The notes under the pieces are model-generated. The model searched no databases. It was not told where the DNA came from and saw nothing but the letters and a program-made list of their open reading frames with translations. Shown piece after piece: positions 1 to 55,143 of a stretch of DNA of 55,143 nucleotides. Source of the stretch: Betaproteobacteria bacterium. Lineage in GTDB: Bacteria; Pseudomonadota; Gammaproteobacteria; Burkholderiales; Burkholderiaceae_E. The stretch lies in NCBI GenBank assembly GCA_018970865.1, contig JAGWVN010000013.1, positions 1-55,143 on the forward strand, in the 5' to 3' direction. The translations under genes were made by a program, and so were the position numbers. Every line of letters begins with the position of its first letter. Position 1 is the stretch's first letter.

Positions 1-417
1 CACACCGGCTTCGACGCCTACACCGGCAGCACGGTGCTGGAACGGCGACTGCAGTGGCAGGGCACGCGCGACATCGCCGCCTGGCTGGCCGTGCCCGCCG
101 CCATCGACTTCCAGCGCCAGCACGACTGGCCATCGGTGCGGGCGCGCTGCCATGCCATGGCCGTGGCCCTCATGCATCGCGTCGCGCAGCGCACCGGCCT
201 GCCGCCGATCGCCCTCGATGACGACTTCGCCCAGATGGTGCCGCTGGCCGTCCCGCACGACGACGCCGAGGCGCTGCGGGCTCGCCTGTTCGAGCAGCAT
301 CGCATCGAGGTGCCGGTGACGCGCCACGACGGCTGCAGCTTCGTGCGGGTCTCGGTGCAGGGCTACAACGACGAGGCCGACCTGGCGCGGCTCGAGGCCG
401 CGCTGGCCGCGCTGTGA
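1..417 (+). CDS. Class V aminotransferase, C-terminal part (5' end outside window)
   Basis: The open frame enters from the left edge and ends in TGA at 415-417, so only the last 138 residues are present. They resemble the small C-terminal domain of PLP-dependent class V aminotransferases of the isopenicillin-N epimerase/cysteine desulfurase-like group. The visible signs are an opening FDAYTGSTVLERRLQWQGTR stretch and a closing RVSVQGYN segment, where these enzymes have RVS...YN. The lysine that binds PLP would lie upstream and cannot be checked. The substrate cannot be deduced. rmuC follows 34 nt later on the same strand. Confidence 0.72.
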   Translation, partial: HTGFDAYTGSTVLERRLQWQGTRDIAAWLAVPAAIDFQRQHDWPSVRARCHAMAVALMHRVAQRTGLPPIALDDDFAQMVPLAVPHDDAEALRARLFEQHRIEVPVTRHDGCSFVRVSVQGYNDEADLARLEAALAAL

Positions 418-451
418 AACAATCCGGTGACCGTGCCGCCCTGAGCCCCTG

Positions 452-2014
452 ATGGATCCCACCGCATCCCTGTCCGGCCTGCTGGTCGGCCTGCCGATCG
501 GCGCGCTGATTGCCTGGCTGCTGATGCGGGGTCGCCATCGGGCCGATCGCGAGGCGCTGGCGGCCACCGCCCTGGCCGAGCAGCAGGCCGCGGTGGCCAC
601 CGCGCAGGCGCAGTGGCAGGCCGCGGCCGCCCGGGTGCAGGCCGACCTGCAGGCCGGCGGCGCCGCCGCGCGGCAGCGCGCCGAGCAGGCCGAGGGTCTG
701 GCCGACCTGCGCCAGCGCGAACTCGCCGAAGCCCGCGCCGCCTGGGAGGCCACCCGCAATCAGCTCGACACCAGCCGTGATGACTGCGCCCGGCTCGAGG
801 AGCGGGCCGGCCGCGTGCCCGAGCTGGAGCAGCGGCTGAGGGAGCGCGAAGACGCGCTCTCGCAACTGCGCGTCGAGCGCACCGGGCTGCTCGGTCAGCT
901 CGAGGCCGCGAAGGCCCGGCTCGAGTCGGAGCAGAGCCGCGCCGACGAGAAGCTCGCCTTGCTCACCCAGACCCAGGAAGCGCTGAGCGAACGCTTCCGG
1001 CTGCTGGCCGCCGAGGCCCTGGAAACCAGCACCAGCCGCCTGCAGGCCCAGAGCCAGGCGGCGCTCGGCAGCCTGCTCGACCCGCTGCGACAGCGCCTGG
1101 GCGACTTCCAGAAGAAGGTCGAGGAGGTCTATGTCGACGAGAGCAAGGAGCGCTCGGCGCTGCGCCAGCAGGTGGAAGGCCTGCTGCAGCTCAACCGCAC
1201 CCTGAGCGACGACGCGCGCAACCTCACCGCCGCGCTGCGCGGCTCGGCCAAGAGCCAGGGCAACTGGGGCGAGCTGATCCTCGAGCGGGTGCTCGAGGCC
1301 TCGGGCCTGCGCAAGGGCCATGAGTATGTGGTGCAGGATGCGCAGCGCAACGAGGACGGCGAGCGCCAGCAGCCCGATGTGGTGATCCACCTGCCCGAGT
1401 CGCGCCGGCTGGTCATCGACGCCAAGGTGAGCCTGGTGGCCTACGAGCGGCTGGCCGGCGCCGAGGACGACAGCGCGCGCGAGGCCGCGCTGCGCGAGCA
1501 CCTCGCCTCCGTGCGGGCGCACCTGCGCGGGCTCTCGGACAAGCGCTACCACGCGCTCTATGGCCAGCTCGACTTCGTGCTGATGTTCGTGCCCATCGAG
1601 CCGGCCTTCATGGCCGCGGTCACCCACGACCAGCAGCTCTTCATGGACGCCTGGGAGCGCAATGTGCTGCTGGTCAGCCCGTCCACCCTGCTGTTCGTGG
1701 TGCGCACCGTCGCCCATCTCTGGCGCCAGGAGGCGCAGAGCCGCAACGCGCAGGACATCGCGCGACGCGGCGCCGAACTCTACGACCGGCTCACCGGCTT
1801 CGTCACCGACCTGGAAGCGGTCGGCACCCGCCTCGACCATGCCCGCCAGGCCTGGAGCGACGCGAAGAAGAAGCTCGGCGAAGGCCGCGGCAATGTGATC
1901 CGTCAGGCCGAGATGCTCCGCGAGCTCGGCGTGAAACCCAGCAAGCAGCTGCCGCGCAACCTCGTCGAAGAAGCGGGCAGCCCACCCCCGGGAGAGTCCG
2001 ATGTCCAGCCATGA
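452..2014 (+). CDS. rmuC: DNA recombination protein RmuC
   Basis: A 520-residue protein with RmuC layout. It has an N-terminal membrane segment (about residues 5-27), a long Gln/Ala/Arg-rich coiled coil (about 30-200), then the RmuC nuclease-like domain (about 215-490). Family landmarks are GNWGE near 269-273, VIDAKVSLVAYERL near 320-335 and the LDFVLMFVPIEPAF stretch near 368-381. RmuC restrains inversions and rearrangements at short repeats; its biochemical activity is not settled. The ATG at 452 gives the membrane anchor directly. The 3' end overlaps the next gene by 14 nt, so the two are probably co-transcribed. Confidence 0.93.
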   Translation: MDPTASLSGLLVGLPIGALIAWLLMRGRHRADREALAATALAEQQAAVATAQAQWQAAAARVQADLQAGGAAARQRAEQAEGLADLRQRELAEARAAWEATRNQLDTSRDDCARLEERAGRVPELEQRLREREDALSQLRVERTGLLGQLEAAKARLESEQSRADEKLALLTQTQEALSERFRLLAAEALETSTSRLQAQSQAALGSLLDPLRQRLGDFQKKVEEVYVDESKERSALRQQVEGLLQLNRTLSDDARNLTAALRGSAKSQGNWGELILERVLEASGLRKGHEYVVQDAQRNEDGERQQPDVVIHLPESRRLVIDAKVSLVAYERLAGAEDDSAREAALREHLASVRAHLRGLSDKRYHALYGQLDFVLMFVPIEPAFMAAVTHDQQLFMDAWERNVLLVSPSTLLFVVRTVAHLWRQEAQSRNAQDIARRGAELYDRLTGFVTDLEAVGTRLDHARQAWSDAKKKLGEGRGNVIRQAEMLRELGVKPSKQLPRNLVEEAGSPPPGESDVQP

Positions 2015-3437
2015 CGAACTGATCCGCCTCACCGCCACCGAGGCGGTGCACCGGCTGCGCCGCCGGGAACTCTCGCCGCTCGAGCTGCTCGACGCGGTGG
2101 AAGCGCGCATCGAGGCGGTCGACGGCACCGTCAACGCGCTGCCGATCCGCTTCCTCGACATCGCCCGCGCGGATGCGCGCCGGATGATGGCCGCGCCGCC
2201 GCCCGCCGACCCCGGCCCGGGCTGGCTCGCCGGTCTGCCGGTGGCCGCCAAGGACTACAACGATGTCGGGGGCCAGCCCACCACCTTCGGCTCGCCGATC
2301 TTCGCGCGATCCATCGCACCCCGCGATGACCACACCGTGGCCACCCTGCGCGCCAGCGGCGGCATCTTCTTCGCCAAGACCAATGTGCCGGAATTCGCGG
2401 GCTCCAACACCTTCAACACGGTGTTCGGCGCCACGCGCAATCCCTGGAACCTGGCCATGACCGCGGGCGGTTCCTCGGGCGGCGCGGCGGCGGGCCTGGC
2501 CAGCGGCACCCTGTGGATGGCCATGGGCAGCGACCTCGGCGGCAGCCTGCGCATCCCGGCGAGCTACTGCGGCATCGTCGGCCTGCGGCCCTCGGTGGGC
2601 CGGGTGCCGCGCGGCGCCGGGCTGCCCGCCTTCGACTCGCTGTGGGTGGAGGGCCCGATGGCGCGCAATGTGCCCGACCTCGCCCTGATGCTCGACGCGC
2701 TCTCGGTGCAGCACCCCGAGGACCCCTGGTCGATGCCCGCGCCCGCGCAGCCTTTCGCGCAGGCCGTGCGCGAGGCCCGGCCGCCGCGGCGCATCGGCTT
2801 CACGCCCGATCTCGGCCTGTCCCGGGTCGATCCGGAAGTCGCCGCGATCTGCCGCGCCGGCGCGCAGCGCTTTGCCGCGATGGGCACGCAGGTGGACGAT
2901 GCCTGCCCCGACTTCCGTCACGGCATCGACACCTTCCAGACGCAGCGCGCGCTGATGTTCGGCGCGCTGCGCGGCGAGCTGCTGGCGAGCGAGCGGGCGC
3001 GCATCCATCCCTCGATCATCTGGAACATCGAGAAGGGGCTGAACCTGGGCATCGACGAGGTGCTGCGCGCCGAGCGCGAGCGCACCGCGCTCTTCCATCG
3101 CGTGGCCGCCTTCTTCCAGACTCATGATCTGCTCGCCTGCCCGGTGGTGGCGGTGCCGCCCTTCCCGGTCGAGCAGGCCTATCCCACCCGCATCGGCGAT
3201 CAGGAGCTCACCAGCTACATCGACTGGATGTTCCTCACCTTCGTGCTCAGCCTCACCGGCTGCCCGGCGCTGTCCATTCCCTGCGGCTTCACGGCCGCCG
3301 GTCTGCCGGTGGGTCTGCAGCTGATCGGCCCGCCGCACGCCGATGCCCGGGTGCTGGCCGCCGCGGCGCTTCTCGAGCAGGCGCTCGGGCTGGCCACCCA
3401 GGTGCCCCGCAATCCCTCACCCGCCCCGCGCGCCTGA
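2001..3437 (+). CDS. Amidase-signature family hydrolase
   Basis: A 478-residue amidase of the Ser-cisSer-Lys class, which hydrolyses an amide bond in the cytoplasm. The catalytic set is visible: Lys84 in AAKDYND, cis-Ser158 in the GGSSGG loop and nucleophile Ser182 in SDLGGSLRIPA. The 158-to-182 spacing of 24 equals that of characterised family members. The length is normal for a stand-alone amidase. No GatB/GatC lies nearby, so a GatA role is unlikely. The substrate is unknown. The gene overlaps rmuC by 14 nt and is followed 13 nt later by a flavin oxidoreductase. Confidence 0.88.
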   Translation: MSSHDELIRLTATEAVHRLRRRELSPLELLDAVEARIEAVDGTVNALPIRFLDIARADARRMMAAPPPADPGPGWLAGLPVAAKDYNDVGGQPTTFGSPIFARSIAPRDDHTVATLRASGGIFFAKTNVPEFAGSNTFNTVFGATRNPWNLAMTAGGSSGGAAAGLASGTLWMAMGSDLGGSLRIPASYCGIVGLRPSVGRVPRGAGLPAFDSLWVEGPMARNVPDLALMLDALSVQHPEDPWSMPAPAQPFAQAVREARPPRRIGFTPDLGLSRVDPEVAAICRAGAQRFAAMGTQVDDACPDFRHGIDTFQTQRALMFGALRGELLASERARIHPSIIWNIEKGLNLGIDEVLRAERERTALFHRVAAFFQTHDLLACPVVAVPPFPVEQAYPTRIGDQELTSYIDWMFLTFVLSLTGCPALSIPCGFTAAGLPVGLQLIGPPHADARVLAAAALLEQALGLATQVPRNPSPAPRA

Positions 3438-3450
3438 AAGCCCGGCTTCC

Positions 3451-4635
3451 ATGACCCAGACCCTGCTCTTCTCGCCCTGGCAGCTGCGCGATGTGACGCT
3501 GCGCAACCGCGTGATGGCCGCGCCCATGTGGCAGTACGCCGGCCGCCACTGGCGGCCCACCGACTGGCACCTCATGAACCTCGGGCGGCTGGCCGATGGC
3601 GGGTCGGGCCTGGTCTTCCAGGAAGGCACCACGGTGGAACGGCGCGGCTGCGGCACGGTCGGCGACATCGGCATCTGGGACGACGCGGCGGTGCCGCACC
3701 TGCGACGCCTGGTCGACATCATGCAAGACTGCGGCGCGGTGCCCGGCATCCAGCTGATGCATGCCGGCCGCAAGGCCCGCCAGAAGCCGCCCGACCAGGG
3801 CCGCGGCCCGCTGCTGCGCACCCCCGAGATCGCCGACTGGGACGACTGGGATGTGATCGCCCCGAGCGCCATCACCCTGCCGGGCGAGAGCGCCGCGGCA
3901 CCGCGGGCGATGAGCGAGGCCGACATCCACGCCGTGATCGACGCCTTCGTCGCGGCCGCGCGCCGAGCCGATGCCGCGGGCTACCAGGTGCTCGACCTGC
4001 ACGCCGCGCACGGCTACCTGCTGCACAGCTTCCTGTCGCCGCTGGCCAACCAGCGCGGCGACGCCTGGGGCGGCAGCCTCGCCAACCGCATGCGCTTCGT
4101 GCTCGAGATCGTGGCCGGGGTGCGGGCGGTGTGGCCGGCGGGCAAGCCGATCTTCGTGCGGCTGTCGGTGATCGATGGCGCCGCCGGCGGCTGGGCCCTG
4201 GCCGACAGCGTCGCGCTGGTGCGCGAGATGCACCGGCTGGGCGTTGACCTGATCGACTGCTCGGCCGGCGGCATCGCCGGCTCGCCGCTGCCCGCCGGGC
4301 AGAGCGCCTCCTACGGCTACCAGGTGGACCTGGCCGCGGCCATCCGCCGCGAGACCGGCGTGCCCACCTCGGCAGTGGGCCTGATCGTGCACGCCAGCCA
4401 TGCCGAACGCATCCTGCGCGAGGGCGCCTGCGACCTGGTGGCGCTGGCGCGCGAGCTCATCCACAACCCCAACTGGCCGGTCGACGCCGCGATCAAGCTC
4501 GGTGACGACATCGGCTACCGGGTGATGAAGACCCGCGGCGGCTTCTGGCTGGAGCGGCGCGCCGCCACCGTGCCGGGGCTGCGCGCCTCCACCCAGGGGG
4601 AGGACGAACTCAGCCCCCGAGAAAGCCCGGGCTGA
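3451..4635 (+). CDS. NADH:flavin oxidoreductase, old yellow enzyme family
   Basis: A 394-residue FMN-dependent oxidoreductase of the YqjM/OPR-like branch, acting on activated C=C bonds. The start at 3451 (MTQTLLFSPWQLRDVTLRNR) fits the family; an open frame to 3343 lies inside the amidase and is ignored. Landmarks are the N-terminal LRNRVMAAPM, the LMHAGRKA segment and the active-site pair His184/His187 in DLHAAHGYLLHSFLSP, followed by NQRGDAWGG. The C-terminal LVALARELIHNPNWP is the FMN phosphate-binding end. The 3' end overlaps the convergent RraA-family gene by 26 nt. No strong ribosome-binding site is seen, which suggests translational coupling to the amidase. Confidence 0.9.
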   Translation: MTQTLLFSPWQLRDVTLRNRVMAAPMWQYAGRHWRPTDWHLMNLGRLADGGSGLVFQEGTTVERRGCGTVGDIGIWDDAAVPHLRRLVDIMQDCGAVPGIQLMHAGRKARQKPPDQGRGPLLRTPEIADWDDWDVIAPSAITLPGESAAAPRAMSEADIHAVIDAFVAAARRADAAGYQVLDLHAAHGYLLHSFLSPLANQRGDAWGGSLANRMRFVLEIVAGVRAVWPAGKPIFVRLSVIDGAAGGWALADSVALVREMHRLGVDLIDCSAGGIAGSPLPAGQSASYGYQVDLAAAIRRETGVPTSAVGLIVHASHAERILREGACDLVALARELIHNPNWPVDAAIKLGDDIGYRVMKTRGGFWLERRAATVPGLRASTQGEDELSPRESPG

Positions 4636-5263
4636 TCGCGCCCTGACGCACCGCCTCGTCGGCCTTGGCCTCGGCCTCGCGGATGGCGGGCAGGCGCGCG
4701 AGCACGGCGGCGATCCGCTCGCGCGGGATCACCACCACCCCGTCCAGGTCGGCCACCACCACATCGCCGCTGCACACCCGCCGCCCGGCCAGCATCACCG
4801 GCCGGCCCACCGTGCCCGGACCATTGCGGTGCGGCGAGTTCGGCGTGACGCCCATGGCCCAGGCGGGCAGGCCCACCCGCTGCAGGCCGACGCGGTCGCG
4901 CACGCAACCATCGGTGACGAAGCCCACCGCGCCGCGGTTGCGGGCCATGCCCAGCACCAGGTCGCCGGTGATCGCGCAGCCGGTGAAGCCGTCGGCCGCG
5001 GCCATGATCACATCACCCGGCTGGATCGACTGCAGGGCGTGGATCAGCGCCAGATTGTCGGCCGGGCCGGCATGACAGGTGAGCGCCACGCCGCAGAAGG
5101 CGTACTGCTCGGCGATGGCCGGGGCGAGCCGGCAGTCGAGCGCGCCGTCGCCGCCCATGGCATCGGTGAGAAAACCGGTGGGGGTGCCGCGCAGCTGCTC
5201 CACCCAGGCCGGGTCGGGTCGCTCGAAGGCATCGGTCTGGATCAGCGGGACTTCATCGATCAT
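4610..5263 (-). CDS. RraA-family protein (possible 4-hydroxy-4-methyl-2-oxoglutarate/oxaloacetate-type aldolase)
   Basis: A 217-residue protein of the RraA/HMG-aldolase fold. The family core is present: the GDLVLGMARNRGAVGFVTDG region (about 100-119), then CVRD with Arg122 and Asp123. In the aldolase members these two bind substrate and divalent metal. Some relatives inhibit RNase E and others are class II aldolases or decarboxylases. The Arg-Asp pair favours an enzyme, but the substrate cannot be told. A GGAG lies 10 nt before the ATG at 5263. It converges on the old-yellow-enzyme gene and lies just downstream of the Liv operon on the same strand. Confidence 0.82.
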   Translation of the reverse strand: MIDEVPLIQTDAFERPDPAWVEQLRGTPTGFLTDAMGGDGALDCRLAPAIAEQYAFCGVALTCHAGPADNLALIHALQSIQPGDVIMAAADGFTGCAITGDLVLGMARNRGAVGFVTDGCVRDRVGLQRVGLPAWAMGVTPNSPHRNGPGTVGRPVMLAGRRVCSGDVVVADLDGVVVIPRERIAAVLARLPAIREAEAKADEAVRQGAISPGFLGG

Positions 5264-5314
5264 GGCGCGCTCCGGGGGGTTGGACGGAGCGCCGACACTA
5301 TCACCGGCTGGCGG

Positions 5315-6061
5315 CTACAGGCCGAGGTGCTCGCGGCGCACCGTCTCGTCGGCGGCCAGTTCGGCCATGCTGCCCGAGAAGCGGATCTGCCCCTTCTCGA
5401 GCACATAGGCGCGATCGCAGACCAGGCCGGCAAAGTGCAGGTTCTGCTCCGAGAGCAGCACCGACAGGCCCTCGCGCTTCATGGCGTTGATCGAGCGGGC
5501 CATCTGCTCGACGATCACCGGCGCCACGCCCTCGGAGGGCTCGTCGAGCAGCACCAGCCGCGGGTTGCCCATGAGGGTGCGGGCCACGGTGAGCATCTGC
5601 TGCTCGCCGCCGCTCATGCGCCCGCCCGGCCGCTGCGGCATCGCCGCGAGGTTGGGAAAGAGCGCGAACAGACTGGCCACGGTCCAGGTGGGCGCGCCGG
5701 GCCGGGGCGGCTGGCGTCCGACCTCGAGGTTCTCGAGCACGGTCAGGTCGGTGAAGATGCGCCGGTCCTCGGGCACCCAGCCCAGCCCGGCGCGCGCGAT
5801 GCGGTGCGGCGCCCAGCCCGAGATGTCCTGGCCGGCGAAGCGCACCTGCCCGGCCCGCCGTTCGAGCAGCCCGGCCACCGCCTTCAGGGTGGTGGACTTG
5901 CCCGCGCCGTTGCGGCCCATCAGCGCCACCACCTCGCCGGCGCCCACCGAGAGCGAGACCTCGCGCAGGATCTGCGCGCGGCCATACCAGCCATCGAGCC
6001 GACTGACCGACAGCAACGGCTCGGCGGCGTTGGCCAGCGTGCCAGCCGGCCCGCCGCTCAT
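5315..6061 (-). CDS. livF: Branched-chain amino-acid-type ABC transporter ATPase (LivF-like)
   Basis: A 248-residue ABC ATPase, last gene of a four-gene transport operon. Walker A GRNGAGKST is at residues 49-57, the signature is MSGGEQQM and Walker B is RLVLLDEPSEG. The LivF hallmark phrase around LGWVPEDRRIFTDLTVLENL is present. The ATG at 6061 overlaps the livG stop as ATGA. It pairs with LivG to power a hydrophobic amino-acid or related carboxylate importer. The open frame extending to 6499 is inside livG and is not used. Confidence 0.92.
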   Translation of the reverse strand: MSGGPAGTLANAAEPLLSVSRLDGWYGRAQILREVSLSVGAGEVVALMGRNGAGKSTTLKAVAGLLERRAGQVRFAGQDISGWAPHRIARAGLGWVPEDRRIFTDLTVLENLEVGRQPPRPGAPTWTVASLFALFPNLAAMPQRPGGRMSGGEQQMLTVARTLMGNPRLVLLDEPSEGVAPVIVEQMARSINAMKREGLSVLLSEQNLHFAGLVCDRAYVLEKGQIRFSGSMAELAADETVRREHLGL

Positions 6062-6846
6062 GAGGTCACCCGGGGCGCGGCCACGCCGCTCTCGGCCAGA
6101 CTGCTGCCCAGGTAGACCTCGCGCACCCGGGCATCGTCGCGGATGGCCTGGGGCGGGCCCTGCGCGATGAGCTGGCCGCGCGCCAGCACGATCAGGCGAT
6201 CGGCATGCGCGAACACCACATCCATGCTGTGCTCGGTGAACAGCACCCCGATGCCGCGCTCGCGCACCAGCTGGCGCACCAGCGCCACCAGCGCGTGGCG
6301 CTCGCGCGGGGCCATGCCGGCGGTGGGCTCGTCCATCAGCAGCAGGCGCGGCGAATTGGCCAGCGCGATGGCCAGCTCCACCCGCTTGATGTCGCCATAG
6401 GCGAGCGCGCCGCAGGGCGCCTGCGCCATCGCCTCCAGGCCGACCGCGCGCAGCAGCTCGAAGGCAGGCTCGCGATGACGCTCGGCGGCGCGCCCCCACC
6501 AGCGGTGCAGCGCGCCCTCATGCGAGAGCAGCGCGAGCTGCAGGTTCTCGAGCACCGTCATGGAGGTCCAGGTGGCCGCGATCTGGAAGGTGCGGCCCAC
6601 GCCCCGGCGCCAGATCTGGCGCGGGCCGAGCCCGGCAAGATCCTGACCGGCGAGCAGCACCCGGCCCCCGTCGGCCCGCAGCTGGCCGTTGATGCAGTTG
6701 AAGCAGGTGGACTTGCCCGCGCCATTGGGGCCGATCAGCGCGAGCAGCTCGCCCGCGGCCAGCTCGAAGGACACGCCGTCGACCGCCTGCACGCCCCCGA
6801 AGGCCTTGCGCAGGGACTGCACCTGGAGCAGCGGCGCGGCGCTCAT
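6058..6846 (-). CDS. livG: Branched-chain amino-acid-type ABC transporter ATPase (LivG-like)
   Basis: A 262-residue ABC ATPase with Walker A GPNGAGKST, a LivG-type degenerate signature (LAYGDIKRVE) and Walker B RLLLMDEPTAG. The GVGRTFQIAATWTSMTVLENL stretch is characteristic of LivG. The ATG at 6846 overlaps the stop of the upstream permease gene as ATGA, and the 3' end overlaps livF as ATGA, so the three are translationally coupled. A longer open frame to 8793 runs antisense-like through the permease region in another frame and is not coding. Confidence 0.92.
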   Translation of the reverse strand: MSAAPLLQVQSLRKAFGGVQAVDGVSFELAAGELLALIGPNGAGKSTCFNCINGQLRADGGRVLLAGQDLAGLGPRQIWRRGVGRTFQIAATWTSMTVLENLQLALLSHEGALHRWWGRAAERHREPAFELLRAVGLEAMAQAPCGALAYGDIKRVELAIALANSPRLLLMDEPTAGMAPRERHALVALVRQLVRERGIGVLFTEHSMDVVFAHADRLIVLARGQLIAQGPPQAIRDDARVREVYLGSSLAESGVAAPRVTS

Positions 6847-8753
6847 GATCGGCCTGGTCCGGCCCGCGCGAGCAGCGCCTGCAGTCGCGGGCCCAGCGCC
6901 CCGGCAATGCCCTGCGGAAAGGCCAGCACCAGCGCCAGGATGGCCACGCCCAGCACCGCCCGCCAGTAGTCGGTGGACCGGATGATGGTGTCCTGCAGCC
7001 AGGTGAAGGCCGCCGCGCCCACCACCGGGCCGGCCAGGGTCTGCACGCCGCCCAGCAGCACCATCACCAGCCCGTCGATCGAGCGGCCGACCGCGATGGT
7101 CTCGGGCGAGATCGACCCCTTGGCGAAGGCGAAGAGCGCGCCGGCCACGCCGCCGAACAGACCCGACACCGCGAAGGCCCGCCACTGGATCGCGGCCACA
7201 TCGATCCCGGTGGCCTCGGCGCGCAGCGGCGAGTCGCGCGCCGCCCGCAGCGCGAAGCCGAAGGGCGAGTGCAGCATCCGGCGCAGCAGCACCACGCCCG
7301 CGGCCACCACCGCCAGGGTGAGCCAGTACCAGGCCTCGCGCGAGGACAGCCAGGCCGAGGGCCAGATGCCCACCAGGCCGTTGCTGCCGCCGGTGACCGC
7401 GTCCCACTGGAACACCAGCGCCCAGACGATCTGCGCGAAGGCCAGCGTGAGCATGGCCAGGTACACGCCCGAGAGCCGGACCGCGAACCAGCCGAATACC
7501 AGTGCCCCGGCCAGCGCGAGCAGCGGCGCGGCCAGCAGCGCAAGCTCCATGGGCAGGGCCAGCGCCTTCACGCCAAGCGCCGCGCCATAGGCGCCCAGCC
7601 CGAAGTACGCGGCATGGCCGAAGGAGTGCATGCCGCCCGGCCCCATCAGGAAATGCAGGCTGGCCGCGAACAGCACCGCGATCAGGATGTCGATGCCCAG
7701 CACCGGCAGATAGGGCCAGGCCTGCGCGGCCAGCGGCAGCGCGGCGAGCAGCGCGAGCAGCCCCCACCAGGCGCGGCGCTCGCCGGGGCCGGCCGGCCGC
7801 AGCGGCGCCTCGAGCTGGGCCGCGCCCGCGCGCACCGCGCCGGCCGGTCGTCCGAGCAGGCCCCAGGGCCGCAGCACCAGCACCAGCGCCATCACCAGGA
7901 ACTCGGCCACCAGCGTCAGTCGCGAGAAGGACACGCTGAATTCGCCCAGGCTCACGGTGCCCAGTGCGTGGCAAAGGGCCTTGGTCTCGGCGATCAGCAG
8001 CGCCGCCAGATAGGCGCCCGGGATGCTGCCCATGCCGCCCACCACCACCACCACGAAGGCCTCGCCGATGGTGACCAGGTCCATGCCGAGATTGGCCGGC
8101 TCGCGCGGGGTCTGCAGCGCGCCGCCCAGCCCGGCGAGCAGCGAGCCGAGCGCGAACACCCCGGTGAAGAGCCAGGCCTGGTTCACGCCCAGCGCGGCGA
8201 CCATCTCGCGGTCCTGCGTGGCGGCGCGCACCAGCACGCCGAAACGCGTGAAGCGCAGCAGCAGCCACAGGGCGCCAAGCACCAGCGGACCGATCACCAC
8301 CAGCAGCAGGTCGTAGCTGGGCAGGCGCGCGCCCAGCACCTCGACCGCCCCCTTGAGGCCCGGCGCGCGCGGGCCGAGCAGGTCTTCGGGGCCCCACAGC
8401 CAGAGCACGGCATCGCGCACCACCAGCGCCACCGCGAAGGTGGCCAGCAGCTGGAAGAGCTCTGGCGCGGCGTAGATCCGCCGCAGTACCGTGAGCTCGA
8501 TCAGCGCGCCGATCACGGCGGTGAGCAGCGCCGCCGCCAGGATGCCGCCCCAGAAGCCGAGCACGCTGCCGGCGCCGAGCCGGTCGATGAACGACCAGGC
8601 GAGATAGATGCCGACCATGGCCAGCGAGCCATGGGCAAAGTTGACGATGCGGCTGACGCCGAAGATCAGCGACAGCCCCACCGCCACCAGGAAGAGGGTG
8701 GAGGCCCCGGCCAGCCCGTTGAGGAGCTGGACGATGAGGGTCTGCGCGCTCAC
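6843..8753 (-). CDS. Fused LivH-LivM permease of a branched-chain amino-acid-type ABC transporter
   Basis: A 636-residue polytopic membrane protein joining two permease halves usually made by separate genes. Residues 1-300 are LivH-like, with GLSLIFGVSRIVNFAHGS near the N-terminus and the GEAFVVVVVGGMGSIPGA coupling loop. Residues about 330-625 are LivM-like, with LGIDILIAVLF, GHAAYFGLGAYGAA and GFALRAARDSPLRAEATG. A charged, glycine/proline-rich linker (about 298-328) joins them. The start is GTG at 8753, overlapping the binding-protein stop as GTGA. The continuous frame and matched ATPase genes indicate a genuine natural fusion. Confidence 0.9.
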   Translation of the reverse strand: MSAQTLIVQLLNGLAGASTLFLVAVGLSLIFGVSRIVNFAHGSLAMVGIYLAWSFIDRLGAGSVLGFWGGILAAALLTAVIGALIELTVLRRIYAAPELFQLLATFAVALVVRDAVLWLWGPEDLLGPRAPGLKGAVEVLGARLPSYDLLLVVIGPLVLGALWLLLRFTRFGVLVRAATQDREMVAALGVNQAWLFTGVFALGSLLAGLGGALQTPREPANLGMDLVTIGEAFVVVVVGGMGSIPGAYLAALLIAETKALCHALGTVSLGEFSVSFSRLTLVAEFLVMALVLVLRPWGLLGRPAGAVRAGAAQLEAPLRPAGPGERRAWWGLLALLAALPLAAQAWPYLPVLGIDILIAVLFAASLHFLMGPGGMHSFGHAAYFGLGAYGAALGVKALALPMELALLAAPLLALAGALVFGWFAVRLSGVYLAMLTLAFAQIVWALVFQWDAVTGGSNGLVGIWPSAWLSSREAWYWLTLAVVAAGVVLLRRMLHSPFGFALRAARDSPLRAEATGIDVAAIQWRAFAVSGLFGGVAGALFAFAKGSISPETIAVGRSIDGLVMVLLGGVQTLAGPVVGAAAFTWLQDTIIRSTDYWRAVLGVAILALVLAFPQGIAGALGPRLQALLARAGPGRS

Positions 8754-9979
8754 TGCATCGCGTCGGCCGGGCGCAGCTTGCGCACCGCGGCATCGGAGGG
8801 CTGCACCGCCGCGCCGTCGATGTAGCGGAAGTCCTTCATCACGCCGCGGCCCAGGTTGACGGTGGTGACGCCCACATAGGCGCCCATGGTGGCCTGGTGG
8901 TCGAGGGCGCGCCAGGTGATGCGGCCGAAGGGGCTCTCGAGCTGCAGCCCGCGCATGGCCTCGATGAGCTTCTCGGTGTCGGTGGACTTCGCCTTGCGGA
9001 TGGCCTGGGCCAGCGACATCATCGACGCATAACCCACCACCGAGCCCAGCCGCGGATACTCCTTCCAGCGCCGCTGGTAGGCGGTGAGGAAGCGGTCATG
9101 CTCGGGCGAGCGGATGCTGTACCAGGGGTAGCCGGTGACGATCCAGCCCTCCGGCGCCTCGTCGCGCAGCGGGTCGAGGTACTCGGGCTCGCCCGACAGC
9201 AGCGAGACCACCGGGCGGTCCTTGAACAGGCCGCGGGTGCTGCCCTCGCGCACGAACTTGGCCAGGTCGGCGCCGAAGGTGACATTGAAGATCGCGTCGG
9301 GGCGCGCGTCGATCAGCGCCTGCGCCACCACCCCGGCATCGATGCGGCCGAGCGCGGGCGCCTGCTCGGCCACGAACTCGACATCGGGCTGCGCCGCCTT
9401 GAGCAGTTCCTTGAAGGTGGCTGCCGCCGACTGGCCGTACTCGTAGTTGGGATAGACGATGGCCCAGCGCTTCTTCTTCAGCTTCGCGGCCTCGGGCACC
9501 AGCATGGCGGCCTGCATGTAGGTGGAGGGCCGCAGACGGAAGGTGTAGCGGTTGCCGTTCTGCCAGGTGATCTTGTCGGTGAGCGGCTCGGCCGCCAGGA
9601 ACAGCACCTTGCGCTGGCGGGCGAAGTCGGTCACCGCCAGCCCGACATTCGACAGGAAGGTGCCGAACACCACCGACACCCGCTCGCGCGAGACCAGCTC
9701 CTCGGCCACCCGCACCGCGTCGCCGGGGTTGGCGTTGTCGTCGCGCGAGATCACCTCCACCTTCTGGCCGAGCAGGCCGCCGGCGGCGTTGATCTCCTCG
9801 AGGGCCAGCTCCCAGCCCTTCCGGTAGGGCTCGAGGAAGGCGGGCTGGGCCTTGTAGCTGTTGAGTTCGCCGATGCGGACCTGCGCGCCGGCGGGCGCGG
9901 CCAGCGTCAGGCACGCGCCCAGACCCAGCGCCAGCGCGCGCAGCAGACCAGGGCGGGCACACCCGGATGACGGTGACAT
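8750..9979 (-). CDS. Periplasmic substrate-binding protein of the Liv-type ABC transporter
   Basis: A 409-residue type I periplasmic binding protein (Peripla_BP_6 type) with a signal peptide ending near residue 32 (AGAQVRIGEL). The mature N-terminus, VRIGELNSYKAQPAFLEPYRKGWELA, and the following AAGGLLGQKVEVISRDD are typical of the LivK family. The ATG at 9979 is chosen because it starts the signal peptide and has a GGAG about 8 nt upstream. It heads the operon with the fused permease, LivG and LivF. The ligand is uncertain: this family binds branched-chain amino acids, amides, aromatic acids and others. Confidence 0.9.
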   Translation of the reverse strand: MSPSSGCARPGLLRALALGLGACLTLAAPAGAQVRIGELNSYKAQPAFLEPYRKGWELALEEINAAGGLLGQKVEVISRDDNANPGDAVRVAEELVSRERVSVVFGTFLSNVGLAVTDFARQRKVLFLAAEPLTDKITWQNGNRYTFRLRPSTYMQAAMLVPEAAKLKKKRWAIVYPNYEYGQSAAATFKELLKAAQPDVEFVAEQAPALGRIDAGVVAQALIDARPDAIFNVTFGADLAKFVREGSTRGLFKDRPVVSLLSGEPEYLDPLRDEAPEGWIVTGYPWYSIRSPEHDRFLTAYQRRWKEYPRLGSVVGYASMMSLAQAIRKAKSTDTEKLIEAMRGLQLESPFGRITWRALDHQATMGAYVGVTTVNLGRGVMKDFRYIDGAAVQPSDAAVRKLRPADAMQ

Positions 9980-10056
9980 GGGGAGAGCTCCGTGAGAGGA
10001 AATGGCCGACCGGCGGCCCCGTCCCCGATTATCCCATCGCCAGCCGGCCGGGCCGC

Positions 10057-11529
10057 TCAAAGGCTCACAGAGCCCTCGAACTGTCCGCGTCCGGGATACC
10101 ACGGCGCGAGCCATACCCCGCCATGGGCGAAGCGCCAGGCCCGCACCTCGCCAGCGGTGGTGGTGACCACCAGCTCGGCATGACCGTCGCCGTCGAGGTC
10201 CCCGTACCAGGGAACGCCCTCGATGCCGCCGGCCAGCCGCAGCGACCCGATCACGCCGCCGGTGGCGACATCGACGCAGTGCAGGCTGCCCTCCATGTCG
10301 CCGATCAGCACGGCCGGGCTGCCGCGGCCCAGCACATCGTGCACGACAGCCGAGGAGTTGATCGGCCGCGTGGACAGCGGCTGGCGCCAGACCGTGCGGC
10401 CACTGCCATCGATGCACCAGAGCTTGCCGGCATCGCAGCCGGTGACGATGCGGTGGCTGCCCTGCCCCGGCATGTGGACCGGCATGGCCGCGCAGTCGAT
10501 GTCGGCCCCGATGTCCTCGGAGATGCCGAGCACCCGGCCGCGGTGGGCATCGAGGATGTAGGCGCGGTTGTCGCGCGACGACACCAGCAGCTCGATGCGG
10601 CCGTCGCCGTTGACATCGGCGGCCGCGATGAAGGCATCGGTGGGGCCGGTGTCGGCCTCCCAGATCAGCGCGCCGGTGGCGCCGTCCAGACAGCGGGTCC
10701 GGCCATCGACGCAGGCGCTGTACACCCGCACGCCGCCATCGGCGGCCAGCACCAGCGGGTAGGGCTCGATGTTCTCGAGCGCCGCGTACTGCCAGACCAG
10801 CGCGCCGCTGCGCGCGTCGATCTTGCAGAGCTGGTTGTCGAAGCCGCCGGCATACAGGAACCAGCCGCCGGGCTCGTGCACCAGGGTGCCGGCATGCTGG
10901 TAGTAGCGGTCGCTGGGCCAGCGTGGCTCCACCCGATAGGTGTCGCCCGCCACCGGCAGCACATCCCAGGGCTCGGCCACCGTGAGCGTGCTGCCGCCGG
11001 GGTTCCCGACCACCTCGCGCGCCTGCCCGGCACCGGGCCCGCTGGTGATGCGCAGCAGCGCGCCATGGCCTCGCCCCTGCACCCGCAGGAAGGCGTTGGC
11101 GGCCCAGGCCTTGCTGTCATCGGTGAGGCTGCGCGGCCCGGCCCGGCTGGTCTGGCCGCTGGCCTCGCGGCCATACAGGCTGGCGAAGGTCCAGCGCAGC
11201 GTGCCGTCGTCGGACAGGCAGCGGATCAGACCGTCATGCCCGGGCGCAAAGATTTCCACCGCGCCGTCGCCATCGACATCGGCCGCCTGGCAGCGGCCAT
11301 AGCAGGGCCCGCCGGCGCGCGCGCGCCACAGGGCCTGGCCGGTGTCGGCGCGCAGCGCGCTGACATGGCCATCCCAGCCGCACAGCACCACGGCCCGATG
11401 CCGTTCGCCGTTGGCGCGCGCCATCACCGGACCGATCGGCGAGGAGTAGATCGGCTTGCCGCCGGGTGCGAGGTGGGTCCAGAGGGGCTGGAGCAGCCCG
11501 AGGGCTTCCAGGGAGGGGGCTTCGGGCAT
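10057..11529 (-). CDS. Beta-propeller protein with PQQ-like and FG-GAP-like repeats
   Basis: A 490-residue repeat protein. PQQ-like blade motifs recur (DTGQALWR, DARSGALVW, DGATGALIW, DAHRGRVLG, DVATGGVIG). They alternate with calcium-loop-like DxDGDG segments (ADVDGDGAVEIF, ADVNGDGRIELL, GDLDGDGHAELV). The mix predicts a seven- or eight-bladed propeller. No signal peptide or membrane segment is visible from the ATG at 11529, and no good ribosome-binding site precedes it, so the start is uncertain. It stands alone between the Liv operon and an acyl-CoA dehydrogenase gene. I do not recognise a specific function; a ligand- or protein-binding role is likelier than catalysis. Confidence 0.75.
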   Translation of the reverse strand: MPEAPSLEALGLLQPLWTHLAPGGKPIYSSPIGPVMARANGERHRAVVLCGWDGHVSALRADTGQALWRARAGGPCYGRCQAADVDGDGAVEIFAPGHDGLIRCLSDDGTLRWTFASLYGREASGQTSRAGPRSLTDDSKAWAANAFLRVQGRGHGALLRITSGPGAGQAREVVGNPGGSTLTVAEPWDVLPVAGDTYRVEPRWPSDRYYQHAGTLVHEPGGWFLYAGGFDNQLCKIDARSGALVWQYAALENIEPYPLVLAADGGVRVYSACVDGRTRCLDGATGALIWEADTGPTDAFIAAADVNGDGRIELLVSSRDNRAYILDAHRGRVLGISEDIGADIDCAAMPVHMPGQGSHRIVTGCDAGKLWCIDGSGRTVWRQPLSTRPINSSAVVHDVLGRGSPAVLIGDMEGSLHCVDVATGGVIGSLRLAGGIEGVPWYGDLDGDGHAELVVTTTAGEVRAWRFAHGGVWLAPWYPGRGQFEGSVSL

Positions 11530-11626
11530 GGCGGTGGCGCAAGTAGCGGCTGCGGGCCGGACGGTGCCAGCGTAGCCCGTGCCGGGCGCGCCGGGGCGCG
11601 GCCCGACGCGCCGGCCTTGAGGCGGC

Positions 11627-12919
11627 TCAGACCGACTCGTCGATGTGCGCCAGCGCGTCGCGGAAACGGGCCAGCGCCCGCTCCCGCTGGCTGGGCACGT
11701 GGTAGTCGGGGAACAGCGCCTCGGTGGGCTTGTAGTCGCGCAGCATCTGCTTGGCGAGCGTGGCCTTGTGCACCTCCACCGGACCGTCGGCCAGCGCCAC
11801 ATGGTAGGACTGCATCACCAGGTGGGCGAACGGCATCTCCTCGGAGATGCCGATCGAGCCGTGCAGCAGCAGCGCCCGCGAGGCGATGTCGTGCAGCACC
11901 TTGGGCATGGCCGCCTTCACCGCCGAGATGTCCTTGCGCACCTTCTTGTAGTCCTTGTGCCGGTCGATCAGCCAGGCGGTGCGCAGCACCAGGAGGCGGA
12001 ACTGCTCGAGCTCGATCCAGGAGTCGGCCAGGCGCTCCTGCACCATCTGCTTGTCGGCCAGACGCTCGCCCTGGGTGCGGCGCGAGAGCGCCCGTTCGCA
12101 CATCATGTCGAGCGCGCGCCGCGCCTCGCCGATGGTGCGCATGGCATGGTGGATGCGGCCACCGCCCAGCCGGGTCTGGGCCACCACGAAGGCCTCGCCA
12201 CGGCCGCCGAGCATGTGGTCGGCCGGCACCCGCGCCCCGTCGAACTCGAGGTAGCCGTGCGTGGGCACCGTCTCGGTCGGGAAACCCGAATTGCGGATCA
12301 CCCGCAGACCCGGTGTGTTCGTGGGCACGATGAACATCGACATGGTCTTGTACGGCGGCGCGTCGGGGTCGGTGACCGCCATCACGATCAGGAACTCGGC
12401 GAAGGAGGCGTGCGAGGCGAACCACTTCTGGCCGCTGAGCACCCATTCATCGCCGTCGCGCACCGCGCGGGTCTTGAAGACCTTGGGGTCGGCGCCGCCC
12501 TGCGGCTCGGTCATGGCGAAGCAGGACACGATCTCGTTGTCGAGCAGCGGCTGCAGGAAGCGGCGCTTCTGCTCGGGCGTGCCGTAGTGGGCCAGGATCT
12601 CGGCGTTGCCGCTGTCGGGCGCCTGGCAGCCGAACACGGTGGGGCCGAAACGCGAGCGGCCCAGGATTTCGTTGAGCAGCGCCAGCTTGACCTGGCCGTA
12701 GCCCTGGCCACCGAGCTCGGGCCCGAGATGGCAGGCCCACAGGCCGCGCTCGCGCACCTGCGCCTGCAGGGGCCTCACCAGGGCATTGCGGCGCGGATCG
12801 CGCACATCGCAGGGATGACCGAGCACATGATCGAGGGGCTCGATCTCCTCGCGCATGAAGCGGTCGACCCAGTCGAGCTGCGCCTGATAGGCATCATCGG
12901 TGGCAAAGTCCCAGGCCAT
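11627..12919 (-). CDS. Acyl-CoA dehydrogenase (ACAD11-like)
   Basis: A 430-residue FAD-dependent acyl-CoA dehydrogenase. It shows CFAMTEPQGGADPKVFKT for flavin binding, GQKWFASHA and the C-terminal LHGSIGISEEMPFAHLVMQS followed by DGPVEVHK. The DGPVEVHK ending, in place of the usual GTSEIQR, is typical of the ACAD11/FadE-like subgroup. Oxidation would pass electrons to ETF. The start is firm: an AAGGAG sits 6 nt before the ATG at 12919. It follows the orphan TRAP gene on the same strand, separated by a strong hairpin, so it is probably transcribed separately. Confidence 0.9.
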   Translation of the reverse strand: MAWDFATDDAYQAQLDWVDRFMREEIEPLDHVLGHPCDVRDPRRNALVRPLQAQVRERGLWACHLGPELGGQGYGQVKLALLNEILGRSRFGPTVFGCQAPDSGNAEILAHYGTPEQKRRFLQPLLDNEIVSCFAMTEPQGGADPKVFKTRAVRDGDEWVLSGQKWFASHASFAEFLIVMAVTDPDAPPYKTMSMFIVPTNTPGLRVIRNSGFPTETVPTHGYLEFDGARVPADHMLGGRGEAFVVAQTRLGGGRIHHAMRTIGEARRALDMMCERALSRRTQGERLADKQMVQERLADSWIELEQFRLLVLRTAWLIDRHKDYKKVRKDISAVKAAMPKVLHDIASRALLLHGSIGISEEMPFAHLVMQSYHVALADGPVEVHKATLAKQMLRDYKPTEALFPDYHVPSQRERALARFRDALAHIDESV

Positions 12920-12997
12920 GTCGGTCTCCTTGTGTGAACGAGACCGACATGGTCGGGGGCGGCGCCGGGCGGCGCATCGGCCTGGGCGCTGAAACGG

Positions 12998-13024
12998 ACC
13001 GGCCGCGGGAGTGCCGCGGCCGGT
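12998..13024 (-). terminator. GC-rich hairpin, probable transcription terminator after the TRAP binding-protein gene
   Basis: A perfect 11-bp stem with a 5-nt loop: ACCGGCCGCGG at 12998-13008 pairs with CCGCGGCCGGT at 13014-13024. It lies 41 nt beyond the stop of the minus-strand TRAP gene and before the next minus-strand gene. The downstream side on that strand reads CCGTTTC, a weak T-run, so termination may not be fully intrinsic. On the plus strand it is followed by TTT. Confidence 0.6.
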
Positions 13025-13065
13025 TTCGGGCTGCGGGCCGCCGCACGCGGCCCCCGGGGCGCGGC

Positions 13066-14067
13066 TTACTTGCCGCCGCGGGCCTTGAACTCGGCCTTGC
13101 CCTTCTGGATGGCGGCCCAGAGCTCGGCGGCGGCGCCACCGGTCTCCTTGACCATCTGCTCCTGGTTGGGCAGCACCAGCTTCACGAACTCGGCGCGCTG
13201 CGCCGGGGTGAGTTCATGCACGAAACCGCCCTTGGCCTTGAACTCCTCCATCTTGGGCTTGATGCTGGCATCGACCTCACGGCGCATCCGGGCGGTCTCG
13301 GGCACCGCCGTCTGCACGGCGGTCTTCTGCTCGGGGGTCAGCCCATCCCAGATCCGCTTGTTGATGATGAAGGCCGACGGGTGGTGCAGGTGCCGGGTGG
13401 TGACATAGTGCGGCGCGCTCTGGGCGGCCGGGGTGGTCACGTAGTAGGGAAACGGCAGGTCGGCCGATTCGACCAGACCGCTCTGCAGCGCCGGGAAAAG
13501 CTCCGAGAGCGGCATCTGCACGCCGTTCACGCCCATCGACTGCCAGAAGATCTTCGAGGACAGCGCCGGGCCCACCCGGACCTTGGTGCCCTTGAAGTCG
13601 GCCGGGGTCAGGCAGGCCTTCTTGCAGACCACATCGTTCCAGCCCACCTCGCTGATGCCGAGCAGCACCACACCCTTGGCCTCGTAGATCTTCTTGAGCA
13701 CGGGCAGCGCGTAGTTGTCGGTGACATAGTCACGCTCCGCGTCGCTGGTCCAGAGATACGGCGTGGTCATGATGCCGGCCTCGGGAATGGCCGGCGCGAT
13801 GCCCGCCATGGAGATGCCGGCCACCTCGATGCGGCCGCGCACGATCTGCTGGGCGATCTCCTGCTCGCTGCCGATGAACAGCCGCTCGGCCTTGATCGCG
13901 CCCTTGGTGTTGGTGCCGATCTTGGCGGCGGTCTCTTCGACGAAGTTGATCAGCGGCGAGCCGGGCTGCGCGGCCGAGGCCACCTTCCAGGTCTGCTGGG
14001 CCAGGGCGGGCGCCGACGCGGCGGCGAGCAGCGCCACGGCGGCCGCGATGAGGGACGCGAGTTTCAT
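13066..14067 (-). CDS. TRAP transporter solute-binding protein, DctP family
   Basis: A 333-residue periplasmic protein with a signal peptide cut near residue 24 (APALAQQTWK). DctP-family features are the ALxSGLVE-type helix (FPALQSGLVESADL) and the preceding KGTKVRVGPALSSKIFWQSMGVNGVQMPLSE. It would capture an organic acid or similar solute for a sodium-driven TRAP permease. No DctQ or DctM gene lies within the window, so it is an orphan here. The ATG at 14067 has a GGAG 5 nt upstream (14073-14076), and a (GT)9 tract directly adjoins that ribosome-binding site. Confidence 0.88.
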   Translation of the reverse strand: MKLASLIAAAVALLAAASAPALAQQTWKVASAAQPGSPLINFVEETAAKIGTNTKGAIKAERLFIGSEQEIAQQIVRGRIEVAGISMAGIAPAIPEAGIMTTPYLWTSDAERDYVTDNYALPVLKKIYEAKGVVLLGISEVGWNDVVCKKACLTPADFKGTKVRVGPALSSKIFWQSMGVNGVQMPLSELFPALQSGLVESADLPFPYYVTTPAAQSAPHYVTTRHLHHPSAFIINKRIWDGLTPEQKTAVQTAVPETARMRREVDASIKPKMEEFKAKGGFVHELTPAQRAEFVKLVLPNQEQMVKETGGAAAELWAAIQKGKAEFKARGGK

Positions 14068-14076
14068 GGAGTCTCC

Positions 14077-14094
14077 GTGTGTGTGTGTGTGTGT
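14077..14094. repeat. Dinucleotide microsatellite (GT)9 / (AC)9 in the 5' leader of the TRAP gene
   Basis: Nine uninterrupted GT units on the plus strand, read as (AC)9 on the coding strand of the DctP gene. The tract ends exactly where the GGAG ribosome-binding site begins, 9 nt from the ATG. It is the only long simple-sequence tract I noticed in the window. Tracts of this kind can change length by slipped-strand mispairing. Confidence 0.97.
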
Positions 14095-14189
14095 TCGGGC
14101 GCCGGGTAGTCCCGGAACCTCGCCACGATCATCACACGCCATCCGCGAGCCCGACCCGACGACCACGCCGGGCACAGGGATGCGGGCCC

Positions 14190-14933
14190 TCAGGACTCCA
14201 GGTAGGCGTCGATCAGGCGCTGGCGCTGACCCGGCCCGATGCCGATCGCCGCGAGGTAGGCATCGACCCCGCCGTGCTCGGCGCGAACCACCTCGAAGGC
14301 GGCCTCGAGAAAGCCCGACTGCACGCGCCAGAGCACATCGAGCACTTCCTGCGGCAGGTCGGTCTGCGAGGCATGCGCCCGCCGGTAGTGCAGGTTGGTG
14401 AGCAGGAAGTCGTGCTCGACCTCCTCGCGGGACACCCCCATGGCCAGCAGCAGCAGCGCGGCCGCGAAGCCGGTGCGGTCCTTGCCCGCGGTGCAGTGGA
14501 AGACCGCCGGGGAGTGGTCATCGGCCAGGTGGCGCAGCAGCGTGCCGAAGTGGTGGCTGTTGCCGCGCACGAAGGCGCGGTAGGTGTCGCGCATGACCGA
14601 TTCGGCATCGCGCGCGGTGAGCTGGCGGCCTGCCGCGCGCAGGGTGTCGAGGTTCTGCACCACCGTGGGCTCGATCGGCAGCGGATGCTGCACCACGCCC
14701 GGCAGCCGGTAGGCGGTGGCGGCGCGCTCGGCCACGCCGCGAAAGTCGAAGGCGCGGGCCAGTCCGAGGGCAGCCAGCGCAGCCTCGTCCTGCGGCGTGA
14801 GCGCGGCGAGGTGGTCGGAGCGGAACAGCCGCCGCCAGCGCACCGGCCGGCCATCAGCACCGCGATAGCCGCCAAGGTCGCGGAAGTTGGTGGCGCCGGC
14901 AAGATTCAGCGAACGGGAGGGGGTGGCGGACAT
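14190..14933 (-). CDS. Tyrosine-phosphatase-like protein (Y_phosphatase3 family)
   Basis: A 247-residue phosphatase with the Cys-X5-Arg active site: Cys147 and Arg153 in HCTAGKDRTG. It carries the N-terminal family hallmark NFRDLGGY at residues 16-23 and a WRRLFRSDHLAALT segment. Relatives such as Listeria LipA and mycobacterial PtpB-like proteins dephosphorylate protein residues and phosphoinositides. No signal peptide is visible, so it is probably cytoplasmic. The ATG at 14933 lacks a clear ribosome-binding site, making the start moderately uncertain. It is divergent from the acyl-CoA synthetase gene. Confidence 0.85.
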   Translation of the reverse strand: MSATPSRSLNLAGATNFRDLGGYRGADGRPVRWRRLFRSDHLAALTPQDEAALAALGLARAFDFRGVAERAATAYRLPGVVQHPLPIEPTVVQNLDTLRAAGRQLTARDAESVMRDTYRAFVRGNSHHFGTLLRHLADDHSPAVFHCTAGKDRTGFAAALLLLAMGVSREEVEHDFLLTNLHYRRAHASQTDLPQEVLDVLWRVQSGFLEAAFEVVRAEHGGVDAYLAAIGIGPGQRQRLIDAYLES

Positions 14934-15045
14934 CGGTGGGTTTCGAAACGGGACGGGCCCTGCATCATAGGCCAGCGCGGTGTCGCCGGCATGACGCGCG
15001 CGCGGCCCGCGCGATACTGCCGGGACACACCCCAGCGGAGGCCTG

Positions 15046-16605
15046 ATGCACCTCACCGATCTGTACTTTCGCGGATACCGCACCCACCCCGACCGGCTGG
15101 CCCTGAGCGGCGATGGCGGCGACCACACCTACCGACAGGTCTGGCAGCTCACCAACCGCATCGCCCGGCGAATTGGCGCGGCGGGCCTGGGCCCCGGAGA
15201 CCGCTTCGCGGTGCTCAGCCCGAACACCGGGCAGGCCTTCATCGCGATGCTCGGCGGCATGCGCGCCGGGGTGGCGTGGTGCAACCTGAACATGCGCGCC
15301 GCGCTGCCCGACATCCTGCACATCCTGGCCGCGGGGCGCTGCAACCTGCTCTTCTTCGATCCGTCCGCAGCCGGCCTGATCGACGCGATCCGGCAGGGGG
15401 TGCCCACGCTGCGCGAGGTGGTCTGCGTGAACGGCACCGATCCGCGCTCGCCCAGCCTGCACGACTGGCTCGGCAATGTCTCCGACGAACCGCTCGCCCT
15501 GCGCCTGGACGAGACCGCGCAGGGATTCCAGGGCGCCACCGGCGGCACCACCGGCCGCTCCAAGCTCACCATCGGCTCGAACCGCTTCATGATGACCGGC
15601 GTGCTGGCCTGGGCCACCTGCCTGCACTTTGAGGAGCCGCCGGTCAACCTCGCGGTGGCGCCCATCACCCATGCCGGCGGCTTCGTGGCGCTGGGCATGG
15701 GCCAGTTCGGCGGCACCACCCTCATGATGTCCACGCCCGATGTCGCGGCCATGATCGAGATCATCGAGCAGCGCCGGGTGAGCGTGCTGTTCCTGCCGCC
15801 CACCCTGATCTACATGCTGCTTGCCCATCCGCGGGCCGCGCAGGCGGACTTCTCGTCACTGCGCTACCTGATCGCCGCGGCCTCGCCCTTCGCGCCCGAG
15901 AAGATCGTCGAGGCGGTCGAGCGCCTGGGCCCGGTGGTGTGCCAGGCCTTCGGCCAGACCGAGTCGGGCTTTCCCACCACCTTCATGTCGCCGGCCGAGA
16001 TCGCGGCCGCGGTGCGTGAGCCGGCGCTGCGTCACCGGCTGCTTTCCTGCGGGCGACCCACGGTGATCGTGGAAGCCATGGAGATCATGGACGAGGACGG
16101 CCGGCTGCTGCCCGCCGGCGAGACCGGCGAGGTGGTGCTGCGCGGCCCCACCCTGATGGACGGCTACCTGGATGACCCGGCAGCCACCGCCGAGATCATG
16201 AAGCACGGCTGGCTGCACACCGGCGACATCGGCCGCCGCGACGACGACGGTTACCTCTACATCACCGACCGCAAGCGCGACCTGATCATCTCGGGCGGCT
16301 TCAACATCTTCCCCTTCGAGGTCGAGAGCGCGCTGATGAAGCACCCTGCGGTCCAGGACTGCGCGGTGATCGGCGTGCCCGACCCGAAGTGGGGCGAGGC
16401 GGTGAAGGCCTGCGTCCAGCTCAAGCCCGGCGCCAGCGCCAGCGCCGAGGCGCTGATCGCCTGGACGCGAGGGCTGATCGGGGCGATGAAGGCGCCCAAG
16501 TCCCTGGATTTCATCGAGTCGCTGCCGCGCAGCCCGGTGGGCAAGGTGCTCAAGCGCGAGCTGCGCGCGCCCTACTGGCGCGACCGGGAACGCGGCGTGG
16601 GCTGA
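15046..16605 (+). CDS. AMP-dependent acyl-CoA synthetase/ligase
   Basis: A 519-residue adenylate-forming enzyme that activates a carboxylic acid to its CoA thioester. The P-loop variant GATGGTTGRSK is near residue 165. Later motifs are FGQTESGFPTTF, the HTGDIGRRDDDGYLYITDRKRDLIISGG hinge region split across residues about 388-425, and the C-terminal lysine in SPVGKVLKREL. The ATG at 15046 has GGAGG 5 nt upstream. The substrate is not deducible; the surrounding beta-oxidation-type genes suggest a medium-chain, branched or cyclic acid. Confidence 0.9.
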   Translation: MHLTDLYFRGYRTHPDRLALSGDGGDHTYRQVWQLTNRIARRIGAAGLGPGDRFAVLSPNTGQAFIAMLGGMRAGVAWCNLNMRAALPDILHILAAGRCNLLFFDPSAAGLIDAIRQGVPTLREVVCVNGTDPRSPSLHDWLGNVSDEPLALRLDETAQGFQGATGGTTGRSKLTIGSNRFMMTGVLAWATCLHFEEPPVNLAVAPITHAGGFVALGMGQFGGTTLMMSTPDVAAMIEIIEQRRVSVLFLPPTLIYMLLAHPRAAQADFSSLRYLIAAASPFAPEKIVEAVERLGPVVCQAFGQTESGFPTTFMSPAEIAAAVREPALRHRLLSCGRPTVIVEAMEIMDEDGRLLPAGETGEVVLRGPTLMDGYLDDPAATAEIMKHGWLHTGDIGRRDDDGYLYITDRKRDLIISGGFNIFPFEVESALMKHPAVQDCAVIGVPDPKWGEAVKACVQLKPGASASAEALIAWTRGLIGAMKAPKSLDFIESLPRSPVGKVLKRELRAPYWRDRERGVG

Positions 16606-16658
16606 GGCTGGGACGGAGCGAGTCTGCGCTCGCGAGCAGGCGCAGGCCGGGCCGCCGC

Positions 16659-17249
16659 TCAGCGCCGGTCGCCCGGCCGCGGCTCGAGCAGCTCGAGCAG
16701 CTGTGGCGCGCCGGCCAGCCGGATCACCTGACGGGCTGCGTAGGCCGCGGCCGGCGCGGTGATCTCGCCGGTGGCGATGAACAGCGCATCATGGGCGTCG
16801 AGCCGATCGCGCGAGGCCTGCAGCGCTTCCAGCACCTCGATGCCGCTGCGCGCCGCCTTCCAGCGGCGCGCGGCCACCACGGTCACCCGGCCATTGAGCG
16901 TCACCAGAAAATCGGCGCCGGAGTGGCGGATCGGCTCGACCTGCGCGCCCTGGCGCTGCCAGGCCTCGACGAGCGCGCGCGAGAAGACCTCCCAGCTCAT
17001 CGCCCGCACCGACTCGACCAGCGCCGTCAACCGGCGCGGGCTGGGCGCCTGGAGCTGGCGCCAGGCGCGGATGACGGCGATGACCAGGAAGGGCAGCGCG
17101 AACACCGCCGCGAACAGCGCCGGCAGCATCAGCCGCATCAGGCCGAACAGGACGAGCGCCACCAGCAGGCTCGCCCACCAGGGCGAGCGCAGCAGGATCG
17201 CGAACAGCGACCCGTCGGCCATCCGCAGGGCGGGCAGTCGGAAGGCCAT
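16659..17249 (-). CDS. Membrane-anchored Mrr-like (restriction-endonuclease-fold) protein with altered active site
   Basis: A 196-residue protein with two N-terminal membrane segments (about residues 18-60), then an Mrr-like domain. The domain begins MSWEVFSRALVEAWQRQG and ends with an IATGEITAPAAAYAARQVIRLAGAPQLLELL stretch (written here as landmarks around residues 155-188). The Asp of the fold is present in HSGADF. The usual (Q/E)xK of the nuclease site reads AAR in VVAARRWK, so catalysis is doubtful. A GGAG lies before the ATG at 17249. It is convergent with the acyl-CoA synthetase gene. Function is unknown. Confidence 0.7.
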   Translation of the reverse strand: MAFRLPALRMADGSLFAILLRSPWWASLLVALVLFGLMRLMLPALFAAVFALPFLVIAVIRAWRQLQAPSPRRLTALVESVRAMSWEVFSRALVEAWQRQGAQVEPIRHSGADFLVTLNGRVTVVAARRWKAARSGIEVLEALQASRDRLDAHDALFIATGEITAPAAAYAARQVIRLAGAPQLLELLEPRPGDRR

Positions 17250-17420
17250 CAGGCGGCTCCGGAAGGGATGAGGTTGACGGGCCGGCGCCGCGGCAATCGC
17301 GGCAGCGCAGGATGGGGGATGCGCGATCTTGCCACCGCGCCGGGCCGGATTCCGGAAATGCCCGTGCGGCCGCGGGTGTAGCCTTGCGCCATCCCCATTG
17401 AACTCACCGAGGAGACACGC

Positions 17421-18191
17421 ATGGACATCAAGGGCAAGGTTGCGGTCATCACCGGGGCGGCCAGCGGCATCGGCCGGGCCACCGCGCTGAAATTCCACGC
17501 CGAAGGCGCCGCGGGCGTGGTGGTGGCCGACATGAACGAGGCCGGGCTGCAGCCGGTGGCGCAGGCGGTCAATGGCCTGGCGGTGCGCTGCGATGTCGGC
17601 CGCGAGGCCGACATCCAGGCGCTGGTCGATGCCGCCGAGCGGCGCTACGGCCGGGTCGACATCTACTTCTCGAATGCCGGCATCGGCAACAGCCGCGGCC
17701 TGGAGGCCGACGACGCCATGTGGGACAAGATGTGGCGCATCCACGGCATGGCCCATGTCTGGGCCGCGCGCGCGGTGGTCGACAAGATGGTCGCCCGCGG
17801 CGAGGGCTACTTCCTCATCACCGCCTCGGCCGCCGGCCTGCTCAACATCGTCGAATCGGCGGCCTACGGCGTGACCAAGCATGCCGCGGTGGCCATCGCC
17901 GAGTGGCTGGCCATCGCCTACGGCCGCAGCGGCCTGCATGTGTCCTGCCTGTGCCCGCAGGCGGTGCGCACCGGCATGGTCCCCGGCGACGGCGGCTCGG
18001 CCGGCGGCGACGGCATCCTGAGCGCCGAGGCGGTGGCCGACGAGATCGTGAAGGTGATGGACAAGGAGACCTTCCTGGTGCTGCCGCACCCCGAGGTGCT
18101 CGACTACCTGCGCGGCAAGACCGCCAACTACGATCGCTGGCTGGGCGGCATGCAGAAGCTCTACATGAAGACCCAGTCGACGCAGGCCTGA
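17421..18191 (+). CDS. Short-chain dehydrogenase/reductase (SDR)
   Basis: A 256-residue classical SDR: nucleotide-binding TGAASGIG near residues 14-21, NAG in FSNAGIG, and the catalytic Tyr-x3-Lys in YGVTKHAAV. It would oxidise an alcohol or reduce a ketone with NAD(P)H. The start is firm, with GGAG close before the ATG at 17421. The stop is one base from the start of the Baeyer-Villiger-type monooxygenase gene, so they form one transcription unit and probably act in sequence: alcohol to ketone, then oxygen insertion. Confidence 0.92.
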   Translation: MDIKGKVAVITGAASGIGRATALKFHAEGAAGVVVADMNEAGLQPVAQAVNGLAVRCDVGREADIQALVDAAERRYGRVDIYFSNAGIGNSRGLEADDAMWDKMWRIHGMAHVWAARAVVDKMVARGEGYFLITASAAGLLNIVESAAYGVTKHAAVAIAEWLAIAYGRSGLHVSCLCPQAVRTGMVPGDGGSAGGDGILSAEAVADEIVKVMDKETFLVLPHPEVLDYLRGKTANYDRWLGGMQKLYMKTQSTQA

Positions 18192-18192
18192 G

Positions 18193-19713
18193 ATGAACAC
18201 CACCACGCGGCCCGACGAGGCCGCCGCGCTGGCCTCGGCCGGCGCCACGCCGGCCGGTCACTTCGATGTGCTGATCGCCGGCGCCGGCATTTCCGGCGTC
18301 GGCGGCGCCTATCACCTGCAGCAGCAGTGCCCCGGCACGCGCTTCGTGGTGCTCGACGCCCAGGACGGCTACGGCGGCACCTGGCGCACCCACCGCTATC
18401 CCGGCATCCGCTCCGACAGCGATCTCTACACCTTCGGCTATCGCTTCAAGCCCTGGCTGGGCGCGCCGATTGCCACCGCCGCCGAGATCCTGAAGTACAT
18501 GGGCGAGGTGATCGACGACAACGCGCTCGCCCCGCACATCCGCTACCGGCACCGCATCGACGCCGCGAGCTGGTCGGGCGCCGAGCGCCGCTGGACCCTC
18601 CAGGTCACGCGGCTCGACACCGGCGAGCGGCTGCTGTTCACCGCCGGCTTCCTCTGGATGTGCCAGGGCTACTACCGGCACACCGAGGGCTACACACCCG
18701 AGTGGCCGGGCATGGACCAGTTCGGCGGGCGCATCGTGCATCCGCAGACCTGGCCCGAGGACATCGATCTCGCCGGCAAGCGGGTGGTGGTCATCGGCTC
18801 GGGCGCCACCGCGGCCACCCTGGTGCCGGCCATCGCCGACCGATGCGCCCATGTCACCATGCTGCAGCGCTCGCCCACCTACTTCGTCACCGGGCGCAAC
18901 GCCAACCAGCTCGCCGACACCCTGCGCGAGCTCGACATCGACCCGATGTGGATCCACGAGATCGTGCGCCGCAAGATCCTGTTCGATCAGGCGGCGGTGG
19001 CGCGCCGCTCCTTCAGCGAGCCCGACAAGCTCAAGGCCGAGCTGCTGGCCGGCGTGAAGGCCTTCCTGGGCGACAGCGTCGACATCGAGCGCCACTTCAC
19101 GCCGCGCTACCGGCCCTGGCGCCAGCGCATCGCCTTCATCCCCGACGGCGACCTGTTCCGCGCCATCCGCGAGGGCAAGGCCTCGATGGCCACCGACGAG
19201 ATCGCGCAGTTCGACGCCGGCGGCATCGTCCTGAAATCGGGCGATCGGCTCGATGCCGATGTGGTGGTCACCGCCACCGGCTTCCACCTGAATGTGCTGG
19301 GCGACATCGCCTTCGAGATCGACGGCAGGCCGCTCGACTTCGCCCAGACCGTGTCCTGGCGCGGCACGATGTTCACCGGCGTGCCCAACCTCGCCTGGGT
19401 GTTCGGCTACTTCCGCGCGAGCTGGACGCTGCGCGCCGACCTCATCGCCGATCTGGTCTGCCGATTGCTGCAGACCATGAAGGCGCGCGGCGCCACGGTG
19501 GTCGAGCCGCAACTGCGGCCCGAGGACGCCGACATGCCCCTGATGCCCTGGGTGGATCCGGAGAACTTCAACCCCGGCTACCTCATGCGCGGCCTGCACC
19601 TGCTGCCGCAGCAGGGCGAGCGCATGCCCTGGCGGCACTCGCAGGACTACTGGACCGAAAAGGACGAGCTGCCGCAGGCCAGCCTCGACGACGGGGCGTT
19701 GCGCTTTTCCTGA
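18193..19713 (+). CDS. Flavin monooxygenase of the Baeyer-Villiger type
   Basis: A 506-residue FAD- and NADPH-dependent monooxygenase. The first dinucleotide-binding motif GAGISG is at residues 30-35 and the second, VIGSGATAAT, near 200. Between them lies the Baeyer-Villiger fingerprint FxGxxxHxxxW: Phe177, Gly179, His183 and Trp187 followed by Pro. The family converts ketones to esters or lactones; close relatives may do sulfur or nitrogen oxidation. The C-terminal half carries VTATGFHLNVLGD, the usual ATG motif. It follows the SDR gene by a single base. Confidence 0.9.
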   Translation: MNTTTRPDEAAALASAGATPAGHFDVLIAGAGISGVGGAYHLQQQCPGTRFVVLDAQDGYGGTWRTHRYPGIRSDSDLYTFGYRFKPWLGAPIATAAEILKYMGEVIDDNALAPHIRYRHRIDAASWSGAERRWTLQVTRLDTGERLLFTAGFLWMCQGYYRHTEGYTPEWPGMDQFGGRIVHPQTWPEDIDLAGKRVVVIGSGATAATLVPAIADRCAHVTMLQRSPTYFVTGRNANQLADTLRELDIDPMWIHEIVRRKILFDQAAVARRSFSEPDKLKAELLAGVKAFLGDSVDIERHFTPRYRPWRQRIAFIPDGDLFRAIREGKASMATDEIAQFDAGGIVLKSGDRLDADVVVTATGFHLNVLGDIAFEIDGRPLDFAQTVSWRGTMFTGVPNLAWVFGYFRASWTLRADLIADLVCRLLQTMKARGATVVEPQLRPEDADMPLMPWVDPENFNPGYLMRGLHLLPQQGERMPWRHSQDYWTEKDELPQASLDDGALRFS

Positions 19714-19744
19714 GCCGCGCGGTCTTCGCCCGCACGGGGCCGGC

Positions 19745-19770
19745 GTCGGGCGGCCCGCCTACCGCCCGAC
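19745..19770. terminator. Hairpin between convergent genes, possible bidirectional terminator
   Basis: GTCGGGCGG at 19745-19753 pairs perfectly with CCGCCCGAC at 19762-19770 around an 8-nt loop. It sits in the 76-nt gap between the convergent monooxygenase and crotonase genes. No T-run follows on either strand, so the assignment rests on position and stem strength. Confidence 0.45.
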
Positions 19771-19789
19771 AGCGGGCGGGTCGCCCGGC

Positions 19790-20668
19790 TCACCAGGGGT
19801 AGAACGGCGGCATGTCGGTGGAGGCCCTGGCGGTGAATTTCGCGGGGCGCTTCTCGAGGAAGGCGCGCACGCCCTCGTGGCCGTCGCCGCGGCTGGTGTA
19901 GAACATCGCCAGCGAGTCCACCTGGTGGGCCTGCAGCGGCGAATCGGCCGCGCTGTTGCGCAACATCATCTGGCGCATCAGGGCCACCGACACCGGCGAG
20001 CGCTCGTGCACATAGCTGGCGGCCAGGCGCTGGGCCTGCGCCAGCAGGTCGGCGGCCGGATGCACCGCCAGCACCAGTCCGGCGTCGAGCACCTCCTGGG
20101 CGCCCAGGATGCGCGCCGAATACACCCAGTCGAGCGCGCGCTGCAGACCCACCAGCCGCGGCAGGAAGAAGCTCGAGCAGGCCTCGGGCACGATGCCGAG
20201 CTTGCCGAACACGAAGCCGATCTTCGCGGTGTCAGCCGCCAGCCGGATGTCCATCGCCAGGGTCATGGTGGCGCCGATGCCCACCGCCGCACCGTTGATC
20301 GCCGCGATCACCGGCTTGCGACAGGCATGGATCGCCAGCGTGACCCGCCCGCCGGTGTCGCGCACGCCGTTGAGGATGGCCGGATCCTCGGGCCGCTCGC
20401 GCAGGTCGCGCAGGGTGGGCTCGAGCGATTCGTCCAGACCGAAGACATTGCCCTCGCGGGAGAGGTCCATGCCGGCGCAGAAGGCGCGGCCCTCGCCGGT
20501 GACCACCACCGCGCCGGCCTCGTCGTCGTCATTGACCCGGGTGAACAGATCGACCAGCTCGTTGGCCATCTCGACCGTGAAGGCATTGAGCTTGTCGGGA
20601 CGGTTCAGGCGAACGGTCATCACCCGCGCCTCGATCGAGACGGCGAGGGTCTGGTAGCGATAGGACAT
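19790..20668 (-). CDS. Enoyl-CoA hydratase/isomerase (crotonase) family protein
   Basis: A 292-residue crotonase-fold protein. CoA and oxyanion-hole motifs are GRAFCAGMDLS (residues 60-70) and NGAAVGIGATMTLAMD (125-140). The second catalytic glutamate is present as Glu162 in VPEACSS. The first, normally a Glu in GGGCELAMxxD, reads Thr at the matching place (GIGATMTLAMD). A single-Glu site is seen in isomerases or other crotonase activities, so plain hydratase function is not assured. The ATG at 20668 has AGGAG 6 nt upstream. Confidence 0.88.
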   Translation of the reverse strand: MSYRYQTLAVSIEARVMTVRLNRPDKLNAFTVEMANELVDLFTRVNDDDEAGAVVVTGEGRAFCAGMDLSREGNVFGLDESLEPTLRDLRERPEDPAILNGVRDTGGRVTLAIHACRKPVIAAINGAAVGIGATMTLAMDIRLAADTAKIGFVFGKLGIVPEACSSFFLPRLVGLQRALDWVYSARILGAQEVLDAGLVLAVHPAADLLAQAQRLAASYVHERSPVSVALMRQMMLRNSAADSPLQAHQVDSLAMFYTSRGDGHEGVRAFLEKRPAKFTARASTDMPPFYPW

Positions 20669-20754
20669 CACGGACTCCTGGTCGGCCCGCGGAACGCGGG
20701 CTGGAATGGAAAGCCGCGATTGTGGCATCGTGGCCCATCGAACGGAGACCGCCC

Positions 20755-21516
20755 ATGCCCGCCCTTCATCCCTTGTGCTGCGGCCGCCTGGCCTTCGATC
20801 GCAGCGTGTTCTTCCCCGACGCCGCGCCCGGCGTGCGCACCACCGTGCCCGTGCCCGGCTTCCTGGTCATCCACCCGAAAGGCACGCTGCTCTTCGACAC
20901 CGGCGTGGCCTGCGAGGCCGCCGACGATCCGGTGGGCGTGCTCGGCAAGCGGCTGGCCAGCACCTTCACGCTGGCGGGCGCCGCCGACGAGACCGCGCCC
21001 GGGCAGCTCGGCCTGATGGGCCTGAAGCCCGAGGACATCACCTTCGTGGCCAACTCGCATCTGCACTTCGACCACTGCGGCTGCAACCGCTGGTTTCCGC
21101 GCTCGCAGATCCTGGTCCAGCGCGCCGAGATGGAGGCCGCCCGCGCGCCCGGCAGCCGCTATGACGAACGGCTCTGGAACCTGCCGCTGAACTGGCGGCT
21201 GATCGACGGCGAGCATGATGTCTTCGGCGACGGCAGCGTGCTGCTGATGCCCACGCCCGGCCACACCCCCGGCCACCAGTCGCTGGTGGTGCAGGTGGCC
21301 AGAGACTCGCGCTTCGTGCTCACCGCCGACGCCTGCTACTCGGCCGAGCACATGGCCCGCGACCTGCTGCCCTCGGTGGTGGCCGACGCGCCACAGATGC
21401 GCGAATCGATGCACCGCCTGCGCCGCATGGGCGAGCAGGCGGGCACCACCCTGCTCTTCGGGCATGACCCCGAACAGTGGGCCGCGCTGGGCGCGGCCCG
21501 GCAGGCGCTGCGCTAG
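20755..21516 (+). CDS. MBL-fold metallohydrolase, N-acyl homoserine lactonase-like
   Basis: A 253-residue metallo-beta-lactamase-fold hydrolase. The dinuclear zinc motif HxHxDH is His102, His104, Asp106, His107. A later GHTPGHQS gives another metal histidine and ADACY the bridging aspartate. The N-terminal VPVPGFLVIHPKGTLLFDTG phrase resembles the AttM/AiiA lactonase group. It could hydrolyse quorum-sensing lactones or other lactones made by the nearby monooxygenase. The ATG at 20755 is preceded by GGAG. The stop abuts the thiolase stop on the other strand with no gap. Confidence 0.86.
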   Translation: MPALHPLCCGRLAFDRSVFFPDAAPGVRTTVPVPGFLVIHPKGTLLFDTGVACEAADDPVGVLGKRLASTFTLAGAADETAPGQLGLMGLKPEDITFVANSHLHFDHCGCNRWFPRSQILVQRAEMEAARAPGSRYDERLWNLPLNWRLIDGEHDVFGDGSVLLMPTPGHTPGHQSLVVQVARDSRFVLTADACYSAEHMARDLLPSVVADAPQMRESMHRLRRMGEQAGTTLLFGHDPEQWAALGAARQALR

Positions 21517-22716
21517 TCAGGCCCGCTCGAACACCGCGGCAATGCCCTGCCCGCCGCCGATGCACATGGTCTCGAGGCCGTAGCGCACCTGCCGGCGCTG
21601 CATCTCGTGCAGCAGGGTGACCATGATGCGCGCGCCGGTGGCGGCGATGGGATGGCCCAGCGAGATGCCCGAGCCATTGACATTGAGCCGCTCGGGATCG
21701 TTCCAGCCCCAGCCCCTGAGCACCGACAGCGCCTGCGCCGCGAAGGCCTCGTTGAGTTCGACCAGACCCATGTCATCGAAGGACAGGCCGGTCTTGCCGA
21801 ACAGGCGCTGCACCGCCGGCACCGGGCCGATGCCCATGCAGCCCGGTTCGCAGCCGGCGGCGGCCCAGCCGGTGAGGAAGGCCATGGGCGTGAGACCCAG
21901 CGCAGCCAGCCGGTCTTCGGCCACCACCAGGCAGGCGGCCGCGGCATCGTTCTGCTGGCTGGCATTGCCGGCGGTGACGGTACCGCCCTTCATCACGGGC
22001 TTGAGGCCGGCGAGCGTCTCGGGGGTGGTGTCGGCCCGGATGCCTTCGTCGCGCGCGAAGGCGACCGGATCGCCCTTGCGCTGCGGGATCATCACCGGCA
22101 CCACCTCGGCATCGAAGCGGCCGGCGGCCCATGCCGCTGCCGCGCGCTGGTGGCTGCGCGCCGAGAAGGCGTCGGCTTCCTCGCGGGGAATCGCGTATTC
22201 GCGAGCGAGGTTCTCGGCGGTCTCGATCATGCCGGAGATGCGCCCGAAGCGGGACTCCGGCTGCGAGCGCTCGCGGGCGCGGTCGAGGCGGTCGTGGAAG
22301 CTCACCGAGCCGGCGCGCGTGCCCCAGCGCATGCCGGTGGTGTAGTACTCGATGTTGCTCATGCTCTCGACGCCGCCGGCCATCACCACATCGGCCACGC
22401 CGCTCTGCACCATCATGGCCGCGGTGGCGATCGCCTGCAGGCCGCCGCCGCAGCGGCGGTCGAGCTGCATGCCCGGCACCGACACCGGAAAGCCCGCCTG
22501 CAGCGCCACCCAGCGGCCCACGCAGGGCGTCTCGCCGTTGGCGTAGGACTGCGCGAAGACCACATCCTCGATCAGCGCCGGATCGATGCCGCTGCGCGCC
22601 ACCACGGCCCTGGCCACGGTGGCGCCGAGCTCCTCGACCGGCACGCTGCGCAAGGCGCCACCGAAGGCGCCGATGCCGGTGCGGGCGGGAGCGACGATGG
22701 CTGCTCTGCGGATCAT
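21517..22716 (-). CDS. Acetyl-CoA acyltransferase / acetoacetyl-CoA thiolase
   Basis: A 399-residue thiolase. The nucleophilic Cys89 lies in DRRCGGGLQA. The later conserved elements NEAFAAQ, GHPIAATGARI (catalytic His) and CIGGGQG (second Cys) are all present. It performs thiolytic cleavage or Claisen condensation of beta-ketoacyl-CoA. An AGGAG lies 9 nt before the ATG at 22716. Adjacent to the acetoacetate-CoA ligase gene on the same strand (58-nt gap), it probably converts acetoacetyl-CoA to two acetyl-CoA. An anabolic (polyhydroxyalkanoate) role is possible, but no phaB or phaC is nearby. Confidence 0.93.
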   Translation of the reverse strand: MIRRAAIVAPARTGIGAFGGALRSVPVEELGATVARAVVARSGIDPALIEDVVFAQSYANGETPCVGRWVALQAGFPVSVPGMQLDRRCGGGLQAIATAAMMVQSGVADVVMAGGVESMSNIEYYTTGMRWGTRAGSVSFHDRLDRARERSQPESRFGRISGMIETAENLAREYAIPREEADAFSARSHQRAAAAWAAGRFDAEVVPVMIPQRKGDPVAFARDEGIRADTTPETLAGLKPVMKGGTVTAGNASQQNDAAAACLVVAEDRLAALGLTPMAFLTGWAAAGCEPGCMGIGPVPAVQRLFGKTGLSFDDMGLVELNEAFAAQALSVLRGWGWNDPERLNVNGSGISLGHPIAATGARIMVTLLHEMQRRQVRYGLETMCIGGGQGIAAVFERA

Positions 22717-22774
22717 GGATGCATCTCCTGAAAGGGTGTCTGGGGTGGCGGCATTCTACGCAGACAGGCTTGGG

Positions 22775-24850
22775 CTACGCGGGAGGGCCCCCGGCCCCCG
22801 TCTGGCGCGCCTGCGCGAAGGCTACGAACCAGTCGATGCTGGCCGGATTGGCCATGGAATCGCGGTTGGCCACCTTGGCCGCGGGATGGCCGAGGAGGAT
22901 GCGCTTGACCGGCACTTCCATCTTCTTGCCGGAGATGGTGCGGGGCACATCCGGGATCGCGAAGACATCGTTGGGCACATGGCGGGCCGACAACCGGGTG
23001 CGGATCGCCGAGAGCAGCGCCGCCTTCAACTCGGCAGGCACCTCGGGCGCGGGCTGACGCAGCACGACGAACAGGGCCATGTACGACTCGCGGCCCAGGT
23101 ACTCCAGGTCGATCACCAGCGAATCGATCACCGCGTCGAAGTCCTCCACCACGCGATAGAGCTCGCTGGTGCCCATGCGGATGCCGTGGCGATTGATGGT
23201 GGAGTCGGAGCGGCCGTAGACCAGGCCGGTCACCGACTCGGGCCGACGCACCAGCCGCAGCCAGTCGCCGTGCCGCCAGACATTCGGCGGGCCCGGGAAG
23301 GTGTCGAAGTAGCTCTCGAAGTAGCGCCGGCCGTCGGGGTCGTTCCAGAAGTACAGCGGCATCGAGGGCATGGGCTTCGCGCACACCAGCTCGCCCACCT
23401 CGCCGATGCGCGGCTTGCCGTCGTCGCCATAGGCCTGCAGGTCGATGCCCAGGCCGCGACACTGCATCTCGCCGGCGCGCACCGGCAGGATCGGGCAGGC
23501 GGTGAGGAAGGCCGCGCCGGGGTCGGTGCCGCCGGAGATCGAGGCCAGCATCAGGTCGGCGCCCACCTCGCGGTAGACCCACTGGTAGGCCTCCTCGGTG
23601 AGCGGCGAGCCGGTGGCGCCCAGGCTGCGCATGGCCGACAGATCGAACTGCTGGCGCGGCGAGAAACCGGCCTTCATGTTGAGCGAGATGAAGGCCGGGC
23701 TCACGCCGAAGAAGCTGATGCGCTCGCGCTCGGCGAGTCGCCAGAGCGTGCCGATGTCGGGGTGGCCGGGGTTGCCGTCGAACTGGATGGCGGTGCAGCC
23801 GGTCATCAGCGTGGACACCCACAGGTTCCACATGATCCAGTTGGTGGACGAGTACCAGAAGAAGCGGTCGTCCTCGCCGACATCGAGATGCACCAGGCAG
23901 CTCTTGAGGGTCTCGAGCACCGTGCCGCCATGGCCGTGCACGATCGGCTTGGGCATGCCGGTGGTACCGGAGGAGTAGACGATCCACAGCGGGTGGTCGA
24001 AGGGCAGCGCCTCGAAGCGCGGCGCAGCCGGCTGCGCGAGCGCCTGCGCCCAGGACTGCACCGGCACGCGACGGCCGGTCTGGCCGGGCGGCTCGATGGG
24101 CACGGGCTGCGCCTCGGGCTGCAGCGCCGGCACCAGGATCACCGCGCGCAGGCTGGGCAGTTGCGCCACCAGTTCGTTCAGGGTGTCGCGCCGGTCGAAG
24201 TCCCTGCCGCCGTAGCGATAGCCGTCGACCGCGATCAGCACCACCGGTTCGATCTGCCGGAAGCGGTCGAGCACGCTGGTGGGGCCCATGTCGGGCGAGC
24301 AGCCCGACCAGATCGCGCCCAGGCTGACAGTGGCCAGCATCGACACCGCCGACTCGGGGATGTTGGGCAGGTAACCCACCACCCGGTCGCCACGGGCCAC
24401 GCCGAGGCCCGCCAGGGTGGCGGTGAGCGCGCCGACATCGCCGGCCAGCCGCGCCCAGGTGATCTCGGTGCGCGGGCGCAGCTCAGACTGGAACACCAGC
24501 GCCAGCCGGGTGTCGGCATCGGGGCGACGGGCGTGGGCGAGCATGTGCTCGGCGTAGTTGAGGGTGGCGCCCGGGAACCAGCGCGCATGGGGCATCTCGC
24601 GCTCGGCCAGCACCCGGGTGTACGGACTGTGCGAGATCACGCCGCAGAAGTCCCAGAGGCTGGCCCAGAAGCCCTCGAGATCGTCGACCGACCACTGCCA
24701 GAGCGACTCGTAATCGTCGAAACGCCGGCCGCGCTCCGCGGCCAGCCAGCGCATGAAGCGGGTGATGCCGGCGCGCGCGATGCGCTCGGGGCCCGGCCGC
24801 CAGAGGGGCTCGGGGTGGACGGCAGGGTCGAGGGGTGCGGCAGGGGTCAT
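22775..24850 (-). CDS. Acetoacetate-CoA ligase (acetoacetyl-CoA synthetase)
   Basis: A 691-residue adenylate-forming enzyme of the AacS type. It has the long N-terminal region with WSVDDLEGFWASLWDF, the FPGATLNYAEHML phrase, the P-loop YSSGTTGMPKPIVHGHGG, and the YGRSDSTINRHGIRMGTSELY core. The C-terminal lysine lies in RTISGKKMEVPVK. These phrases distinguish it from acetyl-CoA synthetase. It activates acetoacetate to acetoacetyl-CoA for the thiolase encoded immediately downstream, completing ketone-body or leucine-end-product use. The ATG at 24850 is chosen because it opens the ligase's N-terminal domain. Confidence 0.93.
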   Translation of the reverse strand: MTPAAPLDPAVHPEPLWRPGPERIARAGITRFMRWLAAERGRRFDDYESLWQWSVDDLEGFWASLWDFCGVISHSPYTRVLAEREMPHARWFPGATLNYAEHMLAHARRPDADTRLALVFQSELRPRTEITWARLAGDVGALTATLAGLGVARGDRVVGYLPNIPESAVSMLATVSLGAIWSGCSPDMGPTSVLDRFRQIEPVVLIAVDGYRYGGRDFDRRDTLNELVAQLPSLRAVILVPALQPEAQPVPIEPPGQTGRRVPVQSWAQALAQPAAPRFEALPFDHPLWIVYSSGTTGMPKPIVHGHGGTVLETLKSCLVHLDVGEDDRFFWYSSTNWIMWNLWVSTLMTGCTAIQFDGNPGHPDIGTLWRLAERERISFFGVSPAFISLNMKAGFSPRQQFDLSAMRSLGATGSPLTEEAYQWVYREVGADLMLASISGGTDPGAAFLTACPILPVRAGEMQCRGLGIDLQAYGDDGKPRIGEVGELVCAKPMPSMPLYFWNDPDGRRYFESYFDTFPGPPNVWRHGDWLRLVRRPESVTGLVYGRSDSTINRHGIRMGTSELYRVVEDFDAVIDSLVIDLEYLGRESYMALFVVLRQPAPEVPAELKAALLSAIRTRLSARHVPNDVFAIPDVPRTISGKKMEVPVKRILLGHPAAKVANRDSMANPASIDWFVAFAQARQTGAGGPPA

Positions 24851-24912
24851 GGGCGACGAGGCAGGCGGCGTTGGGGGCAGCAGCGAACTAGGCGGACGGC
24901 GCAGCGCGGGGA

Positions 24913-25848
24913 TCAGTGGCCGGGCATCACCAGCCAGGCCTGACGGCCCTCGGTGGCCAGGCCCACGGTCGCGCCGTGGGGCAGGGTGAGCTTGGGACTG
25001 TCGTGGCCCACCGGCAGGCCGGTGAGGATGGGCGTGCGGGTCAGGCCGCGCAGCCGGCGCAGCACCGCCGGCATGTCGAAGCCGGCATCGCGCGGCACGA
25101 GCGTGTAGCGGTTGACATGGCCGATCAGCACCGCCGCCTGCGCATCGAGCACGCCGGCCTGCAGCAGCTGGCCGAGCATGCGTTCCACCCGATAGGGATG
25201 CTCGCTGACCTCCTCGAGGTACAGGATGCCGCCGCGAACCTGCGGAAACCACGGCGTGCCCAGCAGGGCGCAGACCAGACTGAGGTTGCCGCCCCAGAGC
25301 GTGCCGCGCACATCCACGCCGCTGGCCCCGGCGGCGCGAAAGCCGAGCAGTTCGGCGCGGCCGGCAAGGGCATCGTGCAGCGCGCCCACGGTGGTCTCAT
25401 CGGGCTCGGCGCCCTCGGGCACGGCGAAGTCGTCGAGCAGCGCCGGCCCCGTCCAGGTGACCGCGCCAGCGCGCGCCAGCATGGCGAGCTGAAAGGCGGT
25501 GAAGTCCGAGTAGCCGATCCACTGCTTGTCGGCGCGGGCCAGCGCGGCGAAGTCGAGCAGTGGCAGCAACCGGGTGAGGCCATAGCCGCCGCGGGTGATC
25601 ATCACCGCGCGCGCCGGCTGGGCGGCGGCGCGACCGAACGCGGCGGCGCGCTGGGCGTCGGTGCCGGCGAAGCGCTGGTGGGTGCGCAGCGCGCCGCGAT
25701 CGAGCACCGGGCTGAAGCCGGCGGCGCGCAGCGCCGCCAGGCTGCGCTGCAGCGGCGCATCGGCCGGCACCGCGCTGGAGGGCGAGATCAGGTACACGGG
25801 CACCGGCGCCGCGGCGTCGGCGGCATCGATCGAAGAGGGGTCGGGCAT
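24913..25848 (-). CDS. LD-carboxypeptidase (peptidase S66, LdcA/MccF family)
   Basis: A 311-residue S66 peptidase. The nucleophile Ser114 lies in IGYSDFTAF. The glutamate region is LYLEEVSEHPYRVERML and the histidine is in GLPVGHDSPKLTLPHG, giving the Ser-Glu-His triad. LdcA removes the terminal D-alanine from cytoplasmic murein tetrapeptides during recycling; MccF relatives cleave acylsulfamide antibiotics. Length and lack of signal peptide fit both; recycling is the usual role. It is divergent from the halohydrin-dehalogenase-like gene with a 78-nt gap. Confidence 0.9.
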   Translation of the reverse strand: MPDPSSIDAADAAAPVPVYLISPSSAVPADAPLQRSLAALRAAGFSPVLDRGALRTHQRFAGTDAQRAAAFGRAAAQPARAVMITRGGYGLTRLLPLLDFAALARADKQWIGYSDFTAFQLAMLARAGAVTWTGPALLDDFAVPEGAEPDETTVGALHDALAGRAELLGFRAAGASGVDVRGTLWGGNLSLVCALLGTPWFPQVRGGILYLEEVSEHPYRVERMLGQLLQAGVLDAQAAVLIGHVNRYTLVPRDAGFDMPAVLRRLRGLTRTPILTGLPVGHDSPKLTLPHGATVGLATEGRQAWLVMPGH

Positions 25849-25926
25849 CTCGAAAGTCTGCCACAGCGGCCATGCCCTCGATCCGCGGTGCGATACTCGC
25901 GGCCAGTCCAACGCGGAGACACGCAC

Positions 25927-26613
25927 ATGACCAGAATCGGCGACAGCCTGGCCGGCAAGCGGGTGCTCATCACCCTGGCTGCGGAATTCATGGGTCCGGT
26001 GCTGTGCGAGACCTTCGCCGCCCATGGCGCGGTGGTGATCGCCGACCAGCGTCCCATGGACTCGGGCGCGGCGGGCGAAGCCGCGGTGCGCGAGGCCGGC
26101 CAGGTCGATGTGGTGATCGCCAATCTCGGCGTGCCGGCCCCCTCCACCCCCGCCGACCAGATCAGCGATGCCGAGTTCCGCCATGTGTTCGCCCACATCG
26201 TCGACCCGCTGCCCGGCCTGTGCCGCGCCGCGCTGCCGCAGATGCTCGAGCGGCGCGCCGGGAAGATCGTGGTGATGGGCAGCGCCACCGCGCTGCGCGG
26301 CCAGAAGCGCACCGCCACCTACGCCTCGGCGCGCGGGGCTCAGGCTTCCTTCGTGCGGGCGGTGGGCGTGGAGGTCGCGCCGCGCAATGTGCAGGTGAAC
26401 CTGATCGCGCAGAACTTCGTCGAGAACCCGATGTACTACGGGCCCGAGGTGCAGGCCCTGCCCGCCTTCCAGGCGCGGCTCGCCCGCGAGGTGCCGGCGG
26501 GCCGCCTGGCCACGCCCCAGGAAGACGCGCTCTTCGCGGTGTTCCTGGCCAGCAGCGAGGTCAACTTCTTCGCCGGCCAGGCGATCTCCTTCTCGGGCGG
26601 CTGGGCGCCCTGA
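25927..26613 (+). CDS. Probable halohydrin dehalogenase (SDR-derived)
   Basis: A 228-residue SDR-fold protein lacking the classical cofactor glycine motif. In its place is Thr16-x4-Phe21-x-Gly23, the halide-pocket fingerprint T-x4-(F/Y)-x-G of halohydrin dehalogenases. The catalytic set reads Ser119-x12-Tyr132-x3-Arg136, where classical SDRs have Tyr-x3-Lys. Both patterns and spacings match HheC (Ser132/Tyr145/Arg149), as does the local context TYASARGA versus TYTSARAG. The enzyme would interconvert vicinal halohydrins and epoxides and accept azide, cyanide or nitrite. The ATG at 25927 is preceded by GGAG. The next gene follows by 62 nt. Confidence 0.8.
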   Translation: MTRIGDSLAGKRVLITLAAEFMGPVLCETFAAHGAVVIADQRPMDSGAAGEAAVREAGQVDVVIANLGVPAPSTPADQISDAEFRHVFAHIVDPLPGLCRAALPQMLERRAGKIVVMGSATALRGQKRTATYASARGAQASFVRAVGVEVAPRNVQVNLIAQNFVENPMYYGPEVQALPAFQARLAREVPAGRLATPQEDALFAVFLASSEVNFFAGQAISFSGGWAP

Positions 26614-26675
26614 GCCAGCCGGCCCGGCCCGCGACGCCGCCCCGTCAACCGGAACCGCAACGCAGAAAGTCCCGC

Positions 26676-27206
26676 ATGCCCCGCATCCCCTATGTGCCCG
26701 CCGATCTCGCCGAACCGGCCGAGGTGGTCGATGCCATCCGCGCGCGTCGCGGCGGCGAGCTGATCGCCCTGGACCGCATGCTGCTGCACAGCCCGCCGCT
26801 GGCTGCGGGCTGGAACACCTTCCTCGGCGCGGTGCGCACCGGGCTGATCGTCGACCCGATGCTGCGCGAGCTGGCGATGTGCGTGGTGGCGGTGATCAAC
26901 GGCGCCGAGTACGAGTTCGTGCAGCACGCGCCGCTGTTCCTGAAGGCCGGCGGCACGCCGGCGCAGGCGCAGGCCCTGCGCGACCCGGACGCGGCCCGCG
27001 CCGACGACGCCCTGTTTGCCGAGCGCGAACGGGCCGCGCTCGGCCTGGTCATCGAGATGACCCGCTCGGTGCAGGTGGCCGACGACACCTTCGAGAAGGT
27101 GCGGGCGCAGCTGGGCGAACGCCAGACCGTGGAGCTGGTGGCGGTGGTGGCCGCCTACAACATGGTGTCGCGGTTTCTGGTGGCCACCGGCATCCACCCC
27201 GACTGA
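26676..27206 (+). CDS. Carboxymuconolactone decarboxylase / AhpD-family protein
   Basis: A 176-residue all-helical CMD-family protein. The core is LRELAMCVVAVINGAEYEFVQHAPLFLKAGG (landmarks at residues about 65-95), with the conserved Glu and His of the family. The CxxC of AhpD-type peroxidases is absent. Such proteins include lactone decarboxylases and proteins of unknown role found beside SDRs. It lies 62 nt downstream of the halohydrin-dehalogenase-like gene on the same strand and is probably co-transcribed with it. The specific reaction is unknown. Confidence 0.8.
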   Translation: MPRIPYVPADLAEPAEVVDAIRARRGGELIALDRMLLHSPPLAAGWNTFLGAVRTGLIVDPMLRELAMCVVAVINGAEYEFVQHAPLFLKAGGTPAQAQALRDPDAARADDALFAERERAALGLVIEMTRSVQVADDTFEKVRAQLGERQTVELVAVVAAYNMVSRFLVATGIHPD

Positions 27207-27212
27207 ACCGGC

Positions 27213-27830
27213 TCAGGGGAGGTATTCGAAGACCGTCACCACCCGCGTCACGCCGGAGACCCGGGCGGCGGTCTTGGCGGCAAGATCACCTTCGGCGCGC
27301 GACACCAGGCCCATGAGGTAGACCACGCCGGCCTCGCTCACCACCTTCACATTGTCGGCGGGTAGATCCTTCACACCGATCATCGCGGCCTTCACGCGGG
27401 TGGTCAGGCCGACATCGCTGGCATACGAGCCAACCCCGGTGCGCGCGGCCACGGTGATCTCGTTCTCGACGCCGCGCACATTGGGCAGCTCGCCCACGAG
27501 ACGGGCCGCCCGCGTCTTGGTGTCGGCATCGGGCACCTGGCCGGTCAGCAGGACCTTGCGGTTGTAGCTGGTGATGGACACGCCCTTGGCGGCCGGCAGC
27601 TTCTCGGCGAGCGCGGTGTTGCCCTTGAGCTCGATGCTCTGGTCTTCGGTCTGCGCGCCGAGGGTGCGGCGATCGGAAGCCACCAGCGCGGCGGTGGCCA
27701 TGCCCGTGAGGGCGAGCGGCATGCAGCCGGCGAGCAGGCCGGCGGCGCACAACGAGGCGATCAGGGCGGCGGCCCGGTGCGGCACGCGACCGGGCGCGGG
27801 AACGCGGAGGCGGGTGGGGGATCGGTTCAT
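27213..27830 (-). CDS. BON-domain outer-membrane lipoprotein (DolP/YraP-like)
   Basis: A 205-residue lipoprotein with an N-terminal signal ending in the lipobox LLAGC (Cys36) and two BON domains (about residues 60-130 and 135-205). DolP in E. coli supports outer-membrane integrity and BAM function. Position after the SIS gene and yraN repeats the order known around yraP in proteobacteria, which supports the call. The N-terminal region before the hydrophobic stretch is long and arginine-rich, so a later start is possible. Confidence 0.88.
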   Translation of the reverse strand: MNRSPTRLRVPAPGRVPHRAAALIASLCAAGLLAGCMPLALTGMATAALVASDRRTLGAQTEDQSIELKGNTALAEKLPAAKGVSITSYNRKVLLTGQVPDADTKTRAARLVGELPNVRGVENEITVAARTGVGSYASDVGLTTRVKAAMIGVKDLPADNVKVVSEAGVVYLMGLVSRAEGDLAAKTAARVSGVTRVVTVFEYLP

Positions 27831-27895
27831 GACGGGATCTCCGGAATCGGATTCAGGACAGGGCCCGGGGCGGCGGGCCCGGCGCGCGGGAACGG

Positions 27896-28498
27896 TCAGG
27901 ACAGGCTGCCATCATCGCCGAGCAGCGCGGCATCGATGCCATCGCACAGGCAATGCACGATGAGCAGGTGCACCTCCTGGATGCGCATGGTGCGGTCGTG
28001 CGGCACGCAAAGATGCGCATCCTGCTCGCCCAGCAGGCCGGCCATGCGCCCGCCGCCGCGGCCGGTGAGCGCGATCACGCGGATGCCGCGCTCGCGGGCC
28101 GCCTGCACCGCGGCCAGCACATTGGCCGAGTTGCCGCTGGTGGAGATGGCCACCAGCACATCACCGGCCTGACCGAGCGCGCGCACCTGGCGGGCGAAGA
28201 CCTCGTCGAAGCGGTAGTCATTGGCCACCGCGGTGAGGATGGAGGAGTCGGTGGTGAGCGCGATGGCGGCGAGCTCGGGACGCTCGCGCTCGAAGCGGCC
28301 GACCAGTTCGGCGGCCAGGTGCTGGGCATCGGCCGCCGAGCCGCCGTTGCCGCAGGCCATGATCTTGCGATCGGCAGCCAGCGCCGCCACGGAGAGCTCG
28401 ACCGCGCGCGCGATCGGGCCGGCGAGGGATTCGACGCAGGCGAGCTTGAGCCGCGCGCTGTCTTCGAAGTGGGCGGCGATGCGCGCGGCAAGACTCAT
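27896..28498 (-). CDS. SIS-domain protein, phosphoheptose isomerase/DiaA family
   Basis: A 200-residue SIS protein of the GmhA/DiaA family. Landmarks are ACGNGGSAADAQHLAAELVGRFE, ISTSGNSANVL and LTGRGGGRM. GmhA isomerises sedoheptulose 7-phosphate for lipopolysaccharide; DiaA binds DnaA and times replication initiation. The location between yraN and a BON lipoprotein gene matches diaA (yraO) in E. coli, so DiaA is the likelier homologue by synteny. Both activities are possible from sequence alone. The ATG at 28498 gives the normal N-terminus. Confidence 0.85.
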   Translation of the reverse strand: MSLAARIAAHFEDSARLKLACVESLAGPIARAVELSVAALAADRKIMACGNGGSAADAQHLAAELVGRFERERPELAAIALTTDSSILTAVANDYRFDEVFARQVRALGQAGDVLVAISTSGNSANVLAAVQAARERGIRVIALTGRGGGRMAGLLGEQDAHLCVPHDRTMRIQEVHLLIVHCLCDGIDAALLGDDGSLS

Positions 28499-28524
28499 GC
28501 GGCGGATTATAGCCAGCGGCCGTG

Positions 28525-28899
28525 TCAGAACGCCCCGGGCAGCCAGTGAAGATGCCCGCCCTCGATGGCCACCACATCGAATCGCAGCGGTGGCCAGGGC
28601 CGCGCGCCGAGGCGATGCTGCAGCCAGGCCTGCGCGGCAGCGCGCAGCCGGGCCTGCTTGCGCGCGCCGACGCTGGCGGCCGCGCCGCCGAAGCGCGCGC
28701 TGCTGCGCTGGCGCACCTCGACGAAAACGCAGTGCCCCTCGTGGACCATGATGAGATCGATCTCGCCGCAGCGCAGGCGGACGTTGGTCTCGATCAGGCG
28801 CAGCCCGCGGGAGCGGAGATAATCGAGGGCCTGCGCCTCGGCCAGGCTGCCGGCGCGTTGCGTCGGCGAGACCGCGACATACCTGGAAGGCTTGGCCAT
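28525..28899 (-). CDS. yraN: YraN family protein (UPF0102, endonuclease-like fold)
   Basis: A 124-residue protein with the family core: the N-terminal QRAGSLAEAQALDYLRSRG helix, RCGEIDLIMVHEG, and VFVEVRQRSS. The GEIDLI Asp and the ExK-type position (EVR here, usually EVK) mark the restriction-endonuclease-like fold. Function in the cell is not known. The ATG at 28899 lies on the palindrome CCATGG and overlaps the divergent rsmI ATG by two bases. No ribosome-binding site is evident for this side. Confidence 0.88.
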   Translation of the reverse strand: MAKPSRYVAVSPTQRAGSLAEAQALDYLRSRGLRLIETNVRLRCGEIDLIMVHEGHCVFVEVRQRSSARFGGAAASVGARKQARLRAAAQAWLQHRLGARPWPPLRFDVVAIEGGHLHWLPGAF

Positions 28900-29779
28900 G
28901 GCGCCCGGATTGTATGTGGTGGCAACACCGATCGGTCACCTGTCGGACCTAAGCCCGAGGGCCGCGCAGATCCTGTGCGAGGTCGATGTGGTGGCCGCCG
29001 AAGACACCCGTGTCACGCGCGTGCTGCTGGCCCATGTCGGGTCGTCGGCGCGGCTGATCGGCGCGCGCGCCCACAACGAGGCGCAGGCCGCCGAGGCGAT
29101 CGTCGCGCTGCTCGCGCAGGGCCGCTCGGTGGCGCTGGTGAGCGATGCCGGCACGCCGGCCATCAGCGATCCCGGCGCGCGGGTGGTGGCGGCGGTGCGC
29201 GCGGCCGGTCACTCGGTGGTGCCGGTGCCCGGGCCCAGCGCGGTCATCACCCTGCTCTCGGCGGCGGGCCTGGCCGACGGGCCGGTGCTCTTCGAGGGCT
29301 TTCTGCCCAGCCGCGCCCGCGCGCGCCGGGAGCGGCTCGCGGCACTCGCCGCCGCGGCCGATGGCGTGGGCGCGGCGCTGGTGCTGTACGAGGCGCCGCA
29401 CCGCATCGTCGAGCTGGTGGACGACCTGCTCGCGCACTACGGCGGGCAGCGCGGCGTGGTCATCGGCCGCGAGCTCACCAAGCTGCACGAGGAGATCGCG
29501 CTCATGCCGCTGGACCAGGCGCCAGCCTGGCTGACGGCCGGGCCGCACCGCCAGCGCGGCGAGTTCGTGCTCGCGCTGGCGCAGGCGCCGGCGGCCGATG
29601 CGGCCGAGGGGGAGCCCGGGGCGGCAGCCATTGACGCGCAGACCCGCCGGCTGCTGACGCTGCTGGCCGCCGAACTGCCGCCGGCGCGCGCGGCGCGGCT
29701 CGCGCACGAGATCAGCGGCGCCCCGCGCGAGGCGCTCTACCGGCTGGCGATGAGCCTGCCGCTCAGGGACCCACCGTGA
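28898..29779 (+). CDS. rsmI: 16S rRNA (cytidine-1402 2'-O)-methyltransferase RsmI
   Basis: A 293-residue SAM-dependent methyltransferase of the tetrapyrrole-methylase fold. It begins LYVVATPIGHLSDLSPRA, then AEDTRVTRVLL, SDAGTPAISDPG, VPGPSAVITLLSAAG and FYE-like YEAPHRI. It methylates C1402 at the ribosomal decoding site. I choose ATG at 28898 over an in-frame TTG at 28892 because GGAAGG (28885-28890) sits 7 nt before it. The 3' end overlaps the convergent rlpA by 17 nt. Confidence 0.95.
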   Translation: MAPGLYVVATPIGHLSDLSPRAAQILCEVDVVAAEDTRVTRVLLAHVGSSARLIGARAHNEAQAAEAIVALLAQGRSVALVSDAGTPAISDPGARVVAAVRAAGHSVVPVPGPSAVITLLSAAGLADGPVLFEGFLPSRARARRERLAALAAAADGVGAALVLYEAPHRIVELVDDLLAHYGGQRGVVIGRELTKLHEEIALMPLDQAPAWLTAGPHRQRGEFVLALAQAPAADAAEGEPGAAAIDAQTRRLLTLLAAELPPARAARLAHEISGAPREALYRLAMSLPLRDPP

Positions 29780-30911
29780 TCGGGATGGGCTGAAGGTCAG
29801 TGCCCTGACGCAGCCGCTCGGCGGCGCTGACCGCGTCGCCGCGGCTGGCGTAGGGGCCCGCCAGCACGCGCCAGAGCGCGCCTGCGGGCTGCAGCGGCAT
29901 CTGCGCAGGGGACAGCCCCAGCAGCGGCGCAGCCCGCTCGCGGGCCGCGAGCGCGCGCTCCTGCTGCGAGAAGGCGCCGAGCTGCAGCCAGATGCCCGCC
30001 GCGACAGTCGCCGAGGCGGCGGTGGGTGGCGCGGTGCTTGCCGCCGCAGGCGCGGCAGCCACGGCAGCGGCGCTCGCGCCACCGGTCTGAACGATCAGGG
30101 TCTCGATGGTGAGCCGGGCCGGCATCCCGGCCGCCGGCTGGGCGGACGCGGCAGGCGCCGGTGGCGCGGATGCCGGTGTCGCAGCGGGCGCGGGGGGCGG
30201 CGCTGGCGGCACCCCCGCGGGAGGCGCCGCGGCCAACGGCGCCGACCGCGGGCCGGCGGCGCGGAAGGCCTCGGGATCGTGGATGAGCTCCACCTCCACC
30301 TCGGCGCTGCCGGCCTGCACATAGCCCAGCCGCGCCGCCGCGGTCCAGGAGAGGTCGATCACCCGGCCATGCAGGAAGGGACCGCGGTCATTGACCCGCA
30401 CCACCACGCTGCGGCCGTTGGCCAGATTGGTGACCCGGGCATAGCTCGGGATGGGCAGGATGGTGTGCGCCGCCGTCATGGCGTGCATGTCGTAGGGTTC
30501 GCCGCTGGAGGTGGACTGGCCGTGATAGCGCCGCCCGTACCAGCTGGCGATGCCGCGCTCGCGAAAGGGCTCCAGCCGCGTCATCGGCACATACTGGCGT
30601 TCGAAGACCACATAGGGTCGGCTGTTGCGGGGATTGACCGGCTCGAGGCGCGGCACGGCATCGGGCACGCTGTCGGGGTCGGCGGGCGCGCCCTGACCCG
30701 GGCCGTCATCAAGGTAGAAGCCACCGCCGCGGCGCGCGCCAGGGGCCGGCGCCGAAGGCGCGACGGGTGTGACGGGTGCGCCGGGTGCGCCAGCGGACGG
30801 GCGTGGCGTCGGTCGCGCGCCGCCCCCCGGCTCGACCGTGCGGATGGGCGCCGGGCCGGTGGCGCAGCCCGCCAGCAGCAGCACGGCCAGCATGAGAACG
30901 CGGGCGCTCAT
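29763..30911 (-). CDS. rlpA: Septal-ring lytic transglycosylase RlpA (lipoprotein with SPOR domain)
   Basis: A 382-residue envelope protein. The lipobox LLAGC gives Cys16. A Pro/Ala/Gly-rich region follows to about residue 90. The double-psi beta-barrel spans about 118-210, with RGIASWYGRRYHGQ, TSSGEPYD and VVVRVNDRGPF. A second Ala/Pro-rich linker leads to a C-terminal SPOR domain (about 305-380, IWLQLGAFSQ...VLAGPYASRGDA). RlpA cleaves denuded glycan strands at the septum; SPOR binds them. The ATG at 30911 overlaps the upstream gene's stop as ATGA. Confidence 0.92.
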   Translation of the reverse strand: MSARVLMLAVLLLAGCATGPAPIRTVEPGGGARPTPRPSAGAPGAPVTPVAPSAPAPGARRGGGFYLDDGPGQGAPADPDSVPDAVPRLEPVNPRNSRPYVVFERQYVPMTRLEPFRERGIASWYGRRYHGQSTSSGEPYDMHAMTAAHTILPIPSYARVTNLANGRSVVVRVNDRGPFLHGRVIDLSWTAAARLGYVQAGSAEVEVELIHDPEAFRAAGPRSAPLAAAPPAGVPPAPPPAPAATPASAPPAPAASAQPAAGMPARLTIETLIVQTGGASAAAVAAAPAAASTAPPTAASATVAAGIWLQLGAFSQQERALAARERAAPLLGLSPAQMPLQPAGALWRVLAGPYASRGDAVSAAERLRQGTDLQPIPITVGP

Positions 30912-31840
30912 GGTCCGGTCTTCTCCCTGAAGGCCTGCTCGAGCGACTCGCGCCACTGCCGCAGATACCGCAGGCCCTGGATGGCGCGCGAGCCATACCA
31001 CGACACCATCTCGCCATCGATCAGCCGCACCGGCACGCCCTGCCAGCCGGGCAGCGCGGCCACTTCGCGGCAGTGCCGTTCGCGGAAGCGATAGGGCTCG
31101 CTCGAGAGCAGCACCGCCTCGGGCGCGGGATGCAGCCCGGGCGCGCCCAGATCGACCTCGGGATAGCGCCGCGGCGAGTCGGGGGCCACGGCCCGCAGGC
31201 CGACCTGCGCGAGCATGCGGGCCACATAGGTTTCGGGCCCGACGGTCATCCAGGGCTCGCGCCAGATCAGGTAGAGCACCGGCCGGGTCGGACCCGCGGC
31301 GAGCGGCGCGCAGGCCGCAAGCTCGGCGCGCAGCTCGCGCGCCAGGACCTGCGCCCGGGCGCCGCGATGAAAGACCGTGCCCAGCAGATGATAGAGCCCG
31401 AGGTTGTCCTCGACCTGCACGGGATGGGTGACGATCACCTGCGGCACGCAGCGCGACAGCGCCTCGTAGTCCTCGCGCCGGTTCTCGTCGATGTTGACGA
31501 TGACATGGGTGGGCGCGAGCGCGCGCACCGCGTCGAGGTCGACATCCTTGGTGCCGCCCACCTTGGCAGCCGCGCGCACCGCCGGCGCCGGGTGGATGCA
31601 GAAGCCGGTGCGGCCGACCACCCGCTCGCCCAGCCCGAGCTCGTGCAGCAGTTCGGTGATCGAGGGCACCAGCGAGACGATGCGTGGCGCATCGCCGGCA
31701 GGCGGCACCGGCCGGCCGAGCGCATCCACGGGCAGCGCCTCTGCGGGCAGCGTCTCTGCGGGCGGCGCGGCCCCTGGCATCGCGACCGCGGGCTGCGCCG
31801 GCGTCGCGCCAGCCGCCGGGTCGGCCGTGGCCGGGCTCAT
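30908..31840 (-). CDS. BtuF-like helical-backbone metal-receptor protein without signal peptide
   Basis: A 310-residue protein with the class III binding-protein fold used for cobalamin and iron chelates. Landmarks are RIVSLVPSITELLHELGLGERVVGRT, the CIHP segment and VGGTKDVDLDAVRALAPTHVI. The N-terminal 50 residues are Ala/Pro/Glu-rich with a pentapeptide-like repeat and no hydrophobic signal, so it appears cytoplasmic. It sits in an operon with an SDR (ATGA overlap upstream) and rlpA (ATGA overlap downstream), not with BtuC/BtuD. The ligand and partner are unknown. A later start within the repeat region is possible. Confidence 0.8.
   Translation of the reverse strand: MSPATADPAAGATPAQPAVAMPGAAPPAETLPAEALPVDALGRPVPPAGDAPRIVSLVPSITELLHELGLGERVVGRTGFCIHPAPAVRAAAKVGGTKDVDLDAVRALAPTHVIVNIDENRREDYEALSRCVPQVIVTHPVQVEDNLGLYHLLGTVFHRGARAQVLARELRAELAACAPLAAGPTRPVLYLIWREPWMTVGPETYVARMLAQVGLRAVAPDSPRRYPEVDLGAPGLHPAPEAVLLSSEPYRFRERHCREVAALPGWQGVPVRLIDGEMVSWYGSRAIQGLRYLRQWRESLEQAFREKTGP
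31730..31774. repeat. Three imperfect 15-bp tandem repeats inside the BtuF-like gene
   Basis: Units GGGCAGCGCCTCTGC (31730-31744), GGGCAGCGTCTCTGC (31745-31759) and a diverged GGGCGGCGCGGCCCC (31760-31774). They encode the AETLP/AEALP pentapeptide repeat in the disordered N-terminal tail. The reading frame is preserved because the unit is a multiple of three, so copy-number change would lengthen or shorten the tail only. Confidence 0.85.
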
Positions 31841-32601
31841 GGCCTCGCCTTGCGCGGCGCGCGCGCGAAGGCGCGGTCGAAGAGCGCCGGCGGCATCATC
31901 CGAAGCAGCCGCGCCACCCAGGCCATCTGCCAGGGCAGCACGGCGAAGGCCCGGCCGGCGGCGATGGCATCGACCGCCCGCGCGGCGAAGGCATCGACCT
32001 CGGTGAGGAAGGGCATGGGATAGCGGTTGCTCGCGGTCATGGGCGTGCGGATGAAGCCAGGCGCGATGGTCACCACCGACAGCCCGCTGCCGCGCAGCTC
32101 GACCCGCAGGCTCTCGAGATAGGCGATCACCGCCGCCTTGGAGGCGCTGTAGCCGCCCGCCCCGGGCAGGCCGCGCACGCCGGCCACGCTGGCGATGCCC
32201 ACCAGCCTGCCGGTGCCGGCCGCGCGCATCGCCGGCAGGAAGGGCGCGAAGGTGTCGACCAGACCGACCACATTCACCCGAAGGATGCGCTCGACCACCT
32301 CGGCGTCGCCCGGCTCGCCGCCCCGCGTGCCGGCGCTGATGCCGGCATTGGCCACCACCACCTCGGGCGGACCAGCCTGCGCGAGGAAGCGCTGCGCGGC
32401 GTCGGCCAGCGCGGCGCGGTCGGCGACATCGGCCGGCAGGCTGAGCACCGGACCACCCACGGCGACCGCCACCCGCGCGAGTTCATCGGGGCGGCGGGCC
32501 GACAGGCCAAGGAGGGCCTGCGGATGCCGGCGCCGGTATTCGCGGGCCAGGGCCTCGCCGATGCCGCTGGAGGCGCCGGTGATGAAGACGCGCGCAACCA
32601 C
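31837..32601 (-). CDS. Short-chain dehydrogenase/reductase
   Basis: A 254-residue classical SDR with TGASSGIG at residues 8-15, the NAG motif in VANAGIS, and catalytic Tyr-x3-Lys in YSASKAAV. The closing RAFARAPRK resembles the YohF/DltE-type SDRs found in this argS-dsbA neighbourhood. The frame starts at GTG 32601. The stop overlaps the downstream BtuF-like gene as ATGA. Its 15-nt distance from dsbA places it in the argS-SPOR-dsbA operon. The substrate is not known. Confidence 0.88.
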   Translation of the reverse strand: MVARVFITGASSGIGEALAREYRRRHPQALLGLSARRPDELARVAVAVGGPVLSLPADVADRAALADAAQRFLAQAGPPEVVVANAGISAGTRGGEPGDAEVVERILRVNVVGLVDTFAPFLPAMRAAGTGRLVGIASVAGVRGLPGAGGYSASKAAVIAYLESLRVELRGSGLSVVTIAPGFIRTPMTASNRYPMPFLTEVDAFAARAVDAIAAGRAFAVLPWQMAWVARLLRMMPPALFDRAFARAPRKARP

Positions 32602-32616
32602 GGCGTGAGCCGGCGC

Positions 32617-33273
32617 TTACTTGCGCGCCTTGCGCTCCAGATCGAGCAGGTGATCGACCACCTGCAGCGCCTGGGTGTTGCCCCGCGCCATCGAGGGCGC
32701 GGTGTAGTAGCGGCCGTTCACCCCGATGCCGGGCACGCCGTCCAGGCCCCAGGCGCCTGCCTGCTGGGTGGCCTTGCGCATGCGGGTCTTGACCGAGAAC
32801 GACTCGAAGGTGTCGGTGAAGGCCTTGCGATCGACGCCATGGCGGGACACGAACTCGGCCATGCGCTCGGGCTTGTCGAGCGACTGGCGCTCGAGGTGGA
32901 TGGCCGCGAAGACCTTCTCGTCGAGCTCGGCCGTCTTGCCCATGGCCTCGAGCGTGTAATAGAGCTGCTGGTGCGGCGCCCACGACGGGCCGAGGGCCAC
33001 ATGCACCTTGCGGAAGGCGACATCGGCGGGCAGCTTGCGGCGCCACTCGTTGAGCGGGGCCTCGAGCGCGAAGCAGTGCGGGCAGCCGTACCAGAAGAAC
33101 TCGAGCACCTCGAGCTTGTTGCCGGCATCGGTGGGCTGGGTGGGCTGCATCACGCGGTAGTCGACGCCCTCGCGCGGGGGCGCGGAGGCGAGCAGCGGCG
33201 CGGCCGACACGGCGGCGAGACTGCCGGCAAGGGTCTTCAGGAAGCGGCGGGTGGCCGGATGATGGATCGACAT
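32617..33273 (-). CDS. dsbA: Periplasmic thiol:disulfide interchange protein DsbA
   Basis: A 218-residue thioredoxin-fold oxidase with the DsbA active site Cys64-Pro-His-Cys67 in FFWYGCPHCF and the cis-Pro loop GVPGIGVNGRYY. The N-terminus RRFLKTLAGSLAAVSAAPLLAS is an export signal with an arginine pair, so Tat or Sec export is possible. I choose ATG 33273 over TTG 33288 because GAAGGAG lies 6 nt before it. It introduces disulfides into exported proteins. It follows the SPOR gene by 11 nt. Confidence 0.93.
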   Translation of the reverse strand: MSIHHPATRRFLKTLAGSLAAVSAAPLLASAPPREGVDYRVMQPTQPTDAGNKLEVLEFFWYGCPHCFALEAPLNEWRRKLPADVAFRKVHVALGPSWAPHQQLYYTLEAMGKTAELDEKVFAAIHLERQSLDKPERMAEFVSRHGVDRKAFTDTFESFSVKTRMRKATQQAGAWGLDGVPGIGVNGRYYTAPSMARGNTQALQVVDHLLDLERKARK

Positions 33274-33284
33274 GACTGACTCCT

Positions 33285-33878
33285 TCAACGCTGACGCATG
33301 ACCGCCGATTCGATGCCGTTGTCGGCCAGACGGGACTTGGCCTGATTCACATCATCGACCTTGCCGAACGGCCCGAGACGCACCCGGTACACCGTCTGAC
33401 CGTTGACATCGGCGCTGAGCACGCGGGCTTCGTAGCCCAGCAGCGCCAGCCGGGCCCGCTGGGCCTCGGCATCGTCCACGGTCTTGAACGAGCCCGCCTG
33501 CAGCAGATAGGCCGCGCGCTCGGGCGCCGGCTCGGCGGCCGACTTGCCGGTGTCCTCGGCCTTGGGTTCGTCGGTCCTGGGCTCGGCGGCTTTCGTCTCG
33601 GCCGGCTTGCCCTCGGCCGCCGGCGCCGCATCGGGGGGCGGGGCTACCGTCCGGTCCTTGCCCTGCAGCGGCTTGTTGGGGTCGGGCGGCGCGCCACCGC
33701 CCTTGGGCTCGATGCGATCACCCGGGCGGCCCACCTTGTTGACGAAGGGCAGCGAGCCGTGCGTGACGAACAGCGCCACCGCGACCGCCACCCCCAGGCC
33801 GAGCACCAGCCCGATCAGGAGCCCCGCCAGGGTGCCGCCGCGCTGAGCCCGGGGACCGATGCCAGGAAGGGTGATCAT
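33285..33878 (-). CDS. SPOR-domain membrane protein (FtsN-like)
   Basis: A 197-residue bitopic protein: a short cytoplasmic N-terminus, one membrane helix (about residues 16-38), a Pro/Ala/Glu/Lys-rich periplasmic linker, and a SPOR domain (about 122-195, AAYLLQAGSFKTVDDAEAQ...VRLGPFGKVDDV). This is the FtsN layout; the SPOR domain binds septal peptidoglycan. The start is the ATG at 33878, overlapping the argS stop by one base (TGATG), with AAGGA 4 nt upstream. A GTG at 33881 is a weaker alternative. The argS-SPOR-dsbA order is common in betaproteobacteria. Confidence 0.88.
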   Translation of the reverse strand: MITLPGIGPRAQRGGTLAGLLIGLVLGLGVAVAVALFVTHGSLPFVNKVGRPGDRIEPKGGGAPPDPNKPLQGKDRTVAPPPDAAPAAEGKPAETKAAEPRTDEPKAEDTGKSAAEPAPERAAYLLQAGSFKTVDDAEAQRARLALLGYEARVLSADVNGQTVYRVRLGPFGKVDDVNQAKSRLADNGIESAVMRQR

Positions 33879-35695
33879 CACATCCTTTCGGGGGCCGACA
33901 CGCCGATCAGCGCCAGCCCGTTGCGAAGCACCTGCCGGGTGGCCAGCAGCAGGGCCAGGCGCGCCAGCCGCAGCGCGGGATCGTCGACGAGGAACCGCTC
34001 GGCATTGTAGTAACTGTGCAGATCGGCGGCCAAATCCTTGAGGTAGAAGGCCACCGAGTGCGGCGAGAGTTCATCGGCCGCCTGCGCGATCAGCGCCGGG
34101 AAGCCGGCCAGCCGGGCAGCCAGCGCCAGCTCGCGCGCGCCCTGCAGCGGCGCCAGCAGCGTCGCCGGGTCGGCCGAAGCGGCCAGGGCGGCCAGCACCT
34201 CGGGCTCGCCCGGGCCGCCGCGCTCGGCCGAGGCGGCCAGCACCGAGCAGATGCGGGCATGCGCGTACTGCACGTAGTAGACCGGGTTCTCGTCGGTCTG
34301 GGCCAGGGCCAGGTCGACATCGAAGACGAACTCGCTGTCGGCCTTGCGCGAGATGAGAAAGAAGCGCACCGCGTCGCGGCCGCGGGCGATGATGTCCTCG
34401 GCGGCCCGGCCGGCGCCGGCCTGCGATTCGGCGCCGCCACTCCACTCGATCAGGTCGCGCAGGGTGACATAGCCGCCGGCGCGCTTGGAGATCTTGACCT
34501 CGGCCCCGCCGCGCATGACGGTGACCATCTTGTGCAGCACATAGTCGGGGTAGCCCTCGGGGATGCCGGCGCCCAGGGCCTGCAGACCGGCGCGGACCCG
34601 CGCGATGGTGCCGTGGTGGTCCGAGCCCTGGACATTGATCGCCCGCGCGAAGCCGCGCTCCCACTTGGTGACGTGGTAGGCGATGTCGGGCACGAAGTAG
34701 GTGTAGCCGCCGTCGGACTTGCGCATGACGCGGTCCTTGTCGTCGCCATACCCGGTGGTGCGCAGCCACAGCGCGCCGCCCTCCTCGAAGGTCTTGCCGG
34801 CAGCCACCAGCCGGCCCACGGCGGCCTCGACCCGGCCATCGGCGTAGAGCGAGGACTCGAGGAAGTAGTTGTCGAAGCGCACGCCGAAGGCCCGCAGGTC
34901 GCGGTCCTGTTCGTTGCGCAGGTAGGCCACCGCGAAGCGGCGCACCGCATCGAGATCGTCGGGGTCGCCGGCGGCGGTGACCGGCTCGATGCGCTCGGCT
35001 GACACCGTGCGCCGGGCAAGGTAGTCGCGGGCGATGTCGGCGATGTAGTCGCCCCTGTAGCCATCGGCCGGGAAGCGCTCGTCGGTGGGCTCGATGCCGC
35101 GGGCGCGGGCCTGCACCGAGAGGGCGAGGTTCGCGATCTGGGCCCCGGCGTCGTTGTAGTAGAACTCGCGGCTCACCGCCCAGCCATTGGCCTCGAGCAG
35201 CGCCGAGAGCGCGTCGCCCAGCGCGCCCTGCCGGCCGTGGCCGACATGCAGCGGCCCGGTGGGGTTGGCCGACACGAACTCCACGAGGGCGGGTCGGCCC
35301 TGCCCGCGGCGGTTGCGGCCGAAGCCCTCGCCCTCGCGCAGCACCGCGGCCACCGGCGCAAGCCGCGCCGAGGCCGACAGCCGGATGTTGATGAAGCCCG
35401 GCCCGGCGATCTCCAGGCCGGCGATCAGGCCGGCGCCGTCTTCGGAGGCATCGCGCTCGGCCACCCGGCGCACCAGGTCTTCGGCGAGCGCGCGCGGATT
35501 CAGGCGCAGCGGCCGGGCAAGCTGCATGGCGAGATTGCAGGCAAGGTCGCCGTGCGCGGCCTGCTTGGGCCGCTCGAGCGTGACCGCGGGCACCGGCAGG
35601 GTCTGGTCGCCGAGCTCGCCGGCGCGGGCGTGGATGATGGCCGCCGCCGCGTCGCGGAACAGGGCCGAGAGGGAATCGATCTGGTCGGGCAGCAT
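33878..35695 (-). CDS. argS: Arginyl-tRNA synthetase
   Basis: A 605-residue class I aminoacyl-tRNA synthetase. The HIGH-type motif is HVGH in [15 protein letters not shown] near residue 145. The KMSK-type motif is KISK near residue 400. The N-terminal Add1 domain and the C-terminal anticodon-binding DALR domain are both present; the protein ends with the common [12 protein letters not shown]-like phrase ending in PERM. It charges tRNA-Arg. First gene of the argS-SPOR-dsbA-SDR-BtuF-like-rlpA run. Confidence 0.97.
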
Positions 35696-35742
35696 GGACA
35701 GGATTGTCTCAGAAGCGCCCGTGGGGGCGGCGTGGCCCCCGG

Positions 35743-36588
35743 TCAGTTCAGGGCGGTGCTCAGCCTGCGCCGCCAGCCCGAGACCAGCTGCGGCTGCGCG
35801 GAGGCCAGCTCGAACACCTGCAGCATGGTCTTGCGGCCGACATCGTCCCCGAACTGGCGGTCGCGGCGCACGATCTCGAGCAGCTGCTCGAGCGCCGGCT
35901 CCCAGGCCTTGTGGGCGATGCAGTGCTGGGCGAGCTCGAGGCGGGCCTGCAGGTCGGCCGGGTTGGCGGCGATGCGGGCATCGAGCTGCGGCATGGGCGG
36001 CAGGCGGTTCTCCTCGATCATCAGCCGGGCCTGCTCGGCCAGGGCCTGCACCTGCGGATCCTGGGCTGCCTGCGGCGAGAGCGCCGCGAGCTGCGCCTGC
36101 GCGGCGGCCGGCTCCTCGTCCTGCAGCAGCACCTGCGCATAGGCCAGGCGCGCGTCATCGAAGGAAGGGTCGAGCGCGATCGCCTTCTTGAGGTGACCCA
36201 CGCCGGTGTCCTTGTCGCCTGCCTGCAGGGCCTGCATGGCCGCGTCGAACTCGATCTCGGCCGGGTTGGGCATGAGACGGTCGATGAACTCGCGCAGCTT
36301 GCCCTCGGGCAGCGCGCCCTGGAACTGGTCGACCGGCCGCCCGCCCACGATGGCGAACACCGTGGGGATGGACTTGATGCGGAAGTGGCCGGCGAGCTGC
36401 TGCTGCTCGTCGGTGTTCACCTTGACCAGCTTGAAGCGGCCCTGATAGCTCTGCTCGAGCTTCTCGAGCAGCGGACCGAGCGACTTGCAGGGACCGCACC
36501 AGGGTGCCCAGAAATCCACCAGCACGGGGACCTGCATCGAGGCGTCGATGACGTCGGCCTGGAAGGTTTCGAGGGTGGTGTCGACCAT
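35743..36588 (-). CDS. cnoX: Thioredoxin-TPR co-chaperone/holdase (CnoX/YbbN-like)
   Basis: A 281-residue protein with an N-terminal thioredoxin domain (residues 1-108) carrying an intact Cys31-Gly-Pro-Cys34 site, followed by TPR-like helices. The TPR region shows [35 protein letters not shown]-type repeats. E. coli CnoX has lost the first cysteine; this copy keeps both, as in alphaproteobacterial homologues, so it may be an active reductase as well as a chlorine/heat-stress holdase. GGAG precedes the ATG at 36588. It lies 47 nt upstream of argS on the same strand. Confidence 0.9.
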
Positions 36589-36787
36589 GGGCGGCTCCGC
36601 GGGGGTGTTGACTGTCCGATGGGAATCGAGACGAGATGGGGGCGATGGCGCGCATCGCAAGGCCGCCATGTTGCCACGACCCGGCGGGCCGCCCGGCCCG
36701 CGCGGTAACCTTGCGCCCTGTCGGGTTTCGCGCCCGCCGCCCGGGCGGGCGGCCCCGGGCGGCCCGCACCCGCGCACCGGAGCCGCC

Positions 36788-37549
36788 ATGCAACTGCCGC
36801 ACAACCCCTTCAAGAAGGCCCTCACGGAGGGCCGCGCCCCGATCGGCCTTTGGGCCAGCCTGCCCTCGCCCTATGCCGTCGAGGTCATCGCCGGCGCCGG
36901 CTTCGACTGGCTGCTGATCGACACCGAGCACACCCCGGCCGACATCGAGACCGTGCTGGCCGAACTGCAGGCAGCCAGCGCCTATGCCTCGCACCCGGTG
37001 GTGCGCATCCCCTGGAACGACTTCGTCGCGGTCAAGCGCTTCCTCGACATCGGCGCCCTCACCCTGATGATTCCGCAGATCGCCGACGCCGCCGAGGCGC
37101 GCGCCGCGGTCGAGGCCATGCGCTATCCGCCGCGTGGCGTGCGCGGGGTGGGCGGCACCACCCGCGCCACCCGCTTCGGCCGGGTGGCCGACTACGCGCG
37201 CCGCGCCGAGGAGGAGCTGTGCCTGCTCGTCCAGGTCGAGACCCGCGAGGCGCTCGACCAGATCGAGGCGATTGCCGCGGTCGACGGCGTGGACGGCATC
37301 TTCATCGGACCGGCCGACCTGCACGCCTCCTTCGGCTTCGTGGGCGAGCGCGCCAACCCCGAGGTGATGGCCCGCATCGACGACGGCATCCGCCGCATCC
37401 GCGCCGCCGGCAAGGCCCCGGGCATCCTGACCTCCTCCGAACCCGATGCGAAGCACTGGCTCTCGCTGGGCGCGCAGTTCGTGGCGGTGGGCTCCGATGT
37501 CGGCCTGCTGGCGCGCGCCGCCGACGCGCTGATCGCGCGATTCCGATGA
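36788..37549 (+). CDS. HpcH/HpaI-family class II aldolase
   Basis: A 253-residue TIM-barrel aldolase of the 4-hydroxy-2-oxoheptanedioate (HpaI) / 2-keto-3-deoxyrhamnonate type. Catalytic His48 lies in LIDTEHTP, Arg73 in VVRIPWND, and the metal ligands are Glu151 in VQVETREA and Asp177 in IGPADLH. It cleaves 4-hydroxy-2-oxo acids to pyruvate (or a 2-oxo acid) plus an aldehyde. No hpa pathway genes surround it, so the physiological substrate is open. The start is ATG 36788. The stop overlaps the next gene as ATGA. Confidence 0.92.
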   Translation: MQLPHNPFKKALTEGRAPIGLWASLPSPYAVEVIAGAGFDWLLIDTEHTPADIETVLAELQAASAYASHPVVRIPWNDFVAVKRFLDIGALTLMIPQIADAAEARAAVEAMRYPPRGVRGVGGTTRATRFGRVADYARRAEEELCLLVQVETREALDQIEAIAAVDGVDGIFIGPADLHASFGFVGERANPEVMARIDDGIRRIRAAGKAPGILTSSEPDAKHWLSLGAQFVAVGSDVGLLARAADALIARFR

Positions 37550-38502
37550 ACCGACGGCGGCGGCTCGCGCTGCTCGGAGCGGCCGGCGCGCTGGCCACGG
37601 GCTGCGCCGCGCCGGGCCGGCCGGGTGGGGCCGGATCGCCCGATGCCGCAGGATCGGCCGGCATTGCCGCGGCGCCGGCCAGCGCGGCCGACGGCGCCCT
37701 GCCGGTGGGCATTCCCCGGGTCACCGAGGAGGTGCCCTATGTGCAGACCCCGCAGAGCGTGGTCGATGCCATGCTGGCCCTGGCCGGCGTGGGCCCCGGC
37801 GACCGCCTGGTCGACCTGGGCAGCGGGGACGGCCGGGTGGTGATCACCGCCGCCAGCCGTCACGGCGTGCCGGGCCTGGGGGTGGAGCTCGACGAGCGCC
37901 TGGTGGCGCTGTCGCGCCAGCTGGCCGAACAGGCCGGCGTCCAGGCGCTGGCCCGCTTCGTGGCCCAGGATCTCTTCGACACCGACCTCGCGCCCTACTC
38001 GGTGGTTACGCTCTACCTGCTGCCCGAGGTCAATCTCGCGCTGCGGCCGCGGCTGCTGCGCATGGCGCCGGGCACGCGGGTGGTTTCCCACGACTGGGAC
38101 ATGGCCGACTGGCTGCCCGACAGGAGTCTCACCCTGCCCGCACCGGGCAAGCCGGTGGGCCTGCGTCGCGAGAGCCGGCTGCATCGCTGGGTGGTGCCCG
38201 CCGCCTTCGAGGGCGCCTGGCGCGGCCGCCTCGCCGGCGAGCGTGACGCGACCCTGGTGCTGTCGATCCAGCAGCGATTCCAGAGGCTCGAGATCGAGTG
38301 GCGCATCGACGGCGCGGCGCCGGTCGGGCTGCCCGCGGGCGGCCGCACCCAGGCCCGCGCCGAGGGCGACAGGGTCTCGCTGCGGCTGGGCGCCGGCGCT
38401 GGCGCCCCCGTGGCGGGCCTGCGTCTGCGCCAGGGCCGCATCGAAGCCGACCTGAGCTGGGGCGGCGGTCCGCCCAGGGCCGCGCTGCTGCAGGCGGTGT
38501 AG
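37546..38502 (+). CDS. Predicted exported/lipid-anchored SAM-dependent methyltransferase
   Basis: A 318-residue protein beginning MNRRRRLALLGAAGALATGC, which looks like a lipoprotein or Tat-type signal with Cys20. A low-complexity Ala/Gly/Pro stretch follows to about residue 55. A class I methyltransferase core then appears: motif I VDLGSGDGR (89-97), acidic GVELDE for ribose, and VTLYLLPEVNLALRPRLLRMAPGTRVVSHDWDM as landmarks around residues 155-190. The final 110 residues are beta-rich and unassigned. The ATGA overlap with the aldolase gene fixes the start. The substrate is unknown. Confidence 0.8.
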   Translation: MNRRRRLALLGAAGALATGCAAPGRPGGAGSPDAAGSAGIAAAPASAADGALPVGIPRVTEEVPYVQTPQSVVDAMLALAGVGPGDRLVDLGSGDGRVVITAASRHGVPGLGVELDERLVALSRQLAEQAGVQALARFVAQDLFDTDLAPYSVVTLYLLPEVNLALRPRLLRMAPGTRVVSHDWDMADWLPDRSLTLPAPGKPVGLRRESRLHRWVVPAAFEGAWRGRLAGERDATLVLSIQQRFQRLEIEWRIDGAAPVGLPAGGRTQARAEGDRVSLRLGAGAGAPVAGLRLRQGRIEADLSWGGGPPRAALLQAV

Positions 38503-38595
38503 CGCGCAATCCCCCGAACTTGCGCGGGTCGCCCGATCTGCACACACTCACCGGCTTTGCGCCGCCCCCGCCGCCAACCACCCCCAGGAGTCCTC

Positions 38596-39540
38596 ATGAA
38601 ACGCCCGCTGCTCGCCCTCGCCCTCGCCGCCCTGTGCGTCACCGCCCAGGCCCAGGAGACCAAGGTCGCCGTCGGCCTGTCCGGCTGGACGGGTTTCGCG
38701 CCGCTCACCCTGGCCAAGGAGGCCGGGCTGTTCCGCAAGCACGGTCTGGATGTCTCGCTGAAGAAGATCCCCCAGAAGGACCGCCACCTCGCGATCGCCT
38801 CGGGTGACATCCAGTGCGCGGCCACCACGGTGGAGACCTGGATCGTCTGGAACGCCAACGGCGTGGCCACCACCCAGATCTTCCAGCTCGACAAGAGCTT
38901 CGGCGCCGACGGCATGGTGGTGAAGCCCGGCATCCAGAGCATCAAGGACCTCAAGGGCAAGACCGTGGCCGCCAGCGCGCCCGGCACCGCGCCCTACTTC
39001 ACCCTGGCCTGGATGCTCAGCAAGAACGGCCTGAGCCTCAAGGATGTGAACATCGTCAACCTCGAGCCGCAGGCCGCGGCCAACGCCATGATCGCCGGCA
39101 CCGCCAATCTCGACGCGGCCATGACCTACGAGCCCTTCCTCAGCGCGGTGCGCGCCAAGCCCGAGGCCGGCCGCATCATCGCCACCACGCTCGACTACCC
39201 GATGGTGATGGACACCTTCGGCTGCACGCCGAAGTTCCTGGCCGAGAACCCCAAGGCCGCGCAGGCCCTGGCCAACGCCTACTTCGACGCTCTCGACATG
39301 ATCAAGGCCGATCCCAAGAAGAGCTTCGAGATCATGGGTGCCGATGTGAAGCAGACCGGCGAACAGTTCGAGAAGAGCCAGTCCTTCCTGCGCTGGCAGG
39401 ATCGCGCCGCCAACCAGAAGTTCTTCGCCGGCGAGCACGCCGCCTTCAGCAAGGAAGCCGCTGACCTGCTCCTGGCCGCCGGCATCATCCGCCAGATTCC
39501 CGATCTGAGCCGACTGGCCGACACCCGCTTCATCAAGTAA
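38596..39540 (+). CDS. ABC transporter substrate-binding protein, NitT/TauT family
   Basis: A 314-residue periplasmic binding protein with a signal peptide of about 20 residues (VTAQAQETKV). The mature start, VAVGLSGWTGFAPLTLAKEAGLF, and the later DLKGKTVAASAPGT are typical of NMT1/THI5-like and TauA/SsuA proteins. Ligands in this family include aliphatic sulfonates, thiamine precursors, nitrate and aromatic acids; none can be chosen here. The ATG at 38596 has AGGAG 5 nt upstream. First gene of a three-gene transporter. Confidence 0.9.
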   Translation: MKRPLLALALAALCVTAQAQETKVAVGLSGWTGFAPLTLAKEAGLFRKHGLDVSLKKIPQKDRHLAIASGDIQCAATTVETWIVWNANGVATTQIFQLDKSFGADGMVVKPGIQSIKDLKGKTVAASAPGTAPYFTLAWMLSKNGLSLKDVNIVNLEPQAAANAMIAGTANLDAAMTYEPFLSAVRAKPEAGRIIATTLDYPMVMDTFGCTPKFLAENPKAAQALANAYFDALDMIKADPKKSFEIMGADVKQTGEQFEKSQSFLRWQDRAANQKFFAGEHAAFSKEAADLLLAAGIIRQIPDLSRLADTRFIK

Positions 39541-39555
39541 CGCGGCTCCACCGGC

Positions 39556-40341
39556 ATGGCCCTGAAGCCGCTCACACCGGTCAGCCCGGGCGCGCGCGTC
39601 GCGCTCGGGGTGAGCTTCTTCGTGCTCTTCGTGGCCGTCTGGGCGGTGGCCACGCTGGGCGGCCATGTCCAGAAGACCTTCCTCGCCGACCCGATCACCA
39701 TGGTGCGCAGCGGCTGGACCCTGCTCACCGAGATGGGCTTCGCCAAGGACATCGGCATGACGGTGTGGCGGGTGGTGGGCGGCTTCCTCATCGCCGCCGC
39801 GCTCGCCCTGCCCCTGGGGGTGCTGATGGGCGCCTACAAGCCCATCGAGGCCTTCTTCGAGCCCTTCGTGAGCTTCGCCCGCTACCTGCCGGCAAGCGCC
39901 TTCATCCCGCTGCTCATCCTGTGGGCGGGCATCGGCGAGGCGCAGAAGCTGGCGCTGATCTTCATCGGCAGCTTCTTCCAGCTGGTGCTCATGATCGCGG
40001 TCACGGTGGGCAACACCCGGCGCGATCTGGTCGAGGCGGCCTACACGCTCGGCGTGAGCGACCGCGGCCTGATCGGCCGCGTGCTGCTGCCCGGCGCGGC
40101 GCCCGAGATCGCCGAGACCCTGCGCATGGTGCTGGGCTGGGCCTGGACCTATGTGATCGTGGCCGAGCTGATCGGCGCCTCCAGCGGCATCGGCCACATG
40201 ATCACCGACAGCCAGGCGCTGCTCGCCACCGACCAGATCATCTTCGGCATCATCGTCATCGGGCTGATCGGCCTGCTGAGCGACCTGCTCTTCAAGGCGC
40301 TCAACCGCCGGCTGTTTCCGTGGGCGGCGCTGGGCCGATGA
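39556..40341 (+). CDS. ABC transporter permease, NitT/TauT (SsuC/TauC) family
   Basis: A 261-residue inner-membrane permease with about six hydrophobic segments. The cytoplasmic EAA coupling motif reads EAAYTLGVSDRGLIGRVLLP followed by GAAPEI. It starts 15 nt after the binding-protein gene. The last codons overlap an 18-codon open frame as ATGA, which in turn overlaps the ATPase start. Works with the flanking binding protein and ATPase as one importer. Confidence 0.92.
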   Translation: MALKPLTPVSPGARVALGVSFFVLFVAVWAVATLGGHVQKTFLADPITMVRSGWTLLTEMGFAKDIGMTVWRVVGGFLIAAALALPLGVLMGAYKPIEAFFEPFVSFARYLPASAFIPLLILWAGIGEAQKLALIFIGSFFQLVLMIAVTVGNTRRDLVEAAYTLGVSDRGLIGRVLLPGAAPEIAETLRMVLGWAWTYVIVAELIGASSGIGHMITDSQALLATDQIIFGIIVIGLIGLLSDLLFKALNRRLFPWAALGR

Positions 40342-40394
40342 GCATGGCCACCCACCACGGCCGCGGCGCCCTCACGCCGGTGCGCGCGCCATGA
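40338..40394 (+). CDS. Possible 18-residue coupling ORF between permease and ATPase genes
   Basis: The frame [18 protein letters not shown] starts as ATGA on the permease stop (40338-40341) and stops as ATGA on the ATPase start (40391-40394). It exactly fills the gap between two genes that would otherwise be 49 nt apart. It has no hydrophobic or known motif. It may carry ribosomes from the permease to the ATPase, or be chance in GC-rich DNA. No separate ribosome-binding site is seen for it. Confidence 0.35.
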
Positions 40395-41170
40395 GCGCGG
40401 TGCTGCAGATCGCCGGCGTGGAGCGGCGCTTCGCGGGCGCGGGCGGCGGCACGCTCGCGCTGCAGGCCACCAGCCTCAGCGTGGCCGAGAACGACTTCGT
40501 CACCATCCTCGGGCCCAGCGGCTGCGGCAAGAGCACGCTGCTGCGCATCGTCGCCGGGCTCGACCATCCCACCGCGGGCGAGGTGCTGCTCGACGGCGCG
40601 CGCATCACCGGCCCGGGCGCCGACCGCGGCATGGTGTTCCAGAGCTACACGCTCTTCCCGTGGCTCGATGTGCTCGACAATGTCTGCTTCGGGCTGCGCG
40701 AGCGCGGCCTGCCGCGCGCGCAGCAGCGCGAGATCGCCCAGGGCTTCATCGCGAAGGTGGGGCTGGCGGGTTTCGAGCACCACTACCCGAAGCAGCTCTC
40801 GGGCGGCATGCAGCAGCGCACCGCCATCGCGCGGGCGCTGGCCAACAACCCGCGCATCCTGCTGATGGACGAGCCCTTCGGCGCGCTCGACCACCAGACC
40901 CGCGAGCTGATGCAGGAGCTGCTGCTCGGCATCTGGGAGGCCGAGCGCAAGACCGTGCTCTTCGTCACCCACGACATCGACGAGGCGGTGTTCATGGCCG
41001 GCCGCGTGGTGGTGATGAGCGCCCGGCCAGGGCGCATCAAGCTCGACCGGCCGGTGGAGCTCGCCCATCCACGCCACTACTCGATCAAGACCACCCCGGC
41101 CTTCGCGGCGCTCAAGGCCGAGCTCACCGAGAGCGTGCGGGTGGAGGTGCTGGCGGCGCAGCGGGGCTGA
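40391..41170 (+). CDS. ABC transporter ATP-binding protein, NitT/TauT (SsuB/TauB) family
   Basis: A 259-residue ATPase with Walker [10 protein letters not shown], signature LSGGMQQR and Walker [14 protein letters not shown]. The [22 protein letters not shown]-loop region is typical of the SsuB/TauB group. It energises the importer formed with the two upstream genes. A start at 40391 is set by the overlap with the mini-ORF stop. The following 179 nt up to the acyl-CoA dehydrogenase gene hold no gene that I can support. Confidence 0.93.
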
Positions 41171-41265
41171 GTCGCCAGCCCGGGCCGGTCGCCTCCTGCC
41201 TGCCACTGACACCCTGGTCAGCGGCCCGCACGCCTGGCGCGCGCGGACCGAATCCACCCCCTCGC

Positions 41266-41282
41266 CCGGGCGCCGCGCCCGG
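41266..41282. terminator. Short hairpin in the gap after the ABC transporter genes
   Basis: CCGGGCG (41266-41272) pairs with CGCCCGG (41276-41282) around a 3-nt loop, within the 179-nt non-coding gap 41171-41349. A smaller CTGAC/GTCAG hairpin lies upstream near 41206-41222. Neither has a T-run, so termination here is only suggested by position. Confidence 0.3.
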
Positions 41283-41349
41283 CATCCGGGGCACACTGAC
41301 CGCCTGCGCCGCAGCCCAGCGCGGCGCCCATCGCCAGGAGCCCTTCGCC

Positions 41350-42557
<1,208 letters not shown>

Positions 42558-42561
<4 letters not shown>

Positions 42562-43451
42562 GCGCCGCAGCCGGGGGCCGGCTCGCCGGCCGGGTGGCGC
42601 TGGTCACCGGCGCGGGCGGGGGCATCGGCCGGGCGATCGCGCTGCGGCTCGGCGCCGAGGGCGCCGCAGTGGCGCTGATGGACCTTGCCGCGGCCCGGGA
42701 AGCCCTGAGCCAGACCGAGGCCGCGGTGCGCGAGAGCGGCGCGCGCTGCGCGAGCGCCGTCGGCGATGTCGCCGACCCCGGGTCGGTGGCGCAGGCGCTC
42801 GCCGCGCTGCAGGCCGCGCTCGGACCGATCGACTGCCTGGTCAACAATGCCGGCCTGACCGGCCACATTGCCGCTCTCACCCGCATGAGCGCGGCCGGCT
42901 GGGAGCGCGAGCTCGCGGTCAACCTGAGCGGGCCGTTCCACCTGACGCAGGCGCTCCTGCCCGGCATGGTCGAGCGCCGCTGGGGCCGGATCGTGAACAT
43001 CTCGTCGGTGGCGGCGCTTGGCGGGCTCTACTACCAGGCCGGCTACTCCGCGAGCAAGGCCGGGCTGCTCGGCCTGACCCGCACGGTGGTGCTCGAGCAT
43101 GCCCGCCACGGCATCACCTGCAATGCGGTGCTGCCCGGGCTGATCGGCACGCCCGCGGTGCTGGGCATGCCGCCCGCGGTGCTGAACGACGCGGTGGCGC
43201 TGACGCCGGCACGCCGCACCGGCGAGCCGGCCGAGATCGCCAGCGTGGTGGCCTTCCTGTGCAGCCCCGAAGCGGCCTTCGTGAACGGCGCCGAGATTCC
43301 GGTGGATGGCGGCGGCCACCTCAGCCCGGTGGTGCTGGGCAGCGGCCGCGAGCTGCGCGAGCGGCAGGCCGCGCAGCGTGGCGACGGTCAGCTCATCGCA
43401 ACCGTGCCGGCGGCCTGCACGGTCACGGAGCGTCCGACCGATGCGGCGTAG
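42558..43451 (+). CDS. Short-chain dehydrogenase/reductase with C-terminal extension
   Basis: A 297-residue classical [11 protein letters not shown] (about residues 17-24), NNAG, and Tyr-x3-Lys in YSASKAGL. The enzyme core ends at about residue 262 ([12 protein letters not shown]). The last 35 residues are not family-like, and the final 64 nt overlap the convergent phoD-like gene. This tail may be a read-through into the neighbouring block after rearrangement. Coupled by ATGA to the acyl-CoA dehydrogenase gene; likely a 3-hydroxyacyl-CoA or alcohol dehydrogenase. Confidence 0.88.
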
Positions 43452-45163
43452 GTCTGCGCCTTGACGGTGTCAACGAACAGGTAATCAGCCTTCACACTGC
43501 TGGCGGTCACCGTGAGGGCAAGCCAGCCCCGCCGGGTTGTGTCCGCCCACAGCAGGTCGTCGACCAGACCGAGGCCCGCCCCCACCGCGGCGCTGCCGAG
43601 CTGCGCGACAGAGACCGAGCCGTCGAGCACCGGGGCCAGTGTGCCCAGCCCCACGCTCTCGAAGCCCGGCGAGGTCACCGAACTGCCGGCAAACTCCCAC
43701 CCGATCCGCTCGCCGGCAAGCGAGGTGAGGTTGGCAAACCAGGCATTGTGCGAGTCGCCCGACACGGTGACGAGGCGCTTGCCGGCCGCCTTGACCGCCT
43801 GAAGAATCGCCTCGCGCTGACTCGGGTAGCCATCCCAGGCGTCGAGATTGTAGGGAAGTCGCGGGTTGACCTGGGGGTTCAGCAACGCGGTCTGCGTCGG
43901 GCTGAGGGCTCCCGCTCCCGCCGCGAAACGGGTGGCCTTGGCAGCAAGATAGTCGCTGATCGCCTTCGAGACCGCCTGCTGGTTGGCCGCAGAGGGGTTG
44001 GCGAAGGCCGCGTTCTGAGCTTGCAGAACGCTGGCGGGCATCCACATCCGGGCCATGATGTCCTGATTGCCGAGCACCTGCCAGGCAGCCGCAGATGCCC
44101 TGATCCCGTCGAGCAGCCAGGTCTGCTGGGCGGCGCTCATCATGCGCCTGGACGCATCCGCGCCACCCGAGAATGCCTGGACATACCGGGCAACTCCCCC
44201 GTCGGCATCACCGAATCCATCGTACTGCTGGTCGCGACCCTCGATGCGGGTATCGAGCATGTGGAGCGTGAGCAGGCGTCCGAAGTCGAATCGACGGTAG
44301 ATCTTCAGCAGATTGCCGGACGCATCGGTGCGGGTGGGCAGCCACTCGTGCCAGGCGCGGGCGGCGTTCGCCTTGCGGGCAGACCAGTCGCCCTGGCTGG
44401 CCTTGTGGTTCTCTGCGCCATTCACCCAGGCGTTGTTGGCGAACTCGTGATCGTCCCAGATGGCAATGAAGGGTAGCTTCGCGTGGACGGCCTGCAGGGC
44501 CGGATCGGCCCGGTAGGTCGCATACCTTGTCCGGTAGTCCTCGAGCGAGACGATCTCGGTCGCGGGTGCCGTGACGCGGCCGAGCTTGGCGGCGTCGGCG
44601 TTGCCGTACTTGGTCGGCTCGGCACCGTATTCGTAGATGTAGTCGCCGAGGTGCAGCGCATACTGGGCATCGGATTTCGCCGCGCCGTCGTAGGCGTTGA
44701 AGTAGCCCTCGGAGTAGAGCGAACAGGAAAAGATCGCGAACTTGACGCTCGTCGCGTCATCGCGCGGCAAGGTCCGGGTCTGCCCGACTGCCGACTGCGC
44801 TCCGCCCGCATCGATGAAGCGATAGAAGTAGGAAACGCCCTGGGACAGACCGTCGGCATCCACCTTCACGGTGAAGCCGGTATCTGCGCTTGCCGTCGCC
44901 AGACCCTGTCGGACGATGTTCGCGAAGTCCTGATCGGTTGCAACCTGCCAGCGCAGACTGACGCTGCTGGTGGAGTCCGGGACACGCGCATGGGTCCAGA
45001 GGATCACGCGATCGGCGAGCGGATCGCCGCTCGCCACGCCGTAGCGAAACTCCGCGCGAGGCGGTGAAACGTCCGAACAACCCGGCAGGGAGGAAGCCAG
45101 CACCGTGGCCACCGCACCACCGGTGGCAAGGATGAAGGTACGGCGATCAGCAGCACGTGACAT
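43388..45163 (-). CDS. PhoD-like alkaline phosphatase/phosphodiesterase
   Basis: A 591-residue secreted metallophosphatase. The N-terminus has a twin-arginine signal (Arg7-Arg8 in RRTFIL) and a possible lipid-attachment Cys29. The N-terminal Ig-like domain of PhoD (ASGDPLADRVILWTHAR) is followed by the metal site: Cys147 in FSCSLYSEG, the LHLGDYIYEYG segment (170-180), the WDDHEFANN segment (Asp237, Asp238, His239) and VSGDSHNAWF. It would release phosphate from organic phosphoesters outside the cytoplasm. The ATG at 45163 has AAGG upstream. It lies downstream of the phytase-like gene on the same strand. Confidence 0.9.
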   Translation of the reverse strand: MSRAADRRTFILATGGAVATVLASSLPGCSDVSPPRAEFRYGVASGDPLADRVILWTHARVPDSTSSVSLRWQVATDQDFANIVRQGLATASADTGFTVKVDADGLSQGVSYFYRFIDAGGAQSAVGQTRTLPRDDATSVKFAIFSCSLYSEGYFNAYDGAAKSDAQYALHLGDYIYEYGAEPTKYGNADAAKLGRVTAPATEIVSLEDYRTRYATYRADPALQAVHAKLPFIAIWDDHEFANNAWVNGAENHKASQGDWSARKANAARAWHEWLPTRTDASGNLLKIYRRFDFGRLLTLHMLDTRIEGRDQQYDGFGDADGGVARYVQAFSGGADASRRMMSAAQQTWLLDGIRASAAAWQVLGNQDIMARMWMPASVLQAQNAAFANPSAANQQAVSKAISDYLAAKATRFAAGAGALSPTQTALLNPQVNPRLPYNLDAWDGYPSQREAILQAVKAAGKRLVTVSGDSHNAWFANLTSLAGERIGWEFAGSSVTSPGFESVGLGTLAPVLDGSVSVAQLGSAAVGAGLGLVDDLLWADTTRRGWLALTVTASSVKADYLFVDTVKAQTYAASVGRSVTVQAAGTVAMS

Positions 45164-45192
45164 GGGGATGCCTTGTAGTTGAAGGGATTGCC

Positions 45193-45210
45193 GGCGCGGC
45201 GCACCGCGCC
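45193..45210. other. Hairpin in the gap between phytase-like and phoD-like genes
   Basis: GGCGCGG (45193-45199) pairs with CCGCGCC (45204-45210) around the 4-nt loop CGCA. It lies in the 66-nt gap of the two-gene minus-strand unit. It could attenuate or process the message between the genes. No T-run follows. Confidence 0.4.
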
Positions 45211-45229
45211 CGGTGGGAATCGAGGCGCC

Positions 45230-46615
45230 TCAGCGGGCGTTCAGCAGGCTCTCGACCTCGAGCAGGATCAGTTCGTTGTCATCGGCGCGATTCGGGTCGC
45301 GGCTGCTCGAGAAGGGCAGGTTGTTGTCATTGCCCACCACGATGTGCCGCGCGTCGACGATGTCGACGTTCTCGATCGTGAAGAACGGGAAGGTCAGCAC
45401 GCCATCATTGAGCGGCTTGCGCGCCTTGCGAGCCGGATCGAGGATGCGCATCAGGTCGATGTATCCGATCTTGCGCACGGCCTTGCCAACCTCGGCATCA
45501 CCGAACGCGATCCGATAGACCCTCTTGAAGCGGGCCAGGTCCGGGAAGCACCGGGTGGCGGGTGCGCCCACCGGGCAGGCCTTGTCGGCCGTGCCCTCGC
45601 CATTGTCGCGCTCGATCACCAGGCCGTGAGAGGCATCGGTCATGTTGAAGTCGCCGATCGCGTGGCCGCGGTGTTCAAACGGGTAGAACCAGTGCCGACC
45701 GGTCCAGCGCTCTGCGGCCACATCGAACTCGAGGATGCGCGACGCCTCCCTGCCCTCGACCTGCTCCCAGTCCTTGCGCTCGGCATCCCATAGCGGCCCC
45801 TCGAGCAGCGCGTAGAGGAAGCGACCGTCACGCGAAGCGGCCAGCCCTTCGAAGCCCTTGGAGCGACGCAGATTGACATTCGCGTAGGTCGCCCCCGGTG
45901 CGGCCGGGGACTGCACCTGCCAGTGGTCGGGGGAACGCACAGGCTTGCCGTCGGCCATCGTGTCAAAGACCGCCAGCACCCGACCCGTGCGGTCCGTCTT
46001 GATCAGGTAGGGGCCGAACTCGTCGCCGATCCAGATGTGGTCGCCGACGAACTGGAAGCCCTCGAGATCCAGGTCGGCGCCGGTCAGGTAACGCTTGCTG
46101 GTCGACTCGTGAACGATCCGGAACGGTACCTTCCGATCGGGATCGTGCAGGAAGATGGTGGCCAGCGGCTCCCAACGGCCCGAAGTCCAGTCGATGCGGT
46201 AGTGATTGAGGTAGAGCATCGAGTCCGGCGAGTTGGCCCGGGATCCGAACCCGTTGTCGGTCAGGATCCAGAAGGTTCCATCCGGCATGCGCTTGATGCC
46301 CGAGTGACCCTGGCGCGGCTGCCCGCGCAGCGGCAGACCGATGCCGGTTTCGCGATCGGCCGACTTGCCCATGACCGACCCGAGCGCTTCGACGCGACGG
46401 CCGGAGGTGTACTTGCCCGGGTTGCGCAGATCCGCGGGCGCATCGGCCGGCGCATCGAGATAGCTCTGGGCCGGCAGCACCGCGTGGCCAGCCAGCGTCG
46501 CCGGATGCTCCTGCTGGGCCAGGACGGCCAAGGGTTGAAACAACGCTATCGCAAGGGCGCCTGCGCCCCACCGAGCTGCCGACAGCAGCATCTGAATGGA
46601 TGGTTTACTCGACAC
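45230..46615 (-). CDS. Secreted esterase-like/phytase-like beta-propeller protein
   Basis: A 461-residue exported protein of the esterase-like-activity-of-phytase family. It has a signal peptide to about residue 33 (LAVLAQQEHP). Landmarks are HSGIKRMPDGTFWILTDNGFGSRANS, GADLDLEGFQFVGDHIWIGDEFGPYL, and KGFEGLAASRDGRFLYALLEGPL, all typical of this propeller family. The activity toward phytate is not proven for most members. I choose GTG 46615 over the internal ATG at 46591 because GAGGAG sits 6 nt before it. Same strand and adjacent to the phoD-like gene. Confidence 0.85.
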   Translation of the reverse strand: MSSKPSIQMLLSAARWGAGALAIALFQPLAVLAQQEHPATLAGHAVLPAQSYLDAPADAPADLRNPGKYTSGRRVEALGSVMGKSADRETGIGLPLRGQPRQGHSGIKRMPDGTFWILTDNGFGSRANSPDSMLYLNHYRIDWTSGRWEPLATIFLHDPDRKVPFRIVHESTSKRYLTGADLDLEGFQFVGDHIWIGDEFGPYLIKTDRTGRVLAVFDTMADGKPVRSPDHWQVQSPAAPGATYANVNLRRSKGFEGLAASRDGRFLYALLEGPLWDAERKDWEQVEGREASRILEFDVAAERWTGRHWFYPFEHRGHAIGDFNMTDASHGLVIERDNGEGTADKACPVGAPATRCFPDLARFKRVYRIAFGDAEVGKAVRKIGYIDLMRILDPARKARKPLNDGVLTFPFFTIENVDIVDARHIVVGNDNNLPFSSSRDPNRADDNELILLEVESLLNAR

Positions 46616-46693
46616 CGCGTTCTCTCCTCAAGACGTTTGCCTGAGGAGGGTTTTAGCGCCGCGCGTTTGCCGGATCATGACGCCTGCCGGCGT

Positions 46694-46711
46694 GATTCAT
46701 GGCCCTGTCAC
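46694..46711 (+). promoter_or_regulatory. Candidate PhoB box upstream of the glycosyltransferase gene
   Basis: GATTCAT (46694-46700), 4-nt spacer GGCC, then CTGTCAC (46705-46711). Against the PhoB repeat CTGTCAT-N4-CTGTCA(T/C), the second unit matches 7 of 7 and the first 4 of 7, with the correct 11-nt period. It lies 50 nt before the glycosyltransferase ATG, between the divergent genes of a phosphate-related block. No clear -10 hexamer follows at the right distance. Confidence 0.35.
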
Positions 46712-46760
46712 GCACGATGCCGAACCTTCGCCCGGCGTTCGCGCACCAGGAAGGCCGGCC

Positions 46761-48020
46761 ATGAACCGAATCCACGATCAGAAACAAGCGGGTACCCCCG
46801 CGACAGATCCGTCAGGTCCTGCACGCTCAGCGTCTTCACGGGAGGACGGTGCGCGCACCCGGGTGGCGCTGGTCTACTTCAATGCGGGCGGGGGACACCG
46901 CGCAGCGGCCATGGCCCTGGAGGCGGCGCTGGCCCGGACCCATCCTCGCTGGCAGGTGCAGCTGGTCGACCTGTTCGCCGTGCTCGACCCGGAGGCCTGG
47001 TTTCGCCGCCTCACCGGCTTTCCGCCAGAGGCCTACTACAACAAGCGGCTTGCCACCGGATTCACCCTCGGGCTGCGCCAGGAGCTTCGGATGCTGCAGG
47101 CGATGATCCGGGCCGCTCACCCCCATCTCGTCGGCCGCCTGTGCCAGCACTGGCGGGCCTCGCCAGCCGACCTCGTCGTGTCACTCGTGCCGAATTTCAA
47201 TCGGGCGCTCGGAGAGAGCGTCAAGAAAGCCTGCACTGACGCACCCTTCGTGACGGTGATGACCGATCTCGCCGATTTCCCTCCCCACTTCTGGGTCGAG
47301 CCGGATGCCACACAGCACCTCATCTGCGGCACCGACAAGGCGGTCGACCAGGCACTCGCGCAGGGCATCGACAGGCAGCGCGTCCACCGCGTTTCGGGGA
47401 TGCTGCTGCGGCCCTCCTTTCACGAGGAGCCGGAGACGGACCGCGAGGCCACGCGGCATTCGCTCGGATTCCAGCCAGGAATTCCAGTGGGCGTGGTGAT
47501 GTTCGGCGGCGAGGGCTCGGTGACGATGAAGCGCATCGCCCGCGACCTTGGCGATCGCCCGCTGATCATCCTCTGCGGGCGCAACGAGCGGCTCGCCACC
47601 GCTTTGCGCGCGCTGCCCGCCCAGGCGCCACGGGCGATCGTGGGCTACACCGAGGATGTCGCGCGCTGGCTGCGGCTTGCCGACTGGTTCGTGGGCAAGC
47701 CTGGTCCGGGCTCCCTCAGCGAGGCCCTGCACTGCGGCCTGCCGGTGGTCACAGTCAGCAATGCCTGGACCATGCCGCAGGAGCGGTGGAACACCGTCTG
47801 GATCGGCGAACAGGGTCTGGGTATCGTTCTGCCCGGCCTTGCCCATCTTCGCGCGGGCGTCGACCTGCTCCTGTCCCGGTTGCCCGAGTGGCGTGAGCGG
47901 GTCGCCAGCTACCGGAATGCCGCCCTGTTCGAGGTGCCGCAGGTCCTCGGGGAGCTTGTGGAAGCCGCTCGCAGGAGCGGAACGGCTCAGCGTGGACCGA
48001 TCTCGATCTCGATCGCGTAG
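46761..48020 (+). CDS. Glycosyltransferase of the MGDG-synthase/UgtP type (glycolipid synthesis)
   Basis: A 419-residue GT-B glycosyltransferase. The N-terminal acceptor domain shows YFNAGGGHRAAAMAL (residues 39-53), the diacylglycerol glycosyltransferase signature. The C-terminal donor domain shows GKPGPGSLSEALHCGLPVV near 312-330. Homologues transfer sugar from UDP-sugar to diacylglycerol and, in some proteobacteria, make glycolipids that replace phospholipids when phosphate is scarce. AGGAAGG lies before the ATG at 46761. Divergent from the phytase-like gene. The 3' end overlaps the next gene by 34 nt, convergently. Confidence 0.85.
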   Translation: MNRIHDQKQAGTPATDPSGPARSASSREDGARTRVALVYFNAGGGHRAAAMALEAALARTHPRWQVQLVDLFAVLDPEAWFRRLTGFPPEAYYNKRLATGFTLGLRQELRMLQAMIRAAHPHLVGRLCQHWRASPADLVVSLVPNFNRALGESVKKACTDAPFVTVMTDLADFPPHFWVEPDATQHLICGTDKAVDQALAQGIDRQRVHRVSGMLLRPSFHEEPETDREATRHSLGFQPGIPVGVVMFGGEGSVTMKRIARDLGDRPLIILCGRNERLATALRALPAQAPRAIVGYTEDVARWLRLADWFVGKPGPGSLSEALHCGLPVVTVSNAWTMPQERWNTVWIGEQGLGIVLPGLAHLRAGVDLLLSRLPEWRERVASYRNAALFEVPQVLGELVEAARRSGTAQRGPISISIA

Positions 48021-49138
48021 ACGGTCCGGTCGACGCCGGTCTGGTTCACCCACAGCACATGAGGCCCATCGCCGAGCGACTGCGACGCGAGGGCCGAGAT
48101 CAGGTTGGTCTGCAGGTCCTGGGGCCCAAGATGCTTCCAGGACAGCATCCGCTGCACATCGGTGCCGGCATCGAAGACCGGGCCGCGCTGCAGCGCGTAG
48201 AACGCAACGGCGTCGGCAGAAGCGTAGTGCACGAGCCGAAGCCCCCGCAACCGTTGCCCGACGGGCACGTCGAATCGAATGAAGTCGGTGTCGGTGCGGA
48301 AGATCTCGCCATGCAGCACCAGATTGCCCTGCCAGGCCGGCAACGCGCTCGGCGCGAGCGCGGCTCCCGAGGCTTCGATCCACCCCGCGGATCCGGCATC
48401 GTCGATCGGCGTCAGCACGGGGGTCGAGGGATTGCCGGCCGCATCCCGCTGTCGCCACCAGACGCGCCGCAGGGCGTTGCCCGCGAACGCCAGGGTAGTG
48501 TCGCGACCGGGATTCCAGGTGGCCCCCTCATCGAGGGAATACTCCCAGACGGCCATGGGCTCGAGGCCGTCGATGCGGATGACCGGGAGCCCTCCGGTCT
48601 GACCGACCTCGATGCGCGGCGGCGCGGGCGGCATGGTGTCCAGCGTGCAGGCGGTCATGACGATCTCGGAGCGGTTTCCGAACTGATCGAAGGTCCGAAC
48701 CCAGATCGACTTGCGGCCATCACCCACCACGTCAAAGCTGGCGCCTTCGCCCCGGGTCCAGCTGCGCCCCAGGTCGAGCGAGTACTCCCAACCCAGACCG
48801 TCGAGGGGCGAAGTAACCGACCATCGGCCATTGCTGGTGATCCCGTCGGAAAGGCTCACCCCGGTGTCGTTGAAGCTGAGCACTGGCGCGGGAACGACGA
48901 CGCTGGCGGGCGGTGGGGTGGCGGGAGGGGTGGCGGGAGGAGTCGCGGCCGGCGTCATCGGATTGCCCGACTGGACCGATCCTACCGGCGCGAGGTCGGC
49001 GGCAGAACCCGACCCACTCCCGCCCCCGCCACCGCATCCCAGCAGCAGCATGGTGATGAGGAACCCGAGCATGCGACGCGGGCAACGCCGTAGGCATCCG
49101 ATCGCGCAGGGGCGCATCCGACAAAAGACTGCTTGCAT
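47987..49138 (-). CDS. Putative lipoprotein with two Ig-like repeats
   Basis: A protein of up to 383 residues that I do not recognise as a named family. A short hydrophobic run with the lipobox LLLGC (Cys35) is followed by Gly/Ser and Pro-rich linkers. Two clearly related repeats follow: WEYSLDLGRSW (117-127) continuing to WVRTFDQFGN, and WEYSLDEGATW (198-208) continuing to WWRQRDAAGN. These are bacterial Ig-like folds. The last 130 residues are unassigned. The start is uncertain: ATGs at 49138, 49117 and 49072 are all in frame, none with a good ribosome-binding site. Confidence 0.7.
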   Translation of the reverse strand: MQAVFCRMRPCAIGCLRRCPRRMLGFLITMLLLGCGGGGGSGSGSAADLAPVGSVQSGNPMTPAATPPATPPATPPPASVVVPAPVLSFNDTGVSLSDGITSNGRWSVTSPLDGLGWEYSLDLGRSWTRGEGASFDVVGDGRKSIWVRTFDQFGNRSEIVMTACTLDTMPPAPPRIEVGQTGGLPVIRIDGLEPMAVWEYSLDEGATWNPGRDTTLAFAGNALRRVWWRQRDAAGNPSTPVLTPIDDAGSAGWIEASGAALAPSALPAWQGNLVLHGEIFRTDTDFIRFDVPVGQRLRGLRLVHYASADAVAFYALQRGPVFDAGTDVQRMLSWKHLGPQDLQTNLISALASQSLGDGPHVLWVNQTGVDRTVYAIEIEIGPR

Positions 49139-49277
49139 GGGGAGAGCCGCCGGTGTCTCGGCGAATGAACCTGAAGTCGCCATCCTCAGCGCGCAGCATG
49201 AGGCGTCAATGAAGCCCCTGCTCCCCGAAGGCCTGATGATCCGCGTCAGGTGCGCCGCAGTCGCGCAGCGCTGCCGC

Positions 49278-50141
49278 TCAGGTCTGGAACCACGGCGGCC
49301 GGCCGGCCGTCCAGAGCTCGCCCCACAGCCGCCCGCCACCATCGACCGTGCAGACCTCGCCGGTGACGAAGTTGCCCGCCGGCCCGGCGATCCAGGCGCA
49401 GGCCTGGGCGATGTCCCAGGGCGATCCCCAGCGCTTCATGGGATTGGCCCTGGGCCACTCCTTCGCGGCCTCGGGCGGATAGACCGCCAGGCCCTCGGTG
49501 CCGATCAGGCCGGGCGACACGCAGTTCACGCGGATGCCCAGCGGCGCCCACTCCACCGCCACCGTGCGCGACACGCCGATGACCCCGGCGCGCGCGGCCA
49601 CGGTGTGGGCGATGCCCGGCAGGCCGCGCTCGGTGGGCGCCACGATGTTGACGATGCTGCCGCCGCGGCCGGCATCGCGCCAGCGCTGCGCGGCGGCCTG
49701 CATCATGTACCAGGTGCCATTGAGGTTGCCGGCGATGACCGCGTTCCAGCCGTTGATGGAGAAGTCGATGGCGGGCTTGGGAAACTGGCCGCCGGCGTTG
49801 TTGACGAGGATGTCGGGCAGGCCGAACTCGGCCGCGCAGCGCGCAAAGAGCGCGCCCACCTGATCGGGCTCGCGGATGTTGGCGGTCACGCCGATCATGG
49901 TGGCGCCGCGCTCGCGCGCGAAGCCCGCCACGGTCTCGAGCCGCTCGGCAGTGCGCCCGCAGATCACCACCCGCGCGCCCAGCCGGGCGAAGAGCAGCGC
50001 GATGGCGCGGCCGATGCCCGAGCCGCCGCCCGAGACGATCACCGTGGCGCCGGCATAGAGGTCGGGCCGATAGACCGTGGGCGCCGCCCAGAGGTCTTCC
50101 AGGGTGACGCCGACGCCGGAGGGGGGAAGGGCGGTGTCCAT
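49278..50141 (-). CDS. SDR-family oxidoreductase with non-classical active site
   Basis: A 287-residue SDR with the cofactor motif GGGSGIG (38-44) and NNAG (114-117). The classical Tyr-x3-Lys reads Thr180-x3-Arg184 in HTVAARAGV, and the catalytic Ser position reads Ala (NIVAPT). This pattern recalls SDRs of acyclic-terpene and dienoyl-CoA metabolism, which lack the usual tyrosine. The ATG at 50141 is 7 nt after the acyl-CoA dehydrogenase stop and follows GAGG; a GTG at 50156 is an alternative. It probably acts with that dehydrogenase on an acyl-CoA. Confidence 0.85.
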   Translation of the reverse strand: MDTALPPSGVGVTLEDLWAAPTVYRPDLYAGATVIVSGGGSGIGRAIALLFARLGARVVICGRTAERLETVAGFARERGATMIGVTANIREPDQVGALFARCAAEFGLPDILVNNAGGQFPKPAIDFSINGWNAVIAGNLNGTWYMMQAAAQRWRDAGRGGSIVNIVAPTERGLPGIAHTVAARAGVIGVSRTVAVEWAPLGIRVNCVSPGLIGTEGLAVYPPEAAKEWPRANPMKRWGSPWDIAQACAWIAGPAGNFVTGEVCTVDGGGRLWGELWTAGRPPWFQT

Positions 50142-50148
50142 GCGAGCC

Positions 50149-51363
50149 TCAGCCACGCAGCAGTTCGCCGCTGATGATCATCTTGCGCACTTCCGTAGTG
50201 CCGGCGCCGATCTCGAGCAGCTTGTTGGCCCGGTAGAGCCGGTTGATCTCGGACTCCCAGATGTAGCCGGTGCCGCCGTGGATCTGCACCGCCTCGTCGA
50301 GCACGCGATTGAGCATGTTGCCGGCGAACATCACCGAGGCGGCGGTGATCTTGTGGATCTCGCCGCGACCGCCGGCGCCCTCCTGCAGGTGATTGCAGGC
50401 GCGCAGGGCCTGGTAGGTGAACAGGCGCATGGCCTCCACCCACACATACATGTCGGCGAGCTTGGACTGGATCATCTGGAAGTTGCCGATCGGCTGGCCG
50501 AACTGCTCGCGGCTGCGGGCATGGTCCAGCGACAACTGCAGGGCGCGCTCGGCAATGCCCAGGCAGATCGGCGACACCATCGCGCGCTCCAGATCCAGGC
50601 CGCTCATGAGCACCCGCACGCCGCGGTCTTCTTCGCCAACCCGGTTGGCCAGCGGCACCCGGCAGTCCTCGAAGACCAGCTCGCCGGTCTGGCTGCCTCG
50701 AAAGCCCATCTTGACCAGCTTCTGCGCCACCCGGAAGCCCGGAAAGTCCTTCTCGACGATGAAGGCCGAGATGCCCTGAGCGCCCTTGCCGGGATCGGTC
50801 TTGGCGTACACCAGGAGCACATCGGCCACCGGCCCGTTGGTGATGTAGAGCTTGCTGCCGTTCAGCAGGTAGTGGTCGCCCTCGCGGCGCGCGGTGGTGC
50901 GCATGGCGCCCAGCGCATCGGAGCCCGCGCCGGGCTCGGTGAGGCCGAGCGCACCGGTGAGCTCACCCCGGGCCAGGCCCGGCACATAGCGGGCGCGCTG
51001 CGCGTCGTTCGCGTTGCGCAGGATGTTGTTCAGGCACAGGTTCTCGTGCGCCATCCAGCTCAGGCCGAAGGCGTGGTTCCAGCGGCTGAAGGCCTGCGCC
51101 ACCAGGGCGCTGGCAAAGAGGTCCATGCCGGCCCCGCCGAGTTCGGGCGGCACGGTCACGCCGCAGAAGCCGTTGCGGCCGCACAGCGCCATGGCGTGCG
51201 CGGGCCACCACTCCTCGTCATCCATGCGCCGGGCCAGCGGGTAGAGCTCCTGGCGGGCGAAGCGGTCGGCGGCATCGAGCACGCCACGCTCCTCGGCGCT
51301 CAGACCGCTGAAGATCGCGGCGGGATCGGCGGTGGCGCCGAGCGGGGATGCGTGGTCTGCCAT
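50149..51363 (-). CDS. Acyl-CoA dehydrogenase, isovaleryl-CoA dehydrogenase-like
   Basis: A 404-residue FAD-dependent dehydrogenase. Flavin motifs are LGLTEPGAGSDALG and KLYITNG. Glu259 in GLDLER occupies the catalytic-base place used by isovaleryl-CoA dehydrogenase, and the C-terminus has the matching LLEIGAGTTEVRKMI. Electrons pass to ETF. The position across from biotin carboxylase, biotin carrier and carboxyltransferase genes suggests a leucine-like or terpenoid acyl-CoA pathway. The ATG at 51363 is downstream of the candidate minus-strand promoter at 51422-51450. Confidence 0.92.
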   Translation of the reverse strand: MADHASPLGATADPAAIFSGLSAEERGVLDAADRFARQELYPLARRMDDEEWWPAHAMALCGRNGFCGVTVPPELGGAGMDLFASALVAQAFSRWNHAFGLSWMAHENLCLNNILRNANDAQRARYVPGLARGELTGALGLTEPGAGSDALGAMRTTARREGDHYLLNGSKLYITNGPVADVLLVYAKTDPGKGAQGISAFIVEKDFPGFRVAQKLVKMGFRGSQTGELVFEDCRVPLANRVGEEDRGVRVLMSGLDLERAMVSPICLGIAERALQLSLDHARSREQFGQPIGNFQMIQSKLADMYVWVEAMRLFTYQALRACNHLQEGAGGRGEIHKITAASVMFAGNMLNRVLDEAVQIHGGTGYIWESEINRLYRANKLLEIGAGTTEVRKMIISGELLRG

Positions 51364-51377
51364 GCCGACTCCCGAGC

Positions 51378-51406
51378 TTGACAGGGCTGCTGCCCTGCCC
51401 TTAAAT
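51378..51406 (+). promoter_or_regulatory. Candidate sigma-70 promoter for the tetR-led genes
   Basis: TTGACA (51378-51383), a 17-nt spacer, then TTAAAT (51401-51406). The -35 is a perfect consensus and the -10 matches 4 of 6. It faces the TetR gene, whose ATG is about 140 nt beyond the expected start site. The perfect inverted repeat at 51504-51522 lies inside the predicted leader. Confidence 0.6.
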
Positions 51407-51421
51407 GAATTTCACTCACTC

Positions 51422-51450
51422 ATGGTAGCCACCCAAATCAGCCCAGGCAA
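51422..51450 (-). promoter_or_regulatory. Candidate sigma-70 promoter for the acyl-CoA dehydrogenase/SDR genes
   Basis: On the minus strand TTGCCT (51450-51445), a 17-nt spacer, then TACCAT (51427-51422); each hexamer matches 4 of 6. Expected transcription would begin near 51415, about 50 nt before the dehydrogenase ATG. It faces away from the plus-strand promoter, and the two overlap in the expected start regions, so they may compete. Confidence 0.4.
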
Positions 51451-51503
51451 CATGCGCTTTCTGGGTCATTTCACTGCGCGGTTTTGTGCGGTTTCCAGCC
51501 CTG

Positions 51504-51522
51504 GGGTGAGCGCCACTCACCC
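51504..51522. promoter_or_regulatory. Perfect inverted repeat, probable TetR-family operator
   Basis: GGGTGAG (51504-51510) - CGCCA - CTCACCC (51516-51522): a 19-bp perfect palindrome with a 5-nt spacer, 33 nt before the TetR ATG. Size and symmetry fit a TetR-dimer site and autoregulation. A related CTCAC half-site (51415-51419) lies at the predicted start point of the divergent promoter. Confidence 0.55.
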
Positions 51523-51555
51523 ATCAGCCGCACACCGTTTCCGGAGCTCTGCGGC

Positions 51556-52275
51556 ATGAGCCGCGCCGCCCGCGCGCGCGCGCCGGTGCGGCTGCCGCGC
51601 GAGCGCCGCGAGCGCGACATCCTCACCGCCGCGCGAGCGGTGTTCTGCGAGCGCGGCTATGCCGACGCGGGCGTGGCCGAGATCGCCGCCCGGGCCCGGG
51701 TGGTCGAGGGCACGCTCTACAAGTACTTCGAGAGCAAGCGGGTGCTGCTCGAACGGGTGCTCGAGGGCTGGTACGAGAGCCTGCTTGCCGACTACGCCGA
51801 GCACCTGCCGGGCATCCGGGGCACCCGCGCCCGGCTGCGCTACATCCTGTGGCGGCACCTGCGCACGGTGCGCGATGACACGCCGCTCGCGCGGCTGGTG
51901 TTCCTCGAGGTGCGCGCGCATGACGACTACCCGACATCGCCGCTCCATGCGCTCAACCGGCGCTACACCGGCCTGCTCGGCGGCGTGCTGGCCGAGGGCG
52001 TGGCCGCGGGCGAGCTGCGCGCCGATGTGCCGGCCCGGGTGGTCCGAGACATGGTCTACGGGGGTCTCGAGCATCTGTCCTGGCGCCACCTCACCGGCCG
52101 CGGCCGGCTCGACATCGACCGCGAGGCCGACGACATGCTGCGCCTGCTCTGGGGCGGCATCGCACGCCCCGAAGCGGCGCCGCCGCAGGCTGCGGGCACG
52201 CCCCTGGAGGCGCAGCTGCGCCGGCTCGAACAGGCGGCCGATCGCCTGGAGGCCGCGAGCCGGGACGCGCGCTGA
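51556..52275 (+). CDS. TetR-family transcriptional regulator
   Basis: A 239-residue repressor. The N-terminal DNA-binding domain includes ILTAARAVFCERGYADAGVAEIA and the recognition helix region GTLYKYFESKRVLLERVL. The C-terminal ligand domain has no assignable specificity. The ATG at 51556 has GGAG 9 nt upstream and gives a short arginine-rich lead before the helix-turn-helix. Divergent from the isovaleryl-CoA-dehydrogenase-like gene and directly ahead of the carboxylase genes, it probably controls both sides in response to an acyl-CoA or free acid. Confidence 0.92.
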   Translation: MSRAARARAPVRLPRERRERDILTAARAVFCERGYADAGVAEIAARARVVEGTLYKYFESKRVLLERVLEGWYESLLADYAEHLPGIRGTRARLRYILWRHLRTVRDDTPLARLVFLEVRAHDDYPTSPLHALNRRYTGLLGGVLAEGVAAGELRADVPARVVRDMVYGGLEHLSWRHLTGRGRLDIDREADDMLRLLWGGIARPEAAPPQAAGTPLEAQLRRLEQAADRLEAASRDAR

Positions 52276-52311
52276 GCTCGGCCCCCTCCGCACCCTGATG
52301 GACTCCCCGCC

Positions 52312-53811
<1,500 letters not shown>

Positions 53812-53857
53812 TGCCGGCCCGACCCCCTTTGCCAGAGCCCTGTGAGGCCGATCGCCC

Positions 53858-54364
53858 ATGCGCCACGCTGTCCTGCTGAACCAGACCGAACACGAACTCT
53901 GGCTGGGCCGTACAGCCCACGGCGGCCACGCCCTGCATGCCCTCGGCGAGGTGGTGCCGGTGTCGCTCAGCCTCGGGGCCGATGGCAGCGGCCTGCTGCG
54001 GCTGGGCGATCAGGCCGTGCCGGTGGTGGTGGTCACGCAGGGCGACACGCTGTTCATCCACCTCGACGGCATCAACCATGAGCTGCGGTTGCGTCACCCA
54101 CTGGAGCGCGCGGCCGGCGAGGCCCGGGCCGGCGGGGATGACTCGGTGCGCGCGCCCATGCCCGGCACCGCGGTCAGCGTGGCGGTGGGCGTCGGTGATG
54201 CGGTGTCGCGCGGCACGCCCCTGCTGGTGATGGAGAGCATGAAGCTCGAGACCACGCTCACCGCCCCGCGCGATGCGGTGGTGCAGTCGGTGCGGGTGTC
54301 GCCCGGCCAGGCCTTCGAGCGCGATGCGGTGCTGGTGGTGCTGGCCAGCGCGGAGGCGGCATGA
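53858..54364 (+). CDS. Separate biotin-transfer/biotin carboxyl carrier protein
   Basis: A 168-residue protein corresponding to the C-terminal part of an acyl-CoA carboxylase alpha chain. Residues 1-80 match the biotin-transfer domain that docks on the beta chain. Residues 96-165 are the biotinyl domain: APMPGTAVSV and the biotin site ESMKL with Lys129. GAGG lies about 10 nt before the ATG at 53858. The frame differs from the carboxylase frame, and a further stop at 53843-53845 in this frame excludes a simple one-base frameshift. ATGA overlap with the carboxyltransferase gene couples them. Confidence 0.88.
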   Translation: MRHAVLLNQTEHELWLGRTAHGGHALHALGEVVPVSLSLGADGSGLLRLGDQAVPVVVVTQGDTLFIHLDGINHELRLRHPLERAAGEARAGGDDSVRAPMPGTAVSVAVGVGDAVSRGTPLLVMESMKLETTLTAPRDAVVQSVRVSPGQAFERDAVLVVLASAEAA

Positions 54365-55143
54365 AGCGCATCGAGTCCCGGCTGGATACCCGCTCGGCCG
54401 AGTTCCTGGCCAATGCCGCGCACAACCGCGCGCTCGCCGCCGACTTGCGCGAGCGGCAACAGCGCGCCCGCCACGAACGCCCGGCGCGTGATCGCGAGCG
54501 GCTCGCCCGTCAGGGCAAGCTCTTCGTGCGCGACCGGCTCGAGCGCCTGCTCGACCCGGGCACGCCCTTCCTGGAACTGTCGACGCTCGCGGCGAACATG
54601 GCCTGGGGCGGCGAGGTGCCCGGCGCGGCCTGCGTCACCGGCATCGGCATCGTCGCCGGGCGGGAAGTGGCCATCCACGCCGACGACGCCAGCGTGAAGG
54701 GCGGCGCCTGGTATCCGCACACCGTGAAGAAGATCGTGCGGCTGATGGACATCGCCATCGAGAACCGCTTGCCGGTGGTGCATCTGTGTGACAGCGCCGG
54801 CGGCTTTCTGCCCGCGCAGTCGCAGCTCTTTGCCGATCGCCAGTTCGCGGGCCGCATCTTCCGCAACCAGTCGGTGCTCTCGAAGATGGGGGTGCCGCAG
54901 GTGGCCATCGTGCTCGGCCACTGCACCGCAGGCGGCGCCTATGTGCCGGCGCTGTCGGACTACAGCGTGATCGTGCGCGGCACCGGCGCCATCTTCCTGG
55001 GCGGTCCGCCGCTGGTGAAGGCGGCCACCGGCGAGGAGGTGAGCGTCGACGAGCTCGGTGGCGCCGACATGCACACCCGGGTGTCGGGCGTGGCCGACTA
55101 CCCGGCCGCCACCGAAACCGAGGCGATCGCGATCGCCCGCGAC
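54361..55143 (+). CDS. Acyl-CoA carboxylase carboxyltransferase subunit, N-terminal part (3' end outside window)
   Basis: The frame begins at ATG 54361, overlapping the carrier stop as ATGA, and runs off the right edge after 261 codons. Landmarks are HNRALAADLRERQQRA, VRDRLERLLDPGTPFLELSTLA, HADDASVKGGAWYPHTVKK, and GHCTAGGAYVPALSDYS with FLGGPPLVKAATGE. These match beta chains of methylcrotonyl-/geranyl-/propionyl-CoA carboxylases, which transfer the carboxyl group from biotin to the acyl-CoA. Closest in phrasing to the methylcrotonyl type, but geranyl-CoA carboxylase cannot be excluded. Confidence 0.93.
   Translation, partial: MKRIESRLDTRSAEFLANAAHNRALAADLRERQQRARHERPARDRERLARQGKLFVRDRLERLLDPGTPFLELSTLAANMAWGGEVPGAACVTGIGIVAGREVAIHADDASVKGGAWYPHTVKKIVRLMDIAIENRLPVVHLCDSAGGFLPAQSQLFADRQFAGRIFRNQSVLSKMGVPQVAIVLGHCTAGGAYVPALSDYSVIVRGTGAIFLGGPPLVKAATGEEVSVDELGGADMHTRVSGVADYPAATETEAIAIARD

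What the first reader, a model, noticed from the sequence alone, without database searches (positions are those of the whole stretch)
25927..26613. A probable new halohydrin dehalogenase hidden among ordinary SDR genes
The protein has both diagnostic fingerprints of halohydrin dehalogenases at exact spacing: T16-x4-F21-x-G23 in place of the cofactor loop and S119-x12-Y132-x3-R136 in place of Tyr-x3-Lys. The sequence around them resembles HheC (TYASARGA versus TYTSARAG; a QNF..N..YY loop versus PNY...SPYF). These enzymes are rare and of interest for epoxide chemistry. An automatic annotation would call this a plain SDR oxidoreductase.
Basis: partly seen in the sequence, partly recalled or inferred. 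Interest (0 to 1): 0.82.

Follow-up and report, generated by a model that had tools for sequence, protein, structure and literature searches.

The report
Ordinary D-type halohydrin dehalogenase gene
The gene very probably makes a halohydrin dehalogenase, an enzyme that turns halogenated alcohols into epoxides, but it belongs to an already known subfamily, so it is a new member rather than a new kind.

Summary
ORF 25927-26613 (+) encodes 228 aa with T16-x4-F21-x-G23 and S119-x12-Y132-x3-R136. This is more than chance: 80 of 80 homologous loci examined carry both motifs, 0 of 66 other SDR-family stretches of the same genome do. The closest solved structures are HheD2 (7b73) and HheD8 (8xxb), 53-54% identical; HheB follows at 47%, HheC is 25%. 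In a tree the protein joins both in a D-type clade (84/79), away from 18 SDRs of its own genome. So it is a halohydrin dehalogenase (HHDH), D-type rather than HheC-like, and not rare: one capped scan confirmed 556 relatives, of which the best 80 were examined. No gene partner was found conserved beyond the genus. Exploratory lead: HHDH-positive genomes more often carry an EHN epoxide hydrolase (17 of 29 against 9 of 72 relatives; genus level p = 0.003). Activity and cofactor binding were not tested.

The parts
25927..26613 (+). D-type halohydrin dehalogenase gene, 228 aa
   Evidence: ORF; best PDB matches HheD2 7b73 E 4e-77 and HheD8 8xxb E 3e-71; D-type clade
25972..25995 (+). codons 16-23, motif 1 T-x4-F-x-G (nucleophile pocket in place of the glycine-rich NAD loop)
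   Evidence: T16, F21, G23 invariant in 56 rows; motif definition from PMC4989007 and PMC11976700 (passages)
26281..26334 (+). codons 119-136, motif 2 S-x12-Y-x3-R (catalytic triad S119-Y132-R136)
   Evidence: invariant in 56 rows
26407..26442 (+). codons 161-172 (AQNFVENPMYYG), loop aligned with the HheC loop GPNYLHSEDSPYFYP
   Evidence: alignment; A161, Q162, N163, V165, N167, Y170 invariant
26676..27206 (+). carboxymuconolactone decarboxylase (CMD) family gene 62 bp downstream, possible co-transcription; found beside the HHDH gene only inside the genus
   Evidence: Pfam PF02627; beside the HHDH gene in 7 of 7 HHDH-carrying genomes of the genus in the relatives set, the own one included; among the 80 loci only in L038-L040, which are contigs of three of these genomes (tblastn E 1e-8)

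Best explanation
The gene encodes a cofactor-free D-type halohydrin dehalogenase (HHDH). By analogy with HheC, Tyr132, with its pKa lowered by Arg136 and the substrate oxygen held by Ser119, takes the proton of a vicinal haloalcohol. The oxygen then displaces the halide, which leaves into a pocket lined by motif 1 (T16/F21/G23) and the 161-165 loop, and an epoxide is formed. The reverse reaction opens epoxides with anions. Shown here: motifs, kinship, predicted fold, loss of the NAD-binding sequence features. Inferred from the family: the reaction, the halide pocket, the tetramer. Speculative: the cell uses it to clear haloalcohols, with unlinked epoxide hydrolases removing the epoxide. The confidence is for the enzyme class and type, not for this last step.
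Against: No activity or cofactor binding was measured. D-clade support is moderate (84/79), and HheB is nearly as close (47%). Nothing in the neighbourhood points to halogenated compounds: of 37 of the 52 called genes of the window that were scanned, none matches an epoxide hydrolase or alpha/beta-hydrolase family at the cut-offs used, and no partner was found conserved across the subfamily.
Confidence: 0.93

Rival explanations
1. It is an ordinary NAD(P)-dependent short-chain dehydrogenase/reductase, as generic annotation would say.
Against: The glycine-rich cofactor loop is replaced by T-LAAE-F-M-G, Tyr-x3-Lys by Tyr-x3-Arg, and the NNAG-like segment reads ANLG. Residues of the NAD-binding half are missing. 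It stays apart from 18 SDRs of its own genome. 181 NCBIfam models match at E 0.001; the 25 shown all score below half of their curated cut-offs.
Confidence: 0.03
2. It has the HHDH fold and chemistry, but its physiological job is not dehalogenation: it handles a natural epoxide or a related metabolite, perhaps in acyl-CoA catabolism. (This is compatible with the best explanation of the enzyme class.)
For: The window is rich in acyl-CoA genes (enoyl-CoA hydratase, thiolase, acetoacetate-CoA ligase, three acyl-CoA dehydrogenases). The gene is patchily kept in many genera without recurring neighbours. The review says other physiological functions cannot be excluded (PMC4989007, passage).
Against: Acyl-CoA families do not stand out among the direct neighbours of D-type genes elsewhere. 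[quoted passage not shown] No substrate was tested.
Confidence: 0.35
3. It is a B-type HHDH rather than D-type.
For: 47% identity to HheB over 221 positions; B and D share the short form without the extra 22 residues.
Against: Closer to HheD2 and HheD8 (53.6 and 53.4%); both fall inside the clade and HheB outside it (84/79).
Confidence: 0.04

Closest known systems
HheD2 (PDB 7b73), D-type halohydrin dehalogenase
   Different: Lies in the other of two D subclades (window subclade 13 rows 96/87, HheD2 subclade 16 rows 96/91). Nine columns differ almost fixedly between them (85% or more on each side), six of them at 205-214
HheD8 (PDB 8xxb, triple mutant with chloride)
   Different: Other D subclade; the deposited sequence is an engineered mutant
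HheB (PDB 4zd6), B-type
   Same: Both motifs (Tyr in place of Phe in motif 1), same short form, 47.1% identity
   Different: Outside the D clade in the tree
HheC (PDB 1pwx), C-type
   Same: Both motifs and the S-Y-R triad
   Different: Only 25.1% identity; HheC has the extra segment and a C-terminal extension that the window protein lacks
FabG-like NAD(P)-dependent SDRs
   Same: Common Rossmann fold and ancestry
   Different: Cofactor loop and Tyr-x3-Lys are replaced and part of the NAD-binding half is missing

Membership tests
Halohydrin dehalogenases | Motif 1, T-x4-F/Y-x-G | tested here: met
   T16-x4-F21-x-G23; definition in PMC4989007 (passage)
Halohydrin dehalogenases | Motif 2, S-x12-Y-x3-R | tested here: met
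   S119, Y132, R136
Halohydrin dehalogenases | Groups with characterised HHDHs and not with NAD(P)-dependent SDRs | tested here: met
   Tree of 53 rows, split 100/99. True G-type (6i9v, 6i9w) and E- and F-types were not in the tree
Halohydrin dehalogenases | SDR fold with a nucleophile pocket in place of the NAD(P) site | tested here: inconclusive
   Fold closest to HheD8, HheD2 and HheB; six strands in the model; the pocket itself was not measured, as coordinates are not given
Halohydrin dehalogenases | Dehalogenation of vicinal haloalcohols and epoxide opening | not testable with these tools
   Needs purified protein
Halohydrin dehalogenases | Homotetramer | not tested
   Only a monomer was predicted
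D-type (HheD) subfamily | One clade with known D-type enzymes, apart from A, B and C | tested here: met
   With HheD2 and HheD8, moderate support 84/79; HheB, HheA2 and HheC outside
D-type (HheD) subfamily | 57-95% identity to verified HheD to HheD6, as reported for HheD19-38 | tested here: inconclusive
   53.6% to HheD2; about 60% to homologues in Thauera and Dechloromonas, genera that I recall as sources of verified HheDs. The verified sequences other than HheD2 were not at hand
NAD(P)-dependent classical SDR | Glycine-rich TGxxxGxG loop and YxxxK | tested here: not met
   TLAAEFMG and YASAR
NAD(P)-dependent classical SDR | NNAG segment (recalled) | tested here: not met
   ANLG at residues 65-68

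The most novel reading that the evidence does not exclude
D-type halohydrin dehalogenases of Burkholderiales-like bacteria work with unlinked EHN-type epoxide hydrolases as a conserved, scattered two-step route (haloalcohol to epoxide to diol) against naturally occurring haloalcohols. That would answer what these chromosomal enzymes are for. The support is co-occurrence above chance: 17 of 29 against 9 of 72 genomes of the relatives set (genus level 8 of 14 against 6 of 42, p = 0.003); 16 of 25 against 30 of 374 in the order sample (genus level 5 of 13 against 19 of 151, p = 0.025). An unrelated control family shows none (5 of 25 against 100 of 374, p = 0.64)..
Probability: 0.25. Interest if true: 0.45.

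Novelty: new member of a known kind. Interest (0 to 1): 0.22.

Why it matters
The enzyme class is useful for epoxide chemistry, and this is a clean, correctly recognised member that generic models label SDR. As one more D-type enzyme it changes little. What may matter more is that many genomes carry D-type genes without a recurring neighbour, and that their natural role is presumed rather than shown; their co-occurrence with EHN epoxide hydrolases makes that question testable.

Tried and rejected
An operon or conserved partner as a clue to function: not found. Of 76 upstream neighbours scanned (of 78 found in 80 loci) and 72 downstream (of 74 found), no Pfam family occurs in more than 4 at E 1e-5; the neighbours of L038 and L039, the two nearest same-genus loci, were dropped from both. 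The gene calls come from a home-made codon model and only the 25 commonest families are listed. Earlier gene calls were replaced: searches were spoiled by shadow ORFs, and lost the HHDH gene itself in 11 loci, mended. The loose recurrence of CoA-ligase, enoyl-CoA hydratase and thiolase clusters is not position-specific.

Mobility: 1 of 72,556 plasmid records has a homologue at E 1e-25; 1 relative in the viral contigs, a cut-off gene at a contig end. Neither suggests that the window's gene is mobile.

Limonene-type epoxide hydrolase (PF07858) in the own genome: none.

Weakness of the co-occurrence test: the family was chosen after seeing two EHN genes in the own genome, and that genome is counted among the positives; genomes are related; one control family only was run. 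In the order sample 14 of the 16 double-positive genomes come from three genera. The profile scan for the HHDH scored 7 candidates a genome, so a few may be missed, and the relatives set holds incomplete genomes. In one search the family subset (15 of 26 against 5 of 35, p = 7e-4) assumes that handles G000-G060 are the window's family.

Mislabel: in the scripts I named PDB 6a41 'HheG'. Titles show that HheG is 6i9v and 6i9w, and 6a41 is only 'Dehalogenation enzyme'. True G-type, E and F were not in the tree, so the 100/99 split holds for A, B, C, D, 6a41 and L035 only; by E-value HheG (about 2e-16) is farther from the window protein than FabG (5e-23).

Full report
OBSERVATION. The ORF 25927-26613 (+) encodes 228 aa. 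Both fingerprints are present at the stated spacing. Motif 1 is T-LAAE-F-M-G (residues 16-23) and motif 2 is S119-x12-Y132-x3-R136. They are the two motifs that define the family in print: T-x4-F/Y-x-G and S-x12-Y-x3-R (PMC4989007, passages; PMC11976700, passages). Chance control: of the 68 PF13561 matches of the window's genome I left out the window protein and merged two rows of one gene, giving 66 stretches (fragments included, one of them below the family's cut-off). One has motif 1, none has motif 2, none has both; 55 have the glycine-rich loop and 49 Ser...Tyr-x3-Lys by my patterns. All 80 loci kept have both HHDH motifs.

WHAT IT IS. phmmer against the PDB gives 7b73 (4e-77), 8xxb (3e-71) and HheB 4zd6 (2e-54); the best ordinary SDR, FabG, is at 5e-23. 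The titles name 7b73 HheD2 and 8xxb a HheD8 triple mutant with chloride. Identities: HheD2 53.6%, HheD8 53.4%, HheB 47.1%, 6a41 30.5%, HheC 25.1%, HheA2 25.2%. A maximum-likelihood tree of 53 rows (window, 27 of the 80 loci, L035, six PDB sequences, 18 of the 66 own SDRs) puts the window in a D clade with HheD2 and HheD8 (84/79). HheB lies just outside (96/88), then L035 (99/97), then 6a41, HheC and HheA2. The 18 SDRs lie on the other side of a 100/99 branch. Inside the D clade there are two subclades: one with the window and mainly Burkholderiales (13 rows, 96/87), one with HheD2, HheD8, Thauera, Dechloromonas and others (16 rows, 96/91). Nine columns are almost fixed and different between them.

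MECHANISM. By analogy with HheC (PMC4989007 and PMC11976700, passages, and general knowledge of the family): Ser119 holds the substrate oxygen, Tyr132 with Arg136 deprotonates it, the oxygen displaces the vicinal halide, and the halide rests in the motif 1 pocket. The reverse reaction opens epoxides with anions. Motifs, kinship and fold are shown here; the reaction and the halide pocket are inferred.

DISTRIBUTION. By their record titles the 80 come mainly from Beta- and Gammaproteobacteria, with some Alphaproteobacteria. In the relatives set 29 of 101 genomes have one; in an order sample 25 of 399; in a phylum sample 5 of 397; the own genome is counted in each. So the subfamily is patchy but not rare, which agrees with the review's note that most new sequences are A- or D-type.

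CONTEXT. Upstream, divergent: an LD-carboxypeptidase, then acetoacetate-CoA ligase, thiolase, a lactonase-like metallo-hydrolase and enoyl-CoA hydratase. Downstream, 62 bp away on the same strand: a CMD-family gene. The HHDH-CMD pair is kept in 7 of 7 HHDH-carrying genomes of the genus (own included); among the 80 loci it is found only in three contigs of these same genomes (E 1e-8). Across the wider set no neighbour recurs: at most 4 of 76 upstream and 4 of 72 downstream share a family. The natural role therefore cannot be read from synteny.

CO-OCCURRENCE (exploratory). The own genome has two EHN epoxide hydrolases, both with an alpha/beta-hydrolase domain, on other contigs. In the relatives set 17 of 29 HHDH-positive and 9 of 72 HHDH-negative genomes have an EHN protein (Fisher 5e-6). 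By genus it is 8 of 14 against 6 of 42 (p = 0.003). In the order sample it is 16 of 25 against 30 of 374 (Fisher 7e-11); by genus 5 of 13 against 19 of 151 (p = 0.025). A control family, penicillin amidase, gives 5 of 25 against 100 of 374 (p = 0.64) and by genus 5 of 13 against 47 of 151 (p = 0.55). The link stands in these overlapping samples but rests on few lineages and was looked for after the fact. It fits a haloalcohol-to-epoxide-to-diol route; the review notes that only two HHDH genes then known lay in an operon with an epoxide hydrolase. The two literature searches nearest to this question listed no such co-occurrence study by title or abstract start; only the listings were seen for it, and most subscription journals are not held.

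VERDICT. The finding is a halohydrin dehalogenase by the sequence and model tests available here, D-type, a new member of a known subfamily. It is ordinary as a discovery.

Noticed in passing
L035 (genome search G077), also G543, G602, G653, G677: A divergent HHDH-like protein (L035: 38.7% to the window protein, 45.9% to the engineered HheD8 sequence; both motifs by eye) in 1.8-2.1 Mb genomes of one genus, branching outside D and B in the tree. All 5 carriers in the order sample also have an EHN epoxide hydrolase. E- and F-types were not at hand to compare.
   Followed up: partly
L118, 2-406 and 1-1311: A contig of a viral collection begins inside a D-type HHDH gene (58% identity); the frame 1-1311 just behind it holds an alpha/beta-hydrolase domain. 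The five other frames scanned there gave no Pfam match at E 1e-6, so a phage origin is unproved.
   Followed up: partly
window:26676-27206 (+): The CMD-family gene beside the HHDH shows no Cys-x-x-Cys pair in the stretch NGAEYEFVQH, where AhpD peroxidases have theirs (by eye; comparison recalled), so it is probably not an AhpD-type peroxidase.
   Followed up: no
window:20755-21516 (+): Metallo-hydrolase resembling AttM/AiiA acyl-homoserine lactonases, below the curated cut-offs.
   Followed up: no
L041, L049, L056: Record titles of these metagenome contigs name Klebsiella pneumoniae, Bordetella parapertussis and Actinobacteria; the HHDHs of L041 and L056 fall in the window's subclade and that of L049 is 69% identical to the window's. 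The titles may be wrong for these contigs.
   Followed up: no
window:18193-19713, 37705-38502, 46863-48020, 47987-48883: Likely genes (codon model) with no Pfam match at E 1e-10.
   Followed up: no
window:25927-26613 against PDB 4zd6: The review says identities between HHDH subtypes are below 30%, yet this D-type protein is 47% identical to HheB: B and D are closer than that sentence suggests.
   Followed up: no
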